NCBI GenBank assembly: GCA_030265585.1
Contig: JAJDGJ010000004.1
Span: 1 to 56,665, forward strand
DNA length: 56,665 nucleotides
Direction of reading: 5' to 3'
Source: Erysipelotrichaceae bacterium OttesenSCG-928-M19
GTDB taxonomy: Bacteria; Bacillota_I; Bacilli_A; JAJDGJ01
Under the pieces are notes generated by a model. It made no database searches. It was given only the letters and a program-made list of their open reading frames with translations, and had not been told where the DNA came from. Every line of letters begins with the position of its first letter. The first letter of the stretch is position 1. Positions 1 through 56,665 of this stretch are shown here, piece by piece. Position numbers and translations under genes: made by a program.

Positions 1-2
1 TT

Positions 3-2492
3 GAAAAAAATGATATGATTTTAAGGCTTTTGATTGAGTACAATAATGCGTTGATAAAAGTTGGGGAATATCAAAACGATAAAGATATGGAGAATAAGTC
101 AATTATTGCATTTTCAGAATTCTTACTATTTTTAGAAGATGAATTAAAATATTTTACAGAAAAATGTATCATCGATTTTTCTCATAATACTATTCTTGCA
201 AACATAAACATCAAGAGAATGAAGACCGCAAAAAATCTCTATGATAAATATATTCATTACTATGATGACTATGAAAAAGGTAGATTATTTAAAAATATGT
301 TTCTTTTACCTTCAGGGAGTTTAGATTATTATAATGAGTTTTTACCCTGGTTTACTCGCCGTAGAGAATATATAGAGTATATTAGTCAATGTATTCAAGA
401 TGCAGATAATGAAGAGGATAAAAATAAAGCTTTAAACAAAAAATTGAACTATATGTCAAATTTAATTGGTGTAACCTCTATTGAAGTATTTGATTTGAGT
501 GATTTGAAAGAAGAATATATTCAGACAATAAAAGAAATACATGGAAAAAATACGATGCAGGCTTTTAATTTTATTAACTATTGTATGTCTATTGATTTTT
601 TGAAGAGTGATATTATTGAATGGTTATCGACAATTAATAATATTGAAGAAGAGAAAAACTCTTTTAAAAAAAATGTGATCTCAAGAATTGCTTCACTATA
701 CTCAGATTCCAGCAAACAAATTATTATTGAGGAATATCTTCATGATGGTTCTTTTAACTCTAGATATAGTAATATGGTAAAGATGGCAAGAGATAGAAAT
801 GTCACAAGACAAAAATTGTATCAGGAAAGTCTTGAAGTTTTTGAGCTATGTAAAGATGAAATCAAAGGAAAGAAAAAAAGAAAGAGTAAATTAAGACTTC
901 TTAAGCAATTTTACTCAATTAAAAAACTAATTAGATATTATTCTTTTTGGAGTAAATATAATGACACATTAGACAAAGTTAAACCTGTTGAAAATAGTGA
1001 TACAATATATTTGTTTGTTAATGATTATTCACTGGTTAATAGTACATTAGCATTGCCATTACTTATGCAAGCAAAGTTAAATAATTGTATTGTTGCCTCG
1101 ACAAGTCCAAGAATTATGAATCACACCATAACTAATGATGAAGAGTTAAACGACTTATTAAATGTAATGGATTCAGATAAAGATATTAGGCATCACAGTT
1201 TATCAAAAAAGTGGCACTATGATTGGAAAATAGATATAGATAATTTTGAAATAAGTTATAATGGTATAAATATTTACCAACCAATTTATGAATTTGTTTC
1301 AAGGTATCAATTTACTTTCTTCTTAGATTATGAAGGTGATGCCTTTACAAAAAACAAAGTAATAAAGTTAGTTAGTTATATGGATCGTGTTATTTATTAT
1401 TGTGAACAGTTGAAAGAGTATGCTATGAAAAACAATAAAAGAATTCGCTTTATTTCAAATGCACCGCACTTCCCACATGCGGCATCATATCGTATTTACT
1501 GTGAGGCTGTAGGATATAAAGCTGATATGAATTTTATAGTAATTTCGCATGGTTATGATAATTATTTTAAAAATATTGGTGATGCACAAACTGAAACACT
1601 TACGGCTTTAAATTTAACTAAAAATTTAAACTCAAGAAACTCTTTTTTAGGAACTAAGGAAGGATTTGAAGCATATTATAAAAATAATTATGATAAATTA
1701 CCGGAGTTAAAGAGGAGTGCTTTAGAATGGCTGAGCGTTTCAAGAAGCGTGGAAGAAATTGATTCAAGCAATAGTTTAAAAATAGAAATTTTAAATCATA
1801 TAAAAAGATATAAAAAGGAGGGTAAAAAGGTTTACCTTCTAAATGGAAAAGTTATTTTTGATTTATGTGTTAAGGATACAAAGGGATGTTGTCATAGAGA
1901 TATGAGTGATTGGATTACTCATACAGTTGAAACAGTAAATAAAAACAAAGAAATATTATTATTAATTAAACCACATCCTCATGAACAAAGAAAAGATATT
2001 ACAATGACTTCTGAACCAACAATTACTTTAAAGGATATAATAAAAACGAATATGGAAGAAAATGTTATTTATTTAGATAACTCGATGTTTAAAAATCAAG
2101 AGCTTTTAGATTATGTCGACTTAGGCATAATGTGGAATGGAACTAGTTCTCTAGAGCTTGCTGCACAAAATATAAAGACTGTTATTTGTGATAAATGGGG
2201 TCAGTTAGACTATCCAATAGGATTTATTAAAACAAATACAAAAGATGAATATGAGAGTTTATTAAATAATCCTGATTCATTTGAAATGGATAAGGAACTA
2301 CAAGATAAAGCAATTGTGTTTTTAAATTATATGGCTAGTTCAGATGTGTGTTTTACTAATCCGTATACAACAACAAGTACACTAAATTATTTTCAATTTA
2401 CTAACTCTAAAATTTATGGAGAAGAAATTGACAAGTTAATCAAAAATGGAAATTCAGACTTGTATAAATTATTAGATGTAGTTACAAATTAA
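3..2492 (+). CDS. Capsule/surface-polysaccharide glycosyltransferase-like protein, 5' end outside window
   Basis: The reading frame is already open at base 3, before the first ATG at 15, and no ribosome site is visible, so the gene probably starts upstream of the window. About 825 residues are present. The N-terminal 300 residues are helical, charged and unrecognised. The C-terminal half looks like a GT-B type capsule synthesis/transfer enzyme (KpsS/Capsule_synth-like): a KPHPHE motif near residue 650 and a WNGTSSLELA motif near 706, the usual nucleotide-sugar-binding face of such enzymes. No signal peptide or membrane segment is seen, so it is probably cytoplasmic. It lies 24 bases before an AAC(3)/aminopeptidase fusion gene on the same strand, which suggests a surface-glycan cluster. 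The family call rests on motifs only; donor and acceptor cannot be told. Confidence 0.55.
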   Translation, partial: EKNDMILRLLIEYNNALIKVGEYQNDKDMENKSIIAFSEFLLFLEDELKYFTEKCIIDFSHNTILANINIKRMKTAKNLYDKYIHYYDDYEKGRLFKNMFLLPSGSLDYYNEFLPWFTRRREYIEYISQCIQDADNEEDKNKALNKKLNYMSNLIGVTSIEVFDLSDLKEEYIQTIKEIHGKNTMQAFNFINYCMSIDFLKSDIIEWLSTINNIEEEKNSFKKNVISRIASLYSDSSKQIIIEEYLHDGSFNSRYSNMVKMARDRNVTRQKLYQESLEVFELCKDEIKGKKKRKSKLRLLKQFYSIKKLIRYYSFWSKYNDTLDKVKPVENSDTIYLFVNDYSLVNSTLALPLLMQAKLNNCIVASTSPRIMNHTITNDEELNDLLNVMDSDKDIRHHSLSKKWHYDWKIDIDNFEISYNGINIYQPIYEFVSRYQFTFFLDYEGDAFTKNKVIKLVSYMDRVIYYCEQLKEYAMKNNKRIRFISNAPHFPHAASYRIYCEAVGYKADMNFIVISHGYDNYFKNIGDAQTETLTALNLTKNLNSRNSFLGTKEGFEAYYKNNYDKLPELKRSALEWLSVSRSVEEIDSSNSLKIEILNHIKRYKKEGKKVYLLNGKVIFDLCVKDTKGCCHRDMSDWITHTVETVNKNKEILLLIKPHPHEQRKDITMTSEPTITLKDIIKTNMEENVIYLDNSMFKNQELLDYVDLGIMWNGTSSLELAAQNIKTVICDKWGQLDYPIGFIKTNTKDEYESLLNNPDSFEMDKELQDKAIVFLNYMASSDVCFTNPYTTTSTLNYFQFTNSKIYGEEIDKLIKNGNSDLYKLLDVVTN

Positions 2493-2516
2493 CTACTAAG
2501 AAAGGAATAGATTAGT

Positions 2517-4568
2517 ATGGAGTATATATCTTATAAAATGGTAATGGATATGTTGAATATCACAAAAGGCGACACTGTATTAGTTTCCTCAAGTATTAAA
2601 CAACTTGTAAGAGATGGGCGTGATAACGGTGAAGTTTTTGATGCTAATGATTTTATAGAATATTTAATGGATGTTGTTGGTGAAGAGGGGACACTCCTTT
2701 TTCCGACATACAATTGGGATTTTTGTAAAGGTGATAAATACGACTATAATAATTCTCCAAGTCAAACTGGGATTTTATCACAAGTTGCTTTAGATCGTGA
2801 AGATTTTAAAAGAACAAAACATCCAATTTATTCATTTGCTGTCTGGGGAAAAGATCAAGACTTATTTTGTAATCTAGAAAACAAGAGTGCTTTTGGTAAA
2901 GATTCTCCTTTTGCGTACTTACATAAGAAGGGGAAGAATCTAATTATAGATGTTGGATTAGTACATAGTTTTACATTTGTTCACTATGTAGAAGAGTGTA
3001 TAGGTGTATCATATAGATATTTAAAGGAGTTTAAAAGTATCTATGTGGATGAAAAAGGCAATGAAGAGACTAGATCATATACAATGTATGTTAGAAACCT
3101 AGAGGATAATGTAACTAATCTAGTTGATCCACTTGGTGATAAGATGTTTGAAGAGAATAAAATAATCAAGAAAAAAATAAACAATGTTAATTATACTGTT
3201 GTTGATTTTTCAATCTTTTATGATGAGGCAGTTGAAGATATTCTAACTAATAAATCCCGCTGTTTAGCATACTATGATTCACAAGAAGAAGATATTAGTG
3301 GTGAGATGTATAATTTTGTTAAAAAATTATTTCCTATAAATCGCAGCTTAACAGGTGATGGGGTAAGAGAAACATTGCAAGAAATAAAGAAGCTTTTACC
3401 CACATTAAAAATACAGGAAGTTGCTTCTGGTAGTAATGTTTTTGATTGGACTATTCCTAAAGAATGGAAAATAAGAGAAGCCTATATTGCTGACATGACG
3501 GGCAATAAAATTATTGATTTCAAAAATAATAATCTTCATGTTGTGGGGTATTCAACACCACTTGATTTAATAGTGAAGCAAACTGAATTGGATAACTATT
3601 TATTTACTATACCTGATCAACCAGATTGGATTCCATATGTAACATCATATTATTCAGAGCGTGCAGGCTTTGCTATTTCCGAAAATCAAAGAAAACAACT
3701 AACGGATAATGAGTATCATTTGTTTATTGATAGCGAACTTTTTGATGGTTATCTAACTTATGGAGAATTATTAATTCCTGGAGAAAGCGATCAAGAAATA
3801 TTTCTTTCGACATACGTTTGTCATCCCTCAATGGCAAACAATGAATTGTCTGGTCCTGCAGTGGTAACTTTTTTAGCAAAATGGTTATTAGAGAAAAAAA
3901 GAAGGTACTCTTATCGCATTATATTTATTCCAGAAACAATTGGTTCTTTAACCTATTTAAGTGAGAATATTGAAGTAATGAAGGATAAAATAATTGCTGG
4001 ATTTAACGTTACTTGTGTAGGTGATGATAACGCATTTTCATATATTCCTTCAAGATATGGAAATACCTTAGCAGATAAGATTGCAAAAAACATTTTTATT
4101 ACTAATAATATCGATTTTAAAGAGTATTCATTTTTAGAAAGAGGCTCTGATGAAAGACAATATTGTGCACCTGGTGTTGATTTACCGGTTTGTAGTGTTT
4201 GTCGTAGTAAATATGGTGAATATGTAGAGTATCATACTTCAGCTGATAATCTTGATCTTATTTCTCCAGCAGGTTTGTTTAAATCTTATAACTATTATGT
4301 TGAGTGTCTAAATGCATTAGAAAACAATGCATACTATTTAACGACATGCATAGGAGAACCACAATTAGGTAAAAGGGGATTATATTCAAATGTTAGTAAA
4401 AAAGGTTCAAGTGCTAGTTCAAGAGAAATTATAAACTTTCTTGCTTATGCAGATGGTAAGAATGATTTAATTGATATTAGTAATATAATTAAGGTTCCTG
4501 TTAAGAGATTAATTCCTCTTGTTGAAATTTTAATGAATAACAAAATTTTAGAAAAGAAAGGAGCTTAA
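2517..4568 (+). CDS. AAC(3)-like N-acetyltransferase fused to a DUF4910-type aminopeptidase-like domain
   Basis: 683 residues. Residues about 5-255 match the AAC(3)/YokD acetyltransferase fold (GDTVLVSSS near the start, GTLLFPTYNW, then the HSFTFVHYVEE segment). Residues about 262-600 match the DUF4910/DUF2172 zinc-aminopeptidase-like domain, with candidate metal or catalytic residues H436 (CHPSMANNELSG), E473 (IPET) and H573 (EYHTSADN). The last 60 residues look like the small winged helix common in that family. At the position where M28-like enzymes often carry a bridging Asp, this protein has Asn (N441-N442); whether that is normal in this subfamily is not known to me. The two domains usually occur as separate proteins in glycan clusters. 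Its neighbours suggest acylation or deacylation of a surface sugar or an amino-acid substituent rather than drug resistance (inference). Start ATG 2517 follows an AAAGGAA ribosome site. Confidence 0.7.
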   Translation: MEYISYKMVMDMLNITKGDTVLVSSSIKQLVRDGRDNGEVFDANDFIEYLMDVVGEEGTLLFPTYNWDFCKGDKYDYNNSPSQTGILSQVALDREDFKRTKHPIYSFAVWGKDQDLFCNLENKSAFGKDSPFAYLHKKGKNLIIDVGLVHSFTFVHYVEECIGVSYRYLKEFKSIYVDEKGNEETRSYTMYVRNLEDNVTNLVDPLGDKMFEENKIIKKKINNVNYTVVDFSIFYDEAVEDILTNKSRCLAYYDSQEEDISGEMYNFVKKLFPINRSLTGDGVRETLQEIKKLLPTLKIQEVASGSNVFDWTIPKEWKIREAYIADMTGNKIIDFKNNNLHVVGYSTPLDLIVKQTELDNYLFTIPDQPDWIPYVTSYYSERAGFAISENQRKQLTDNEYHLFIDSELFDGYLTYGELLIPGESDQEIFLSTYVCHPSMANNELSGPAVVTFLAKWLLEKKRRYSYRIIFIPETIGSLTYLSENIEVMKDKIIAGFNVTCVGDDNAFSYIPSRYGNTLADKIAKNIFITNNIDFKEYSFLERGSDERQYCAPGVDLPVCSVCRSKYGEYVEYHTSADNLDLISPAGLFKSYNYYVECLNALENNAYYLTTCIGEPQLGKRGLYSNVSKKGSSASSREIINFLAYADGKNDLIDISNIIKVPVKRLIPLVEILMNNKILEKKGA

Positions 4569-4569
4569 A

Positions 4570-5736
4570 ATGGAAGATTTTTATTATTATAATCCAACAA
4601 AAATACTTTTTGGTAAGGAAAAACAAAAAATTGTTGGTGAAGAAATAAAATCATTGAATAAATCCAAAGTTTTATTACATTATAGCGAAAATAGTGTCAC
4701 TGAAAATAACTTACTTGCAGATGTAAAACAATCATTAACTGAAAAAGGTATTGAATATTATGAATTAGAGGGGGTAACTCCAAATCCAAAACTATCTTTG
4801 ATTAGAGAAGGAATAAGAATCTGTAAAGAAAATAACATTGATTTTATTTTAGCTATGGGTGGAGGAAGTACTATTGACTCAGTTAAGGGAATTGCAGCGG
4901 GAGCTGTTTTAGATGAAGATTTGTGGTCTTATCTGCAATCAGGTAATAAAATACAAAAGACTTTAGCTTATGGGACAATTTTAACATTACCAGCTTCGGG
5001 ATCTGAAATGAATAATATAGCTATACTATCAAATGAGGATACCAAAGATAAAATTGGAATAAGTGTTAAGCATCCAATTTTTAGTATTTTAAATGCACAA
5101 TTGAGTGCTACAGCACCAAAAAAGCAGGTAGCTTATGGCGTTTTTGATATGTTTAGTCATATGGTGGAAATGTATTTTACACCAAGCGAAAATGTAGAGG
5201 TTATTGATAATATGTTAGTTGGTAATATGAGAACAGTATATCAATTAGGTCCAAAAACTTATGATGATCCTTATAATTATGATTTATATTCACAAATAAC
5301 ATGGTCAGGTACAATGGCACATAATTATATTTTTGCATTGGGAAGAGTCTCTGATTGGAGTTCTCACCAAATTGAACATGAGATTAGTGCTTATTATGAT
5401 GTTGCTCATGCTCCAGGTTTATCGATTGTTATGCTTTCATGGATGAAGTATGTTTATAAAAATGATATTGCGCGATTTGCTCAATTTGCATGTGATGTTT
5501 TTGATATTAGAATTAATGCACATGATTTAGAAGAAACTGCTTTAAAAGGTATTTTAGCTTTCGAGGGTTTTATTAGATCGCTAGATATGCCTACTAAGTT
5601 TTCACAATTAGACATTAATGATATGCATTTTAATGAGATTGTAAGTAAGCTAACAAAAGATGATAGTATAACAATTGGAAAGTTTAGAACATTGAATTAT
5701 CAAGATATTAAAACGATTCTAAAAAATGCATTATAA
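4570..5736 (+). CDS. Iron-containing alcohol dehydrogenase, butanol dehydrogenase/YqhD type
   Basis: 388 residues, the normal length for the BDH/YqhD branch of group III dehydrogenases, which reduce aldehydes with NAD(P)H. The dinucleotide motif GGGSTIDSVKG is intact. The four metal ligands fall at D193, H197, H266 and H280, one residue off the YqhD numbering, so the active site looks complete. The gene starts one base after the preceding stop, and its ribosome site (AAAGGAG) overlaps the end of that gene, so the two are translationally linked. It is the last gene of the cluster, followed by a clear hairpin terminator. In a glycan cluster it could reduce an aldehyde to an alcohol side group such as glycerol or a hydroxyalkyl substituent. 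The substrate is inference; the family call is firm. Confidence 0.85.
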   Translation: MEDFYYYNPTKILFGKEKQKIVGEEIKSLNKSKVLLHYSENSVTENNLLADVKQSLTEKGIEYYELEGVTPNPKLSLIREGIRICKENNIDFILAMGGGSTIDSVKGIAAGAVLDEDLWSYLQSGNKIQKTLAYGTILTLPASGSEMNNIAILSNEDTKDKIGISVKHPIFSILNAQLSATAPKKQVAYGVFDMFSHMVEMYFTPSENVEVIDNMLVGNMRTVYQLGPKTYDDPYNYDLYSQITWSGTMAHNYIFALGRVSDWSSHQIEHEISAYYDVAHAPGLSIVMLSWMKYVYKNDIARFAQFACDVFDIRINAHDLEETALKGILAFEGFIRSLDMPTKFSQLDINDMHFNEIVSKLTKDDSITIGKFRTLNYQDIKTILKNAL

Positions 5737-5764
5737 AAATCCCTAATCAAGGGATTTTCTTTTA
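5736..5764. terminator. Bidirectional intrinsic terminator
   Basis: A 9-base-pair stem (5736-5744 with 5750-5758, loop of 5) is flanked by A-rich and T-rich tracts. It closes the alcohol dehydrogenase gene on + and can also serve the convergent minus-strand gene ending at 5767. Confidence 0.85.
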
Positions 5765-5766
5765 GT

Positions 5767-6666
5767 TTATTGTTGTTCTTTCTTTTTAGCACTAACTTGC
5801 TTTAAGATAGTTTGATATATAACATTCATATTATCTTCATTGCTTTCACTATAGAAATAATATTGTTTTCCAGCCTTAATTTGTAAAAAGAACTTAGTAT
5901 CTTTTTTTACATTAACATTGGCTTTATCAAAGCCTTGAAGATTAAAAACACCACTAATATAATTATTTTCTTGAACACCTTCTACTTTACTAACTACAGT
6001 TGGAAGTGTCTCAATCTTTTCTATAGCACTAATATCTTTTAAAGGTACTTGAAGATTAGTAGTGTCGTAATTGATTGCTAAATGAGTAGTTGTTATTGTT
6101 CCTTCAACTTTAGCTTGATTACTTTCGACTGGTTTAACAAAAATTAATAAGACTGCAAAAAGAATAATGATTAATGAAATAATAGCAGTGATTAATAGTT
6201 TACCTTTTATGGTTGCTAAATTGATAGCGTAGCGATGAAAACCATATTGCTTAATTGTTAAATAATCTTCATCACTAAATAAGATACCTAGATAGATATT
6301 ATCAAATTCTTGATTATCGCTTGCGATATTTAATTCTTGAAATTCTTTAATGTATTTTGAAAATAAGAATTGATTTATTAAGAATGGTAATATTATAAAA
6401 ATAATTAAGTAACAAACCATAATTATAGTTGAATTATTTAACCAAACAAAGAACGGAGCAATGACAATAGTAATAATGAGTAAAAGACGATTATACATTA
6501 AAGTTTTCATCTTATAAGGTTTAATTGTTCCAAAGACATATTCATTAGAAATTAATCTTAAATACATAAAATTATCTTTGATTCGAAGTGTTCTTGTGAT
6601 CGTATATAAATTTAAATATTGAAGAATAATTGTTAAAACAACAACAATTATATTAATAATTAACAT
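5767..6666 (-). CDS. Membrane protein with C-terminal PH-like domain, function unknown
   Basis: 299 residues. There are hydrophobic segments at about 2-20, 44-62, 66-90 and 160-180, so three or four membrane helices. After the last helix comes a domain of about 110 residues with alternating strands and a final helix, resembling the bacterial PH domains of small Firmicute membrane proteins (for example the stretch around PLKDISAIEKIE). With an N-in topology and four helices, this domain would face the cytoplasm, but the topology is not certain. The start is firm: AGGAGG lies 9 bases upstream of the ATG, and a good promoter (TTGTTT, 17 bases, TATAGT) is just beyond it. The gene is alone, convergent with the dehydrogenase and divergent from a lipase-like gene. 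I do not recognise a specific family. Confidence 0.6.
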   Translation of the reverse strand: MLIINIIVVVLTIILQYLNLYTITRTLRIKDNFMYLRLISNEYVFGTIKPYKMKTLMYNRLLLIITIVIAPFFVWLNNSTIIMVCYLIIFIILPFLINQFLFSKYIKEFQELNIASDNQEFDNIYLGILFSDEDYLTIKQYGFHRYAINLATIKGKLLITAIISLIIILFAVLLIFVKPVESNQAKVEGTITTTHLAINYDTTNLQVPLKDISAIEKIETLPTVVSKVEGVQENNYISGVFNLQGFDKANVNVKKDTKFFLQIKAGKQYYFYSESNEDNMNVIYQTILKQVSAKKKEQQ

Positions 6667-6694
6667 AGTAAAACCTCCTAAATTATCTATCTAC

Positions 6695-6723
6695 ACTATA
6701 CCAAATATGCTATAATAAAACAA
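6695..6723 (-). promoter_or_regulatory. Promoter for the minus-strand membrane protein gene
   Basis: Read on the minus strand, -35 TTGTTT (6718-6723) and -10 TATAGT (6695-6700) are 17 bases apart. It overlaps the opposing promoter at 6708-6716, so the two transcripts may compete. Confidence 0.6.
6708..6716 (+). promoter_or_regulatory. Extended -10 promoter for the lipase-like gene
   Basis: TGCTATAAT, an extended -10 with a perfect hexamer (6711-6716). No good -35 lies 17 bases upstream. It is 35 bases before the ATG at 6751. Confidence 0.65.
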
Positions 6724-6750
6724 TAAATATCTTTGAAACGAGGAGATAAG

Positions 6751-7629
6751 ATGATAGAAAAGATAATAAAGAATAGATTTAATCGTGAAATAGTCCTTTA
6801 TTGTTGGCAAGTAGAAAAACCACAGGCAGTTCTTGTTTTAGCGCATGGTGCTAGTGAACATATTCATCGTTATGCAAAGTTTGCTCAGTATTTAAAGGAA
6901 CAGGGTATTATGGTTATAGGCTATAATCACTTAGGGCATGCTGAAAACAAGATTGAATTAAAGGAAGGTGTTTTCTTTGCGCAAGAGAATGGACATCAAC
7001 TATTAGTTAGTGATTTAGAGGATGTTTGTTTATTTGCTTATCAACAATATACTGATTTACCATTAATTGTGATGGGGCATTCAATGGGTTCATTAATAGT
7101 GAGAAATTGGGCTATTAAATCAAAATTATTAGTTGATGGTTTAATTATTTGTGGTAGCTTACATCCTAGTCCCACACTAATTAAATCTGGTTTATTGTTT
7201 GCGAAAGCTCAAATCAAACTATTTGGTAAATATCATTTATCCAATATCCTTAATAAGATTGCCTTTGGTTCACTAGAAAAAAGAATATCTTATAATCAAG
7301 AAAATGTGATTAACTATAAAAACGATCCTGAGTGTGGGCAACAATTCTCAAATCAAGCTATTTATGATTTAATGCAGTTAATGAATGATATCATAGATGA
7401 TAATAAGATTAAGCAATCTTTAAAGACTAAATATTTTATAATTTCTGGTAGTGATGATCCATTTTCAAATAAAACTAAACAACTTGATCTTTATTTAAAT
7501 AGTTTAAAAAGATATGGTTTTAATTATTCATATAAGTTTTATCAAAATATGAAACATGAAATTTTAAATGAGGAAAACAAAGAGATCGTCTTTGAGGATA
7601 TTGTAGCGTTTATTAGAAAAATAAAATAA
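6751..7629 (+). CDS. Alpha/beta hydrolase, monoacylglycerol lipase/lysophospholipase type
   Basis: 292 residues. The oxyanion-side motif HGASEHIHRY, the nucleophile elbow GHSMGS (S111), an acidic residue (D235 or D236 in SGSDDPF) and H269 (MKHEI) give a complete catalytic triad of the Hydrolase_4/S33-like class, which usually splits monoacylglycerols or lysolipids. No signal peptide, so cytoplasmic or membrane-peripheral. An upstream TTG at 6733 keeps the frame open, but GAGGAGAT sits 4-10 bases before ATG 6751, which therefore is the start. The gene is transcribed alone from an extended -10 promoter and is followed by the metG T-box region. The substrate cannot be told from sequence. Confidence 0.75.
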   Translation: MIEKIIKNRFNREIVLYCWQVEKPQAVLVLAHGASEHIHRYAKFAQYLKEQGIMVIGYNHLGHAENKIELKEGVFFAQENGHQLLVSDLEDVCLFAYQQYTDLPLIVMGHSMGSLIVRNWAIKSKLLVDGLIICGSLHPSPTLIKSGLLFAKAQIKLFGKYHLSNILNKIAFGSLEKRISYNQENVINYKNDPECGQQFSNQAIYDLMQLMNDIIDDNKIKQSLKTKYFIISGSDDPFSNKTKQLDLYLNSLKRYGFNYSYKFYQNMKHEILNEENKEIVFEDIVAFIRKIK

Positions 7630-7684
7630 TAGTGCTTCATTGTAATTGATTAATGATTTAAATATGAAAATGCTAAAACTTTAT

Positions 7685-7713
7685 TTGACTAAATTATTTG
7701 CTTTTGATACAAT
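7685..7713 (+). promoter_or_regulatory. Promoter of the metG T-box leader
   Basis: -35 TTGACT (7685-7690), 17 bases, -10 TACAAT (7708-7713) with an upstream TGA giving an extended -10. Transcription would begin near 7720. Confidence 0.8.
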
Positions 7714-7719
7714 GGTTGC

Positions 7720-7975
7720 AATAGAAAAAATGCTTAGAAAAGAAGAGTAGTTATTGAAAGCTATTAAAGAGAGCTTGGTTAGGTGAAAGCAAGTATAGTG
7801 GAAAATGATGAAGATGGTCTTGGAGCAGCATAATTGAAATTAAGTAGGTTATGATGGTTAGCACCCATTAAAGTGCTTAGTATTAATAGATACTAGATGA
7901 GATATTTATCGTAAGATAAGTATAAATTAAGGTGGTACCGCGATCTTTCGTCCTTAGGATGAAGGATTTTTTTAT
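7720..7975 (+). promoter_or_regulatory. T-box riboswitch, methionine-specific
   Basis: This leader of about 255 bases precedes metG. Visible parts are the stem I distal elements (AGAGAGC near 7770 and GGTGAAAGC near 7783), a specifier triplet ATG at 7814-7816 followed by a purine and then TTGGAGC, and the T-box sequence AAGGTGGTACCGCG near 7929-7942. A terminator hairpin follows (TCCTT...AAGGA, then T7, ending near 7974). In T-boxes uncharged tRNA pairs with the specifier and the T-box and prevents termination, so methionine starvation should raise metG and the downstream protease gene. The ATG specifier agrees with the gene it controls. Confidence 0.95.
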
Positions 7976-7993
7976 TAGAAAGGAATGATTACA

Positions 7994-9568
7994 TTGAAAA
8001 AGAAATTTTACATTACAACGCCAATTTATTATCCAAGTGATAATCTGCATATTGGTCATGCTTACACGACAATTATTGCGGATTGTCTAGCAAGATACAA
8101 ACGTATGCGTGGTTATGATGTTCATTTTCTAACTGGTACAGATGAACATGGTGAAAAGATTGAAAGAGTTGCTAAAGAGAAGGGTGTTGCTCCAATCGAG
8201 TACGTGGATATGATTGTAGGTAATATTCAAAAATTATGGAAAGAGCTTGAAATTAGTAATGATGATTTTATTAGAACTACTGAGCCTAGACATACTAAGG
8301 CTGTTCAAAAGATATTTACTAAGCTTTTAGAAAATGGTGATATTTATAAAGGTGAGTATCGTGGTAAATACTGTGTTCATGATGAAGCTTTTTGGACAGA
8401 AGCACAGTTAGATGAAGATGGTAATTGTCCAGATTGTCATCGACCAGTTGAGGATCGTGTTGAGGAAAGTTATTTCTTTGAAATGTCAAAATATGCAGAT
8501 CAGCTAGTTGATTATTATAATAGTCATCCGGAATTTATTGAGCCTGAATCAAGAAAGAATGAAATGTTAAGTAATTTTATTAATCCAGGTTTAGAAGATT
8601 TATCAGTTTCACGTACTGGTTTTAAATGGGGGATTCCTATCTTAGAAGATCCAGCTCATGTTATATATGTGTGGATTGATGCTCTTGCTAACTATATAAC
8701 TTCACTTGGTTACTTAAGTGATGATGAAACTAATTTTGAAAAATATTGGTCTGAAGATGTTGAAATATTACAATTAGTAGGTAAAGAGATTGTTAGATTC
8801 CATACTATTTATTGGCCAATTATGTTATTAGCTTTAGGTTTAAGGTTACCAGATAAGGTTTATGCTCATGGCTGGTTGATTATGAAAGATGGTAAAATGT
8901 CAAAATCAAAAGGAAATGTTGTTAAGCCAGAATCATTAATGGCTCGTTATGGCAATGATGCTTTAAGACACTATGTGCTATCACAAGTTGTTTTAGGAAG
9001 TGATGGAGTCTATACTCCAGAGTTATTTGTAAGCTGTGTTAATACTGATTTAGCGAATAACTTAGGAAATCTTTTGAACAGAACAGTTGCTATGGTTGAA
9101 AAATATTTTGATAAAACAGTAAGAAAAAATGATGCTACTACTGAATTTGATCAAGCTTTATTCGCCACAGCAGAAACAACAATTAAAGAATATGAAAGTC
9201 AAATGGATAAATATCATATTGATAAAGCAAGTAGTGCTATATTTGACTATGTCTCACATTTAAATAAGTATATTGATGAGACGCAACCATGGGTACTTGC
9301 TAAAGATGAGAGTAAGAAGGCTGAACTAGAAATGGTTTTATTAAATCTTTGCTTAGGTTTAAGACAAGTGGGGATTATGTTACAACCATTCCTACTAGAT
9401 GCTTCTCAAACTATTTTCAAACAACTAAAATTAGTGGCTGCTAATCAAGAATATGATAGTATTTATAATTTCTATGATGTTGATGTGATTAGCGTTGCAA
9501 AAGGTGAAGCGATTTTTAATCGTTTAGATGTTGAAAAAGAAGTTGCTATCTTACAAGAAGGAATGTAA
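7994..9568 (+). CDS. metG: Methionyl-tRNA synthetase, short form without the C-terminal tRNA-binding domain
   Basis: Charges tRNA-Met with methionine in the cytosol. 524 residues. Class I signatures are present: HIGH at 19-22 and KMSKS at 301-305. A zinc-knuckle-like segment (YCVHDEAF...CPDC) is also visible. An ATG at 7985 lies directly against the AAAGGA ribosome site and is too close to use. TTG 7994 has the right spacing and gives the family's normal N terminus (KKKFYITTPIYYP). The protein stops after the anticodon-binding helical domain, so it lacks the Trbp111/OB-fold domain that makes many Firmicute enzymes about 650 residues long. It is controlled by the T-box upstream and is followed two bases later by a protease gene. 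Confidence 0.95.
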   Translation: MKKKFYITTPIYYPSDNLHIGHAYTTIIADCLARYKRMRGYDVHFLTGTDEHGEKIERVAKEKGVAPIEYVDMIVGNIQKLWKELEISNDDFIRTTEPRHTKAVQKIFTKLLENGDIYKGEYRGKYCVHDEAFWTEAQLDEDGNCPDCHRPVEDRVEESYFFEMSKYADQLVDYYNSHPEFIEPESRKNEMLSNFINPGLEDLSVSRTGFKWGIPILEDPAHVIYVWIDALANYITSLGYLSDDETNFEKYWSEDVEILQLVGKEIVRFHTIYWPIMLLALGLRLPDKVYAHGWLIMKDGKMSKSKGNVVKPESLMARYGNDALRHYVLSQVVLGSDGVYTPELFVSCVNTDLANNLGNLLNRTVAMVEKYFDKTVRKNDATTEFDQALFATAETTIKEYESQMDKYHIDKASSAIFDYVSHLNKYIDETQPWVLAKDESKKAELEMVLLNLCLGLRQVGIMLQPFLLDASQTIFKQLKLVAANQEYDSIYNFYDVDVISVAKGEAIFNRLDVEKEVAILQEGM

Positions 9569-9570
9569 CA

Positions 9571-10956
9571 ATGAAAAAAAATAGAAAATATCTTATTTTT
9601 GTGATTGTCTTTCTTATTTATAGTATTGGTTTGTATAAAATTGCTTCTAATCCAACAAGTATTATTTCAACTAAAACAAATGATCCATATTTGGCACGTT
9701 TTATTGAAAACTATAATACTTTAAAAGAGAATTGGTACTATTTCACTAGTCCTGAAGAAGTTTTAGAAAAAGCAACTAATGCAATGACATTATCAAATGA
9801 TAAGAATGATCTTTATACTGAATATATTAAGCCAGAAGATAGTAAGGAATACTTTGCTAGTATGGAATCTGATTTTGTCGGTTTGGGCATTCAATATATT
9901 AAAGGAGCAGAATATCCCTTAATTTCAAGGATATTTACTGGTTCTCCTGCTCAAAAGGCTAAGCTTCAGGTTGGTGATAGTATTAAATCGATTGATAATA
10001 AATCTTTAAAAGGCTTAGATGCTGAGGCAATAAAAGATGCTGTTTTGGGTAAAGATGGCCAAAAAAGAAATTTAGTAATTATTAGAAATAATAAAGAAAT
10101 AAAAACAACTGTTGTCTTGAAGGAACTTGAGTTTAGTGTGTTTTATGAAATTATTGATAATAATGGTTATTTATTATTAAATGAATTTTCAAAAACAACA
10201 GCTAGCGAGGTAGAGAGTGCTTTAAAAGAGTTTGAAGCAAAAAATGTGGATAAAGTAATTATTGATTTACGTAATAATCCTGGTGGCTATTTAACTACTT
10301 TAGAGGAAGTGGCTGATTTATTTTTACCAGCTAACAAAGTTATTTTAAAGACTAAGGATAAAGAAGGTAATATTAATGAATACAAAACAACAGATGATAA
10401 AAAATATGATAATGATTATGTTTTATTAGTTAATCATAATAGTGCAAGTGCTGCTGAGGCTTTTGTAGCTTGTTTAAATGAAAACTTAAATATTCCTATT
10501 TATGGTAGTACTACTTATGGCAAAGGTATCATGCAAGATTTTTTTGAATACTCAGATGGTGGTTATTTGAAATATACTAATGCTGAATGGTTAACTCCAA
10601 AAAACAATGCAATTAATCAAAAGGGAATTAAACCAACTACTGAAGTAAAAGACTCTGTTATCTTTAATGCGATGGACAATGTATATAACTTTGATAAAGA
10701 TATTAAATATAACACTGTTTCAGCTAATTTAATTGCCTACCAAAAAGCTTTGCGTGCTTTGGGTTATGATGTTGATCGTGTTGATGGTTATTATAGTAAA
10801 AAAACACAACTGGAGTTGACTAAATTCAAAAAAGATTATGGTTTAAGCAAGGAAGTTGATTTATCTAAAAGAGTTCAAAATAAAATTGTTGAACGTGTCT
10901 TTATTGAAAAAGATAAGACAAAAAACGATCATGTGTTGAATCAAGTTTTAAAATGA
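9571..10956 (+). CDS. C-terminal processing peptidase (S41), membrane-anchored, with PDZ and peptidoglycan-binding domain
   Basis: 461 residues of the CtpA/CtpB family. One N-terminal membrane segment (about 6-24) would place the rest outside the cell. It is followed by a PDZ domain (about 95-180) that binds substrate C-termini, then the S41 protease core with the SASAAE motif (291-296, catalytic Ser) and catalytic Lys near 318 (TYGKGIM). A PG_binding_1 domain occupies the last 75 residues (AYQKALRALGYDVDRVDG). It begins two bases after metG, so it is in the T-box-controlled transcript, an uncommon pairing. A strong hairpin terminator overlaps its end. Targets are unknown; such proteases process signalling or cell-wall enzymes. 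Confidence 0.9.
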   Translation: MKKNRKYLIFVIVFLIYSIGLYKIASNPTSIISTKTNDPYLARFIENYNTLKENWYYFTSPEEVLEKATNAMTLSNDKNDLYTEYIKPEDSKEYFASMESDFVGLGIQYIKGAEYPLISRIFTGSPAQKAKLQVGDSIKSIDNKSLKGLDAEAIKDAVLGKDGQKRNLVIIRNNKEIKTTVVLKELEFSVFYEIIDNNGYLLLNEFSKTTASEVESALKEFEAKNVDKVIIDLRNNPGGYLTTLEEVADLFLPANKVILKTKDKEGNINEYKTTDDKKYDNDYVLLVNHNSASAAEAFVACLNENLNIPIYGSTTYGKGIMQDFFEYSDGGYLKYTNAEWLTPKNNAINQKGIKPTTEVKDSVIFNAMDNVYNFDKDIKYNTVSANLIAYQKALRALGYDVDRVDGYYSKKTQLELTKFKKDYGLSKEVDLSKRVQNKIVERVFIEKDKTKNDHVLNQVLK

Positions 10957-10985
10957 TATTGAAATATTTAATATCATTTTTTTAT
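10951..10985 (+). terminator. Intrinsic terminator after the Ctp protease gene
   Basis: A 10-base-pair stem (10951-10960 with 10970-10979, loop of 9) runs into a T tract at 10977-10983. It overlaps the stop codon. Confidence 0.9.
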
Positions 10986-10996
10986 TTATTTTATTG

Positions 10997-11005
10997 TGCT
11001 ACAAT
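10997..11005 (+). promoter_or_regulatory. Extended -10 promoter of the lipid kinase gene
   Basis: TGCTACAAT just after the preceding terminator. It places transcription start near 11012, about 14 bases before the GTG at 11026 and downstream of an earlier in-frame GTG at 10996. Confidence 0.55.
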
Positions 11006-11025
11006 ATATTAAAGAGGTGCATAAT

Positions 11026-11910
11026 GTGCAAAAGGCAATGATAATAATAAATAGTAAAAACAAGCGTTCGCAGTTTGCGCAGAAGCTTTTTGATATTTGT
11101 CGTGTCCTGGCCAAAAAGGATTATGAAATTATCGTTAAATTCACTAAGAGAGTTAATGATTCTTTTAATATTGTTCTAAAATACCATGATAAAATAGATT
11201 TGTTAGTGATTGCTGGTGGTGATGGAACAATGAATGAAGTTGTTAACGCTTTAAAAGAAACAAAGAATAAACCAAAAATAATGTATTTTCCAACGGGGAC
11301 AGTTAATGACTTTGGGACTAGTTTAAAAATACCAAATAATTTTAATAAACAAATGCAATTATTGAAAAAACATGAAACTAAATTCGTTGATAGTGGTAAG
11401 GTTAATGATTATTATTTTAATTATATATGCGCTTTTGGTCCTTTTACTAGAACTAGTTATGTAACGCCACACGATGAAAAAAATAAATATGGTAAGTTTG
11501 CTTATTATCGTCATCTTGTTGCTGAGTTACCATCTTTTTCACAAGCTTATCCGTTGGATATTATAGTTGATGGTGAACACATTTCTGGAACCTATACTTA
11601 TGCATTAATCATCAATTCAACAAGTGTGGCAGGTTTTAAACATTTTATGAAACATGATAGTATTGATGATGGTTATTTTAATCTGGTTTTAGTTAGTAAA
11701 GCGAATGCTAAAATCTTTCGTAAAGGAATCGGTCATTTGATTGAGGGGATGAAAGATGATTTTAATGATGAGGATTATATTTTAAAGAAATTTAAAAAAT
11801 TAGAGATAACTACTAATAGTGATGTTCAATGGACATTAGATGGTGAAAAAGGCCCAACTGGAAGTATCAAGGTAGAAGTTATTCATCATAATTTAGAAAT
11901 AATGAGTTAA
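11026..11910 (+). CDS. Diacylglycerol kinase-family lipid kinase (DgkB/YegS type)
   Basis: 294 residues. The GGDGT nucleotide loop is at 64-68, followed by PTGTVNDFG, the standard signatures of the DAGK catalytic fold. The NDYYFNYICAFG and KYGKFAYY segments match the Gram-positive DgkB group, which phosphorylates diacylglycerol released by lipoteichoic acid synthesis so that it can be reused for phospholipids. Cytoplasmic, membrane-peripheral; no membrane helix is seen. A GTG at 10996 also keeps the frame open but lies upstream of the likely transcription start. GTG 11026 has an AGAGGTG ribosome site 6 bases before it. The link to teichoic acid turnover fits the rest of the window but is inference. 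Confidence 0.85.
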   Translation: MQKAMIIINSKNKRSQFAQKLFDICRVLAKKDYEIIVKFTKRVNDSFNIVLKYHDKIDLLVIAGGDGTMNEVVNALKETKNKPKIMYFPTGTVNDFGTSLKIPNNFNKQMQLLKKHETKFVDSGKVNDYYFNYICAFGPFTRTSYVTPHDEKNKYGKFAYYRHLVAELPSFSQAYPLDIIVDGEHISGTYTYALIINSTSVAGFKHFMKHDSIDDGYFNLVLVSKANAKIFRKGIGHLIEGMKDDFNDEDYILKKFKKLEITTNSDVQWTLDGEKGPTGSIKVEVIHHNLEIMS

Positions 11911-11987
11911 TCACACAACAACAACACATTCACTTCATAGAAATAAGATGTCAATATGGTATTTTATTAAATGAGGAGTGATCCAAA

Positions 11988-12395
11988 ATGAAAAACATTT
12001 TAGTTATTGAGGATGAACAAGCAATTAATGATTTAATAAAAGAAATGCTTAAAGCAGAAGGTTATCAAGTCGATAGCGCTTATGATGGTTTACAAGGAAT
12101 GTTTTTATTTAAAGAGAATAAGTATGATTTAATTATTTGTGATATTATGATGCCCCATATGGATGGTTATGAGGTAGTCAAAAAAATTAGAGAAGAGGAT
12201 AAGTATATAAATATTATTATGTTATCGGCCTTAGATCAAGAATATGATGAATTAAAGGGCTTTGATCTTGGTGTTGATGATTATATAGCTAAGCCATTTT
12301 CTTCTCGCTTATTAATTAAGCGAGTTAATGCTTTATTTAATAAGCAACAAAACAATAAATTAAAGGATGACTTGAAAAAAATTTTTAGGGAGTGA
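11988..12395 (+). CDS. Receiver-only response regulator
   Basis: 135 residues: one CheY-like receiver domain followed by about 15 charged residues, with no DNA-binding domain. The acidic pair (E9-D10), phospho-acceptor D52 and K102 are all present, so it should be phosphorylatable. It is very similar to the receiver of the next gene; both share the run YDELKGFDLGVDDYI. That points to tandem duplication with loss of the output domain. Its stop overlaps the ribosome site of the next regulator. It may act as a phosphate sink, a competitor or a dimer partner for its neighbour (inference). The ribosome site GAGGAG precedes the ATG. No convincing promoter was found in the 77 bases upstream. Confidence 0.85.
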   Translation: MKNILVIEDEQAINDLIKEMLKAEGYQVDSAYDGLQGMFLFKENKYDLIICDIMMPHMDGYEVVKKIREEDKYINIIMLSALDQEYDELKGFDLGVDDYIAKPFSSRLLIKRVNALFNKQQNNKLKDDLKKIFRE

Positions 12396-12400
12396 TTTTG

Positions 12401-13054
12401 ATGAAACGAATATTAGTTGTTGAAGATGATTTAAGTATTCAAGATATTATTTATGAACTACTTAAAGAAGAAGGTTATGATGTAAAAAAAGCAAGTAATG
12501 GTAAAGAGGCTTATGATATTTTTAAAGAGCACTCTTTTGATTTAATAATTACTGATGTGATGATGGATGTTATGGATGGTCATCAATTGGTGAAATTAGT
12601 ACGCAGTAAAGATAGTGATGTTAAGATATTAATGTTGACAGCATTAGGTGAGGAATATGATGAGCTAAAAGGCTTTGACTTAGGTGTCGATGATTATATT
12701 TCAAAACCATTTTCTTTCAATATTTTATTAAAAAGAATAAAGGCATTACTTAGAAGAGGTAATGAGAGTGATGAATTAACTATTGATAATATTAAAATGT
12801 ATGTTGATGAACATATTTTAACAATCGATGATCAAGAGGTTGATTTGACTTTAAAAGAATTTGACATTCTAAGAATATTAATGACTAATCAAAACAAAGT
12901 TATCTCTCGTGAAGCGCTCTTAGATGAAGTTTGGGGTTATAGCTATTATGGTGATACAAGAGTAATTGATACTCATATTAAAAATATTAGAAAGAAAACA
13001 AAAATTGATAAGATAAAGACGGTGACTGGTGTTGGCTATAAGTTGGAAAAATAA
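12401..13054 (+). CDS. OmpR/PhoB-family response regulator
   Basis: 217 residues: receiver (1-120) with D52 and K102 intact, then a winged-helix DNA-binding domain (about 125-217) with the usual LKEFDILRILM and TGVGYKLEK ends. A GTG at 12392 is in frame but lies inside the ribosome site (AGGGAG). ATG 12401 is correctly spaced and gives the standard MKRILVVEDD start. It is the middle gene of a three-gene operon and overlaps the histidine kinase gene by 26 bases. It is presumably phosphorylated by that kinase. Regulated genes are unknown; the operon sits between lipid-kinase and teichoic-acid genes, so an envelope role is possible. Confidence 0.92.
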   Translation: MKRILVVEDDLSIQDIIYELLKEEGYDVKKASNGKEAYDIFKEHSFDLIITDVMMDVMDGHQLVKLVRSKDSDVKILMLTALGEEYDELKGFDLGVDDYISKPFSFNILLKRIKALLRRGNESDELTIDNIKMYVDEHILTIDDQEVDLTLKEFDILRILMTNQNKVISREALLDEVWGYSYYGDTRVIDTHIKNIRKKTKIDKIKTVTGVGYKLEK

Positions 13055-14426
13055 TCGCTTAGGAAGGAAAATATTTGAGTTTGGACTAGGAATGTTTCTT
13101 GTTTTTAGTGTGCTCATTTATTTTTTAATTTATGGTGGTATTCCAGTCTTATATAAGTATTACAAAACAGTTAATTTTGAAAAGAAAGTTAATTATGTAT
13201 TGAAAAATAGTGAGGATTTAACAACTTTAAATAGGAATTTAGAATTACTTAGAGAGGAAACAAACGTTAATATTAGTTATGAATATCAAGGAATTAATTA
13301 TAATTGTTTAATCGATGGTCATTGTCAAGAGTTTAACGAGGATATTTTTAGAAAAACACCACGTTTTGAACGTGATGATTTTATTACTAGACAAGAGAAA
13401 TTAGAAATAAATGGTGAGGATTTAACAATTAATTTTACCTTGCCAATTAGTTCTACTAAGGAAGTTCAAAATATTCTTTTCTTATTTTTACCAATCTTTG
13501 GTTTAATTTCAGTAACAATGGCCTTGTTGTTATCATATGCAATTTCGACACGTTTATCTAAAGCAATTGTCAGTTTAAGAAATGATGCTAAAAAGATAAC
13601 TTCATTGATGTTTGATATTGATCAATCAGTAAAAAGCAATGATGAATTAGGTGATTTATCTCATAGTCTAGTTGTTTTAGCAAACACCTTATGTCTTACT
13701 TTAAATGATCTTCAAGAAGCTAATGCTAAATTACATGATGATATGGAAAAAGAGCGCTTGAGAGAAGAAGAAAGAAGAGCTTACATTGCTACATTATCGC
13801 ATGATTTAAAAACTCCATTAACGGCAATTAGAGGTCAATTAGAAGGGATGTTATATAATGTTGGTAAATATAAGGATCATGAAACTTATCTTGAGAAAAA
13901 CATTGACTTAACTTATGAAATGGAAGAAATGATTCAAACTATTATTATTAGTTCCAAGCTAGATGAATATAATCTTGAGTTAGTAAAACAAGATATTAAT
14001 TTACTTGATTGTTTAAAAAAATCTTTACTTGATTTTGATTATAGTATTGAAAATAAAGCATTGGATATTACTATGAAAGTAGCTAGTGATTATATTATAA
14101 AGGCTGATAGTAACTTATTTGGTCGTGTTTTAAATAATCTGATTAGTAATGCTATTGAATATTCACAAGAAAACAGTAAAATAGACATTATCTTAAGTGA
14201 TGACATTTTAAGTATTTCAAATATAGTAGCTGATTTTGATGATAGTTTAATTAGTGAGGAGTTAATTTATAAACCATTTTATCGTCAAGATAAATCACGT
14301 AATAAAAATGGTTCTGGTTTAGGAATGTATATTGTTAAGAAAATTTGTGATTTGCATGGAATAAAAATAAATCTTGAATACAATGACAATAAGTTTATTG
14401 TTTATTTATCTTTTACAAGAGAATAG
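13029..14426 (+). CDS. Sensor histidine kinase
   Basis: 466 codons with stop. It has a membrane helix at about 17-37, an extracellular part of about 110 residues, and a second helix at about 150-172. These are followed by a HAMP-like linker, a HisKA domain with phospho-acceptor H258 (LSHDLKTPL), and an ATPase domain with an N box (NLISNAIEYS) and a G box (GSGLGMYIVKK). No ATG occurs in frame until 13092, which is inside the first helix. GTG 13029 or TTG 13032, within the end of the regulator gene, are the plausible starts and would couple translation of the two genes. The extracellular domain has no motif I recognise, so the signal is unknown. Confidence 0.85.
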   Translation: MLAISWKNNRLGRKIFEFGLGMFLVFSVLIYFLIYGGIPVLYKYYKTVNFEKKVNYVLKNSEDLTTLNRNLELLREETNVNISYEYQGINYNCLIDGHCQEFNEDIFRKTPRFERDDFITRQEKLEINGEDLTINFTLPISSTKEVQNILFLFLPIFGLISVTMALLLSYAISTRLSKAIVSLRNDAKKITSLMFDIDQSVKSNDELGDLSHSLVVLANTLCLTLNDLQEANAKLHDDMEKERLREEERRAYIATLSHDLKTPLTAIRGQLEGMLYNVGKYKDHETYLEKNIDLTYEMEEMIQTIIISSKLDEYNLELVKQDINLLDCLKKSLLDFDYSIENKALDITMKVASDYIIKADSNLFGRVLNNLISNAIEYSQENSKIDIILSDDILSISNIVADFDDSLISEELIYKPFYRQDKSRNKNGSGLGMYIVKKICDLHGIKINLEYNDNKFIVYLSFTRE

Positions 14427-14457
14427 TCAACTCAATATTTTAAAAAAGAGTAAATTG

Positions 14458-14466
14458 TGATATACT
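14458..14466 (+). promoter_or_regulatory. Extended -10 promoter of the double glycerophosphotransferase gene
   Basis: TGATATACT; no clear -35. It lies 45 bases before the ATG at 14512. Confidence 0.5.
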
Positions 14467-14511
14467 AAATAAGCATTATCAATAGCTTATAAATATTAAG
14501 GTGTGATCAAA

Positions 14512-17500
14512 ATGAAGAAGAATGATGGAAAATATGGTAAAACTATTAACTTAAAACAAAATGATGAAAAAATTATTGTTGAATTCAATTTACATAATAG
14601 TTATGAAGCTACTGGAGTAGTATTAGTTTCAAAATTTTCTAAGCATAGATATGAGATTACTCTAAACCAAGTAGCTAATAACTATGAGTTTATCATAGAC
14701 TATGCAGCTCTTGCTGCTAATAATTTGCTTGATATAAGCGATGAATATTTATCGAGTCTTAAGATGTTTAAAGAACAGGAGTTAGTAGAGTTTTATGATA
14801 TTTTTCTTAATCTAAAAGTTAATCACAACAATGATGTTTATGGTAAAAATGCTAGTATAGTAGCATTAGATGATAAAAATAGTGATGGTTTTTATCATTT
14901 AGGTGGCTTTGATAAGGTTTTAATTGCCAAGGAAACGACAAATTCTAAAACAATGTTGTTAGAGTGTAGTGAAGAAGGCTTTTATGGTATAGGGATAGGA
15001 TGTCATTTTTTAAACTATTTTGAACAGAGTGTAGCATCAGTTAAGATTGGTAAAGGAAACATACTTACCAAAGGAAATATTAAGACTAATTTAAATGTTG
15101 ATAATATGTTTCTTCTCTTAAAAGGACGCGATAGTTTTACTGAGTATGAAATTCCACTTATTAAGCTAGATAAAAAGATAATCGATGCTGGAGTTTATGC
15201 ACTTGATTATGAAGTAAATTGTAATCTAAATGAGATTGTTAATGACGATTTTGTTGAAGATACTTATGCGCTTAATTTTAAATTTATTAGTGATGATGAA
15301 AGTTACATTAATAAAGTGAATCGCTATAGTTTTATACAAAGAAAATCAATCAAAAGATTTGTTGTTAAGGCAAACACAAGTGTTTTTTATTTTTGTCCAA
15401 CATATACTTTTAAAGCAAAACTATTACGTTTTCAAGTTGAGAACTTTGGAATAGATGAATATGAATTTCTAAAGAAGAAAGTAAGATCAAGATTTTTTGA
15501 TCGTCTGAGAAATAGAAATCGTGATATTTGGTTGATTTCTGAGCGTATATATAAGGCACAGGACAATGGTTTCTATTTATTTAAATATATGAGAGAAAAT
15601 TATCCTGATGAAGAAGTATATTATGTGATTGATAAAGAGTCCAAGGAAGTAGAAAAGTTACAAAAATATGGAAATGTTGTTTTTTACAAATCAAAAGAAC
15701 ATATTGAATTGACACTTTTAGCAAGCAAATTTATTTCGACTCACCATTTTGATTATATGTTACCTTTTAGAGACTTTTCTTTTAAGAAAAAATTAAAGGG
15801 TGCCGTAGTTTTTTTACAACACGGAGTACTAGGAACAAAAAATATGGCTAATTTATATGGTTATGAATTGAAAACTTTTGATGCCGATGCTATTATTGCC
15901 TCTAGTGAAAAAGAAAGAGGTTATATTCTATCAGACCTTAAGTTTCCAAAAGAGAAAATCCATATTACTGGACAAGCTAGATATGATAATTTATTTAATA
16001 CTAAAAATACTAAAAAACAAATCATTATTATTCCAACTTGGCGTGATTGGTTACAAAACATTGATAAATTTCTTCAATCTGATTACTTAGAAAGATATCA
16101 GAGTTTGCTTAATAATGTTGAATTAGCAAACAAATGTCAAGAAAACAATATTGAATTAATTTTCTGCTTGCATCCTAATATGCAACAGTATAATTATTTG
16201 TTTAAGGGAAAAAATGTAAAAGTAGTCTCTCAAGGAGAAATTGACGTTCAGACACTGATTAAAGAAGGCGCTTTAATGGTAACTGATTATTCAAGCGTGG
16301 CTTTTGATTTTTCATTTTTAGGTAAACCAGTTTTATATTATATGTTTGATCGTGATAAATTTTTTGATAAAACAGGGTCTCACTTAGATATTGATGCTAG
16401 CTTACCAGGAAGAATAGTAGCTTATGAGGATATTTTAATTACTGAAATTAATAAGTATATTGATAATGGTTTTGTTATGGAATCTAAATATTATCAGCGT
16501 GCTAATGAGTTTATTAAATATAAAGATACCAATAATGCTATGAGAATTAGAGAAGTAGTGCTAAATACTAAAAAAGATAAATCCTTAAAAATCAAGTTTA
16601 AGAAAAGTGATTCGTTAAAGTTATTAGGTGTCTTTTATCGTAAAAATAAGTTTTTCTTGCCGACCATCAAAATAATTGTTAAACTTTTAAAGTTGTTACC
16701 AATGAAAAAAGACCTTGTTGTCTTTGAAAGTGGTATGGGTAAGACAGGTAGTGATAATCCAAAAGCATTATATGATGTTTTGAAAGTAGAAAGGCCAGAG
16801 TTGAAAAAGGTTTGGGTTAGTGAGAATTTGATTGCTAATCTAGATGAAAATACAATTAGAATAGAAAGAAAATCATTAGCTTATTATTATTATTTATCGA
16901 GAGCTAAATATTGGATTAATAATCAAAACTACCCGTATTATATGATTAGAAGAAAACAAGGCATTTATTTACAAACCTGGCATGGAACGCCATTAAAGAA
17001 AATGTTTTATGATTTAAAGAAAATTTATGGTCGTGATGAAGGTTATAAGAAAAGAAATGCTCAAGCGATTAATCAATGGTCACATCTTTTATCACCTAAT
17101 AGTTATACAACTAAGAACTATCATAGTGCCTTTAGAACTAAGGCACAAATTTTGGAACTAGGATATCCACGTAATGATGTCCTATATACAAATAATAATG
17201 AAGATTATCGTAATCAAATTAAAGATAAGATTGCAATTAGATTAAATAAAAGAGTCATTTTATATGCGCCAACATTTAGAGATGATCAAGTTGTGGGTCG
17301 TTCTAAATTTAACCAAACGTTAATGTTTGATTATAAAAAAATGTATGATTCACTTGGTGCTAATCAAGTTTTATTAATTAGAACTCATATGGTAGTAGTT
17401 AATGAACTTATAATCCCACCTGAATATGGAGATCGCATCATTGATGTTAGTGATTATTCAAATATTGAGGATTTGCTATTAATAAGTGAGGCTCTGATTA

Positions 17501-17796
17501 CGGACTACTCTAGTGTTTTCTTTGATTACTTAAATTTAGAAAGACCTATTATTTTTTATGCTTATGATTTAGATAAATATCAAGATAAGCTACGAGGTTT
17601 CTATTTAGATTATACTAAAGATAATTTGCCAGGACCGATAATTACTGTTGAAAATGAACTTTATGATATTATTAAAAATATTGATAAAATTAACGAAGGG
17701 TATGCAAGTAAAGTAAAACAAATGAAAAAAGAATATTGTTCTAATGATGATGGTCATGCTAGTAAAAGAATAATTAAGGAAATATTTAATAAATAA
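14512..17796 (+). CDS. Tandem-domain CDP-glycerol glycerophosphotransferase family protein
   Basis: 1094 residues. The N-terminal 300 residues are beta-rich, like the accessory domain of TagF/TarL-type enzymes. Two complete CDP-glycerol glycerophosphotransferase domains follow. The first (about 325-690) has QHGVLGTK near 440, CLHPN and VTDYSSVAFDF near 590. The second (about 715-1090) has TWHGTPLKK near 824, LGYPRND and ITDYSSVFFDY near 996. These enzymes move glycerol- or ribitol-phosphate from CDP donors onto growing wall teichoic acid at the inner membrane face. Two catalytic domains in one chain could combine priming and polymerisation, or alternate two substrates (inference). ATG 14512 has an AAGGTG site 7 bases away and is preferred over GTG 14503. 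Some members transfer other phosphosugars. Confidence 0.85.
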   Translation: MKKNDGKYGKTINLKQNDEKIIVEFNLHNSYEATGVVLVSKFSKHRYEITLNQVANNYEFIIDYAALAANNLLDISDEYLSSLKMFKEQELVEFYDIFLNLKVNHNNDVYGKNASIVALDDKNSDGFYHLGGFDKVLIAKETTNSKTMLLECSEEGFYGIGIGCHFLNYFEQSVASVKIGKGNILTKGNIKTNLNVDNMFLLLKGRDSFTEYEIPLIKLDKKIIDAGVYALDYEVNCNLNEIVNDDFVEDTYALNFKFISDDESYINKVNRYSFIQRKSIKRFVVKANTSVFYFCPTYTFKAKLLRFQVENFGIDEYEFLKKKVRSRFFDRLRNRNRDIWLISERIYKAQDNGFYLFKYMRENYPDEEVYYVIDKESKEVEKLQKYGNVVFYKSKEHIELTLLASKFISTHHFDYMLPFRDFSFKKKLKGAVVFLQHGVLGTKNMANLYGYELKTFDADAIIASSEKERGYILSDLKFPKEKIHITGQARYDNLFNTKNTKKQIIIIPTWRDWLQNIDKFLQSDYLERYQSLLNNVELANKCQENNIELIFCLHPNMQQYNYLFKGKNVKVVSQGEIDVQTLIKEGALMVTDYSSVAFDFSFLGKPVLYYMFDRDKFFDKTGSHLDIDASLPGRIVAYEDILITEINKYIDNGFVMESKYYQRANEFIKYKDTNNAMRIREVVLNTKKDKSLKIKFKKSDSLKLLGVFYRKNKFFLPTIKIIVKLLKLLPMKKDLVVFESGMGKTGSDNPKALYDVLKVERPELKKVWVSENLIANLDENTIRIERKSLAYYYYLSRAKYWINNQNYPYYMIRRKQGIYLQTWHGTPLKKMFYDLKKIYGRDEGYKKRNAQAINQWSHLLSPNSYTTKNYHSAFRTKAQILELGYPRNDVLYTNNNEDYRNQIKDKIAIRLNKRVILYAPTFRDDQVVGRSKFNQTLMFDYKKMYDSLGANQVLLIRTHMVVVNELIIPPEYGDRIIDVSDYSNIEDLLLISEALITDYSSVFFDYLNLERPIIFYAYDLDKYQDKLRGFYLDYTKDNLPGPIITVENELYDIIKNIDKINEGYASKVKQMKKEYCSNDDGHASKRIIKEIFNK

Positions 17797-17828
17797 ATTT
17801 AACTAACTGCTTAATTGATAAATTATAC

Positions 17829-17857
17829 TTGCTAAGTAGTTTGTAAATTGCTATAAT
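17829..17857 (+). promoter_or_regulatory. Promoter of secG
   Basis: -35 TTGCTA (17829-17834), 17 bases, then TGC and a perfect TATAAT (17852-17857). Confidence 0.75.
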
Positions 17858-17905
17858 ATAGTATGATTTGTTATCTAGTTAGATACAAGAAGTGGAGGTT
17901 TGAAA

Positions 17906-18136
17906 ATGGTAAATTTTTTAAGTGCTTTAATGGTAATAAATGCTATTGTGTTAATAATTGTTGTAATTTTACAACCACCAAAATCTGAAAATGCTGCTGG
18001 AACAATGAGTGGTACAGGAGTTAATGTATTTGCTCAAACAAAAGAACGTGGAGCTGAATTAGTATTCAAAAGAGCTACAATTGTTTTTGGCGCAACTTTT
18101 ATGATTATTCCAATTATAATCGCAGTATTAAATTAA
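17906..18136 (+). CDS. secG: Protein translocase subunit SecG
   Basis: Small partner of SecY/SecE in the membrane translocation channel. 76 residues with two membrane helices (about 3-22 and 53-75) joined by the conserved loop GTMSGTGVNVFAQTKERG. ATG 17906 follows a GTGGAGGTT ribosome site at 17892-17900; an in-frame TTG at 17900 lies inside that site and is rejected. secG is normally followed by rnr in Firmicutes. Here a terminator and a glycerophosphotransferase gene lie between them. Confidence 0.95.
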   Translation: MVNFLSALMVINAIVLIIVVILQPPKSENAAGTMSGTGVNVFAQTKERGAELVFKRATIVFGATFMIIPIIIAVLN

Positions 18137-18141
18137 CAATG

Positions 18142-18159
18142 AGGGCTAAGCCCTTTTTT
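18142..18159 (+). terminator. Intrinsic terminator after secG
   Basis: Short GC-rich stem AGGGC/GCCCT (18142-18146 with 18150-18154, loop TAA) followed by T5. Confidence 0.85.
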
Positions 18160-18189
18160 GTTTTATAATAGAAAATGTAGGTGAACTAA

Positions 18190-19437
18190 ATGAAAAAAAT
18201 TATAAAAAAATTTGCTCGGAAAAATTATTTTTTTAGAAAACTACAAGTTAAAAGATTAGAGAAAAAAAGAAGAAAATATTTCAAAGATAATTACTTGAAA
18301 TTTAATGTGGATGAGAAACTTGTGATAGTGGAGTCATATCAAGGTCGAAATTTTTCATGTAGTCCAAGAGCAATTTATGAGTATATGATTAATAATAAAA
18401 AGTATGATGATTATCATTTTGTTATTCCACTTCGAAAAGTAAATGAGGAAGTAAAAGAATGTTTTGAAGATAAACGAACAAAGGTGGTTAAATTTCGTAG
18501 TAAAGAGTATTTTGATGTCATTGCACAGGCTAAGTATTGGATTAGTAATTCAATATTTGAAACAACAGTGATAAAAAAAGATAATCAAAAATATTTACAA
18601 ACATGGCATGGTACGCCATTAAAGAAATTAGCGTTTGATATTGATACAGTTGGAAACAATAAAATTCGTAGTAATGAAGAAGTTAGAACTATGTATGCTA
18701 GTGATGCTATTAGATATGATATGGTATGCTCACCATCTCCATATTTTAGTGAACATATTACTAGTGCCTTTAATCTTAAAGAACTACACAATCATAATAT
18801 AGTTTTTGAAACAGGATATCCCAGAAATGATTGTTTGATAAATTATCAAGAAACCGATGTAATAAAAATTAAAGAGCGTTTAAACATTCCTAATGACAAA
18901 AAGGTTGTTGTTTATGCTCCAACATGGCGCGATAATCAACATCAGTTAGGGGTGGGCTTTACTCTAGATTTAAAATTAGACTTGGATAAATTATATAGAG
19001 AATTTAGTAGTGAGTATTTCTTTATATTAAAATTACATCATTTTATTGCTAGCAAAATAGATTTAACTGGCTATGAGGATTTTGTGATTGATTGCTCAAA
19101 AGAAAATGATATTAATGATTTACATTTAATTTCAGATGTTTTGATTACCGATTATTCATCATTATTTTTTGATTATGCTAATCTTAAAAAACCAATTTTA
19201 TTCTATATGTTTGACTATGATGAATATGCTATGGAAACAAGAGGTTTCTATTTTGATTTCGAATATCTTCCAGGACCAATATTTAAAAATGAAGATGAAT
19301 TAATTAAGGGGTTAAAAAATCTTGATGAGACTTTTGAACCTTATCTAAAGAAATTAGATAGCTTTAATGAAAAGTATAATCCATTAGAGGATGGCAAATC
19401 AGCGCAAAGAACGATTGAGAAATTCTTGGAAATTTAA
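18190..19437 (+). CDS. CDP-glycerol glycerophosphotransferase family protein (TagB/TagF-like), single domain
   Basis: 415 residues: one glycerophosphotransferase domain with the hallmark TWHGTPLKK (histidine near 140), TGYPRND, YAPTWRD and ITDYSSLFFDY near 320. The N terminus is strongly basic, as in TagB-like enzymes that sit on the inner membrane face. It would add glycerol-phosphate units during wall teichoic acid assembly. ATG 18190 is preceded by AGGTGA at good spacing. The stop (19435-19437) forms part of the ribosome site of rnr, so the two genes are transcribed together. Whether it primes (TagB role) or extends (TagF role) cannot be told. Confidence 0.85.
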   Translation: MKKIIKKFARKNYFFRKLQVKRLEKKRRKYFKDNYLKFNVDEKLVIVESYQGRNFSCSPRAIYEYMINNKKYDDYHFVIPLRKVNEEVKECFEDKRTKVVKFRSKEYFDVIAQAKYWISNSIFETTVIKKDNQKYLQTWHGTPLKKLAFDIDTVGNNKIRSNEEVRTMYASDAIRYDMVCSPSPYFSEHITSAFNLKELHNHNIVFETGYPRNDCLINYQETDVIKIKERLNIPNDKKVVVYAPTWRDNQHQLGVGFTLDLKLDLDKLYREFSSEYFFILKLHHFIASKIDLTGYEDFVIDCSKENDINDLHLISDVLITDYSSLFFDYANLKKPILFYMFDYDEYAMETRGFYFDFEYLPGPIFKNEDELIKGLKNLDETFEPYLKKLDSFNEKYNPLEDGKSAQRTIEKFLEI

Positions 19438-19446
19438 GGTGAGTAA

Positions 19447-21561
19447 ATGTTAAAAGATAAAATACTAGAGATATTAAACAATAATCATTATTCTCCATTA
19501 ACGTACCAAGAAATCGCGCAAATTATTTTAAATAGTAATGATGATTATGATTTAAATGAGATTTATAAAGTACTGGTAACTTTAGAAAATGAGTATGAGA
19601 TTATTAGAGTTAAAAATGATAAGTTACAAAGTATTTCTAAAATGGGTTTGCTTAAAGGAGTTCTAGATATCAAAAAAGCTGGTTTTGGTTTTGTGAAAAC
19701 AAATGATTTTGATATTTATATTAGTAAAGATCATTTAAATGGAGCTATTAATAAAGATTATGTTTTAGTTAAACTAGATAAAAGCATTCAAGGTTTAAAT
19801 AAAGAAGGCACAATTGAGAGAGTTTTGAAACATGGTTATAATTTAATTGTGGGTAATATTATTGTAAAAAAAGGAAAATTGTTTGTTAAGCCAGATGAAA
19901 GCAGCTTAAATTTTTTAATTAGAATCAAAGATAAATACTCTTTAGGTGCTAGTGAAGGTCACAAAGTGCTTTGTTATATTAGTGATGTGGATACTAAGAA
20001 TGATATTAAATATGGGAAAATCAAGACTATTATTGGTCATATTAATGATGTTGGAATGGATATTCTAGCTATTGTTTATAAATATGGCTTTGATCCAAAC
20101 TTTAGTAAAGAGGCTTTAAGAGAAGCTAAACAAGTTAGTGAAAGTGCTGTTGAATTAGGAAAACGTAGAGATTTGCGTTCTTTATTAACTTTTACAATTG
20201 ATGGTGCCGATGCAAAGGACTTAGATGATGCCGTATCTTTAGAGCTAAATGAAAAAAACAATTATCTTTTATATGTCAGCATTGCTGATGTTTCATACTA
20301 CGTTGCTGAAAAGACGTTTCTTGATAAGGAAGCGTATGCACGCGGGACTTCTGTTTATTTAGCAAACCGTGTTGTACCAATGCTACCACCGCAATTGTCT
20401 AATGGCATCTGTTCATTGTTACCTGAGGTGGATCGTTTAACGCAGACCTGTAAAATGGAGTTTGATCAAGCAGGAAAGCTAGTTGACTACGAAATATTTG
20501 AATCAGTTATTAATTCTGATTTTCGCTTAACGTATGATGAAGTTAATCAGATACTTGATGGCAATCAAAAATTAAGTAATCAGTATAATGAGATTGTTGC
20601 TGTGTTATTTAAGATGCATGAGTTATCTTTAAAATTAAGAGCACAAAAAGAGAAACGTGGTATGCTGGATTTTGAAATTGCAGAACCTAAAATAATTGTT
20701 AACAGTAAGGGTAAGGCAATCGATGTCGTTGTTAGAAAACGTGGTGAGAGTGAAAGAATCATTGAAGATTTTATGATAATTGCTAATGAAACAGTAGCAC
20801 AACATATATATTGGTTAGATTTACCATTTCTTTATCGTGTTCATGAAAAACCTAATCCAGATAAAATTAGAGATTTTTTAAGCTTTGCAAGCATTTTTAA
20901 GTTAAAATTAAAAGGTAATTTGGATAATATTACTAGTAAAGATATTCAAAAATTATTAAATGATATTAATGCTCAAGAGGATAATTCATTTTTAGATAGA
21001 TTATTATTGAGAAGTATGGCCAAGGCAAAGTATCAAAGTGATTGTTTAGGGCATTTTGGCTTAGCCAGTAATTATTATACGCATTTCACATCACCAATAA
21101 GACGTTATCCTGATTTAATTGTTCACAGATTATTGCGTAAATATTTGTATAATGATACTAGTAAGCTTGATATTAGTAAGCTTACTGATAGCTTACTAAA
21201 AATTGGTGAGAAAACTTCACAAAAAGAACGTGATGCTATTGATGCAGAAAGAGAAGCAAATGATTTAAAAATGGCAGAATATATGGCCGATCATCTTAAA
21301 GAAATATATGAAGCAAGGATAGCTAGTGTAACTAGTTTTGGTTTCTTTGTAGAGCTAGAAAATACGGTTGAAGGGTTAGTTCACATTAGTACTTTAATGG
21401 ATGACCATTATATTTATGATAGTAAGTATCATTTACTAATGGGTCAAAGAACAAAGCAACAATATAAGCTTGGCCAGAAAGTTAAGGTTATTGTTGACAA
21501 GGTTAGTATTAGTGATCGAAATATTGATTTTAAAATTGTTAAGGAAGAGGGAAGTAAGTAG
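19447..21561 (+). CDS. rnr: Ribonuclease R
   Basis: 704 residues. Processive 3'-5' exoribonuclease of the RNase II/RNB family that degrades structured RNA. N-terminal winged helix (about 1-65) and cold-shock-like OB folds come first. The RNB catalytic domain begins near 245 with the metal-binding Asp cluster DGADAKDLDDAV, and a C-terminal S1 domain occupies about 617-700 (ARIASVTSFGFFVELE). It lacks the long basic tail of many RNase R proteins and is shorter than the roughly 780-residue B. subtilis form. The ribosome site AAGGTGAG overlaps the previous stop, and its own stop abuts the next ATG. smpB, a frequent neighbour, is not here. Confidence 0.93.
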   Translation: MLKDKILEILNNNHYSPLTYQEIAQIILNSNDDYDLNEIYKVLVTLENEYEIIRVKNDKLQSISKMGLLKGVLDIKKAGFGFVKTNDFDIYISKDHLNGAINKDYVLVKLDKSIQGLNKEGTIERVLKHGYNLIVGNIIVKKGKLFVKPDESSLNFLIRIKDKYSLGASEGHKVLCYISDVDTKNDIKYGKIKTIIGHINDVGMDILAIVYKYGFDPNFSKEALREAKQVSESAVELGKRRDLRSLLTFTIDGADAKDLDDAVSLELNEKNNYLLYVSIADVSYYVAEKTFLDKEAYARGTSVYLANRVVPMLPPQLSNGICSLLPEVDRLTQTCKMEFDQAGKLVDYEIFESVINSDFRLTYDEVNQILDGNQKLSNQYNEIVAVLFKMHELSLKLRAQKEKRGMLDFEIAEPKIIVNSKGKAIDVVVRKRGESERIIEDFMIIANETVAQHIYWLDLPFLYRVHEKPNPDKIRDFLSFASIFKLKLKGNLDNITSKDIQKLLNDINAQEDNSFLDRLLLRSMAKAKYQSDCLGHFGLASNYYTHFTSPIRRYPDLIVHRLLRKYLYNDTSKLDISKLTDSLLKIGEKTSQKERDAIDAEREANDLKMAEYMADHLKEIYEARIASVTSFGFFVELENTVEGLVHISTLMDDHYIYDSKYHLLMGQRTKQQYKLGQKVKVIVDKVSISDRNIDFKIVKEEGSK

Positions 21562-22377
21562 ATGGATTTAATTTATTTAATAAAAGTAATTATTATTGCC
21601 ATTGTTGAAGGAATTACGGAGTTTTTACCAATATCTTCAACTGGACATATGATAATATTTTCGGATTTGTTGAATTTAGAATCAACACCGTTTTTAAAAA
21701 TGTTCTTAGTTGTTATTCAGGTGGGAGCAATTATGGCTGTTGTGGTTTTATATCGTAAAAGACTTGCGAATACTTTAAAACCAGAAAACCTAAAACCAGG
21801 TAAAGTTGGCTTTGCTTTTTGGACAAAGATTGCAATTGCCATTATTCCTGCAGGAGTAATCGGATTATTATTTGATGATATTATCGAAGAGAATTTTATG
21901 ACTAGTATTACAGTTGCTTTTGCTTTAATTATTGGAGCGATATTAATGATAGTATGTGAAAATAGATTTAGAAAAAATGCTAAAGTAATGGATGTTGATG
22001 AAATTAGTTATAAACAAGCCTTTATTGTAGGAGCTTTTCAAACTCTAGCAATTCTATTTCCAGGCTTCTCACGCTCAGCTTCTTCGATTATTGGAGGTTG
22101 GATTATGGGCTTTTCAACTGTAGTTGCTGCTGAGTTTTCTTTCTTTTTAGCTATTCCAACAATGTTATTAGGATCAGGATATAAATTGTATAAATATGAA
22201 GGAGCCTTAACTGTACCTGAAATTGGTTATATTATAGTTGGCCTTATTGTTTCCTTTATTGTCGCTTATTTTGTAATTGAGAAATTTATCTCTTATCTAC
22301 AAAAAATGCCAATGCGTATTTTTGCAATTTATCGTGTTTTGGTAGGATTAGTTATTTTAACAATGTTTTTTTTATAG
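21562..22377 (+). CDS. uppP: Undecaprenyl-diphosphatase
   Basis: 271 residues, multi-pass membrane protein (about seven or eight helices). It dephosphorylates undecaprenyl diphosphate so that the lipid carrier of peptidoglycan and teichoic acid can be reused; loss or excess alters bacitracin sensitivity. Both BacA/UppP motifs are visible: EGITEFLPISSTGH near the start and PGFSRSASS near 170. The second motif has Ala where many homologues have Gly. The ATG follows the rnr stop without a gap, and its ribosome site (GAGGGAAG) lies in the end of rnr, so translation is coupled. It fits with the teichoic acid exporter genes that follow. Confidence 0.95.
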   Translation: MDLIYLIKVIIIAIVEGITEFLPISSTGHMIIFSDLLNLESTPFLKMFLVVIQVGAIMAVVVLYRKRLANTLKPENLKPGKVGFAFWTKIAIAIIPAGVIGLLFDDIIEENFMTSITVAFALIIGAILMIVCENRFRKNAKVMDVDEISYKQAFIVGAFQTLAILFPGFSRSASSIIGGWIMGFSTVVAAEFSFFLAIPTMLLGSGYKLYKYEGALTVPEIGYIIVGLIVSFIVAYFVIEKFISYLQKMPMRIFAIYRVLVGLVILTMFFL

Positions 22378-22420
22378 AAAAGTAAATAATGTGATTAGTA
22401 TTTTATGTTGTCTATAAATA

Positions 22421-22429
22421 TGGTATAAT
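22421..22429 (+). promoter_or_regulatory. Extended -10 promoter of tagGH
   Basis: TGGTATAAT with a perfect hexamer at 22424-22429; no good -35. It leaves a 5' leader of about 95 bases before ATG 22530, in which I see no clear structure. Confidence 0.6.
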
Positions 22430-22529
22430 CTATAAGGAGCAATTTTAGAAAGTGCTAATCTATTAGTTATTAATTTTAATGTTGATAGTAATAAATTTAA
22501 ATTTATGAAATAGAAAAAATGGTGATTAA

Positions 22530-23363
22530 ATGGTAAAAGAAATAAAAACATTTATAGACGAGCATAAAAATAACGGTGGATATATTTGGAAACTTGCTGT
22601 TTCTAGCGCTAGAGAAGATACTCAAAAAACAACTTTAGGAATGTATTGGAATGTTGTTAGAGACATTATCTTTTTTATTGCCTATGGTTTCTTTATTACA
22701 GTTGTTAGAGGTAGCGGATCTGCAAGTATTGAAGGGATGCCACGATTAATTTATTTATTTACGGGGTTAGTTGGATGGTATTTTATTAATGATATTATAA
22801 AAACTGGTGTCAAGTGTATTGTGAAAAACAAGGGTGTGTTTACAAAAATAAAATTTCCAATTTTAATCATTCCAACTTTTGAAACAATTGCGATTTTTAT
22901 TAAGCGAATTATGACAGTTGTTTTATTATGTATTATTCTACTTCTTTTTGTAATATTTACTGACTATCGTCCTGATATTAATATTTTTGGTGTAATCTAT
23001 GCTTTAGGTGCTGCTTTTCTTTTTGGAGTGGCTTATACTTTATTCGTGAGTGGTTTTTATACAATTTCAAAAGACTTTAGAGAATTATATGGAGCAATTA
23101 TGCGAATTCAGTTTTACTTTGTTCCGATATTCTGGTCGGTATATCAAGACTTACCAGCTGCAGGACTGCCAAATTGGGTAGTTACTTTTATTGCTAACAC
23201 CCCGTTTATTCATGTGATTAACTCTTTTAGAAGAGCAATTTCACTAGGAGAGTTTCCACAATTATATAGCATTGGTATTTTCTTTATAATAGTGTTAATT
23301 TTGTTTTGTACTGGATGTTATATTCAGTATCGACTTAGAAGAATTTATGCAGACTTTGTTTAG
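22530..23363 (+). CDS. tagG: Teichoic acid/polysaccharide ABC exporter, permease subunit
   Basis: 277 residues with six hydrophobic segments, the ABC-2 (Wzm/TagG) arrangement. The N-terminal helix before the first membrane segment carries the family pattern TTLGMYWNVVRD. The segment FYFVPIFWSVYQDLP and the C-terminal YRLRRIYADFV are typical of polysaccharide exporters. With the next gene it would flip lipid-linked wall teichoic acid to the outer face of the membrane. It lies 10 bases before the ATPase gene and is followed by a glycerophosphotransferase gene, which supports teichoic acid rather than O-antigen as cargo. The ribosome site (GGTGA) is modest. Confidence 0.9.
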   Translation: MVKEIKTFIDEHKNNGGYIWKLAVSSAREDTQKTTLGMYWNVVRDIIFFIAYGFFITVVRGSGSASIEGMPRLIYLFTGLVGWYFINDIIKTGVKCIVKNKGVFTKIKFPILIIPTFETIAIFIKRIMTVVLLCIILLLFVIFTDYRPDINIFGVIYALGAAFLFGVAYTLFVSGFYTISKDFRELYGAIMRIQFYFVPIFWSVYQDLPAAGLPNWVVTFIANTPFIHVINSFRRAISLGEFPQLYSIGIFFIIVLILFCTGCYIQYRLRRIYADFV

Positions 23364-23372
23364 AGGTGACCT

Positions 23373-24509
23373 ATGGAAAATGCAATTGAATTAAAAAATA
23401 TAAAAAAAACATTTAGATACTTTAAAAAGGACTATATGGTCTTTTATTGGTTATTTACTAATAAAGGTTTTACAAAAGAATTTAAAGTTTTAAATGATAT
23501 TTCTTTTACAGTAAAAAAAGGTGAAATAGTTGGTATTTTAGGAAAAAATGGAGCCGGTAAATCAACTATTTTAAAAATAATATCAGGAATTTATTTTCCA
23601 ACAAGTGGGAGTGTTAAGGTTAATGGCTCAATAGCTAGCTTAATTGAACTTGGAGCAGGTTTCAAGCAAGAATTAACTGGGCGAGAAAATATTTATTTAA
23701 AAGGAACTTTACTTGGTCTATCAAAGGAATTCCTTGATGATAATATTGATCAAATGATTGAATTTGCTGATATTGGCGAATACATTGATATGCCATTAAG
23801 AACATATTCATCTGGGATGTCAGCTCGTATTGGGTTTGCACTCGCGGTTAATGCTGATCCAGATATTTTAATTATTGATGAGGTTTTTGCGGTTGGAGAC
23901 AAAAATTTCCAAAAAAAATCTCGAGCTAAAACTGAAGAGCTTTTAAAATCTGGAAAAACAGTTTTATTTGTCTCACATTCTGAAGCTTTAATTGCTGAGT
24001 TTTGTGATCGTGTTCTTTATTTAAAAGAAGGAAAAGTTGTATACGATGGTGATGTAAAACGTGGTTTAGCTATTTATCATGCTGATAACTTAAAATTAAA
24101 GCGCGAACCAATTTTATCATTTCTTGAGAGTGAATTAAATAATAATGAATTAACACTTAGATTCGAATATGGAATTGGTGCTGGTGATAGGGTAGTAGGA
24201 CTTGATAATTTCGATAATTTTGAGTTTAGTGTTTCACGTTATGATATAAGTGAAAAACAAGCAATGGAATACGATTTTATTGATTGTCAAATAGAGAAAC
24301 TTAGCGAAGATAGTTTAGATATTATTATTCAATTACCAGATATTGTCGATAGCGGTTATTTAACAATAAATTTTAAACATAAAGATAACAGTGACTATGT
24401 AATTAGTAAATATGTTGAGATTCAAAGTTCAATTGACTATGGTGATTATATTTTAGATATAAAAAATGACGTGAATAATTTTGCTTTTCAGCTGAATAGT
24501 TGTAAATAA
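23373..24509 (+). CDS. tagH: Teichoic acid/polysaccharide ABC exporter, ATPase subunit
   Basis: 378 residues. The ATPase domain (about 1-240) has Walker A GKNGAGKST (about 57-65), signature YSSGMSARIGFA and Walker B ILIIDEVFAVGD, in the Wzt/TagH subfamily. A further 135 residues form a beta-rich C-terminal domain. In Wzt proteins such a domain recognises the end of the exported polymer; in B. subtilis TagH the corresponding region differs, so cargo recognition here is inference. It starts 9 bases after tagG with an AGAGGTGA ribosome site. Confidence 0.92.
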   Translation: MENAIELKNIKKTFRYFKKDYMVFYWLFTNKGFTKEFKVLNDISFTVKKGEIVGILGKNGAGKSTILKIISGIYFPTSGSVKVNGSIASLIELGAGFKQELTGRENIYLKGTLLGLSKEFLDDNIDQMIEFADIGEYIDMPLRTYSSGMSARIGFALAVNADPDILIIDEVFAVGDKNFQKKSRAKTEELLKSGKTVLFVSHSEALIAEFCDRVLYLKEGKVVYDGDVKRGLAIYHADNLKLKREPILSFLESELNNNELTLRFEYGIGAGDRVVGLDNFDNFEFSVSRYDISEKQAMEYDFIDCQIEKLSEDSLDIIIQLPDIVDSGYLTINFKHKDNSDYVISKYVEIQSSIDYGDYILDIKNDVNNFAFQLNSCK

Positions 24510-24537
24510 TATTTTTTAATGAGGAGGAATGTTATTA

Positions 24538-25779
24538 ATGTTGAAAAAGATAATTAGAAAACTTATTCTTTTTAGATATCGAAAATATGACAATAAAGAG
24601 TTAGAGAAAAAATTATTTGTAGCAAAACCAAAAACTTATGAGTTAGTTTCTCGTGCTCGTAGAACAGGTCAAAGAAAAGAATATCGTAAAAATATAACGA
24701 AAAAAGTTAATGAAAAAATGTTTTTTTTCGAAAGTAACTTAGGACGTCAATATACAGGTAATCCTCGTTATATTTATGAGGCAATGATTGAGATGTATCC
24801 TGATTATGAATATGTTTGGGGTTATAATGGGGATCCAGATAATATTCCTGGAAATCCAAAAGTTGTTGAAAGAGGCTCACAAGAATATTACCAATTATTG
24901 GCTCAAGCAAAATATTTAATTAACAATACGAATTTTCTTAATATCTTCTTTAGAAAAGAATCTTTCTTCTTACAAACATGGCATGGGACACCACTAAAAA
25001 CATTGCATTATGACCGTAAGAATATAGAGCCAGCTAGAAGAGAAAAAGGAACCTTCTATTTAAAATCGCGAGAATGGAGTGCATTATTAGCAGCTAATGA
25101 ATATTCAGCTTCCAAATTTAAGTCTGCCTTTCGTTATGAAGGAGAGATATTAGAATATGGTTATCCTGCCAATGATGTTTTTTATGATAGTGATAAGCAA
25201 GAATTGTTTCGTAGAAGAATTAGAGAGCAATTAAATATTGAAGAGGATAAATATGTAATCTTATATGCCCCAACTTGGACAGGTTATAAACCATTGGGAG
25301 GAGCAATCTTTGAATTTAAATTAGAATTAGATATTGAAAAATTAATTAGTGATTTAGGAAATGATGTTGTTCTTTTAATTAGAAGCCATCATATGAGTGC
25401 TAGTGATGAAGTATTAGAAAAACTGAAAGGACAAATAATAAATGTTAGTAAATTTGATGATGCTATTGAATTAATGTGTGCTGCTGATTTATTAATTACT
25501 GATTATTCATCAATAATTTATGATTGGTATTGTACTAAAAAACCAGCATTATATTATGTTCCAGATTTAGAGGAGTTTTTAAAATATCGTCCTCTCTATT
25601 ATGATTTTAGAAATAAATATAGTATTCCATTATGTCAAAGTCAAGATGAACTAGTTAGTGAAATTAATAATGCACTACAAGGAAATCATGTGGTGGATGA
25701 ACAGTTTTATCAAGATTTTTGTAGCTTACATGATGGTAATGCCACAAAAAAAGTTATTGAATATTTATTAAGTAAGTAA
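24538..25779 (+). CDS. CDP-glycerol glycerophosphotransferase family protein, third copy
   Basis: 413 residues; one glycerophosphotransferase domain with TWHGTPLKT (histidine near 149), EYGYPANDV, YAPTWTG and ITDYSSIIYDWY near 322. It has Tyr-Asp-Trp where the other copies have Phe-Asp-Tyr, and Thr-Gly after APTW where they have Arg-Asp, so its substrate may differ (inference). An ATG at 24529 touches the GAGGAGGA ribosome site and is too close; ATG 24538 is correctly spaced. It is the last gene of the tagGH transcript and is followed by a strong terminator. Confidence 0.85.
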   Translation: MLKKIIRKLILFRYRKYDNKELEKKLFVAKPKTYELVSRARRTGQRKEYRKNITKKVNEKMFFFESNLGRQYTGNPRYIYEAMIEMYPDYEYVWGYNGDPDNIPGNPKVVERGSQEYYQLLAQAKYLINNTNFLNIFFRKESFFLQTWHGTPLKTLHYDRKNIEPARREKGTFYLKSREWSALLAANEYSASKFKSAFRYEGEILEYGYPANDVFYDSDKQELFRRRIREQLNIEEDKYVILYAPTWTGYKPLGGAIFEFKLELDIEKLISDLGNDVVLLIRSHHMSASDEVLEKLKGQIINVSKFDDAIELMCAADLLITDYSSIIYDWYCTKKPALYYVPDLEEFLKYRPLYYDFRNKYSIPLCQSQDELVSEINNALQGNHVVDEQFYQDFCSLHDGNATKKVIEYLLSK

Positions 25780-25794
25780 TAGCTTTAGTTTTCT

Positions 25795-25822
25795 AGCATG
25801 GTTTAGAAAAATCATGCTTTTT
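25795..25822 (+). terminator. Intrinsic terminator of the tagGH transcript
   Basis: A 10-base-pair stem including one G-T pair (25795-25804 with 25809-25818, loop AGAA) followed by T5. Confidence 0.9.
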
Positions 25823-25892
25823 ATAACGAAAGATATTTACTAAATTATAAAATATCATGTAAATAAAAAATTCATATTTAAAACAAGAATTA

Positions 25893-25901
25893 TGTTATAA
25901 T
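25893..25901 (+). promoter_or_regulatory. Extended -10 promoter of the M23 hydrolase gene
   Basis: TGTTATAAT with a perfect hexamer at 25896-25901; -35 weak. It lies 30 bases before ATG 25931. Confidence 0.6.
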
Positions 25902-25930
25902 ATGCTATACGTAATAGTTGAGGTGATTTT

Positions 25931-27157
25931 ATGAAAAAGAGGCTAACATTTTTATTGTTGGGTTTTATTATAATAATAAATTCAAGCGTGGATGCTAAAA
26001 TAGATTTTAAGAAAAATTATAAATATTATGAAAAGATTTGTTCACAGAGATCTAGTTATGAAATTAACAAAAATGCTTGTGAGGAATTTGAGCAATATAA
26101 GAAAGATACTAATTCATCAGTTACGGAGATGGAAGAGTCTTTAACAGATACTAAATTAAATGCTGATAAGTTAGCAAAACTAATTAGAGAAAATAATGAG
26201 ATAATTGAAAAGAAGAATAAACAAATCAAAGATAATCAAAAGAAGCAAGCAGAAAACGAAAAAAAGATTGCAACTTTAGATAAAGATGTTTTAGATAGAT
26301 TAAGTACAATGCAATATTTTTCAGATGAAAATCAAATTATTGATATTATTATGGCTTCAACTAACTTGGAAGATTTAATGACAAGAATTGATGGTTTGAC
26401 GATGATTAATCGAAGTAATCTTGAAGTAATTTATGAATTAGAAAAAACATCTAAGGAACTACAAGATACACAAAAGTATTTAAAAGATGATATTAAAAAA
26501 TTAAATGATACTAAAAAGAAACAGCGTCAAATGTTGAAAGAGTTTAGACGTAAAGAAGCTGACTTATACTCAAAAATGAGTAGTGGTGGTTCAGGAGCTG
26601 TCTTTAATGATAGTATTTCAAAGTTAGATCTATCAAAGATGAATGATACTTCTAAATCTTGGGGTCGTCCTATTAAAAAAGGAACTGTCACGGCAACAAC
26701 ATGGAATTATCCAGCAAGTTTTGGTGGAGGTTGGCATCCAGGCATTGATATTGCAAATAAGGTGGGAACAGATATTACAGCACCAGCTAATGGCGCTTTA
26801 CTAGCAACAGCTAATAGTGGTGGAGGTTATGGTAAGCATATTGTTATTGTCATGAAAAAGAATGATTATGTTTATACAATGATTATGGCACATTTAAATG
26901 ATTTTGCAGGTGTCAATGGCTTTAGTAAAGGACAGACAATTGCCTATTCAGGTAATACTGGTGCCTCAACAGGACCTCATGTTCATGTCGAAGTATTCAG
27001 ACATAATACAAATGATGTTTCAAAAGTTGTTAATCAATACAAAAAACAAAAAGATTATTGGTTTGGTTTAGGTTATAATACTAAAGGTGATTGTAGTAAG
27101 GTATGTCGTCTGCAACCAACCGAAGTTTTTAAATTGAAAATGAATCAATCATATTAA
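25931..27157 (+). CDS. Secreted coiled-coil M23 peptidoglycan endopeptidase
   Basis: 408 residues. A signal peptide (basic start, hydrophobic core about 5-20) leads into a long charged coiled coil (about 60-215), then a linker and an M23 peptidase domain (about 245-370). The zinc ligands H269 and D273 (HPGID) and H352 (HVH, with H350) are all present, so it should be an active metalloendopeptidase rather than a catalytically dead EnvC-like activator. The coiled-coil plus M23 layout is that of cell-separation hydrolases controlled through FtsEX. Two cysteine pairs (one near the N terminus, one in the tail CSKVC) might form disulphides. Transcribed from its own promoter and closed by a terminator. 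Confidence 0.88.
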   Translation: MKKRLTFLLLGFIIIINSSVDAKIDFKKNYKYYEKICSQRSSYEINKNACEEFEQYKKDTNSSVTEMEESLTDTKLNADKLAKLIRENNEIIEKKNKQIKDNQKKQAENEKKIATLDKDVLDRLSTMQYFSDENQIIDIIMASTNLEDLMTRIDGLTMINRSNLEVIYELEKTSKELQDTQKYLKDDIKKLNDTKKKQRQMLKEFRRKEADLYSKMSSGGSGAVFNDSISKLDLSKMNDTSKSWGRPIKKGTVTATTWNYPASFGGGWHPGIDIANKVGTDITAPANGALLATANSGGGYGKHIVIVMKKNDYVYTMIMAHLNDFAGVNGFSKGQTIAYSGNTGASTGPHVHVEVFRHNTNDVSKVVNQYKKQKDYWFGLGYNTKGDCSKVCRLQPTEVFKLKMNQSY

Positions 27158-27178
27158 GCCATTATTAATGGCTTTTTA
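27157..27178 (+). terminator. Intrinsic terminator after the M23 gene
   Basis: A 7-base-pair stem AGCCATT/AATGGCT (loop ATT) followed by T5; it overlaps the stop codon. Confidence 0.85.
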
Positions 27179-27197
27179 TTAAGTTGGGAGCAAAATA

Positions 27198-28223
27198 ATG
27201 AATAAAATAGATGAATATGATTTTAAATTAGATGATGAGTTAATTGCCCAAACTCCTTTAAAGAAACGAGATGAATCTCGTCTTTTAGTTCTCAATAGAG
27301 AAAGCGAGACTATCGAACATAAAAAATTTACTGATATTTTAGATTATTTAGATAAAGATGATGTTCTTGTTTTAAATAATAGTCGTGTTTTACCAGCACG
27401 TCTTTTTGGTCAGAAAAAAGATACGGCTGCTAATGTAGAGGTGTTATTACTAAAAGAAACAGCTACTGATATCTGGCAGTGTATGTGTAAACCGGCTAAA
27501 AGAATTAAAGTAGGTACAATAATTCATTTTAGTGAAGAACTTGAAATGGAATGTCTTGAAGTGTTAGAGGAAGGAATAAGAGTTTTTAAGTTATACTATC
27601 AAGGTATTCTTTATGAGACTCTTGAAAAATTAGGGACAATGCCTTTACCACCATATATTAAAGAGACTTTAGCTGATCAAGAACGCTATCAAACTATCTA
27701 CTCAAAAATTAAAGGAAGTGCTGCAGCACCAACAGCAGGCTTACATTTTAGCGAAGAGTTACTAGAGCAAATTATTGCTAAAGGAGTAGAGATTGCTAAT
27801 GTAACACTTCATGTTGGCTTAGGTACTTTTAAACCAGTTAGTGTTGAAGATATTGATAAACATAAAATGCATAGTGAATACTATTATCTTGATGAAAAGA
27901 ATGCAGCAATTATCAATAATGCTAAAGCAAATAATAAACGTATCATAAGTGTTGGGACAACAACAACACGTACTCTAGAATCAATTGCTAAAAAACATGG
28001 TATAATTAAAGCAGATAGTGGTTATACTGATATTTTTATTTATCCAGGTTTCAAATTTGAAACTATCGATGTTCAAATTACTAATTTTCATTTACCAAAA
28101 TCAACTTTATTAATGTTAGTTAGTGCTTTTGCCAGCAAAGAATTAATAATGAAAGCATATCAAGAAGCAATAAAAGAAAGATATCGTTTCTTTTCTTTTG
28201 GTGATTGCATGATAATAATTTAG
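27198..28223 (+). CDS. queA: tRNA preQ1(34) S-adenosylmethionine ribosyltransferase-isomerase
   Basis: 341 residues, full length. Transfers and isomerises the ribosyl group of S-adenosylmethionine onto preQ1 at the wobble base of tRNA-Asp, Asn, His and Tyr, giving epoxyqueuosine. Recognised from the N-terminal [15 protein letters not shown], the [14 protein letters not shown] segment and the AAPTAGLHF motif. GGGAG precedes the ATG. The neighbouring YigZ-family gene starts 10 bases later. tgt, often adjacent to queA, is not in the window. Confidence 0.95.
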
Positions 28224-28233
28224 GAGTGGTACA

Positions 28234-28839
28234 ATGATTAAAACGATCACAAAATATGCGACTAATACTTTAGTTATTGAAAAATCACGTTTTATTTGTG
28301 AGCTTTTTGTGATTGATAATGAACAAGAGGCTAAACAGCTTATTGCAAGTGTTAAAGAAAAACATCCTAAAGCTGTCCATCATTGTTATGCTTATGTTAT
28401 TAAAAAAGAGTTTCAAAATATAGAAAATCAATCTGATGATGGTGAACCATCTAAAACAGCAGGGTTGCCTATGCTAGATATTTTACGCTATGAAAAGCTA
28501 GTTAATGTTCTGGCTGTTGTAACTCGTTATTTTGGTGGGACATTACTTGGTACTGGTGGTCTAATTAGAGCTTATTCAAACTCAGTAAAAGAGGCTTTAA
28601 AGGAAACTGAGATTAAAGAAGCCCATTTAATGTCAGGATATAAAATTAGTTTAGATTATTCATGGCATAGTATTGTAGAATATGAGATTAAGAAGGCTGA
28701 AGGGATAATTAAAGACATTTCTTTTGTGGAAGAAGTAACAATTACTTTTTATATTAGTGATAAAACTTTTATTGAATATCTACAAAATAAAACTAATAAT
28801 TCTTTAGAAATTTTTAAATTAGATAGTATCTACCTATAA
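28234..28839 (+). CDS. yigZ: YigZ/IMPACT family protein (UPF0029)
   Basis: 201 residues. The N-terminal UPF0029 domain has the family signatures SDDGEPSKTAG and VTRYFGGTLLGTGGLIRAY. The smaller C-terminal DUF1949-like domain follows. Family members resemble IMPACT, a regulator of eIF2 kinase activation in eukaryotes; the bacterial role is not settled. AGGAGTGG precedes the ATG. It is co-transcribed with queA, with no terminator between them. Confidence 0.9.
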   Translation: MIKTITKYATNTLVIEKSRFICELFVIDNEQEAKQLIASVKEKHPKAVHHCYAYVIKKEFQNIENQSDDGEPSKTAGLPMLDILRYEKLVNVLAVVTRYFGGTLLGTGGLIRAYSNSVKEALKETEIKEAHLMSGYKISLDYSWHSIVEYEIKKAEGIIKDISFVEEVTITFYISDKTFIEYLQNKTNNSLEIFKLDSIYL

Positions 28840-28844
28840 CAATA

Positions 28845-28853
28845 TGATATAAT
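28845..28853 (+). promoter_or_regulatory. Extended -10 promoter of ddl-mnaA
   Basis: TGATATAAT with a perfect hexamer (28848-28853); no clear -35. It lies 24 bases before the ddl ATG. Confidence 0.6.
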
Positions 28854-28876
28854 TAGTTGAAAACAGAGGTGGTAAT

Positions 28877-30052
28877 ATGAAGTTAAATATTGGTGTAATA
28901 TTCGGTGGTGTCAGTGTTGAACATGAAATTAGTGTTATTAGTGCTCATCAGGTTATTAATGCCTTAGACAAGGAAAAATATAATGTTATTCCTATTTATA
29001 TAAGTAAAGATCAAGATTTTTATTTTGAGAATAGCTATTTTGATATTAAAACATTTACTGATTTATCAAAAGCAGTAGCAGCAGGTGTAAAAGTAGTTTT
29101 CAAGAAAGTGCAAAGTAAAGTCGAAATGCACTATGCCAAAAATAAGTTGTTTTCCTCAAAAATGAAAGATATTGATATTTTCTTTCCGGTAATGCATGGA
29201 ACTAATGGTGAGGATGGTAAACTACAAGGGATGCTAGAAATGCTAGATGCAACTTTTGTTGGACCTGATACTAAATCGGCTGTTAATGGTCAAGATAAAG
29301 TATTTATGAAAAGTATTCTGGCTCATAATGGGATCAAGATTGTCGATTTTGAATGGTTATATAAAACAGACTATTATGAAAATGAAGATGATATCATTAC
29401 TAGCTTAATTAAAAAGCTTCATTTTCCAATGATTATTAAACCAGCAAGTTTAGGAAGTAGTATTGGAATTAGTAAAGCTAATAATATTGATAAATTAAAA
29501 GAAGCAATAGATTATGCATTTCAATATGATACAAAGATTTTAATAGAAAAAGTAATTGATAATCTTTGTGAAGTGAATTGTGCTGTCTTAGGTGATTATA
29601 GTGAACAGATAACTAGTGATATTGAAGAAGTTTTTCAATCAGATGAGTTTCTTTCATATGAGGATAAGTATCAATCAAAAGGGAGTAAGGGACAAGGAAT
29701 GGCAGCAACAAAACGTGTTATCCCTGCAAACATTGATACTGAACTAACTAGTAAAGTTAAAACTTTAGCTATCGATGGCTTTAAGGTTTTAAACTTATCT
29801 GGTAATACACGAATTGATTTTTTGATTGATAAAAATACTAGAGAAGTCTATTTAAATGAAACAAATACAATTCCAGGCTCATTAGCTTTTTATATGTGGG
29901 AAAGTAGTGGTATGCCTTTTAGTGAACTATGTGATCGTTTAATTAAATTAGCGATTAAAAGAAAAAGAGAAGAAGCAAAGAATATAACAACTTTTTCAAC
30001 TAATGTTTTAGAAAACTTTGATGGTTCTAAAACAAGTAAGAAGATGGGATAA
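28877..30052 (+). CDS. ddl: D-alanine--D-alanine ligase
   Basis: 391 residues, 20-30 longer than most Ddl enzymes through a C-terminal tail. Joins two D-alanines with ATP for the peptidoglycan stem peptide. ATP-grasp signatures: FGGVSVEHEIS at the start, KPASLGSSIGIS in the centre and NETNTIPGS near the end. The omega-loop region reads LSYEDKYQS, with the Tyr and Lys expected of D-Ala-D-Ala ligases and without the His of VanA-type D-lactate enzymes, so ordinary Ddl activity is expected. It is followed 16 bases later by mnaA in the same transcript. Confidence 0.92.
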   Translation: MKLNIGVIFGGVSVEHEISVISAHQVINALDKEKYNVIPIYISKDQDFYFENSYFDIKTFTDLSKAVAAGVKVVFKKVQSKVEMHYAKNKLFSSKMKDIDIFFPVMHGTNGEDGKLQGMLEMLDATFVGPDTKSAVNGQDKVFMKSILAHNGIKIVDFEWLYKTDYYENEDDIITSLIKKLHFPMIIKPASLGSSIGISKANNIDKLKEAIDYAFQYDTKILIEKVIDNLCEVNCAVLGDYSEQITSDIEEVFQSDEFLSYEDKYQSKGSKGQGMAATKRVIPANIDTELTSKVKTLAIDGFKVLNLSGNTRIDFLIDKNTREVYLNETNTIPGSLAFYMWESSGMPFSELCDRLIKLAIKRKREEAKNITTFSTNVLENFDGSKTSKKMG

Positions 30053-30068
30053 ATAAAGGAATGATTTT

Positions 30069-31187
30069 TTGGATAAAATAAAAGCATTTATTATTTTTGG
30101 AACAAGACCAGAAGCGATAAAAATGGCACCACTTGTTTTAGAAATGAAAAAAAGAGAAGAAATTGCATTAACGGTTTGTATTAGTGCCCAACATCGTGAA
30201 ATGTTAGATCAAGTATTAGATATTTTTGAAATTGAAGCGGATTATGATTTTAATATTATGACTAAAGGACAAACATTAGCTGATATTACTGTAAAAGTTT
30301 TAGATAAATTTAATCAAACAATTAAAGACGATCGCCCTGATATTGTTTTAGTTCATGGTGATACCACAACAACATTTGCGGCTGCATTAGCAGCTTTCTA
30401 TAATGAAGTGAAGATTGGTCATGTGGAGGCAGGGTTAAGAACATATAATAAATATTCTCCTTATCCAGAAGAGATGAATCGTCAAATGGTAGGAAATCTT
30501 GCGGATTTACATTTTGCACCAACTAATGAAAGTAAAAATAATTTATTACAAGAAAACAAGGATCCTAAATCGATTTATGTTGTAGGTAATAGTGCGATAG
30601 ATGCATTAAAGTATACTGTTGATACGGATTATTACCATGAAATTTTTGAATGGCTAGGTAATGATAAATTAATTCTTTTAACAGCTCATCGCCGAGAGAA
30701 CTTAGGACAACCAATGCTTAATATTTTTAAAGCAATTAAACTGTTTCTAAAGGAAAATAAAGACTATAAAGTAGTTTATCCAGTACATTTAAATCCTAAA
30801 ATAAAAGAATTAGCCAATAGTGTTTTTGATGAGAATGATAATATTAAGTTGATTGCTCCCTTAGAAGTAGTTGATTTTCATAATATTATGAAAAAGGCTC
30901 ACTTTATTTTAAGTGATAGTGGGGGTATTCAAGAGGAAGCACCTAGTTTAGGTAAACCGGTCTTGGTTTTAAGAGATACAACTGAGCGACCAGAGGGGAT
31001 TGCTGCTAATACTTTAAAGTTAGTGGGAACTAGTTTTGAGGGTGTATATCAAGCATTGAATGAGTTAGCACATAATAAGGAACTCTATCAGAAAATGGCT
31101 CAAGCTTCTAATCCTTATGGAGATGGGACAACGAGTAAACAAATAACAGATATTATTATTAATACTTTTAAGAATAAAGATTGTTAG
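30069..31187 (+). CDS. mnaA: UDP-N-acetylglucosamine 2-epimerase (non-hydrolysing)
   Basis: 372 residues. Converts UDP-GlcNAc to UDP-ManNAc, needed for the ManNAc-GlcNAc linkage unit of wall teichoic acid and for other surface glycans. Family signatures: FGTRPEAIKMAP, VHGDTTTTFA, GHVEAGLRT, TAHRREN and SDSGGIQEEAP. The start is TTG 30069, 8 bases after an AAAGGA site; an ATG at 30061 is out of frame. A hairpin terminator overlaps its end. It fits the WTA genes elsewhere in the window. Confidence 0.94.
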   Translation: MDKIKAFIIFGTRPEAIKMAPLVLEMKKREEIALTVCISAQHREMLDQVLDIFEIEADYDFNIMTKGQTLADITVKVLDKFNQTIKDDRPDIVLVHGDTTTTFAAALAAFYNEVKIGHVEAGLRTYNKYSPYPEEMNRQMVGNLADLHFAPTNESKNNLLQENKDPKSIYVVGNSAIDALKYTVDTDYYHEIFEWLGNDKLILLTAHRRENLGQPMLNIFKAIKLFLKENKDYKVVYPVHLNPKIKELANSVFDENDNIKLIAPLEVVDFHNIMKKAHFILSDSGGIQEEAPSLGKPVLVLRDTTERPEGIAANTLKLVGTSFEGVYQALNELAHNKELYQKMAQASNPYGDGTTSKQITDIIINTFKNKDC

Positions 31188-31206
31188 TAAAATAACAGTC
31201 TTTTTA
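31177..31206 (+). terminator. Intrinsic terminator after mnaA
   Basis: A 10-base-pair stem with one G-T pair (31177-31186 with 31193-31202, loop of 6) followed by T-rich sequence. Confidence 0.85.
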
Positions 31207-31217
31207 TATTACAGATA

Positions 31218-31231
31218 AGTAACCGCTTACA
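31218..31231. promoter_or_regulatory. Candidate CcpA cre site upstream of gapA
   Basis: AGTAACCGCTTACA agrees with the cre consensus TGTAANCGNTTACA at every fixed position but the first and is nearly palindromic. It is centred about 68 bases upstream of the predicted gapA start site, beyond the promoter, a position more often linked with activation than with repression (inference). Confidence 0.6.
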
Positions 31232-31277
31232 TTTTTGTGTCTTTTTAAGTAAATGACTAGCAAGCATGCCCGATATT

Positions 31278-31286
31278 TGTTAGAAT
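31278..31286 (+). promoter_or_regulatory. Extended -10 promoter of the glycolytic operon
   Basis: TGTTAGAAT (-10 TAGAAT at 31281-31286); -35 unclear. The leader to ATG 31342 is about 50 bases and ends in TTAGGAGG. Confidence 0.5.
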
Positions 31287-31341
31287 AAAACATAGGTTAG
31301 TAATAACACAATTTATTTAAAAATTAGGAGGAAAATAAGTA

Positions 31342-32352
31342 ATGGCAATTAAAGTAGCTATAAATGGTTTTGGAAGAATTGGACGTTTAGCGTTTAGAAA
31401 GATGTTTGATGATAGTGATTTTGAAATTGTAGCAATTAATGATTTAACTGATGCAGAGACATTAGCACATTTATTAAAATATGATTCAGCGCAAGGAAGA
31501 TATAAAGTTGAGAGTATTAGTGCAACAGATGACTCAATTATTGTTGATAATAAGGAATTAAAAATTTATGCCCAAAGAGATCCTAAAGATTTACCTTGGA
31601 AAGAATTAGGTGTAGATGTTGTTTTAGAATGTACAGGTTTCTTTACAAGTGATGAGAAAGCACAAGCTCATATTGATGCTGGAGCTAGAAAAGTTGTTAT
31701 TTCAGCACCAGCTACTGGTGATTTAAAAACAATTGTTTATAATGTTAACCATGATATTTTAGATGGTAGTGAAACAATTATTTCAGGGGCTAGTTGTACA
31801 ACTAACTGTTTAGCTCCAATGGCTAAGGTTTTAGATGAATCATTTGTTATTGAAAAAGGTTTTATGACAACTATTCATGCTTATACTAATGATCAAAATA
31901 CTTTAGATGGACCTCATCCAAAAAAGGATTTGAGAAGAGGACGTGCAGCAGCAGCAAATATTGTACCAAACTCAACAGGTGCTGCTAAAGCTATCGGTTT
32001 AGTGTTACCAAATTTAGTGGGTAAATTAGATGGTTCAGCCCAAAGAGTTCCTGTAATTACAGGATCATTAACTGAGTTGGTAAGTGTTGTTAATAAAAAA
32101 GTTACTGCTGCTGAAGTTAATCAAGCGATGAAAGCAGCTAGTAATGAATCGTTTGGTTATAATGAAGACTTAATTGTTTCTTCAGATATTATCGGCATTA
32201 GTTATGGTTCATTATTTGATGCAAGTCAAACTAAAGTAGTTGATTTAGATAATGGTAAATCACTAGTCAAGGTGGTATCTTGGTATGATAATGAAATGTC
32301 TTATACTTCACAAATGGTTAGAACAATTAAATACTTTGGGACTAAAATTTAA
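31342..32352 (+). CDS. gapA: Glyceraldehyde-3-phosphate dehydrogenase, type I
   Basis: 336 residues. Oxidises and phosphorylates glyceraldehyde 3-phosphate to 1,3-bisphosphoglycerate with NAD. The NAD-binding start ([15 protein letters not shown]), the catalytic Cys at 152 in [12 protein letters not shown] and the [12 protein letters not shown] end are all standard. An AGGAGG site precedes the ATG. It is the first gene of the lower-glycolysis operon; the regulator CggR, which heads this operon in Bacillus, is absent, and a cre-like site sits upstream instead. Confidence 0.96.
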
Positions 32353-32354
32353 TT

Positions 32355-33530
32355 ATGAAAAAAACAATTAGAGATTTAGCTTTAACAAATAAAAAAGTTC
32401 TAGTTCGTTGTGATTTTAATGTACCTTTTAATAATGGTGAAATAAGTGATGATAATAGAATTAGACAAGCTTTACCAACCATCAAATATTTAATTGAGCA
32501 CAAAGCGAAAATTATTCTATGTTCACATTTAGGAAAAATAAAAAGTGAAGAAGATAAAAAGAATAATAGTTTAGCACCAGTTGCAAAAAGACTTAGTGAA
32601 TTATTAAATCAAGATGTTATCTTTGTGGCACAAACAAGAGGTCAAGAATTAGAGGATAAAATAAATAGTCTGCAAAGTGGAGAAGTTATTTTATTTGAAA
32701 ACACGAGATTTGAACCAGGAGAGACAAACAATGATGAAAAACTTGCTCAATATTGGGGAAGTTTAACTGATTTTTATGTCAACGATGCTTTTGGTAGTGC
32801 TCATCGTGCTCATGCTTCTACTTTTGGTGTGTCTAACTATGTTGAGGATAGTGCAATTGGTTTCTTAATTGAAAAAGAATTAGATTTTATTGGTAATGCT
32901 TTGGCTAATCCTAAGCGTCCCTTGATTGCGATCCTTGGCGGAGCTAAAGTTGGTGATAAGATTAGTGTTATTGATAATTTATTAAAAATTGCTGATAAGG
33001 TTATTATTGGTGGTGGGATGTCATATACTTTTATTAAAGCTCAAGGTTATGAAATTGGTAAAAGTTTAGTTGAGGAAGATAAAATTGAGCTAGCAAAAGA
33101 ATATTTAAGTAAAGCTGAGGGTAAGTTAGTTTTGCCAATTGATTCGGTTTGCGCTAGTGAATTTAGTAATGAAGTAGCAACAAAAATATATGATAATAAA
33201 GAGATTCCAAGTACGATGATGGGCTTAGATATTGGTCCTAAAACGATTGCCCTTTATCAAGATCTTTTAAAGGATGCTAAGACTGTACTTTGGAATGGTC
33301 CAATGGGTGTTTTTGAAATGAGTAATTTTGCAAAGGGAACAATAGCGATCTGTAAAGCTTTAGCTAATCTAGATGCTACAACAATTATTGGTGGTGGTGA
33401 TAGCGCCGCTGCTGCTATTAGTTTAGGTTTTGCGGATGACTTCAGTCATATATCTACTGGTGGTGGAGCATCATTGGAATTTATGGAAGGTAAGAAATTA
33501 CCTGGTATTGAAGCAATTGCTGATAAATAA
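32355..33530 (+). CDS. pgk: Phosphoglycerate kinase
   Basis: 391 residues. Makes ATP from 1,3-bisphosphoglycerate in the cytosol. Recognised from [11 protein letters not shown] near the N terminus, the SAHRAHAS segment, the LGGAKVGDK motif and the glycine-rich GGGDSAAA nucleotide site near the C terminus. It starts two bases after gapA with only a weak ribosome site, so translation is probably coupled to gapA. Confidence 0.96.
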
Positions 33531-33542
33531 AGAGGTGAAAGA

Positions 33543-34268
33543 ATGAGAAAACCAATTATTATAGGAAACTGGAAAATGAATATGCAAATTGCAGATGGTT
33601 TAGTATTTCTAAATGATTTAGAAAAAGAAAGCTACAATATTGACGTCGGAATTGCTTGCCAAGCTATCTCGCTAATACCGATGAAAGAACAAGCTAAAAA
33701 AGTATTAATCGGAGCTCAGAATACTAATGATGAGCTTAATGGTGCTTATACAGGAGAACTTAGTGTCGACTTGTTAAAAGAAGCTGAGTTAGATTTTTGT
33801 TTAGTAGGTCACTCAGAACGTAGACAATACTATAATGAAAGTGATGAAACAGTTAATAAAAAGATAAAACTATTGTTAGAAAAACAGATTACTCCAGTTG
33901 TTTGTGTGGGAGAAAGTTTGGAACAGTACGAGAATAAACAAACAAAAGAAGTGATTGAAAAACAAATTGAACTAGCATTGCAGGATGTTGATGTAAAAAA
34001 TTGTGTAATTGCTTATGAGCCAATTTGGGCAATTGGGACGGGCAAAACAGCTACTCCTGAAATAGCGCAAAGTGTCTGTCGATTAATTAGAAAAAAAATA
34101 GCTTCATTGACTAGTGTTGAAATTGCTAATAAAGTAAGGATTCAATATGGAGGTAGTGTTAATCCAGAGAATATCAAGGAATTAATGGCTTGTGAGGATA
34201 TTGATGGTGCTTTAGTTGGTGGTGCAAGTTTAAAAATTAATGATTTTAAAAAATTAATTTCGTATTAA
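33543..34268 (+). CDS. tpiA: Triosephosphate isomerase
   Basis: 241 residues, slightly short for the family (about 250). Interconverts dihydroxyacetone phosphate and glyceraldehyde 3-phosphate. N and K of GNWKMN, the electrophile H90 (GHSERR) and the base E159 (AYEPIWAIGTG), followed by the closing loop, are all in place. AGAGGTGAAAG precedes the ATG. Third gene of the glycolytic operon. Confidence 0.96.
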   Translation: MRKPIIIGNWKMNMQIADGLVFLNDLEKESYNIDVGIACQAISLIPMKEQAKKVLIGAQNTNDELNGAYTGELSVDLLKEAELDFCLVGHSERRQYYNESDETVNKKIKLLLEKQITPVVCVGESLEQYENKQTKEVIEKQIELALQDVDVKNCVIAYEPIWAIGTGKTATPEIAQSVCRLIRKKIASLTSVEIANKVRIQYGGSVNPENIKELMACEDIDGALVGGASLKINDFKKLISY

Positions 34269-34284
34269 ATAAAGGAGAGTTGCA

Positions 34285-37115
<2,831 letters not shown>

Positions 37116-37132
37116 ATAAGGATGGTATGGTT

Positions 37133-37543
37133 ATGAGATTAGGAGCTATTGTTATTGATAGTGATAATATTGAAAAACTCGCTGATTTTTATGCAGATTT
37201 ATTAGGTTGGGTAAAGACTGAACAGATTAATAACGATGAAAAATGGTTGATTGTTGCTAAAGCAGATTATAGTGAAACACCTCTAGTTTTTCAACAAAAC
37301 TTAGATTATCAATCACCAGTTTGGCCAAGCAATAGTCAGCAACAACAACAGATGCAACATTTAGATTTCTATGTTAGAATGGATGAATACCAACAAAAAA
37401 TTGAACATGCCATAAAATGTGGTGCTTCAAAAGCAAATTCGCAATTTTCAAAAGATTGGCAAGTAATGATTGATCCATCAGGACACCCATTTTGTATTAT
37501 TCCAATTCCTAATGAAATTTATGAACAACGCTATTCAAAATAA
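37133..37543 (+). CDS. VOC-family (glyoxalase-like) protein
   Basis: 136 residues forming two beta-alpha-beta-beta-beta units of the vicinal-oxygen-chelate fold (FYADLLGW in the first half, IDPSGHPFCI at the end of the second), close to the Glyoxalase_6/bleomycin-resistance-like group. Substrate unknown. ATG 37127 is too close to the AAGGATGG ribosome site (37119-37125), so ATG 37133 is preferred. It lies 17 bases after eno and before a strong terminator, so it rides on the glycolytic transcript. A role in removing a reactive glycolytic by-product such as methylglyoxal is only a guess. Confidence 0.75.
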   Translation: MRLGAIVIDSDNIEKLADFYADLLGWVKTEQINNDEKWLIVAKADYSETPLVFQQNLDYQSPVWPSNSQQQQQMQHLDFYVRMDEYQQKIEHAIKCGASKANSQFSKDWQVMIDPSGHPFCIIPIPNEIYEQRYSK

Positions 37544-37574
37544 AAAACATGTTTCGCTATGAGACATGTTTTTC
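37544..37574. terminator. Terminator of the glycolytic operon
   Basis: A 12-base-pair stem with one G-T pair (37544-37555 with 37561-37572, loop GCTAT) followed by a T tract. The A-rich left flank makes it usable in both directions. Confidence 0.9.
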
Positions 37575-37589
37575 TTTGACAAAGGAAAA

Positions 37590-37606
37590 GGACACAATTT
37601 GTGTCC
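37590..37606 (-). terminator. Perfect 8-bp inverted repeat, probable terminator of the minus-strand small gene
   Basis: GGACACAA and TTGTGTCC separated by one base. Read on the minus strand it is followed by TTTTCCTTTG, so it may end transcripts from the small gene at 37648-37788. The one-base gap would have to open to form a loop, so a protein-binding operator is an alternative. Confidence 0.5.
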
Positions 37607-37647
37607 AATAAATATGAGGATATACTACTTATAATGTATTTTGGAGA

Positions 37648-37788
37648 TTATTTAATGGCTAAGCATTGATCAATAAGACTAATCAAATATTCAGTTTCTG
37701 ATAAGTTTTTATTGTTTATTTCCTCTTTTGAACTAATAGGAAATGCTTCTAAAACTGATTTTAAAATCTCTTTATTATTTTTAACCAT
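37648..37788 (-). CDS. 46-residue small protein, unrecognised
   Basis: A short frame starts MVKNNKEILKSVLEAFPISS and ends EYLISLIDQCLAIK. It has a perfect AAGGAGG ribosome site (37797-37803, 8 bases before the ATG), a TATAAT at 37810-37815 and a palindromic hairpin downstream. It is charged in its first half and amphipathic or helical at the end, with no signal peptide or membrane helix. A degenerate copy, alike in promoter, ribosome site and coding sequence, lies at 40074-40220 on the same strand. That conservation at the protein level (KNNKE..KS.L.AF.IS, then EYLI.L..Q.L) is the best evidence that it is a real gene. Candidates are a small regulator, a peptide precursor or a toxin/antitoxin component; nothing in the sequence decides. 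Confidence 0.65.
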   Translation of the reverse strand: MVKNNKEILKSVLEAFPISSKEEINNKNLSETEYLISLIDQCLAIK

Positions 37789-37809
37789 GTTACCAACCTC
37801 CTTAAATAA

Positions 37810-37815
37810 ATTATA
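37810..37815 (-). promoter_or_regulatory. -10 element of the 46-residue gene
   Basis: TATAAT on the minus strand, 22 bases before the ATG. The 30 bases from here to the ribosome site resemble those upstream of the decayed copy at 40241-40246. Confidence 0.5.
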
Positions 37816-37911
37816 CATTATATTATTTGAAAAATGATTAGAATTAAAATAAATTTAAGGCACATTTTTTTGTTTTTTTTACAAATCATTATATTTAGAT
37901 AAGTTAACATA

Positions 37912-37938
37912 TTAAAAGAAGACACCTTGTAGTGTCTT
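37912..37938 (-). terminator. Terminator of the cyclodeaminase/aminotransferase operon
   Basis: On the minus strand AAGACAC and GTGTCTT (37938-37932 with 37925-37919) form a 7-base-pair stem with loop TACAAG, followed by CTTTT. Confidence 0.75.
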
Positions 37939-37951
37939 ATATTACTAATAA

Positions 37952-39076
37952 TTATTTATAATTTTTTTTAAGATATTCAGCAAATATTCTTAACCCACTA
38001 GATAGAACATCGGTGTTATTTGCATAGCCAATACGTAGATATCCTTCAATGTCTAACGCGCTGCCTGGAACTAACATTACTCCAGTTTCTTGCATAAGAT
38101 TATGACATAATTCGGCTGATTTAACATCAAAATCATATTTAAGAAATGCCGTTGTACCTGCAACTGGCATAGCATATGAAATACCTTTGGTATTTTGTAC
38201 CCATTCATCTAATATTTTAACATTAGTTGAAACAATATTTAAATTCCTTTTTAAAATTTTATCTTTATTTTTTAGAGCAATAGTACCTAGATAATCATCA
38301 ATTAGACCACAACTAATAGTATTATAGTCACGATGAGTGTTTACTCTTTCAATAAAATCTTGTGGACCGACAATCCAACCAAGTCTTAAACCAGCTAATG
38401 AAAATACTTTTGACAAACTACCAGTACTAATCGCTTTATCATAAAGGTCAATCACAGAGGGTGTGAAGCTTCTTTCATGATGTAAACCACGATAGACTTC
38501 ATCACAAACTACATAAGCATCAACTTCTTTTGCTAAAGCAATGATTTCTTTTAAACTGTCATCATCAATTAATGCTCCAGTAGGATTATTAGGATTATTT
38601 AAAGCGATTACTTTTGTATCTTTTGTTATCATTTTTTTAAGTTTATTCAAATCAGGCAGATAGTTGTTTTTATAATCTAATTCAAGTAATTCAACATTAG
38701 CTCTTAATGCTTCAGGAATAGAATAATGTTGTTGGTAGGTTGGGACAAAAACAATAACATGATCTCCTTCTTCAATTAAAGTTTCATAAACTAAATGGTT
38801 GGCTCCAGTAGCACCATGAGTTAAAGTAATATTGTCATTTGTTAAATCTCTAGAAAATAATTTTCTTAATTCGTTTCTAAATTCATCACTACCTTCAATG
38901 GCTCCATAAGTCATTTTCATGTTCCCGATGACATTAAAAGCTTCTTCTTTCATATTTGCTAGCTCTAATAATTCATTTATTGTCATTGAAGCAACACAGG
39001 TTTCAGCAATATTGTATTTTGCATCGTTTTCATATTTATTCATCCATTTCTCGACACCAAAATCTTTGATTTTCAT
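37952..39076 (-). CDS. PLP-dependent aminotransferase, class I/II
   Basis: 374 residues, fold type I. The motifs are NNPNNPTGA (binding the cofactor), CDEVYRGL and the Schiff-base lysine K223 in STGSLSKVFSLAGLRLGW. The C-terminal arginine region GYLRIGYANN would hold the substrate carboxylate. The N terminus (VEKWMNKYENDAKYNIAET) belongs to a subgroup that also contains capreomycidine-synthase-like enzymes, so reactions other than simple transamination are possible; I cannot assign the substrate. ATG 39076 follows a GGAGAA site and the gene begins 11 bases after the cyclodeaminase-like gene, so the two form an operon and probably act on related metabolites. Confidence 0.85.
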   Translation of the reverse strand: MKIKDFGVEKWMNKYENDAKYNIAETCVASMTINELLELANMKEEAFNVIGNMKMTYGAIEGSDEFRNELRKLFSRDLTNDNITLTHGATGANHLVYETLIEEGDHVIVFVPTYQQHYSIPEALRANVELLELDYKNNYLPDLNKLKKMITKDTKVIALNNPNNPTGALIDDDSLKEIIALAKEVDAYVVCDEVYRGLHHERSFTPSVIDLYDKAISTGSLSKVFSLAGLRLGWIVGPQDFIERVNTHRDYNTISCGLIDDYLGTIALKNKDKILKRNLNIVSTNVKILDEWVQNTKGISYAMPVAGTTAFLKYDFDVKSAELCHNLMQETGVMLVPGSALDIEGYLRIGYANNTDVLSSGLRIFAEYLKKNYK

Positions 39077-39087
39077 TTTTATTCTCC

Positions 39088-40068
39088 TTAAAATGTTATT
39101 TTTTGACCGATATTATTTTTATTAGCTTTTTCGATTAGAGAGTAAGCAATCATAATGTCTTGAAGACTAATTCCGGAAGCATCAAATATAGTTATTTCAT
39201 CATTATTTTCTCGACCCTTAACTGGATTTAATAAGACGCTACCAATTTCATTTAATGATTCTTTGCTAATTAACTTATTTTTAAATGCAATTTCACATTC
39301 ACCTACAGTACACGCTTGATTAATATCGTCAACATAGATCTTAGCCTCAGAAAGTAAATTAACATCTAATTCTTGTTTACCACTCATATCAGAGCCTAAG
39401 CATGACAAGTGAGTTCCTGGGTTAATGAAATCCTTCATTATTAGCTGTTTCCTTGATGGTGTAGCACTAATAATAATATCACTCCTTAAACAAGCTTCCT
39501 TCAAATTTTCAGCCACAATAATTTTTTCAATATGATAAAGAGTTTCTTTTAATTTGAAAGCTTGGTTTATATTAATTGGATCATATATTATAATTTCTTC
39601 TAAATCTTGAAAAACTTCGTTCATCATTTCAATAATGAAAGGCGCTAAATAACCACACCCCACAACCAAAAGTGTTTTACTATTAGCTCGAGCTAATAAT
39701 TGGGCACCTATCGTTGCAGCAGCGGCAGTTCGTAATCCTGTTAAGTTTTTAAAATCTAATATTCCAAGTAATTCACCAGTGATTGAGTTGAAAACCATTG
39801 TTGTACTCATCAGTGTCGGCAAGTTTTTAGAATTATTATCACTATGGACTGAGACAACTTTTAGTCCAAAACAATTAGGATCGTTCAAAACACCAGACTT
39901 AATATCCATATCAGCTTCATCAGGAATAAATTCATGGAATATTAAAGGAAAGTCTTGTCCTTGTTTCATTGCTTTTTGAAGATATGCTTGTTTGACAGCA
40001 GAAACAATTTCTTCATTAGTTACCATTTCAGAAATATCCTGACTTGTTAAAGCTCTAAATTCACTCAT
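39088..40068 (-). CDS. Ornithine cyclodeaminase/mu-crystallin family protein
   Basis: 326 residues. The Rossmann motif VVGCGYLAPF, the LTGLRTAAAATIGA segment and the C-terminal FDASGISLQDI are typical of the family, whose members use NAD(P) to cyclise ornithine to proline, reduce ketimines or make amino acids such as diaminopropionate precursors. The upstream ATG 40077 lies within the AGGAGATG ribosome site; ATG 40068 is spaced correctly. Directly upstream on the same strand is the decayed copy of the 46-residue gene, and downstream the aminotransferase. The substrate is unknown. Confidence 0.85.
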   Translation of the reverse strand: MSEFRALTSQDISEMVTNEEIVSAVKQAYLQKAMKQGQDFPLIFHEFIPDEADMDIKSGVLNDPNCFGLKVVSVHSDNNSKNLPTLMSTTMVFNSITGELLGILDFKNLTGLRTAAAATIGAQLLARANSKTLLVVGCGYLAPFIIEMMNEVFQDLEEIIIYDPININQAFKLKETLYHIEKIIVAENLKEACLRSDIIISATPSRKQLIMKDFINPGTHLSCLGSDMSGKQELDVNLLSEAKIYVDDINQACTVGECEIAFKNKLISKESLNEIGSVLLNPVKGRENNDEITIFDASGISLQDIMIAYSLIEKANKNNIGQKITF

Positions 40069-40073
40069 TAAAT

Positions 40074-40220
40074 TCATCTCCTATTATTTTTCTTTAAATT
40101 TTGATTTACTAAATAAATTAAATATTCATTTTAGGGTAATTTATTTATTAAACCGCCTTCAATTGTGCTAATTAGGAATGCCTTTAAACCAGATTTTATG
40201 GCTTCCTTATTATTTTTGTT
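40074..40220 (-). pseudogene. Decayed copy of the 46-residue small gene
   Basis: On the minus strand an AAGGAGG site (40234-40228) and a TATAAT (40246-40241) lead into codons reading NKNNKEAIKSGLKAFLIST. The start codon is missing (the codon before the first Asn is TAG) and a TAA interrupts the frame at 40131-40133. After that stop the same frame resumes similarity (NEYLIYLVNQNL against ETEYLISLIDQCL of the intact gene) and ends at a TGA inside the ribosome site of the cyclodeaminase-like gene. It is therefore a pseudogene of the gene at 37648-37788, or a once-translated leader of this operon. Confidence 0.75.
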
Positions 40221-40240
40221 CTAATAACCTCCTTAAAACA

Positions 40241-40246
40241 ATTATA
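40241..40246 (-). promoter_or_regulatory. -10 element of the cyclodeaminase/aminotransferase operon
   Basis: TATAAT on the minus strand, about 170 bases upstream of the cyclodeaminase ATG; -35 not clear. The untranslated stretch in between is the decayed small gene. Confidence 0.5.
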
Positions 40247-40303
40247 CTTTATATCAATTATATAATAATTATAGAATATATAATTTTTAAAGTTATTTTT
40301 TGT

Positions 40304-41386
40304 TTAAATTACAAAAGAATGGTAAGTAAGAAGGTAGATTGTGATGGCAATTGATAAACTTTTATAAAATTCTAAATCACTAGCATTAGCTTCGATTATT
40401 TCATGAGCTTTATTAATGCGATAGCGAATTGTATTCTCATGAACAAACATCTTTTGAGCGCAATGTTTTATATCGCCTTCATATCTAATAAAATTAATTA
40501 AGGTATCCATCATCTGCTCATCGTTAATAACGTCTTTAAGATAGTTGATCATAAAGTTTTGATACTCTTCATTTTGGTAATTGTCAATGACAACATATAA
40601 AAAGTTAATTTCTTCAAAAGTTATAATATCTTGCTTTAGATGTTTGGCTAGTTTAGCATTATCAATACTTCTTTTAATACTGGTTTTTAAATCTTTATTA
40701 TGCTGAGAGATACCAATATGGTAGGAATAGCTTTGTAACAGATCTTTAAAGTAGCCAACATAATAGGTTAAATCATGGTTGCGTTTGCCAAAGATAATAA
40801 AACTATTTTGATAAGGATAAACTTTAAAATTAGCGTTTCTTAAAATAGACTGGTTGTGTTTATCATTTATGTGAATACAAAAAACATAATATTCTTCAGT
40901 ATCTAAATTTAATAGATCTAAAGCTTTTTGATTAGTAATAAAATCACTTAAAATATTATCAATGATTTGTTGATAATAGTTAATTCTTTCAATTCGCTTA
41001 ATATCATATAATACTTCATAGATTATTTCCTCAAAAGTAAGTTCATCGCCGTAGAGGAAGATAGGGTAACGATGCTCTTCTGCTAATTTTTTAATTTTTG
41101 GTGGTAATTCTTGATAATAAATCTTCTTAATAGCAATAGCGCAAGTTTGAATTTTAATTAAAGTTTCAATAATTTTATAAAACAGTTCTTCATTATCTTT
41201 AGCTATTAACATGCTAGTAATAAGAAACTCACCTTGATAAAATGATTTTTCAATATCTTTTTCGACATCAAATTCATAATCAACAACACCAACATTAGTA
41301 ACATTAACATCTAAGTTTGCATTATCAATCACTAAATCTAATTGTTGTAGAAGAGGATTTTTTAAGAGTTCTTTAAGACTTAACAT
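40304..41386 (-). CDS. PucR-family transcriptional regulator
   Basis: 360 residues. The N-terminal part (about 1-115) is the PucR sensor domain (LKELLKNPLLQQLDLV start, QGEFLITSML). The middle is the GGDEF-like/CdaR linker. The C-terminal 60 residues are the PucR-type helix-turn-helix (KMFVHENTIRYRINKAHEII). Family members sense small molecules such as purine breakdown products, sugars or amino acids and usually control adjacent genes. It lies on the same strand just upstream of the cyclodeaminase/aminotransferase operon and is the obvious candidate regulator (inference). The ATG overlaps the end of a 17-codon upstream frame with a better ribosome site. Confidence 0.88.
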   Translation of the reverse strand: MLSLKELLKNPLLQQLDLVIDNANLDVNVTNVGVVDYEFDVEKDIEKSFYQGEFLITSMLIAKDNEELFYKIIETLIKIQTCAIAIKKIYYQELPPKIKKLAEEHRYPIFLYGDELTFEEIIYEVLYDIKRIERINYYQQIIDNILSDFITNQKALDLLNLDTEEYYVFCIHINDKHNQSILRNANFKVYPYQNSFIIFGKRNHDLTYYVGYFKDLLQSYSYHIGISQHNKDLKTSIKRSIDNAKLAKHLKQDIITFEEINFLYVVIDNYQNEEYQNFMINYLKDVINDEQMMDTLINFIRYEGDIKHCAQKMFVHENTIRYRINKAHEIIEANASDLEFYKSLSIAITIYLLTYHSFVI

Positions 41387-41433
41387 GATAAAAATACTCT
41401 CTTTAATTGCTGATTATTATTTATTAAAAACAT
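41380..41433 (-). CDS. 17-codon upstream frame overlapping the PucR-type gene start
   Basis: MFLINNNQQLKRVFLSC. It has AGGAG 8 bases before its ATG, better than the GAGAG in front of the regulator gene. Its final codons TGT TAA overlap the regulator ATG, an arrangement typical of translational coupling. The predicted transcription start lies at or next to the AGGAG, which weakens the case. It may be a leader peptide or chance. Confidence 0.4.
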   Translation of the reverse strand: MFLINNNQQLKRVFLSC

Positions 41434-41452
41434 AGTATCAACTCCTAGTGGT

Positions 41453-41461
41453 ATTATATCA
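41453..41461 (-). promoter_or_regulatory. Extended -10 promoter of the PucR-type gene
   Basis: TGATATAAT on the minus strand (hexamer 41458-41453). -35 weak. Confidence 0.55.
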
Positions 41462-41552
41462 TAATTAAAAGTTAATGTACTGGTTAGTTATTAATGTTTA
41501 TCTTAAAAAAATTAAATAATTTTAAGGGATTTAATACATATCTTTAAGACTG

Positions 41553-41561
41553 TGCTATAAT
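41553..41561 (+). promoter_or_regulatory. Extended -10 promoter of the MATE transporter gene
   Basis: TGCTATAAT with a perfect hexamer at 41556-41561. It lies 35 bases before the GTG start and is divergent from the PucR-type promoter 100 bases away. Confidence 0.6.
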
Positions 41562-41596
41562 ATATAATAGCGTTTAAAAATGAGGGGGACGAGCTT

Positions 41597-42946
41597 GTGA
41601 ACTTAAAAAAATCTTTTTATTATACGGCCTTTTTTTTAGCTCTACCAAATATCATTCAGCAGTTAGTAACTAATTTGTCACAGATGGTTGATAATTTAAT
41701 GGTGGGAAGATTACAAGAGATTGCTATTGCAGGAGTAACGATAACTAATCAAATTTTCTTTATCTTTACTGTCGTTATGTTAGGTTTAACAGCAGCAGGT
41801 GGTATTTTTATTACTCAATACAAAGGTGCAAGAAACGATGAAAAAGTAACTGAAGTCTTTAGAGTTGTTTTGCTTTTTTCACTAGGATTAGGTGTTTTAT
41901 TCTTTTTAGCAATGCATTTTACACCGGAAACTTTTTTAAGAATATTTGCTAAAGATCAAGTTGTAATTGAAAGTGCATTATCTTATGTTCAATATATTAA
42001 ATATACCTTTTTAATCTATCCAATTTCTTTAGCTATTGGAGCATCATATCGTTTTTGTGGTTTAGTTAAGGTGCCTATGTATGTTGCAATCCTAAGTGTG
42101 ATTGTTAATATTATTTTTAATTACTGTTTAATATACGGTAATTTTGGTTTTCCGGCTTTAGGAGTACCTGGTGCTGCCATTGCCACTTTAATTGCTCGTG
42201 TAGTTGAGCTTGTAATTTTACTTTATCTAACAAGAAGATTAGAGACACCAATAAAGGTTCATCTTTCAAAAATATTCTCTTTTGAAAAATATGTTTTAAC
42301 TGATTTTATCAACAAGGGTTATGGTTTAATTTTAAATGAATTTTTCTGGTCTTTTGGTATGCAAGTAGTTGTGATTGTTTATACTAGTAAGATTAGTGAG
42401 AATATTGCTGCTATGAGTATTGCGAATGTTATGACAAATTTAATCTTTGTAGGTATGAGTGGTATGAGCGTGGCAATTTCGATTATTGTTGGAAATAGTT
42501 TAGGGCAAGGTAAGTTTGAACAAGCTAAGAAAGATTCAAGAAAACTGTTAAAATTAAGTGCCAGTGTAGGTTTGTTTTTAGGTATCACTGTAATTGTAGT
42601 CTCTTACTTTATTACAATGTTATATGATATTGCTCCAGAAACGTTACAAACAGCTCGCCTTGTAATTGTAGCTGCCGCTTGTTTTAGTTGGTTATACTAT
42701 CTTAATGTAGCATATTTCTACACGCTTAGAGTAGGTGGTGATACTAAGAGTGTATTAATAATGGATTCAGGATTTGTTTGGGCTGTGATGATTCCTGTAG
42801 CACTCTTAATTGGACAATTACATCTTTATTTACCACTTCATTATTTCTTAGTTCAGTTCTTTGACTTAATTAAGCTTGCAGTTGCGAGGGTTCGTTATCG
42901 AAAAGGCAATTGGCTAATCAATTTAACTATCCATGAAGAAGTGTAA
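41597..42946 (+). CDS. MATE-family efflux transporter
   Basis: 449 residues with about twelve hydrophobic segments in two related halves, the MATE/NorM fold that exports organic cations or metabolites in exchange for sodium or protons. The first helix carries NLSQMVDNLMVGRL, a family signature, and each half has a loop beginning with the GxPGAAIAT-type pattern. The start is GTG 41597 with GAGGGGGACG upstream; the preceding TTG 41595 is out of frame. It is transcribed alone, divergently from the PucR-type regulator, so it could be part of the same response (inference). Substrate unknown. Confidence 0.9.
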   Translation: MNLKKSFYYTAFFLALPNIIQQLVTNLSQMVDNLMVGRLQEIAIAGVTITNQIFFIFTVVMLGLTAAGGIFITQYKGARNDEKVTEVFRVVLLFSLGLGVLFFLAMHFTPETFLRIFAKDQVVIESALSYVQYIKYTFLIYPISLAIGASYRFCGLVKVPMYVAILSVIVNIIFNYCLIYGNFGFPALGVPGAAIATLIARVVELVILLYLTRRLETPIKVHLSKIFSFEKYVLTDFINKGYGLILNEFFWSFGMQVVVIVYTSKISENIAAMSIANVMTNLIFVGMSGMSVAISIIVGNSLGQGKFEQAKKDSRKLLKLSASVGLFLGITVIVVSYFITMLYDIAPETLQTARLVIVAAACFSWLYYLNVAYFYTLRVGGDTKSVLIMDSGFVWAVMIPVALLIGQLHLYLPLHYFLVQFFDLIKLAVARVRYRKGNWLINLTIHEEV

Positions 42947-42997
42947 TTTCTACATTTCTTCATAGGTGATTATTATAGAGTAGGTAACTTAAACTAC

Positions 42998-43034
42998 AAT
43001 CGTAATAAGTAATACTTAATATTTGCGATTTTAA
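42998..43034 (+). terminator. Intrinsic terminator after the MATE gene
   Basis: Two stacked stems: an outer AATCGTAA with TTGCGATT (one G-T pair) and an inner AAGT/ACTT, then TTTT. Confidence 0.65.
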
Positions 43035-43054
43035 TCAATATTTACAAAAAAATG

Positions 43055-43083
43055 TTGACATTGTTTTCTAAATAATATATGAT
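43055..43083 (+). promoter_or_regulatory. Promoter of the rpsL-rpsG-fusA operon
   Basis: Perfect -35 TTGACA (43055-43060), 17 bases, -10 TATGAT (43078-43083). This is the best -35 in the window. Confidence 0.85.
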
Positions 43084-43089
43084 TATTAG

Positions 43090-43174
43090 GCAAGCACTTT
43101 TAGTGTGTTTTTATGTTTTAAGAAAAGACACACCTGGAAGTGTGTGAATATTTTTAAAGAAAGGAGTTAACTAG
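43090..43174 (+). promoter_or_regulatory. Structured leader of the str operon
   Basis: An 85-base leader with three competing pairings: a small hairpin GCACT/AGTGT (43094-43106) followed by T5, a hairpin ACACAC/GTGTGT (43128-43145), and an alternative pairing of 43103-43112 with 43124-43133 that excludes both. This layout would suit attenuation or autoregulation of ribosomal protein synthesis; the pairing was worked out by eye. Confidence 0.45.
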
Positions 43175-43594
43175 ATGCCAACAATTAATCAGTTAGTAAA
43201 AAAGGGACGTTCTTCAAAAGTATATACTTCAAAATCACCAGCATTAAATAGTGGTTATAATACTTTAAAGAAAAAGAACACACATACTAATTCTCCACAG
43301 AAAAAGGGAGTATGTACCAGAGTAGCAACTATGACGCCAAAAAAACCTAACTCAGCATTACGTAAATATGCCAGAGTTAGATTATCAAATAATATGGAAG
43401 TTACAGCTTATATTCCAGGTATAGGTCACAATCTTCAAGAACATAGTGTTGTTTTGATTCGTGGTGGACGTGTTAAGGATTTACCAGGGGTAAGATATCA
43501 TATTGTTCGTGGAACATTAGACTGTGCAGGAGTGAATGAAAGAAAACAAAGTCGTTCACATTATGGGACAAAGAAGCCTAAAGCTGCCAAATAG
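43175..43594 (+). CDS. rpsL: 30S ribosomal protein S12
   Basis: 139 residues. Part of the decoding centre of the small subunit. The sequence is highly conserved from [12 protein letters not shown] to YGTKKPKA. The streptomycin-determining loop reads [13 protein letters not shown] with the ordinary lysine, so no classic resistance change is visible. AAAGGAG lies 6 bases upstream. First gene of the str operon, with a leader of about 85 bases. Confidence 0.98.
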
Positions 43595-43620
43595 AAAATT
43601 ATTGAAAAGGAGGCTATTAT

Positions 43621-44091
43621 ATGCCAAGAAAAGGACATGTTGCCAAACGTGATGTCTTAGTTGATCCAGTTTACAACTCAAAATTAGTTTCGCGTTTGAT
43701 CAATAAAATTATGGTCGATGGTAAAAAAGGTGTTGCTCAAAACATCTTATACGATGCTTTTTCAATAATTGAGGAAAAAACAAATGAAAATCCAATGGAT
43801 GTTTTTGAGAAAGCTTTAGATAATGTTATGCCAATGCTTGAACTTAAAGTTAGAAGAATTGGTGGAGCGAATTATCAAGTACCAGTCGAAGTAAGAGAAG
43901 AAAGAAGAGCTACATTAGGCCTTAGATGGATCGTAAACTACGCAAGACTTAGAGGAGAAAAAACAATGACTCAACGACTTGCGAATGAACTTATGGATGC
44001 AGCTAATGGAACTGGCGCTTCAGTAAAGAAAAGAGAAGATACTCATAAAATGGCAGAAGCTAACAAAGCGTTTGCACATTTCAAATGGTAA
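43621..44091 (+). CDS. rpsG: 30S ribosomal protein S7
   Basis: 156 residues. Primary 16S rRNA-binding protein that starts assembly of the small-subunit head. Conserved [12 protein letters not shown] start, [15 protein letters not shown] loop and [18 protein letters not shown] end. AAAGGAGG lies ahead of the ATG. It sits 26 bases after rpsL in the standard str order. S7 is the usual autoregulator of this operon in other bacteria; no S7-binding mimic is obvious between rpsL and rpsG here. Confidence 0.98.
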
Positions 44092-44120
44092 GCTAATATA
44101 ATTGAGAAGGGAGAACAAAT

Positions 44121-46193
44121 ATGGCGCGTGAGACATCACTAGAAAAAACAAGAAATTTTGGAATCATGGCTCATATTGATGCGGGTAAAACAACAACAAC
44201 AGAGCGTATTCTATATTTTTCAGGAAAGATTCATAAAATTGGTGAAACCCATGAAGGGGCAGCCCAAATGGATTATATGGATCAAGAAAAAGAACGTGGT
44301 ATTACAATTACATCAGCAGCAACAACTGCTAATTGGCATGATCATAGATTAAATATTATTGATACACCAGGGCACGTCGACTTTACAGTTGAGGTTGAAA
44401 GATCTCTTAGAGTATTAGATGGTGCAGTAGCAGTATTAGATGCAAAAGCAGGTGTAGAACCACAAACAGAAACAGTTTGGCGACAAGGTACTAGATACAA
44501 TGTTCCAAGAATTGTTTTTGCGAATAAGATGGATGCAACAGGTGCTGACTTTATTATGTCAGTTAAATCGATGCATTCAAGATTAGATGCTAATGCAGCA
44601 GCAATCCAAATGCCAATTGGGGCTGAAGGAGACTTTACTGGAATTATTGACTTAGTAGAGATGAAATCTCATATTTACAATGATGAAAAAGGTGAAGATA
44701 TCACTGTAGGAGAAGTCCCTGCTGAATTAGTAGATCAAGCATTAGAATTAAGAGCAGAATTACTTGAAAGACTTGCGGATTTTGATGAAGATTTAATGAT
44801 GTTAGTTTTAGAAGGTGAAGAAATTGATGCTGAAACAGTAAAACCAGTAATTAGAAAAGCGGTTTTATCAGGGGAGTTTTTCCCAGTACTATGTGGTTCA
44901 GCATATAAAAATAAAGGTGTTCAATTATTGCTAGATGCTGTAATCGAATATTTACCATCTCCACTAGATATCCCACCAATTACTGGGCATTTAGAAGATG
45001 GAACTGAAGAAACAAGACCTGCTGATGATAATGGACCATTCTCATCACTTGCGTTTAAAGTTATCACTGACCCATTTGTAGGAAGATTAACTTTCTTTAG
45101 AGTTTATTCAGGACATATTTCATCAGGAACATATGTTTACAATGCTACAAAAGGTAAAAAAGAAAGATTAGGACGTATTTTACAAATGCATGCTAACTCT
45201 CGTTCAGAAATTACTGATGTTTATTCAGGAGATATTGCAGCAGCAGTTGGTTTAAAAGATACAACAACAGGGGATACATTATGTGATGAAAAGAATCAAA
45301 TTATCTTAGAATCAATGGATTTCCCAGAGCCAGTTATTAATGTTGCGGTTGAGCCTAAATCAAAAGCTGACCAAGATAAGATGGGTGTTGCTTTATCAAA
45401 ACTTGCTGAAGAAGATCCAACATTCAGACAATATACAGATGAAGAAACAGGACAAACAATTATCGCTGGAATGGGAGAATTACACTTAGATGTTATCGTT
45501 GATCGTATGAAAAGAGAGTTTAGCGTTGAAGCAAACGTTGGAGCACCTCAAGTATCATATCGTGAGACATTAACTGAAACAGCTGAAGTCGAAGGTAAAT
45601 ACATCAAACAATCTGGTGGACGTGGACAATATGGACATGTTTGGATTAAGTTTGAACCTAATCCAGAAAAAGGTTATGAGTTTGTTGATTCAATTGTTGG
45701 TGGAGTTGTACCTCGTGAATATATTTCAAGTGTTAATGCAGGATTACAAGATGCAGCAGCTGGTGGTATTATCGCAGGATATCCATTAATTGATTTTAAA
45801 GCAACACTATATGATGGTTCTTACCATGATGTTGACTCAAGTGAAATGGCTTATAAAATTGCTGCTAGTATGGCATTAAAAGCAGCAGCAAAAAAATGTC
45901 GTCCAGTATTATTAGAACCAATAATGTCAGTAGATATTACTGTACCTAATGAATATATGGGAGATGTAATGGGAGATATTTCATCTCGTCGTGGACGAAT
46001 TGAAGGTCAAGAAGAAAGAGGAAACGCTATGCTTATTAGCTGTATGGTTCCTCTTGCAGAAATGTTTGGTTATGCAACAGCACTAAGAAGTAATACGCAA
46101 GGTCGTGGAACATATACAATGCAATTTGATCATTATGAAGAAACACCTAAGTCGATTACTGAAGAGATTATCAAGAAAAATACAGGTGCATAA
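44121..46193 (+). CDS. fusA: Elongation factor G
   Basis: 690 residues. GTPase that drives translocation on the ribosome. G1 AHIDAGKT, the switch region with [10 protein letters not shown]3 DTPGHVDF and G4 NKMD are all intact, followed by the standard domains II to V. AGAAGGGAG precedes the ATG. It ends the rpsL-rpsG-fusA run; tuf follows after 74 bases with a promoter of its own. Confidence 0.98.
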
Positions 46194-46204
46194 AAGCTAG
46201 GTAC

Positions 46205-46233
46205 TTGATTTTATCTTAAAAATTTTATAAAAT
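46205..46233 (+). promoter_or_regulatory. Promoter of tuf
   Basis: -35 TTGATT (46205-46210), 17 bases, -10 TAAAAT (46228-46233), in the gap between fusA and tuf. Confidence 0.6.
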
Positions 46234-46267
46234 AATAATGTTAAAGAAAACTAGGAGGATGTAAAAA

Positions 46268-47452
46268 ATGGCAAAAGCAAAATTTGATCGTAGTAAAACG
46301 CATGTTAACATTGGGACAATAGGACATGTTGACCATGGTAAAACAACTTTAACTGCGGCAATTGCTACAGTATTAGCAAAACATGGTGGAGGAAGCGCTG
46401 CAAGTTATGCAGAAATCGATAACGCACCAGAAGAAAAAGAACGTGGGATTACAATTAACACATCTCATATTGAGTATGAAACAGAAACTCGTCACTATGC
46501 ACACGTGGATTGTCCAGGGCATGCTGACTACGTAAAAAATATGATCACAGGAGCAGCACAAATGGATGGTGCAATCTTAGTTGTTTCAGCAACTGATGGA
46601 CCAATGCCACAAACTAGAGAGCATATCTTACTATCTCGTCAAGTTAGTGTTCCATATATCGTTGTCTTCTTAAATAAATGTGATATGGTTGATGATGAAG
46701 AATTAATTGACTTAGTTGAAATGGAAGTAAGAGACTTATTAACTGAGTATGAATTCCCAGGTGATGATACACCAATTATTAAAGGTTCTGCTTTAAAAGC
46801 ATTAGAAGGAGAAGCTCAATGGGAAGAAAAAATTATTGAATTAATGGCAGCAGTAGATAGCTATATCCCAGCTCCAGAAAGAGATACTGACAAACCATTC
46901 TTATTACCAGTAGAAGATGTGTTCACTATCACAGGACGTGGAACAGTTGCAACTGGAAAAATTGATCGTGGTACTATCAGAGTAAATGATGAAGCTGAAA
47001 TCATTGGATTAAAAGATACAACTAAAACAGTTATTACTGGATTAGAAATGTTTAGAAAATTATTAGATGAAGCATATGCAGGAGACAATATTGGAGCATT
47101 ACTTCGTGGTGTAAACCGTGAAGAAATCCAACGTGGTCAAGTTCTTGCGAAACCAGGAAGTGTTACTCCACATACACAATTCAAATGTGAAGTGTATATC
47201 TTATCAAAAGATGAAGGAGGACGTCATACACCATTCTTTGGTAACTATCGTCCACAATTCTACTTTAGAACTACAGACGTAACTGGTGTTATTGAATTAC
47301 CAGCTGACACTGAAATGGTAATGCCTGGCGATAATGTTGAAATGACTGTTGATCTAATTGCACCAATTGCATTAGAACAAGGAACAAAATTATCGATTCG
47401 TGAAGGTGGAAGAACCGTAGGTGCAGGAGTTGTAACTGAAATTATTAAATAG
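46268..47452 (+). CDS. tuf: Elongation factor Tu
   Basis: 394 residues. GTPase that brings aminoacyl-tRNA to the ribosome. GHVDHGKT, the RGITIN switch, DCPGHADY and NKCD motifs are intact and domains II and III are complete. CTAGGAGG lies upstream. Codon choice is visibly more regular than in neighbouring genes, as expected for a very highly expressed protein. A 13-base-pair terminator follows. Confidence 0.98.
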
Positions 47453-47470
47453 TTATAATTAAAATAATAA

Positions 47471-47502
47471 AAAGACAAATTAAGCTTAATTTGTCTTTTT
47501 TT
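47471..47502 (+). terminator. Strong intrinsic terminator after tuf
   Basis: A perfect 13-base-pair stem (47471-47483 with 47486-47498), with T-rich sequence following. Confidence 0.95.
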
Positions 47503-47507
47503 ATACC

Positions 47508-47536
47508 TAGACTTATTGCTCTAAATTAGGTAAAAT
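47508..47536 (+). promoter_or_regulatory. Possible promoter of the 387-residue gene
   Basis: -35 TAGACT (47508-47513), 17 bases, -10 TAAAAT (47531-47536). A moderate match placed directly after the tuf terminator. Confidence 0.4.
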
Positions 47537-47565
47537 AGTAACTAGATTGAAAGGATGATTATTAT

Positions 47566-48729
47566 ATGAGTATGCCTGAATTAGATAAAGAAATATTTGT
47601 TCCTAACAAACCATCAGTTATTGATTTATATACTGAAGATAATATGTCAATTGATGATATAGAGACAAATTTAAAAAATAATCATCTTTTTAAAAAGATG
47701 TCATTCAAAAAAGTCAAAGATAATATTCTGGAAGTTACTGTTGAATATAAAGCTAATACTTTTAGAATATACTTCAAAAATATTAGTAACGAAAAATGTG
47801 ATCTATCCAAAATAAATAAAGTTTTGGTAAACTCAGAAAGTATCGCAAAAGCGCAGCAATGTAAGACCTATCTTAAATCATATATAAAAACGACAAGCCA
47901 TTATTTAGATGCCTATTATTGTCAAATTAAAATGCTTGCCTTACTTTCTAAATGTCCTATTTTAATTGTTGATTGTACACAATGGTGCATTTATTCTAGT
48001 GCTTACATTAGTCAATTTTTAAAATATGATGTTGATATCGTTGACTCAAATCTTTTTAAAGTTAAATATCTTAAACCAGGTACTTTTTATACTGAAGGTT
48101 TAGAAAGATTCGGGATTAAAGATATTGAGATGTCAAGTATTCCAACTATGTATCATCGTGCATGTGCTGCTTTTTTATCGAGGCTAGCTCGCTTCTTCAT
48201 TGAAAAAGGCCAACTTGAAAATACTTGTAAAGCTTATACTGAAGTATTTGAGTTTCCCTTCTATGCTTGCATAATTAATATTGACGAAATAATTGATAAT
48301 TTAAAAAGTTTAGAAATTGTAAATAGCAACCGAGATGAAGCATTAAATACTAATCGCTTATTTGTAACAGTTCACAAGACTAGTGATATTGAAAATTGGT
48401 ACTATAATGATGAGGAGGTATTGAAGTATCTTCTTGAAACAGATACTTACTATACATCACAAAAACACTTTAACGATGAGATGAAATTAGCCCAATTAAC
48501 AATTAGAGATACCATTGATTTTATCTCTTCAATCGATGACTCACATAATTTAATGATCCTAGCACGAAATGCGGAAATATCTACTGATTGGTATTATTTT
48601 TCTAAGATAGAAAATGATATTATTACTTTAAAAACAAATGAAAAAATTCTTGAAGTTGAAATAAAAGATGTTTTAAATTGGAATTATCGTGGTGTAACTC
48701 CATTATATGCTTATTCATTAGGTGATTGA
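47566..48729 (+). CDS. Unrecognised 387-residue cytoplasmic protein
   Basis: Soluble, acidic, with no signal peptide or membrane helix. Features that stand out are an N-terminal PSVIDLYTEDNMSIDDIE segment, a central hydrophobic strand CPILIVDCTQWCIY with two Cys, GLERFGIKDIEM, and a cysteine/aromatic-rich stretch VFEFPFYACIINID. The C-terminal third contains DDSHNLMILARNAEI and WNYRGVTPLYAY, repeating short alpha-beta patterns. The layout recalls stand-alone DUF4026/DUF2314-type proteins, but I cannot confirm that. AAGGA lies 10 bases before the ATG; it is a single gene between the tuf terminator and its own hairpin. No function is proposed. Confidence 0.7.
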   Translation: MSMPELDKEIFVPNKPSVIDLYTEDNMSIDDIETNLKNNHLFKKMSFKKVKDNILEVTVEYKANTFRIYFKNISNEKCDLSKINKVLVNSESIAKAQQCKTYLKSYIKTTSHYLDAYYCQIKMLALLSKCPILIVDCTQWCIYSSAYISQFLKYDVDIVDSNLFKVKYLKPGTFYTEGLERFGIKDIEMSSIPTMYHRACAAFLSRLARFFIEKGQLENTCKAYTEVFEFPFYACIINIDEIIDNLKSLEIVNSNRDEALNTNRLFVTVHKTSDIENWYYNDEEVLKYLLETDTYYTSQKHFNDEMKLAQLTIRDTIDFISSIDDSHNLMILARNAEISTDWYYFSKIENDIITLKTNEKILEVEIKDVLNWNYRGVTPLYAYSLGD

Positions 48730-48760
48730 TTATTATTTAATAAAATGTAAGCATACAATT

Positions 48761-48795
48761 AAAAGCAATTCTATATTTGTTTTGCTTTTTTATTT
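48761..48795 (+). terminator. Terminator after the 387-residue gene
   Basis: Stem AAAAGCAA with TTGCTTTT (48761-48768 with 48782-48789, loop of 13) followed by more T. Confidence 0.7.
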
Positions 48796-48882
48796 TCTTC
48801 GTGGTATTATTTTATTCAGAATAGCATAAAATACATTTAATGTTTAAATTATGAGTTTTTAAACATGTAATTTTCATAAATA

Positions 48883-48923
48883 TGTTATAATGTGTTAATT
48901 TTATATTAAAATTGTGATATAAT
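48883..48923 (+). promoter_or_regulatory. Two tandem extended -10 promoters of the second two-component operon
   Basis: TGTTATAAT (48883-48891) and TGATATAAT (48915-48923); the second has TTAATT 17 bases upstream. Both hexamers are perfect. They give leaders of about 130 and 95 bases before the regulator gene. Confidence 0.6.
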
Positions 48924-49026
48924 TAAATAGGATATGAATTATTAGCTATTTTTATAAAATAATTATGTGTTAAAGATATTTAGATTTTATTATCGTGGGA
49001 TAGTATATATGGAGGGTGAAAAAATC

Positions 49027-49704
49027 ATGAATAGTATTTTAATAATTGAAGATGACCTGGACTATGGAGAGATTCTAAAACAATTTTTAATCGATTCGGG
49101 TTTTTCAGTTGAATTAGTTAGTGATAGTATTAGTGGTGTAAATTTAATTAAAGAAAATCAATATGATTTAATTATTTCAGATTTGTATCTAGATAAGCTT
49201 AATGGAGCACAAGTTATTGATTTAGTTAAAATGTATAATGCTGAATCAAAGACGATGATGATATCTAATTCAACAGATTCAAATGATGAATTAAAAAGTC
49301 TTCGTGTAGGTGCAGATGATTTCATCAAAAAGGACTCTACTTTTGAAGTAATCTTAGCACGTGTCAACAATGTTTTAGAAAAAAATAAAAATAAAACCAA
49401 AATAAAAGTTCTTAAGAGTGATGCTGAAGAAATTGAATTAGATAAGGTAAATCGAATTGTCTATAAACAAGGGAAAATGGTTGCTTTAACAGGTATGGAA
49501 TTTGATTTAATTGCCTATTTTTTAGCTCATAAAAATGAATTGTTATCAAGAGAAGTATTAATAGAAAAAGTTTGGAAAATTCCTCTAGATTCTGCCAGTA
49601 TTGATTTAAGAGCAGTGGATGCTCATATTAAAAATTTACGAAGCAAATTAAAAATTTCGTCTATTTTATCAGTTAGAGGTATTGGTTACCGTTGGTATGA
49701 ATAA
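49027..49704 (+). CDS. OmpR-family response regulator with slightly atypical receiver
   Basis: 225 residues: receiver (1-118) then winged helix (about 130-225, TGMEFDLIAYFLA to RGIGYRWYE). The acidic pocket and D52 are kept, as is K102. The Pro that normally follows that Lys is Asp, and the residue after the conserved Ser/Thr is Asn rather than Ala, so signalling may differ from the norm (inference). The frame is open further upstream to 48967, but GGAGGGTGA lies 7 bases before ATG 49027, which gives a standard N terminus. It overlaps the next gene by 8 bases. First gene of the regulator-kinase-LRR operon. Confidence 0.9.
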   Translation: MNSILIIEDDLDYGEILKQFLIDSGFSVELVSDSISGVNLIKENQYDLIISDLYLDKLNGAQVIDLVKMYNAESKTMMISNSTDSNDELKSLRVGADDFIKKDSTFEVILARVNNVLEKNKNKTKIKVLKSDAEEIELDKVNRIVYKQGKMVALTGMEFDLIAYFLAHKNELLSREVLIEKVWKIPLDSASIDLRAVDAHIKNLRSKLKISSILSVRGIGYRWYE

Positions 49705-51064
49705 AAAAAAGGGAAATAAAATTTGGCGCTATGTCTATATCTTATTGATTTTGATATTGGGATTAGCAATCTATTTATCTGTAAAAGCAATTTTAAATAT
49801 TCCTAGTGAATATAATAATCAACAAAATGAGCTAGCCGTATCATTTAAACAAATGATTCAAGATTCTTTAGATAATAATGACATGGAAAACTTAAACGCA
49901 ATAGATAATGAATACCCAATTGAGTTTGTGATATATGATTCAAGTGATTCATCATTAATTTTTTCAACTTTACCAGAAATAGATGTCGTGAAACTAAAAG
50001 GTGCACTGAATAAGAATGCCGTTGCTCTAGAAGACTTCTTTAGTTATACTACTAAAGAGAAAACGTACGATATTTGGATGTTACAGTACTATATTTCACC
50101 ACAGAAAGTTGTTAATACATGGATGATGCGTATTATTGCTGTTGTGTTTTTAATAGTTGCCATAAATGTTCTTGCGATGAGTGTTTTATACATTAAGTTT
50201 TTGAAACCTATTAATCGTTTACGTGAAAATGTTGCAAAGATAAGTAAATACCAATTAGATTTAGCTAGCGTTAATAAAGCTTCAGAATATGATCAAATAT
50301 CGAGTGAATTAATTGAATTTGCGCAAAATTTACAAATTAATATTCAAAACACTGAGTTTACATATACAGAATTAGAAAAAAAATTACAATTACAAAATGA
50401 AAAACTAGAATATCAAAATAGAATGGTCGCTGCCTTAACTCATGATTTAAAGGCACCATTAACAAATATTATTTTAAGACTTGAGTATATTAAAAAAAGT
50501 GATTATGATTATCGTCGATTATTAGATGATCATAAGTTAATTGACTATCAAGCACACAAATTAATTGCTGATATTAATGATATTGCAATTGTAGCATATC
50601 AAGATGATTTTTCAACTCTTCAAAAGGTAGAGCGATTTAACATTATAGAATTATTAATGGAAATCTATGATGTTTTTATACCACAGTTTAGAGAAAAAGA
50701 TTATATTGTAGAGACGAATCTTGATGAGAGAATTGATATTGAATATGTTAAACTATATATGAAACAAGTAATTTATAATGCTTTCTCAAATATTGCTAAT
50801 TATGGTAAAGCTGGTGGTGAGGTCGTTATCTCATGTTATAATGAAAATGATTATTTGTATCTTGGCTTTTATAATGATGGAGATAACTTATCTGAAGAAC
50901 AATTAAATAATATTTTCAACTTATTCTATCGTATTTCTACTAATCAAAAGGGTTTAGGAACTGGTTTATATACAATAAAAAATTTAGTAGATGAATTAAA
51001 TGGCGAAGTTAGAATAAGTAATAGAGAAAATGGTATTATTTTAGAATTACTGTTCAAAATATGA
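49697..51064 (+). CDS. Sensor histidine kinase
   Basis: 455 residues. Two membrane helices (about 11-32 and 145-168) enclose an extracellular domain of about 110 residues. A HAMP-like segment, a HisKA domain with H249 (LTHDLKAPLTN) and an ATPase domain with NAFSNIANYG and GLGTGLYTIKN follow. ATG 49697 overlaps the regulator stop and is preferred to TTG 49682, because the overlap gives coupled translation. Its stop TGA shares bases with an ATG at 51061, close to the following LRR gene. The extracellular domain is unrecognised; the co-transcribed LRR protein is a candidate partner. Confidence 0.9.
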   Translation: MNKKKGNKIWRYVYILLILILGLAIYLSVKAILNIPSEYNNQQNELAVSFKQMIQDSLDNNDMENLNAIDNEYPIEFVIYDSSDSSLIFSTLPEIDVVKLKGALNKNAVALEDFFSYTTKEKTYDIWMLQYYISPQKVVNTWMMRIIAVVFLIVAINVLAMSVLYIKFLKPINRLRENVAKISKYQLDLASVNKASEYDQISSELIEFAQNLQINIQNTEFTYTELEKKLQLQNEKLEYQNRMVAALTHDLKAPLTNIILRLEYIKKSDYDYRRLLDDHKLIDYQAHKLIADINDIAIVAYQDDFSTLQKVERFNIIELLMEIYDVFIPQFREKDYIVETNLDERIDIEYVKLYMKQVIYNAFSNIANYGKAGGEVVISCYNENDYLYLGFYNDGDNLSEEQLNNIFNLFYRISTNQKGLGTGLYTIKNLVDELNGEVRISNRENGIILELLFKI

Positions 51065-51078
51065 TGGGAGTGAGTACT

Positions 51079-52305
51079 ATGAAAAAAATGAGCTTAATGT
51101 TCTTGATGTTTTTTATAGTATTTTCTTTTGACCTGAGTGCAGCTACCTTTAAGGATTGTGGTGTCAATGATATAAGAAAGGCTGAAATCATTACTTGTAG
51201 CGATATTAAAATCTCATCTTATAGTGAATTAGCAAATGCGCCAAAATTAAAGCAGTTAATTCTTAAAAATGTAGGACTTACTAAAATACCTGAAGAAGTG
51301 ATTAATAATAAGAATATTGAGTATTTAGATTTATCTCATAATGAGATTAGAGTCATACCTAATGATATTTCGCAAATGAAAAAACTAAGCTATTTAGATT
51401 TATCTAATAATAATCTTGAAACTATTAATAATAAAATTGGTGAATTATCTTCACTTAAACAATTATATTTGAATTCTAATAGTATTTATTATTTACCAAA
51501 ACAAATCACAAAACTAAGTAATTTAAATAAATTAAATTTAGCGAATAATTCTCTTAATTCAGTAATAAGTTTAAATGATTTAAGAAACCTAAAGTACCTT
51601 AATTTAAATGATAACTTGATAATTAATATTAATTCATTGGCTAAAACAAATTTAACAACTCTGTCAATAAATAACAATCTACTAAATGTTGATACAATAG
51701 AAACAAAGAATAAGACTTTTAAAGTAATAAAACAGCAGAGTGTTAAACTAGAAAATAAAGATGCTATCATTACAATTGAAAATCATTTATATAATAGAAG
51801 TAATTTGATTGTCAATTCAGTAATTACCTCAAATAAGAAGCGCTTGGTTGGTTTTAAGAAATATTCAATTATTCTTGTCGATGAAAAGGATAATATTCTA
51901 AAGTATGATGATTATTTTGATGAAAAAGGTAGAGTTAAAAAGAATGAAAATGTTTATGGAGCAATAAAGATTGATGCGCATGATAATTCCAAATTAATTT
52001 TAAAAGAGCGTATTGCTATCCATATTAGTAAAGATAGGGAGTTAATAAGTACTATCACAAGTAATAATATTAATACGGTAAGTGGCAACTTAATACCATA
52101 TGTAAGTAGTGAAGAAGTAAAAAAAGAAAAGATAGAAAAAAACGATATTAGTTTGTTAAGTTTAGTAGAAAAAGATCAATTAGATTATTATAATATTCTA
52201 AGATATTATGCTTTGCAAATTGTACTACTTATCATTATCTTTGTTCCTTTATTAATAATGATATTATTTATTAGAAAATCAATTATTATGTCAGAAGATA
52301 TCTAG
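51079..52305 (+). CDS. Membrane-anchored extracellular leucine-rich-repeat protein
   Basis: 408 residues. A signal peptide (MKKMSLMFLMFFIVFSF, probable cleavage after SAA) leads to a short N-terminal cap with two Cys, then about seven leucine-rich repeats of 21-24 residues (about 53-215, pattern LxxLxLxxNxIxxIP). A beta-rich region of about 130 residues follows, and one C-terminal membrane helix (about 375-400) ends in a short basic tail. The LRR face would therefore be outside the cell, tethered. GGGAGTGAG precedes ATG 51079; an ATG at 51061 overlaps the kinase stop but has no site. Being third in the operon, it may be an accessory sensor or a target of the two-component system (inference). 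Confidence 0.85.
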   Translation: MKKMSLMFLMFFIVFSFDLSAATFKDCGVNDIRKAEIITCSDIKISSYSELANAPKLKQLILKNVGLTKIPEEVINNKNIEYLDLSHNEIRVIPNDISQMKKLSYLDLSNNNLETINNKIGELSSLKQLYLNSNSIYYLPKQITKLSNLNKLNLANNSLNSVISLNDLRNLKYLNLNDNLIININSLAKTNLTTLSINNNLLNVDTIETKNKTFKVIKQQSVKLENKDAIITIENHLYNRSNLIVNSVITSNKKRLVGFKKYSIILVDEKDNILKYDDYFDEKGRVKKNENVYGAIKIDAHDNSKLILKERIAIHISKDRELISTITSNNINTVSGNLIPYVSSEEVKKEKIEKNDISLLSLVEKDQLDYYNILRYYALQIVLLIIIFVPLLIMILFIRKSIIMSEDI

Positions 52306-52358
52306 ATAATAAATAAGTGTCAATTGTGAAGAAATGATGTAGCAAAAAAGATAAATAG

Positions 52359-52387
52359 TTGCAAAAATAATTATATTGGTGTATAAT
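52359..52387 (+). promoter_or_regulatory. Promoter P1 upstream of the giant surface protein
   Basis: -35 TTGCAA (52359-52364), 17 bases, perfect TATAAT (52382-52387). A strong terminator lies about 20 bases beyond the predicted start, so P1 would make only a short RNA unless termination is prevented. Confidence 0.75.
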
Positions 52388-52414
52388 GAACTCAAATGAA
52401 GTTGAATAAAGTGC

Positions 52415-52448
52415 AAAGTGTAGCGATATATAGCGCTAGCACTTTTTT
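52415..52448 (+). terminator. Intrinsic terminator between P1 and P2
   Basis: An 11-base-pair stem with one bulged G (52415-52425 with 52434-52445) followed by a T tract. The left arm occurs twice (AAAGTGCAAAGTG), which allows two alternative pairings. It also ends the transcript of the LRR operon. Confidence 0.85.
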
Positions 52449-52484
52449 CTTCATTTTTCCTTCACAATATTCTTTTTTCTAGCT

Positions 52485-52513
52485 TTGTTATACAATTGCA
52501 GTGATTGTATAAT
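52485..52513 (+). promoter_or_regulatory. Promoter P2 of the giant surface protein
   Basis: -35 TTGTTA (52485-52490), 17 bases, perfect TATAAT (52508-52513). The -10 context GTATAATGAA is the same as in P1. Confidence 0.75.
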
Positions 52514-52515
52514 GA

Positions 52516-52539
52516 AGATGTAATGGTATGCTTACATCT
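52516..52539 (+). promoter_or_regulatory. Stem-loop at the 5' end of the P2 transcript
   Basis: A perfect 8-base-pair stem AGATGTAA/TTACATCT with an 8-base loop, at the start of the mRNA and followed by A7. It could protect the 5' end of a long mRNA; the A run would act as a terminator tail only on the other strand. Confidence 0.5.
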
Positions 52540-52608
52540 AAAAAAAGGAAGATGTGTAAAGTAGTTACTATTTTGATTATTTAAATATAAAAGGAGATGT
52601 GATTATTT

Positions 52609-55600
52609 ATGTCTAGACTAAAAAAGACCTTATTGGTCATAATGCTGGCATTCTTTGCATTAGTGGGAACGAGTAGTACTCCACAAAAGATTGATGCAAC
52701 AACCGATTACTTCGGTGAAATTGAAGATGCCTGGATGCTAGGAGCTTATACTGATCAAGGTTCAATCATTAAGATGAGTGATGGAACTTTATATGCATCA
52801 GGATCTAATAGTAATGGTAAACTAGGACTTGGATCTGGAACTGGAACAAGACAAAAGTTTGAAAAAGTTATTTTTCATAATGTCTTTTATGGAACAGGGA
52901 AAGAAATTATTCAAGTATCATATGTAAATGTGAGTAGAGGACTTTTACTTGATGATCAAGGAAATGTTTATTATTCATCAACTCTAGCGGGAGCTCATGG
53001 TTATGGTGATACAAATATTTTCGCAAATGCTAGTTTAGGTGCTACTTTTGATTCATCGATTGATGAAAATAGAGCAACAACAACTACATTGAGTGGTAAT
53101 GATCGCTATAATACTGGTGGAGAATTTGTAATTCATCAAGGATTAGCGGATTGGAGCGAAAAAACAGGGAAGAAAATAGTAAAAATTGCCGGGACACAAT
53201 CAGCGATAATTTTTGAAACTGATGATGGTTCTTTATGGGGAATCGGTGGTGGAGGTCAAGCCAATGATTTTGTTAATAACATATTAGGGCTGGGAACTAC
53301 TGTTTCTACCGATGATGGTAATGGAAACTATGTAAAACACATCTCAGAAAATGTTGAAGATTGGTCAGCTGAGTTAGCTAATAACTATGGATTAACGACT
53401 CACTTGAATACATTGTTTTTTAAGACTAATGGTGAGTGGTATGCATTAGGTGCTGCGACTTTTGGTAAAACAATGACAGGTATTACAGCTGAATATCTTA
53501 CAACAACACATTATAATAATCCAAATACTGTCGATGGACAACCAGGTATTGGTAGAAAAGTCGATGTTGGACTAATTAATAATGCTCATGGAACATCATA
53601 TACATCAGCTAATATTAAACAGGTACAACCAAATCTAGGACGTACAGAGTTTTTAATGGATGATGGAAAATTATATACTGTTGGAGAAACAATTTTTGGT
53701 AGTGTGCCAACAGCTAATGGGCTGGCTGCAGCAAGTTCAGCTATTCCAATATTGAACTTGATTAAAGCATCGGACACTTATAAGGCCAGTGCTGAACCAG
53801 GTTGGGATTATATTGAGGAAATTTATCCATCTCACGAAAGTACATGGGTCAGAATGTCAAATGGTCATATTTGGGCTCGTGGGTCTAATGATGCTGGAGA
53901 TTTAGGATTTAATGCAACTTCACCAGCACTAATTGAATTTTTATTAACAGATATTACTGATCCAGGAAATACTGGGCGTATGGGAACTATTGGTACTGCG
54001 AATGGAAATATACAAAAATCTCCATTAACAACAGTAAATCCAATGAAAATGGCGATTAGTTATGATGGATCTATGATGTTAAATTCTGAAGGTTATATTA
54101 TGGGGACTGGCCCAACAGGCAGAGGTTTTTATGGTGGAACTAATCAAGAAACAAACTATAATGGTTGGGGATTCACACGTATTAAAAGAGATTATCGTGT
54201 TGTTAGAAATCCAGAAATTGTTGTCAACGGAGATAATAATGCTATTAACTGGATTGTAAACCCTGAGAGCATTAAAATCGGTAAGTCAACAGAATATGCA
54301 GATAAAGATGCTGGTACATACCCAACTTTTGCAGAATTTACTATTTATGGTTGTGGTAGTGATTATACAACTAAATCGGAAAACACTTGTACTTATACAG
54401 TATCTGGCGCAAGTAATAAAGTTGCAGGGACAACATGGACAAGTGCACATGATGCCAATAAAATAGATGATAATGATTTATACGATGTTGATTTAAACTC
54501 ATTAAATTTAGAACCAGGATATTATAAAATAGTCGCAAAAAGATATGCCTTTATTGGTCCAAATGGAACAGGATTATCAGGAGTAAATAAAGGGACTTTA
54601 CAATATAATGAAACAGGAACAGATGATGAATATTATGTAGAGTTTAAAATAGATCCTGTAATTACTGCAGATGATTATATTGAAGTAGAAAAAGATTCAA
54701 CTTTTGATGCAACTGCGAATGCTACTGGAAAGAATAGTAAAGGCAAAGATGTACCATTTGGTGATGGTGAGTTCGATTTACAATATACATCAAATGTTGA
54801 TACATCAGCAGTTGGAGTATATGAAGTAACATATACAATGGATGATGAATTCGATGAAGGTGTCACAACTACCAAAACTGTTAAAGTTTTAGTAAAAGAT
54901 GAAGATACTGTAATTGATTATGATAAAGGTTATATGATTGATGCTAAAGACTATACTCTAAATAAGGAAACAGATGCTGTCTTAGGAACTGAAGCAGAAC
55001 TTATAGATAAGTCAGCAGCAAGTGGCTGGGTATTAGAAACAGGAGCAACAACTACAATTAAAGTTATTGATAATGGTGGTTACAAAGATGAAATAGGTGG
55101 TTATAAAGCTATCTTTGGTATTAGTGCTGAAGAAAGTGTTAAAACAACAATCATCGCTTCAATTATTGGACCAAATACGGTTGTTAAAGATGGTTATGCA
55201 ATTGATGCAGAGTCATTTGTAATCTTATCAAAAGACTTTGGTGGAAATGCTGACTTTACTAATGCAACTTACGGTGCAGCTAAAGCATGGAATATGACTA
55301 ATCCAGAAGAAGAAGTAAGTGTTTCAATCGTTAATGATGGTGGCTATTCAGCTGCTGATGGACGTTATACAGTAACACTAGCACCAGATAAAAAACTTAG
55401 TACATCAAAGAGTATTCAAGCACGTGTTATTGATAAAGATAAAGTAGTAGTAGGAGAAGAATACTTCATTTCAGCTAATGATGTTATCTTAAGTAAAGAT
55501 CAAGCTAAAGCAATTACAAACTTTGATGAATTAATTACTTATGCTAAGGCTGAAGCTGAAAAAATTGAAACTGGTACTAAAGGTACAGTTAAAGTAGATG

Positions 55601-56665
55601 GTGCTAATACTAATTTCAAATCAGACGCAGGAACATATAATGCAAGATTCTATGTAAATGAAGAAGTTGCAACATATATAGATGTTGAAATTAAAGTATT
55701 ACCATATGATGTAATTACAATTGGTGATAATTATATTATTGGAGCTAATCATTTCTCAGTTAAGAGATCTGAAGTAGCTGGTTTAACTAATGCCAAAATC
55801 TTAGAATTATCAGGAGCAACAGCATGGTTGAAGAGTGATGAAAACACTAAAGGAACAGTTAACTTAGTAAATCATAATATTATTGCTGAAAATGGTACTT
55901 ATGATGTAAATATGAATGTCGTTCAAGAACCAGCAACAGCAACTACAGTAGTAGCAACTGTAGCAGGTGGAAATCCACCAACAATTACAGCGACATCACC
56001 ATTAGTAGTTACGATTAATACAGTACCTGATTTATCACAAGGTGTTGTAATAGCAGATACTGAAGATACAGATATTAACTTTGAAGATAATGTTGAAGTA
56101 ACTGGTGCTTATGATATGAGTAAAGCAGGAGTATATACTTTAACATATACAGTAACAGATAGTGATAGTAATAGTGCAACTGCAAGTCGTGTTCTAGTAG
56201 TAGATGATGGTAGTTTTGTAATTGGCGAAAACTATATGATTCAAGCTTATAGCTATGTAATTAATATGCCAGATGTTGTCGTAAATGATGCAGCAATCTT
56301 ATTAGAAACAAAAGCAGTAGCATATAAGAAAGCAGATGGGACAAAAGCGACAGCAACAATCTTAGATAATGGTGGATATGCTAAAGCAAAAGGAACATAT
56401 ATAGTAAGAGTTGGTGTAGCAGAAGAGACAGCAACATTTAAAGATGTAAGTGCCGTTGTTCTAGATAAAGATGCTATTATTAAGGGTGAACAATATTCAA
56501 TTGGTGCTAAATCAATTGTGACAGGAAAAGACAATGTTAGAAATATAAGTGATGCCGACTTAATTAAATTGATTGATGCAGAAGCATGGAAAAATACTGA
56601 CTACAATGATAAAGGAACAGTATTAGTAGAAGATAGAGCTACCTTAAAAGCAGAAGCAGGATCAT
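52609..56665 (+). CDS. Giant secreted protein with RCC1-like propeller and repeated modules, 3' end outside window
   Basis: The frame runs open from ATG 52609 (site AAAGGAGATG) to the end of the window, 1352 complete codons. Residues 1-32 are a signal peptide (SRLKKTLLVIMLAFFALVG). Residues about 40-545 contain about seven RCC1-like repeats, for example SDGTLYASGSNSNGKLGLG and MSNGHIWARGSNDAGDLG, which should fold as a beta-propeller. An Ig-like domain (about 676-764) follows, then copies of a module of about 90 residues starting near 765, 852, 942, 1032, 1199 and 1286, with a second Ig-like domain (about 1120-1198) inserted. Charge is acidic and Cys is rare, as in surface adhesins. A C-terminal anchor cannot be seen. 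Ligand-binding or adhesive function is inference. Confidence 0.85.
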   Translation, partial: MSRLKKTLLVIMLAFFALVGTSSTPQKIDATTDYFGEIEDAWMLGAYTDQGSIIKMSDGTLYASGSNSNGKLGLGSGTGTRQKFEKVIFHNVFYGTGKEIIQVSYVNVSRGLLLDDQGNVYYSSTLAGAHGYGDTNIFANASLGATFDSSIDENRATTTTLSGNDRYNTGGEFVIHQGLADWSEKTGKKIVKIAGTQSAIIFETDDGSLWGIGGGGQANDFVNNILGLGTTVSTDDGNGNYVKHISENVEDWSAELANNYGLTTHLNTLFFKTNGEWYALGAATFGKTMTGITAEYLTTTHYNNPNTVDGQPGIGRKVDVGLINNAHGTSYTSANIKQVQPNLGRTEFLMDDGKLYTVGETIFGSVPTANGLAAASSAIPILNLIKASDTYKASAEPGWDYIEEIYPSHESTWVRMSNGHIWARGSNDAGDLGFNATSPALIEFLLTDITDPGNTGRMGTIGTANGNIQKSPLTTVNPMKMAISYDGSMMLNSEGYIMGTGPTGRGFYGGTNQETNYNGWGFTRIKRDYRVVRNPEIVVNGDNNAINWIVNPESIKIGKSTEYADKDAGTYPTFAEFTIYGCGSDYTTKSENTCTYTVSGASNKVAGTTWTSAHDANKIDDNDLYDVDLNSLNLEPGYYKIVAKRYAFIGPNGTGLSGVNKGTLQYNETGTDDEYYVEFKIDPVITADDYIEVEKDSTFDATANATGKNSKGKDVPFGDGEFDLQYTSNVDTSAVGVYEVTYTMDDEFDEGVTTTKTVKVLVKDEDTVIDYDKGYMIDAKDYTLNKETDAVLGTEAELIDKSAASGWVLETGATTTIKVIDNGGYKDEIGGYKAIFGISAEESVKTTIIASIIGPNTVVKDGYAIDAESFVILSKDFGGNADFTNATYGAAKAWNMTNPEEEVSVSIVNDGGYSAADGRYTVTLAPDKKLSTSKSIQARVIDKDKVVVGEEYFISANDVILSKDQAKAITNFDELITYAKAEAEKIETGTKGTVKVDGANTNFKSDAGTYNARFYVNEEVATYIDVEIKVLPYDVITIGDNYIIGANHFSVKRSEVAGLTNAKILELSGATAWLKSDENTKGTVNLVNHNIIAENGTYDVNMNVVQEPATATTVVATVAGGNPPTITATSPLVVTINTVPDLSQGVVIADTEDTDINFEDNVEVTGAYDMSKAGVYTLTYTVTDSDSNSATASRVLVVDDGSFVIGENYMIQAYSYVINMPDVVVNDAAILLETKAVAYKKADGTKATATILDNGGYAKAKGTYIVRVGVAEETATFKDVSAVVLDKDAIIKGEQYSIGAKSIVTGKDNVRNISDADLIKLIDAEAWKNTDYNDKGTVLVEDRATLKAEAGS
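54901..56665 (+). repeat. Protein-level repeat array: about 90-residue modules
   Basis: Copies begin near 54901, 55162, 55432, 55702, 56203 and 56464, spaced 87-90 codons apart except for one inserted Ig-like domain. Each starts with an acidic or hydrophobic strand ending in (G)xxYxIxA, carries an AW or A-rich helix in the middle and, in the clearest copies, a DNGGY motif, then GTYxVRVGV and a strand ending VVL/VRVI. The copies are strongly diverged in DNA, so the array is old rather than recently amplified. The last copy is cut by the window end. Confidence 0.75.

Follow-up and report, generated by a model that had tools for sequence, protein, structure and literature searches.

PucR-type transcriptional regulators that have been characterised are mostly activators, several of them for the utilisation of amino acids (alanine, proline) or of GABA (PMC7652997). 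PutR recognises an inverted repeat of 17 bp, and the binding site of GabR adjoins the -35 region on its upstream side (PMC7652997). Here we describe a regulator of this type in a window of 56,665 nucleotides, the whole stretch of DNA that was analysed, from Erysipelotrichaceae bacterium OttesenSCG-928-M19 (contig JAJDGJ010000004.1). It lies next to the genes of a cyclodeaminase-family enzyme and an aminotransferase, and a small gene and its decayed copy lie on either side of these (Table 1). We consider it fairly probable that the small gene belongs to the regulon of the adjacent PucR-type activator, and that its history was one of duplication, capture of a promoter by the enzymes and decay of one reading frame.

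The regulator matches the N-terminal domain PF07905 with 66.8 bits (cut-off 33.5) and the C-terminal helix-turn-helix PF13556 (HTH_30) with 47.4 bits (cut-off 27). Pfam detected no GGDEF-like domain in it, as has been reported for GabR of C. glutamicum. The cyclodeaminase-family enzyme matches PF02423 with 184.1 bits (cut-off 24) and stays below the cut-off of every NCBIfam equivalog, including those for ornithine cyclodeaminase and alanine dehydrogenase, the best being TIGR02371 with 227.8 bits against 409. Its start is probably at 40068 rather than at 40077, as judged from the spacing to the ribosome site and from alignment with the start of the homologous protein in a second genome of the genus (G001); the ATG at 40077 directly abuts AGGAG (window 40052-40077). 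The aminotransferase passes the equivalog cut-off of NF005593 (520.4 bits versus 476), and it shows similarity to GntC and VioD as well, with scores under the respective cut-offs. Other neighbours were assigned by Pfam as MATE and glyoxalase.

Table 1. Positions of the genes and signals discussed in the text, numbered along the window
Feature	Position	Strand	Remark
Intrinsic terminator of the small gene, GGACACAAATTGTGTCC then TTTTCCTTT	37590..37606	minus	
Intact small gene, 46 aa + stop	37648..37788	minus	ORF
AAGGAGG ribosome binding site of the small gene	37797..37803	minus	8 nt before ATG
-10 element TATAAT of the small gene	37810..37815	minus	53 bp after dyad
Dyad TTTGTAAAAAAAACAAA, candidate operator of the PucR-type regulator	37869..37885	minus	
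Intrinsic terminator behind the aminotransferase gene	37919..37938	minus	
PLP-dependent aminotransferase-fold enzyme	37952..39076	minus	NF005593 / PRK07324
Ornithine cyclodeaminase / mu-crystallin family enzyme	39088..40068	minus	PF02423
Decayed twin of the small gene	40080..40220	minus	start codon absent, one TAA within the frame
AAGGAGG kept in the decayed copy	40228..40234	minus	
Retained -10 TATAAT, putative enzyme-operon promoter	40241..40246	minus	52 bp after dyad
Dyad TTTGTAATTTAAACAAA, candidate operator, overlaps the pucR stop codon	40299..40315	minus	G001 has the same 17-mer at this place
PucR-type transcriptional regulator, 360 aa	40304..41386	minus	PF07905 + PF13556

The small gene and its decayed copy

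The small gene has been duplicated together with its promoter, and one copy is dead as a protein gene. When the small-gene region was searched against its own 1.12 Mb assembly, the decayed copy was the only second match of note (69% DNA identity over 156 nt, E = 1.4e-10, at 40116-40271 on the minus strand). A gapped alignment of the two copies from the inverted repeat to the coding sequence scored 90, compared with 27.6 +/- 3.9 for dinucleotide shuffles, none of which reached 90 in 500 trials. The start ATG is absent from the remnant, where a 4-nt alignment gap falls on its position, and downstream of the internal TAA the similarity picks up again (NEYLIYLVNQNL versus TEYLISLIDQCL). The duplicated unit comprises a 17-bp inverted repeat, the promoter, the ribosome site and the coding sequence. 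One of its edges is the pucR stop codon, and gapped comparison detected no duplication in the coding end of pucR or past the stop of the small gene. Between the copies lie exactly the two enzyme genes. The earlier note had described an intact 46-codon frame and a second frame with a lost start and an internal stop, alike in -10 element, ribosome site and coding sequence, with similarity continuing beyond the stop and the two enzyme genes enclosed, and had read them as an old duplication of promoter plus gene. All of this holds, and the similarity extends further, over the upstream 17-bp dyad. The intact copy carries 14 unique differences, the remnant 21 and the G001 homologue 27, and an eight-codon stretch of the G001 protein is missing from both window copies. 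Because of these counts and this common absence, the data fit a duplication that postdates the split of the window species and G001, though an old one.

The intact copy is a real gene, restricted to the genus and under selection at the protein level, as the earlier note had proposed. The sole homologue found, in G001, is an intact frame of 54 aa with 41% identity. Codon by codon, the amino acid similarity between the two is 81, compared with 23 +/- 14.5 when the substitutions are reshuffled (p about 0.0002), and the same test gave no conservation signal in the two other reading frames (p 0.74 and 0.68). With dN at 0.54 and dS at 1.61, dN/dS is about 0.34; this compares two sequences, and dS is near saturation, so that this ratio and those of the neighbours (regulator 0.17, cyclodeaminase 0.29, aminotransferase 0.19) are rough. 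They suggest that the small gene is held less strictly than its neighbours. Homologues beyond the genus were not found among 60 relatives, 395 genomes of the class, 392 genomes of the phylum, plasmids and phages. One match in G467 (E = 1.1e-4) was judged to be chance; it lies in an open frame that follows a DinB-type polymerase gene directly on the 3' side and probably encodes the C-terminus of that polymerase. The protein has no match in Pfam, NCBIfam or PHROGs, nor in the PDB by sequence search or by Foldseek fold search. AlphaFold2 models it as three helices with moderate confidence (pLDDT 70, pTM 0.42).

The terminator behind the aminotransferase gene and that of the small gene make the intact copy a separate transcription unit. 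The promoter kept by the remnant probably now drives the enzyme operon. If so, the remnant lies within the 5' leader of the enzyme mRNA, and we infer that it survives as promoter and leader of that operon.

Neighbours of the small gene in related genomes

The constant neighbour of the small gene is the PucR-type regulator and not the enzymes, as observed in two genomes. In G001 the small gene lies directly 3' of the pucR orthologue (63% identity), at the place that the remnant occupies in the window. The genes of the G001 cyclodeaminase (59% identity) and aminotransferase (73%) are side by side on a different contig, and the small gene is not with them. The products of the genes that follow the small gene in G001 (L024:9878-12335), a CDGSH iron-sulfur protein and an enzyme of the arginase family, differ from those in the window; pucR and the small gene are thus conserved in otherwise different surroundings. 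Of the two sister-genus genomes, neither has the regulator, the small gene or the cyclodeaminase, and their aminotransferases are distant ones only. A scan of the GTDB 220 contigs with a pucR profile gave no match.

The pair of an OCD/mu-crystallin dehydrogenase and a PRK07324-type aminotransferase is not confined to the genus. Among nine more distant genomes that have the aminotransferase, the cyclodeaminase-family gene is adjacent to it in three (L123, L124 and L128), so that the two enzymes are neighbours here, in G001 and in 3/9 distant loci. The three are a Raoultibacter, a Coriobacteriaceae and a Peptostreptococcaceae genome, in which this type of pair recurs. The distant pairs differ from that of the window: neither the small gene nor a detected relative of this regulator lies near the enzyme homologues in any of the nine genomes. 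The check set by the earlier note, whether the small gene always adjoins the cyclodeaminase and aminotransferase genes, thus turns out negative, and neither G001 nor the distant loci support that it belongs with them by position. A common pathway survives only in the form of a common regulator, suggested by the dyad that the promoters have in common. The other proposal, by which the two copies are traces of the arrival of the enzyme pair, is consistent with what was observed.

The inverted repeat upstream of the promoters

A perfect inverted repeat, TTTGT-N7-ACAAA, is found upstream of both window promoters, of the G001 small gene and of the unlinked G001 enzyme operon. The distances from its end to the TATAAT-type -10 element are 53, 52, 52 and 42 bp, the last, at the G001 enzyme promoter, being one helical turn shorter. 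With the -10 element set at -12 by convention, the centre of the dyad lies near -73, and near -63 in the G001 enzyme promoter. This is a usual place for an activator. We infer that the dyad serves as an activator site of the PucR-type regulator.

The repeat is the only dyad with 5-bp arms common to all four upstream regions. Common descent links three of the four sites, which leaves the G001 enzyme site as the only independent one. In shuffles of that promoter the dyad was present in 0.56%, and when the window small-gene and G001 enzyme promoters were shuffled together, any dyad common with the other two appeared in 0.02%; both values concern an AT-rich motif that was picked by eye before testing. 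Genome-wide the dyad is not enriched over its reversed control (6 versus 10 in the own assembly, 16 versus 13 in G001). A relaxed operator pattern matched hundreds of sites without exceeding its control, and it was for this reason not used to derive a regulon. The six exact sites of the own assembly comprise three in coding sequence, two at the two copies and one upstream of an EamA transporter operon.

That operon has three tandem EamA-type transporter genes (L082:1396-4212). The exact dyad (4374-4390) lies about 160 bp in front of them and is followed 52 bp later by a TATAAT. The operon is possibly a further target of the regulator and is kept as a lead only. Against it, a second TATAAT lies nearer the start of the operon and the G001 orthologue has no dyad, in a promoter comparison that covered three of four promoters (G002 left out).

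Proposed history, rival explanations and comparison with known systems

In the history that we favour, the ancestral order would have been pucR, dyad, promoter and small gene, as in G001. The unit of dyad, promoter and gene would then have been duplicated in the window lineage, and the cyclodeaminase/aminotransferase pair would have ended up behind the copy on the pucR side. Freed from coding selection, this copy would have lost its start codon, and its dyad, promoter and leader would have been retained because expression of the enzymes depends on them. The small protein would still come from the other copy, which has a promoter and a terminator of its own. The regulator may sense an amino acid or a related metabolite and bind TTTGT-N7-ACAAA about 63-74 bp upstream of the transcription starts, which would switch on both the small gene and the enzyme operon. 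The small protein would probably be a cytosolic, helical accessory or feedback factor of the regulator's response. As the small gene occurs in two genomes only, the order of events and the ancestral state are uncertain.

It is also possible to see the small protein as a functional part of the enzyme pathway (a subunit, a chaperone or a peptide substrate), which we regard as clearly unlikely. Its gene flanks both enzymes in the window, and regulator, enzymes and small gene occur together in both members of the genus and not in the sister genus, where regulator, small gene and cyclodeaminase are all absent. However, the unlinked enzymes of G001 and the distant enzyme pairs without the small gene speak against this. 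A role as peptide substrate, which the earlier note had considered, and with it that of a RiPP precursor, is disfavoured by the neighbours, among which there is no peptide-modifying enzyme, and by the conservation between the two sequences, which is spread along the chain and not divided into leader and core. We judge it very improbable that the transcripts function at the RNA level, a small RNA being made from the intact copy and the remnant acting as a leader or attenuator for the enzymes. Compared with shuffled sequences, the intact transcript, its own terminator hairpin included, has a somewhat more stable fold (z -2.8), but conservation between the genomes is in frame, and the remnant leader folds no better than shuffles (z -0.74), contains no terminator and has no Rfam match. 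The G001 enzyme operon has a short leader only, without one of the small-gene type. The idea of a peptide leader, also raised earlier, or of an attenuator of the enzyme operon does not agree with these results either: the remnant is without a start codon and cannot start translation, and the intact copy is terminated and precedes no gene on the same strand.

A rather doubtful explanation is that of a plain relic, in which the enzyme pair was inserted between tandem copies, one copy decayed and the leftover promoter similarity has no function. Only two genomes are available. Promoter and coding parts are both well preserved; retention of the promoter is therefore not by itself proof of selection, and the -10 element and dyad of the remnant may simply not have decayed yet. 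Nevertheless, an exact TATAAT and AAGGAGG are still present in the remnant, its dyad matches that of G001 letter for letter, and some promoter must lie in this interval for the enzyme operon, unless transcription comes through from pucR. A narrower form of our preferred explanation makes the small protein a dedicated feedback inhibitor or co-activator of the PucR-type regulator itself; this form seems rather unlikely. The adjacency to pucR is kept in both members of the genus with other flanking genes different, the promoter of the small gene carries a candidate site of the regulator, and the two genes are jointly absent from the sister genera, but simple co-regulation also explains the adjacency, and the structural model is of moderate confidence, with no Foldseek match in the PDB. 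Quite doubtful is the proposal of a PucR-type activator with a dedicated partner of 46-54 residues, encoded alongside and under the regulator's control, that tunes the regulator's response; to our knowledge, no dedicated small-protein partner of a PucR-type regulator is known.

The preferred reading, membership of the small gene in the PucR-type regulon with promoter capture, gives a small protein without annotation a concrete context that can be tested, namely a regulator, a candidate operator and putatively co-regulated enzymes. It would also be a readable example of probable promoter capture, in which the coding role of a duplicate is lost and its promoter is apparently retained for newly arrived genes. 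More generally, when a small gene is found at the flank of an operon, it may go with the regulator and not with the enzymes. The locus is a clear small case: a gene confined to one lineage, probably within a regulon of ordinary type.

As with AdeR and PutR of B. subtilis and GabR of C. glutamicum (PMC7652997), a regulator with PF07905 and PF13556 lies here beside genes that it is proposed to control, and here too the proposed targets include amino-acid-converting enzymes. Like the PutR site, the window dyad is an inverted repeat of 17 bp upstream of the target promoter (PMC7652997). The differences are that the ligand and the enzyme pair may not be the same, that the operator is only a candidate here and that a small protein gene is the constant neighbour of the regulator. 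Lineage-restricted small proteins of uncultured bacteria, such as those of the GMSC catalogue (PMC11364881), resemble ours in having fewer than 100 aa, no family match and a restricted range. The one described here differs in its testable context, made up of a neighbour that is conserved, a candidate operator and a duplicate that has become a pseudogene.
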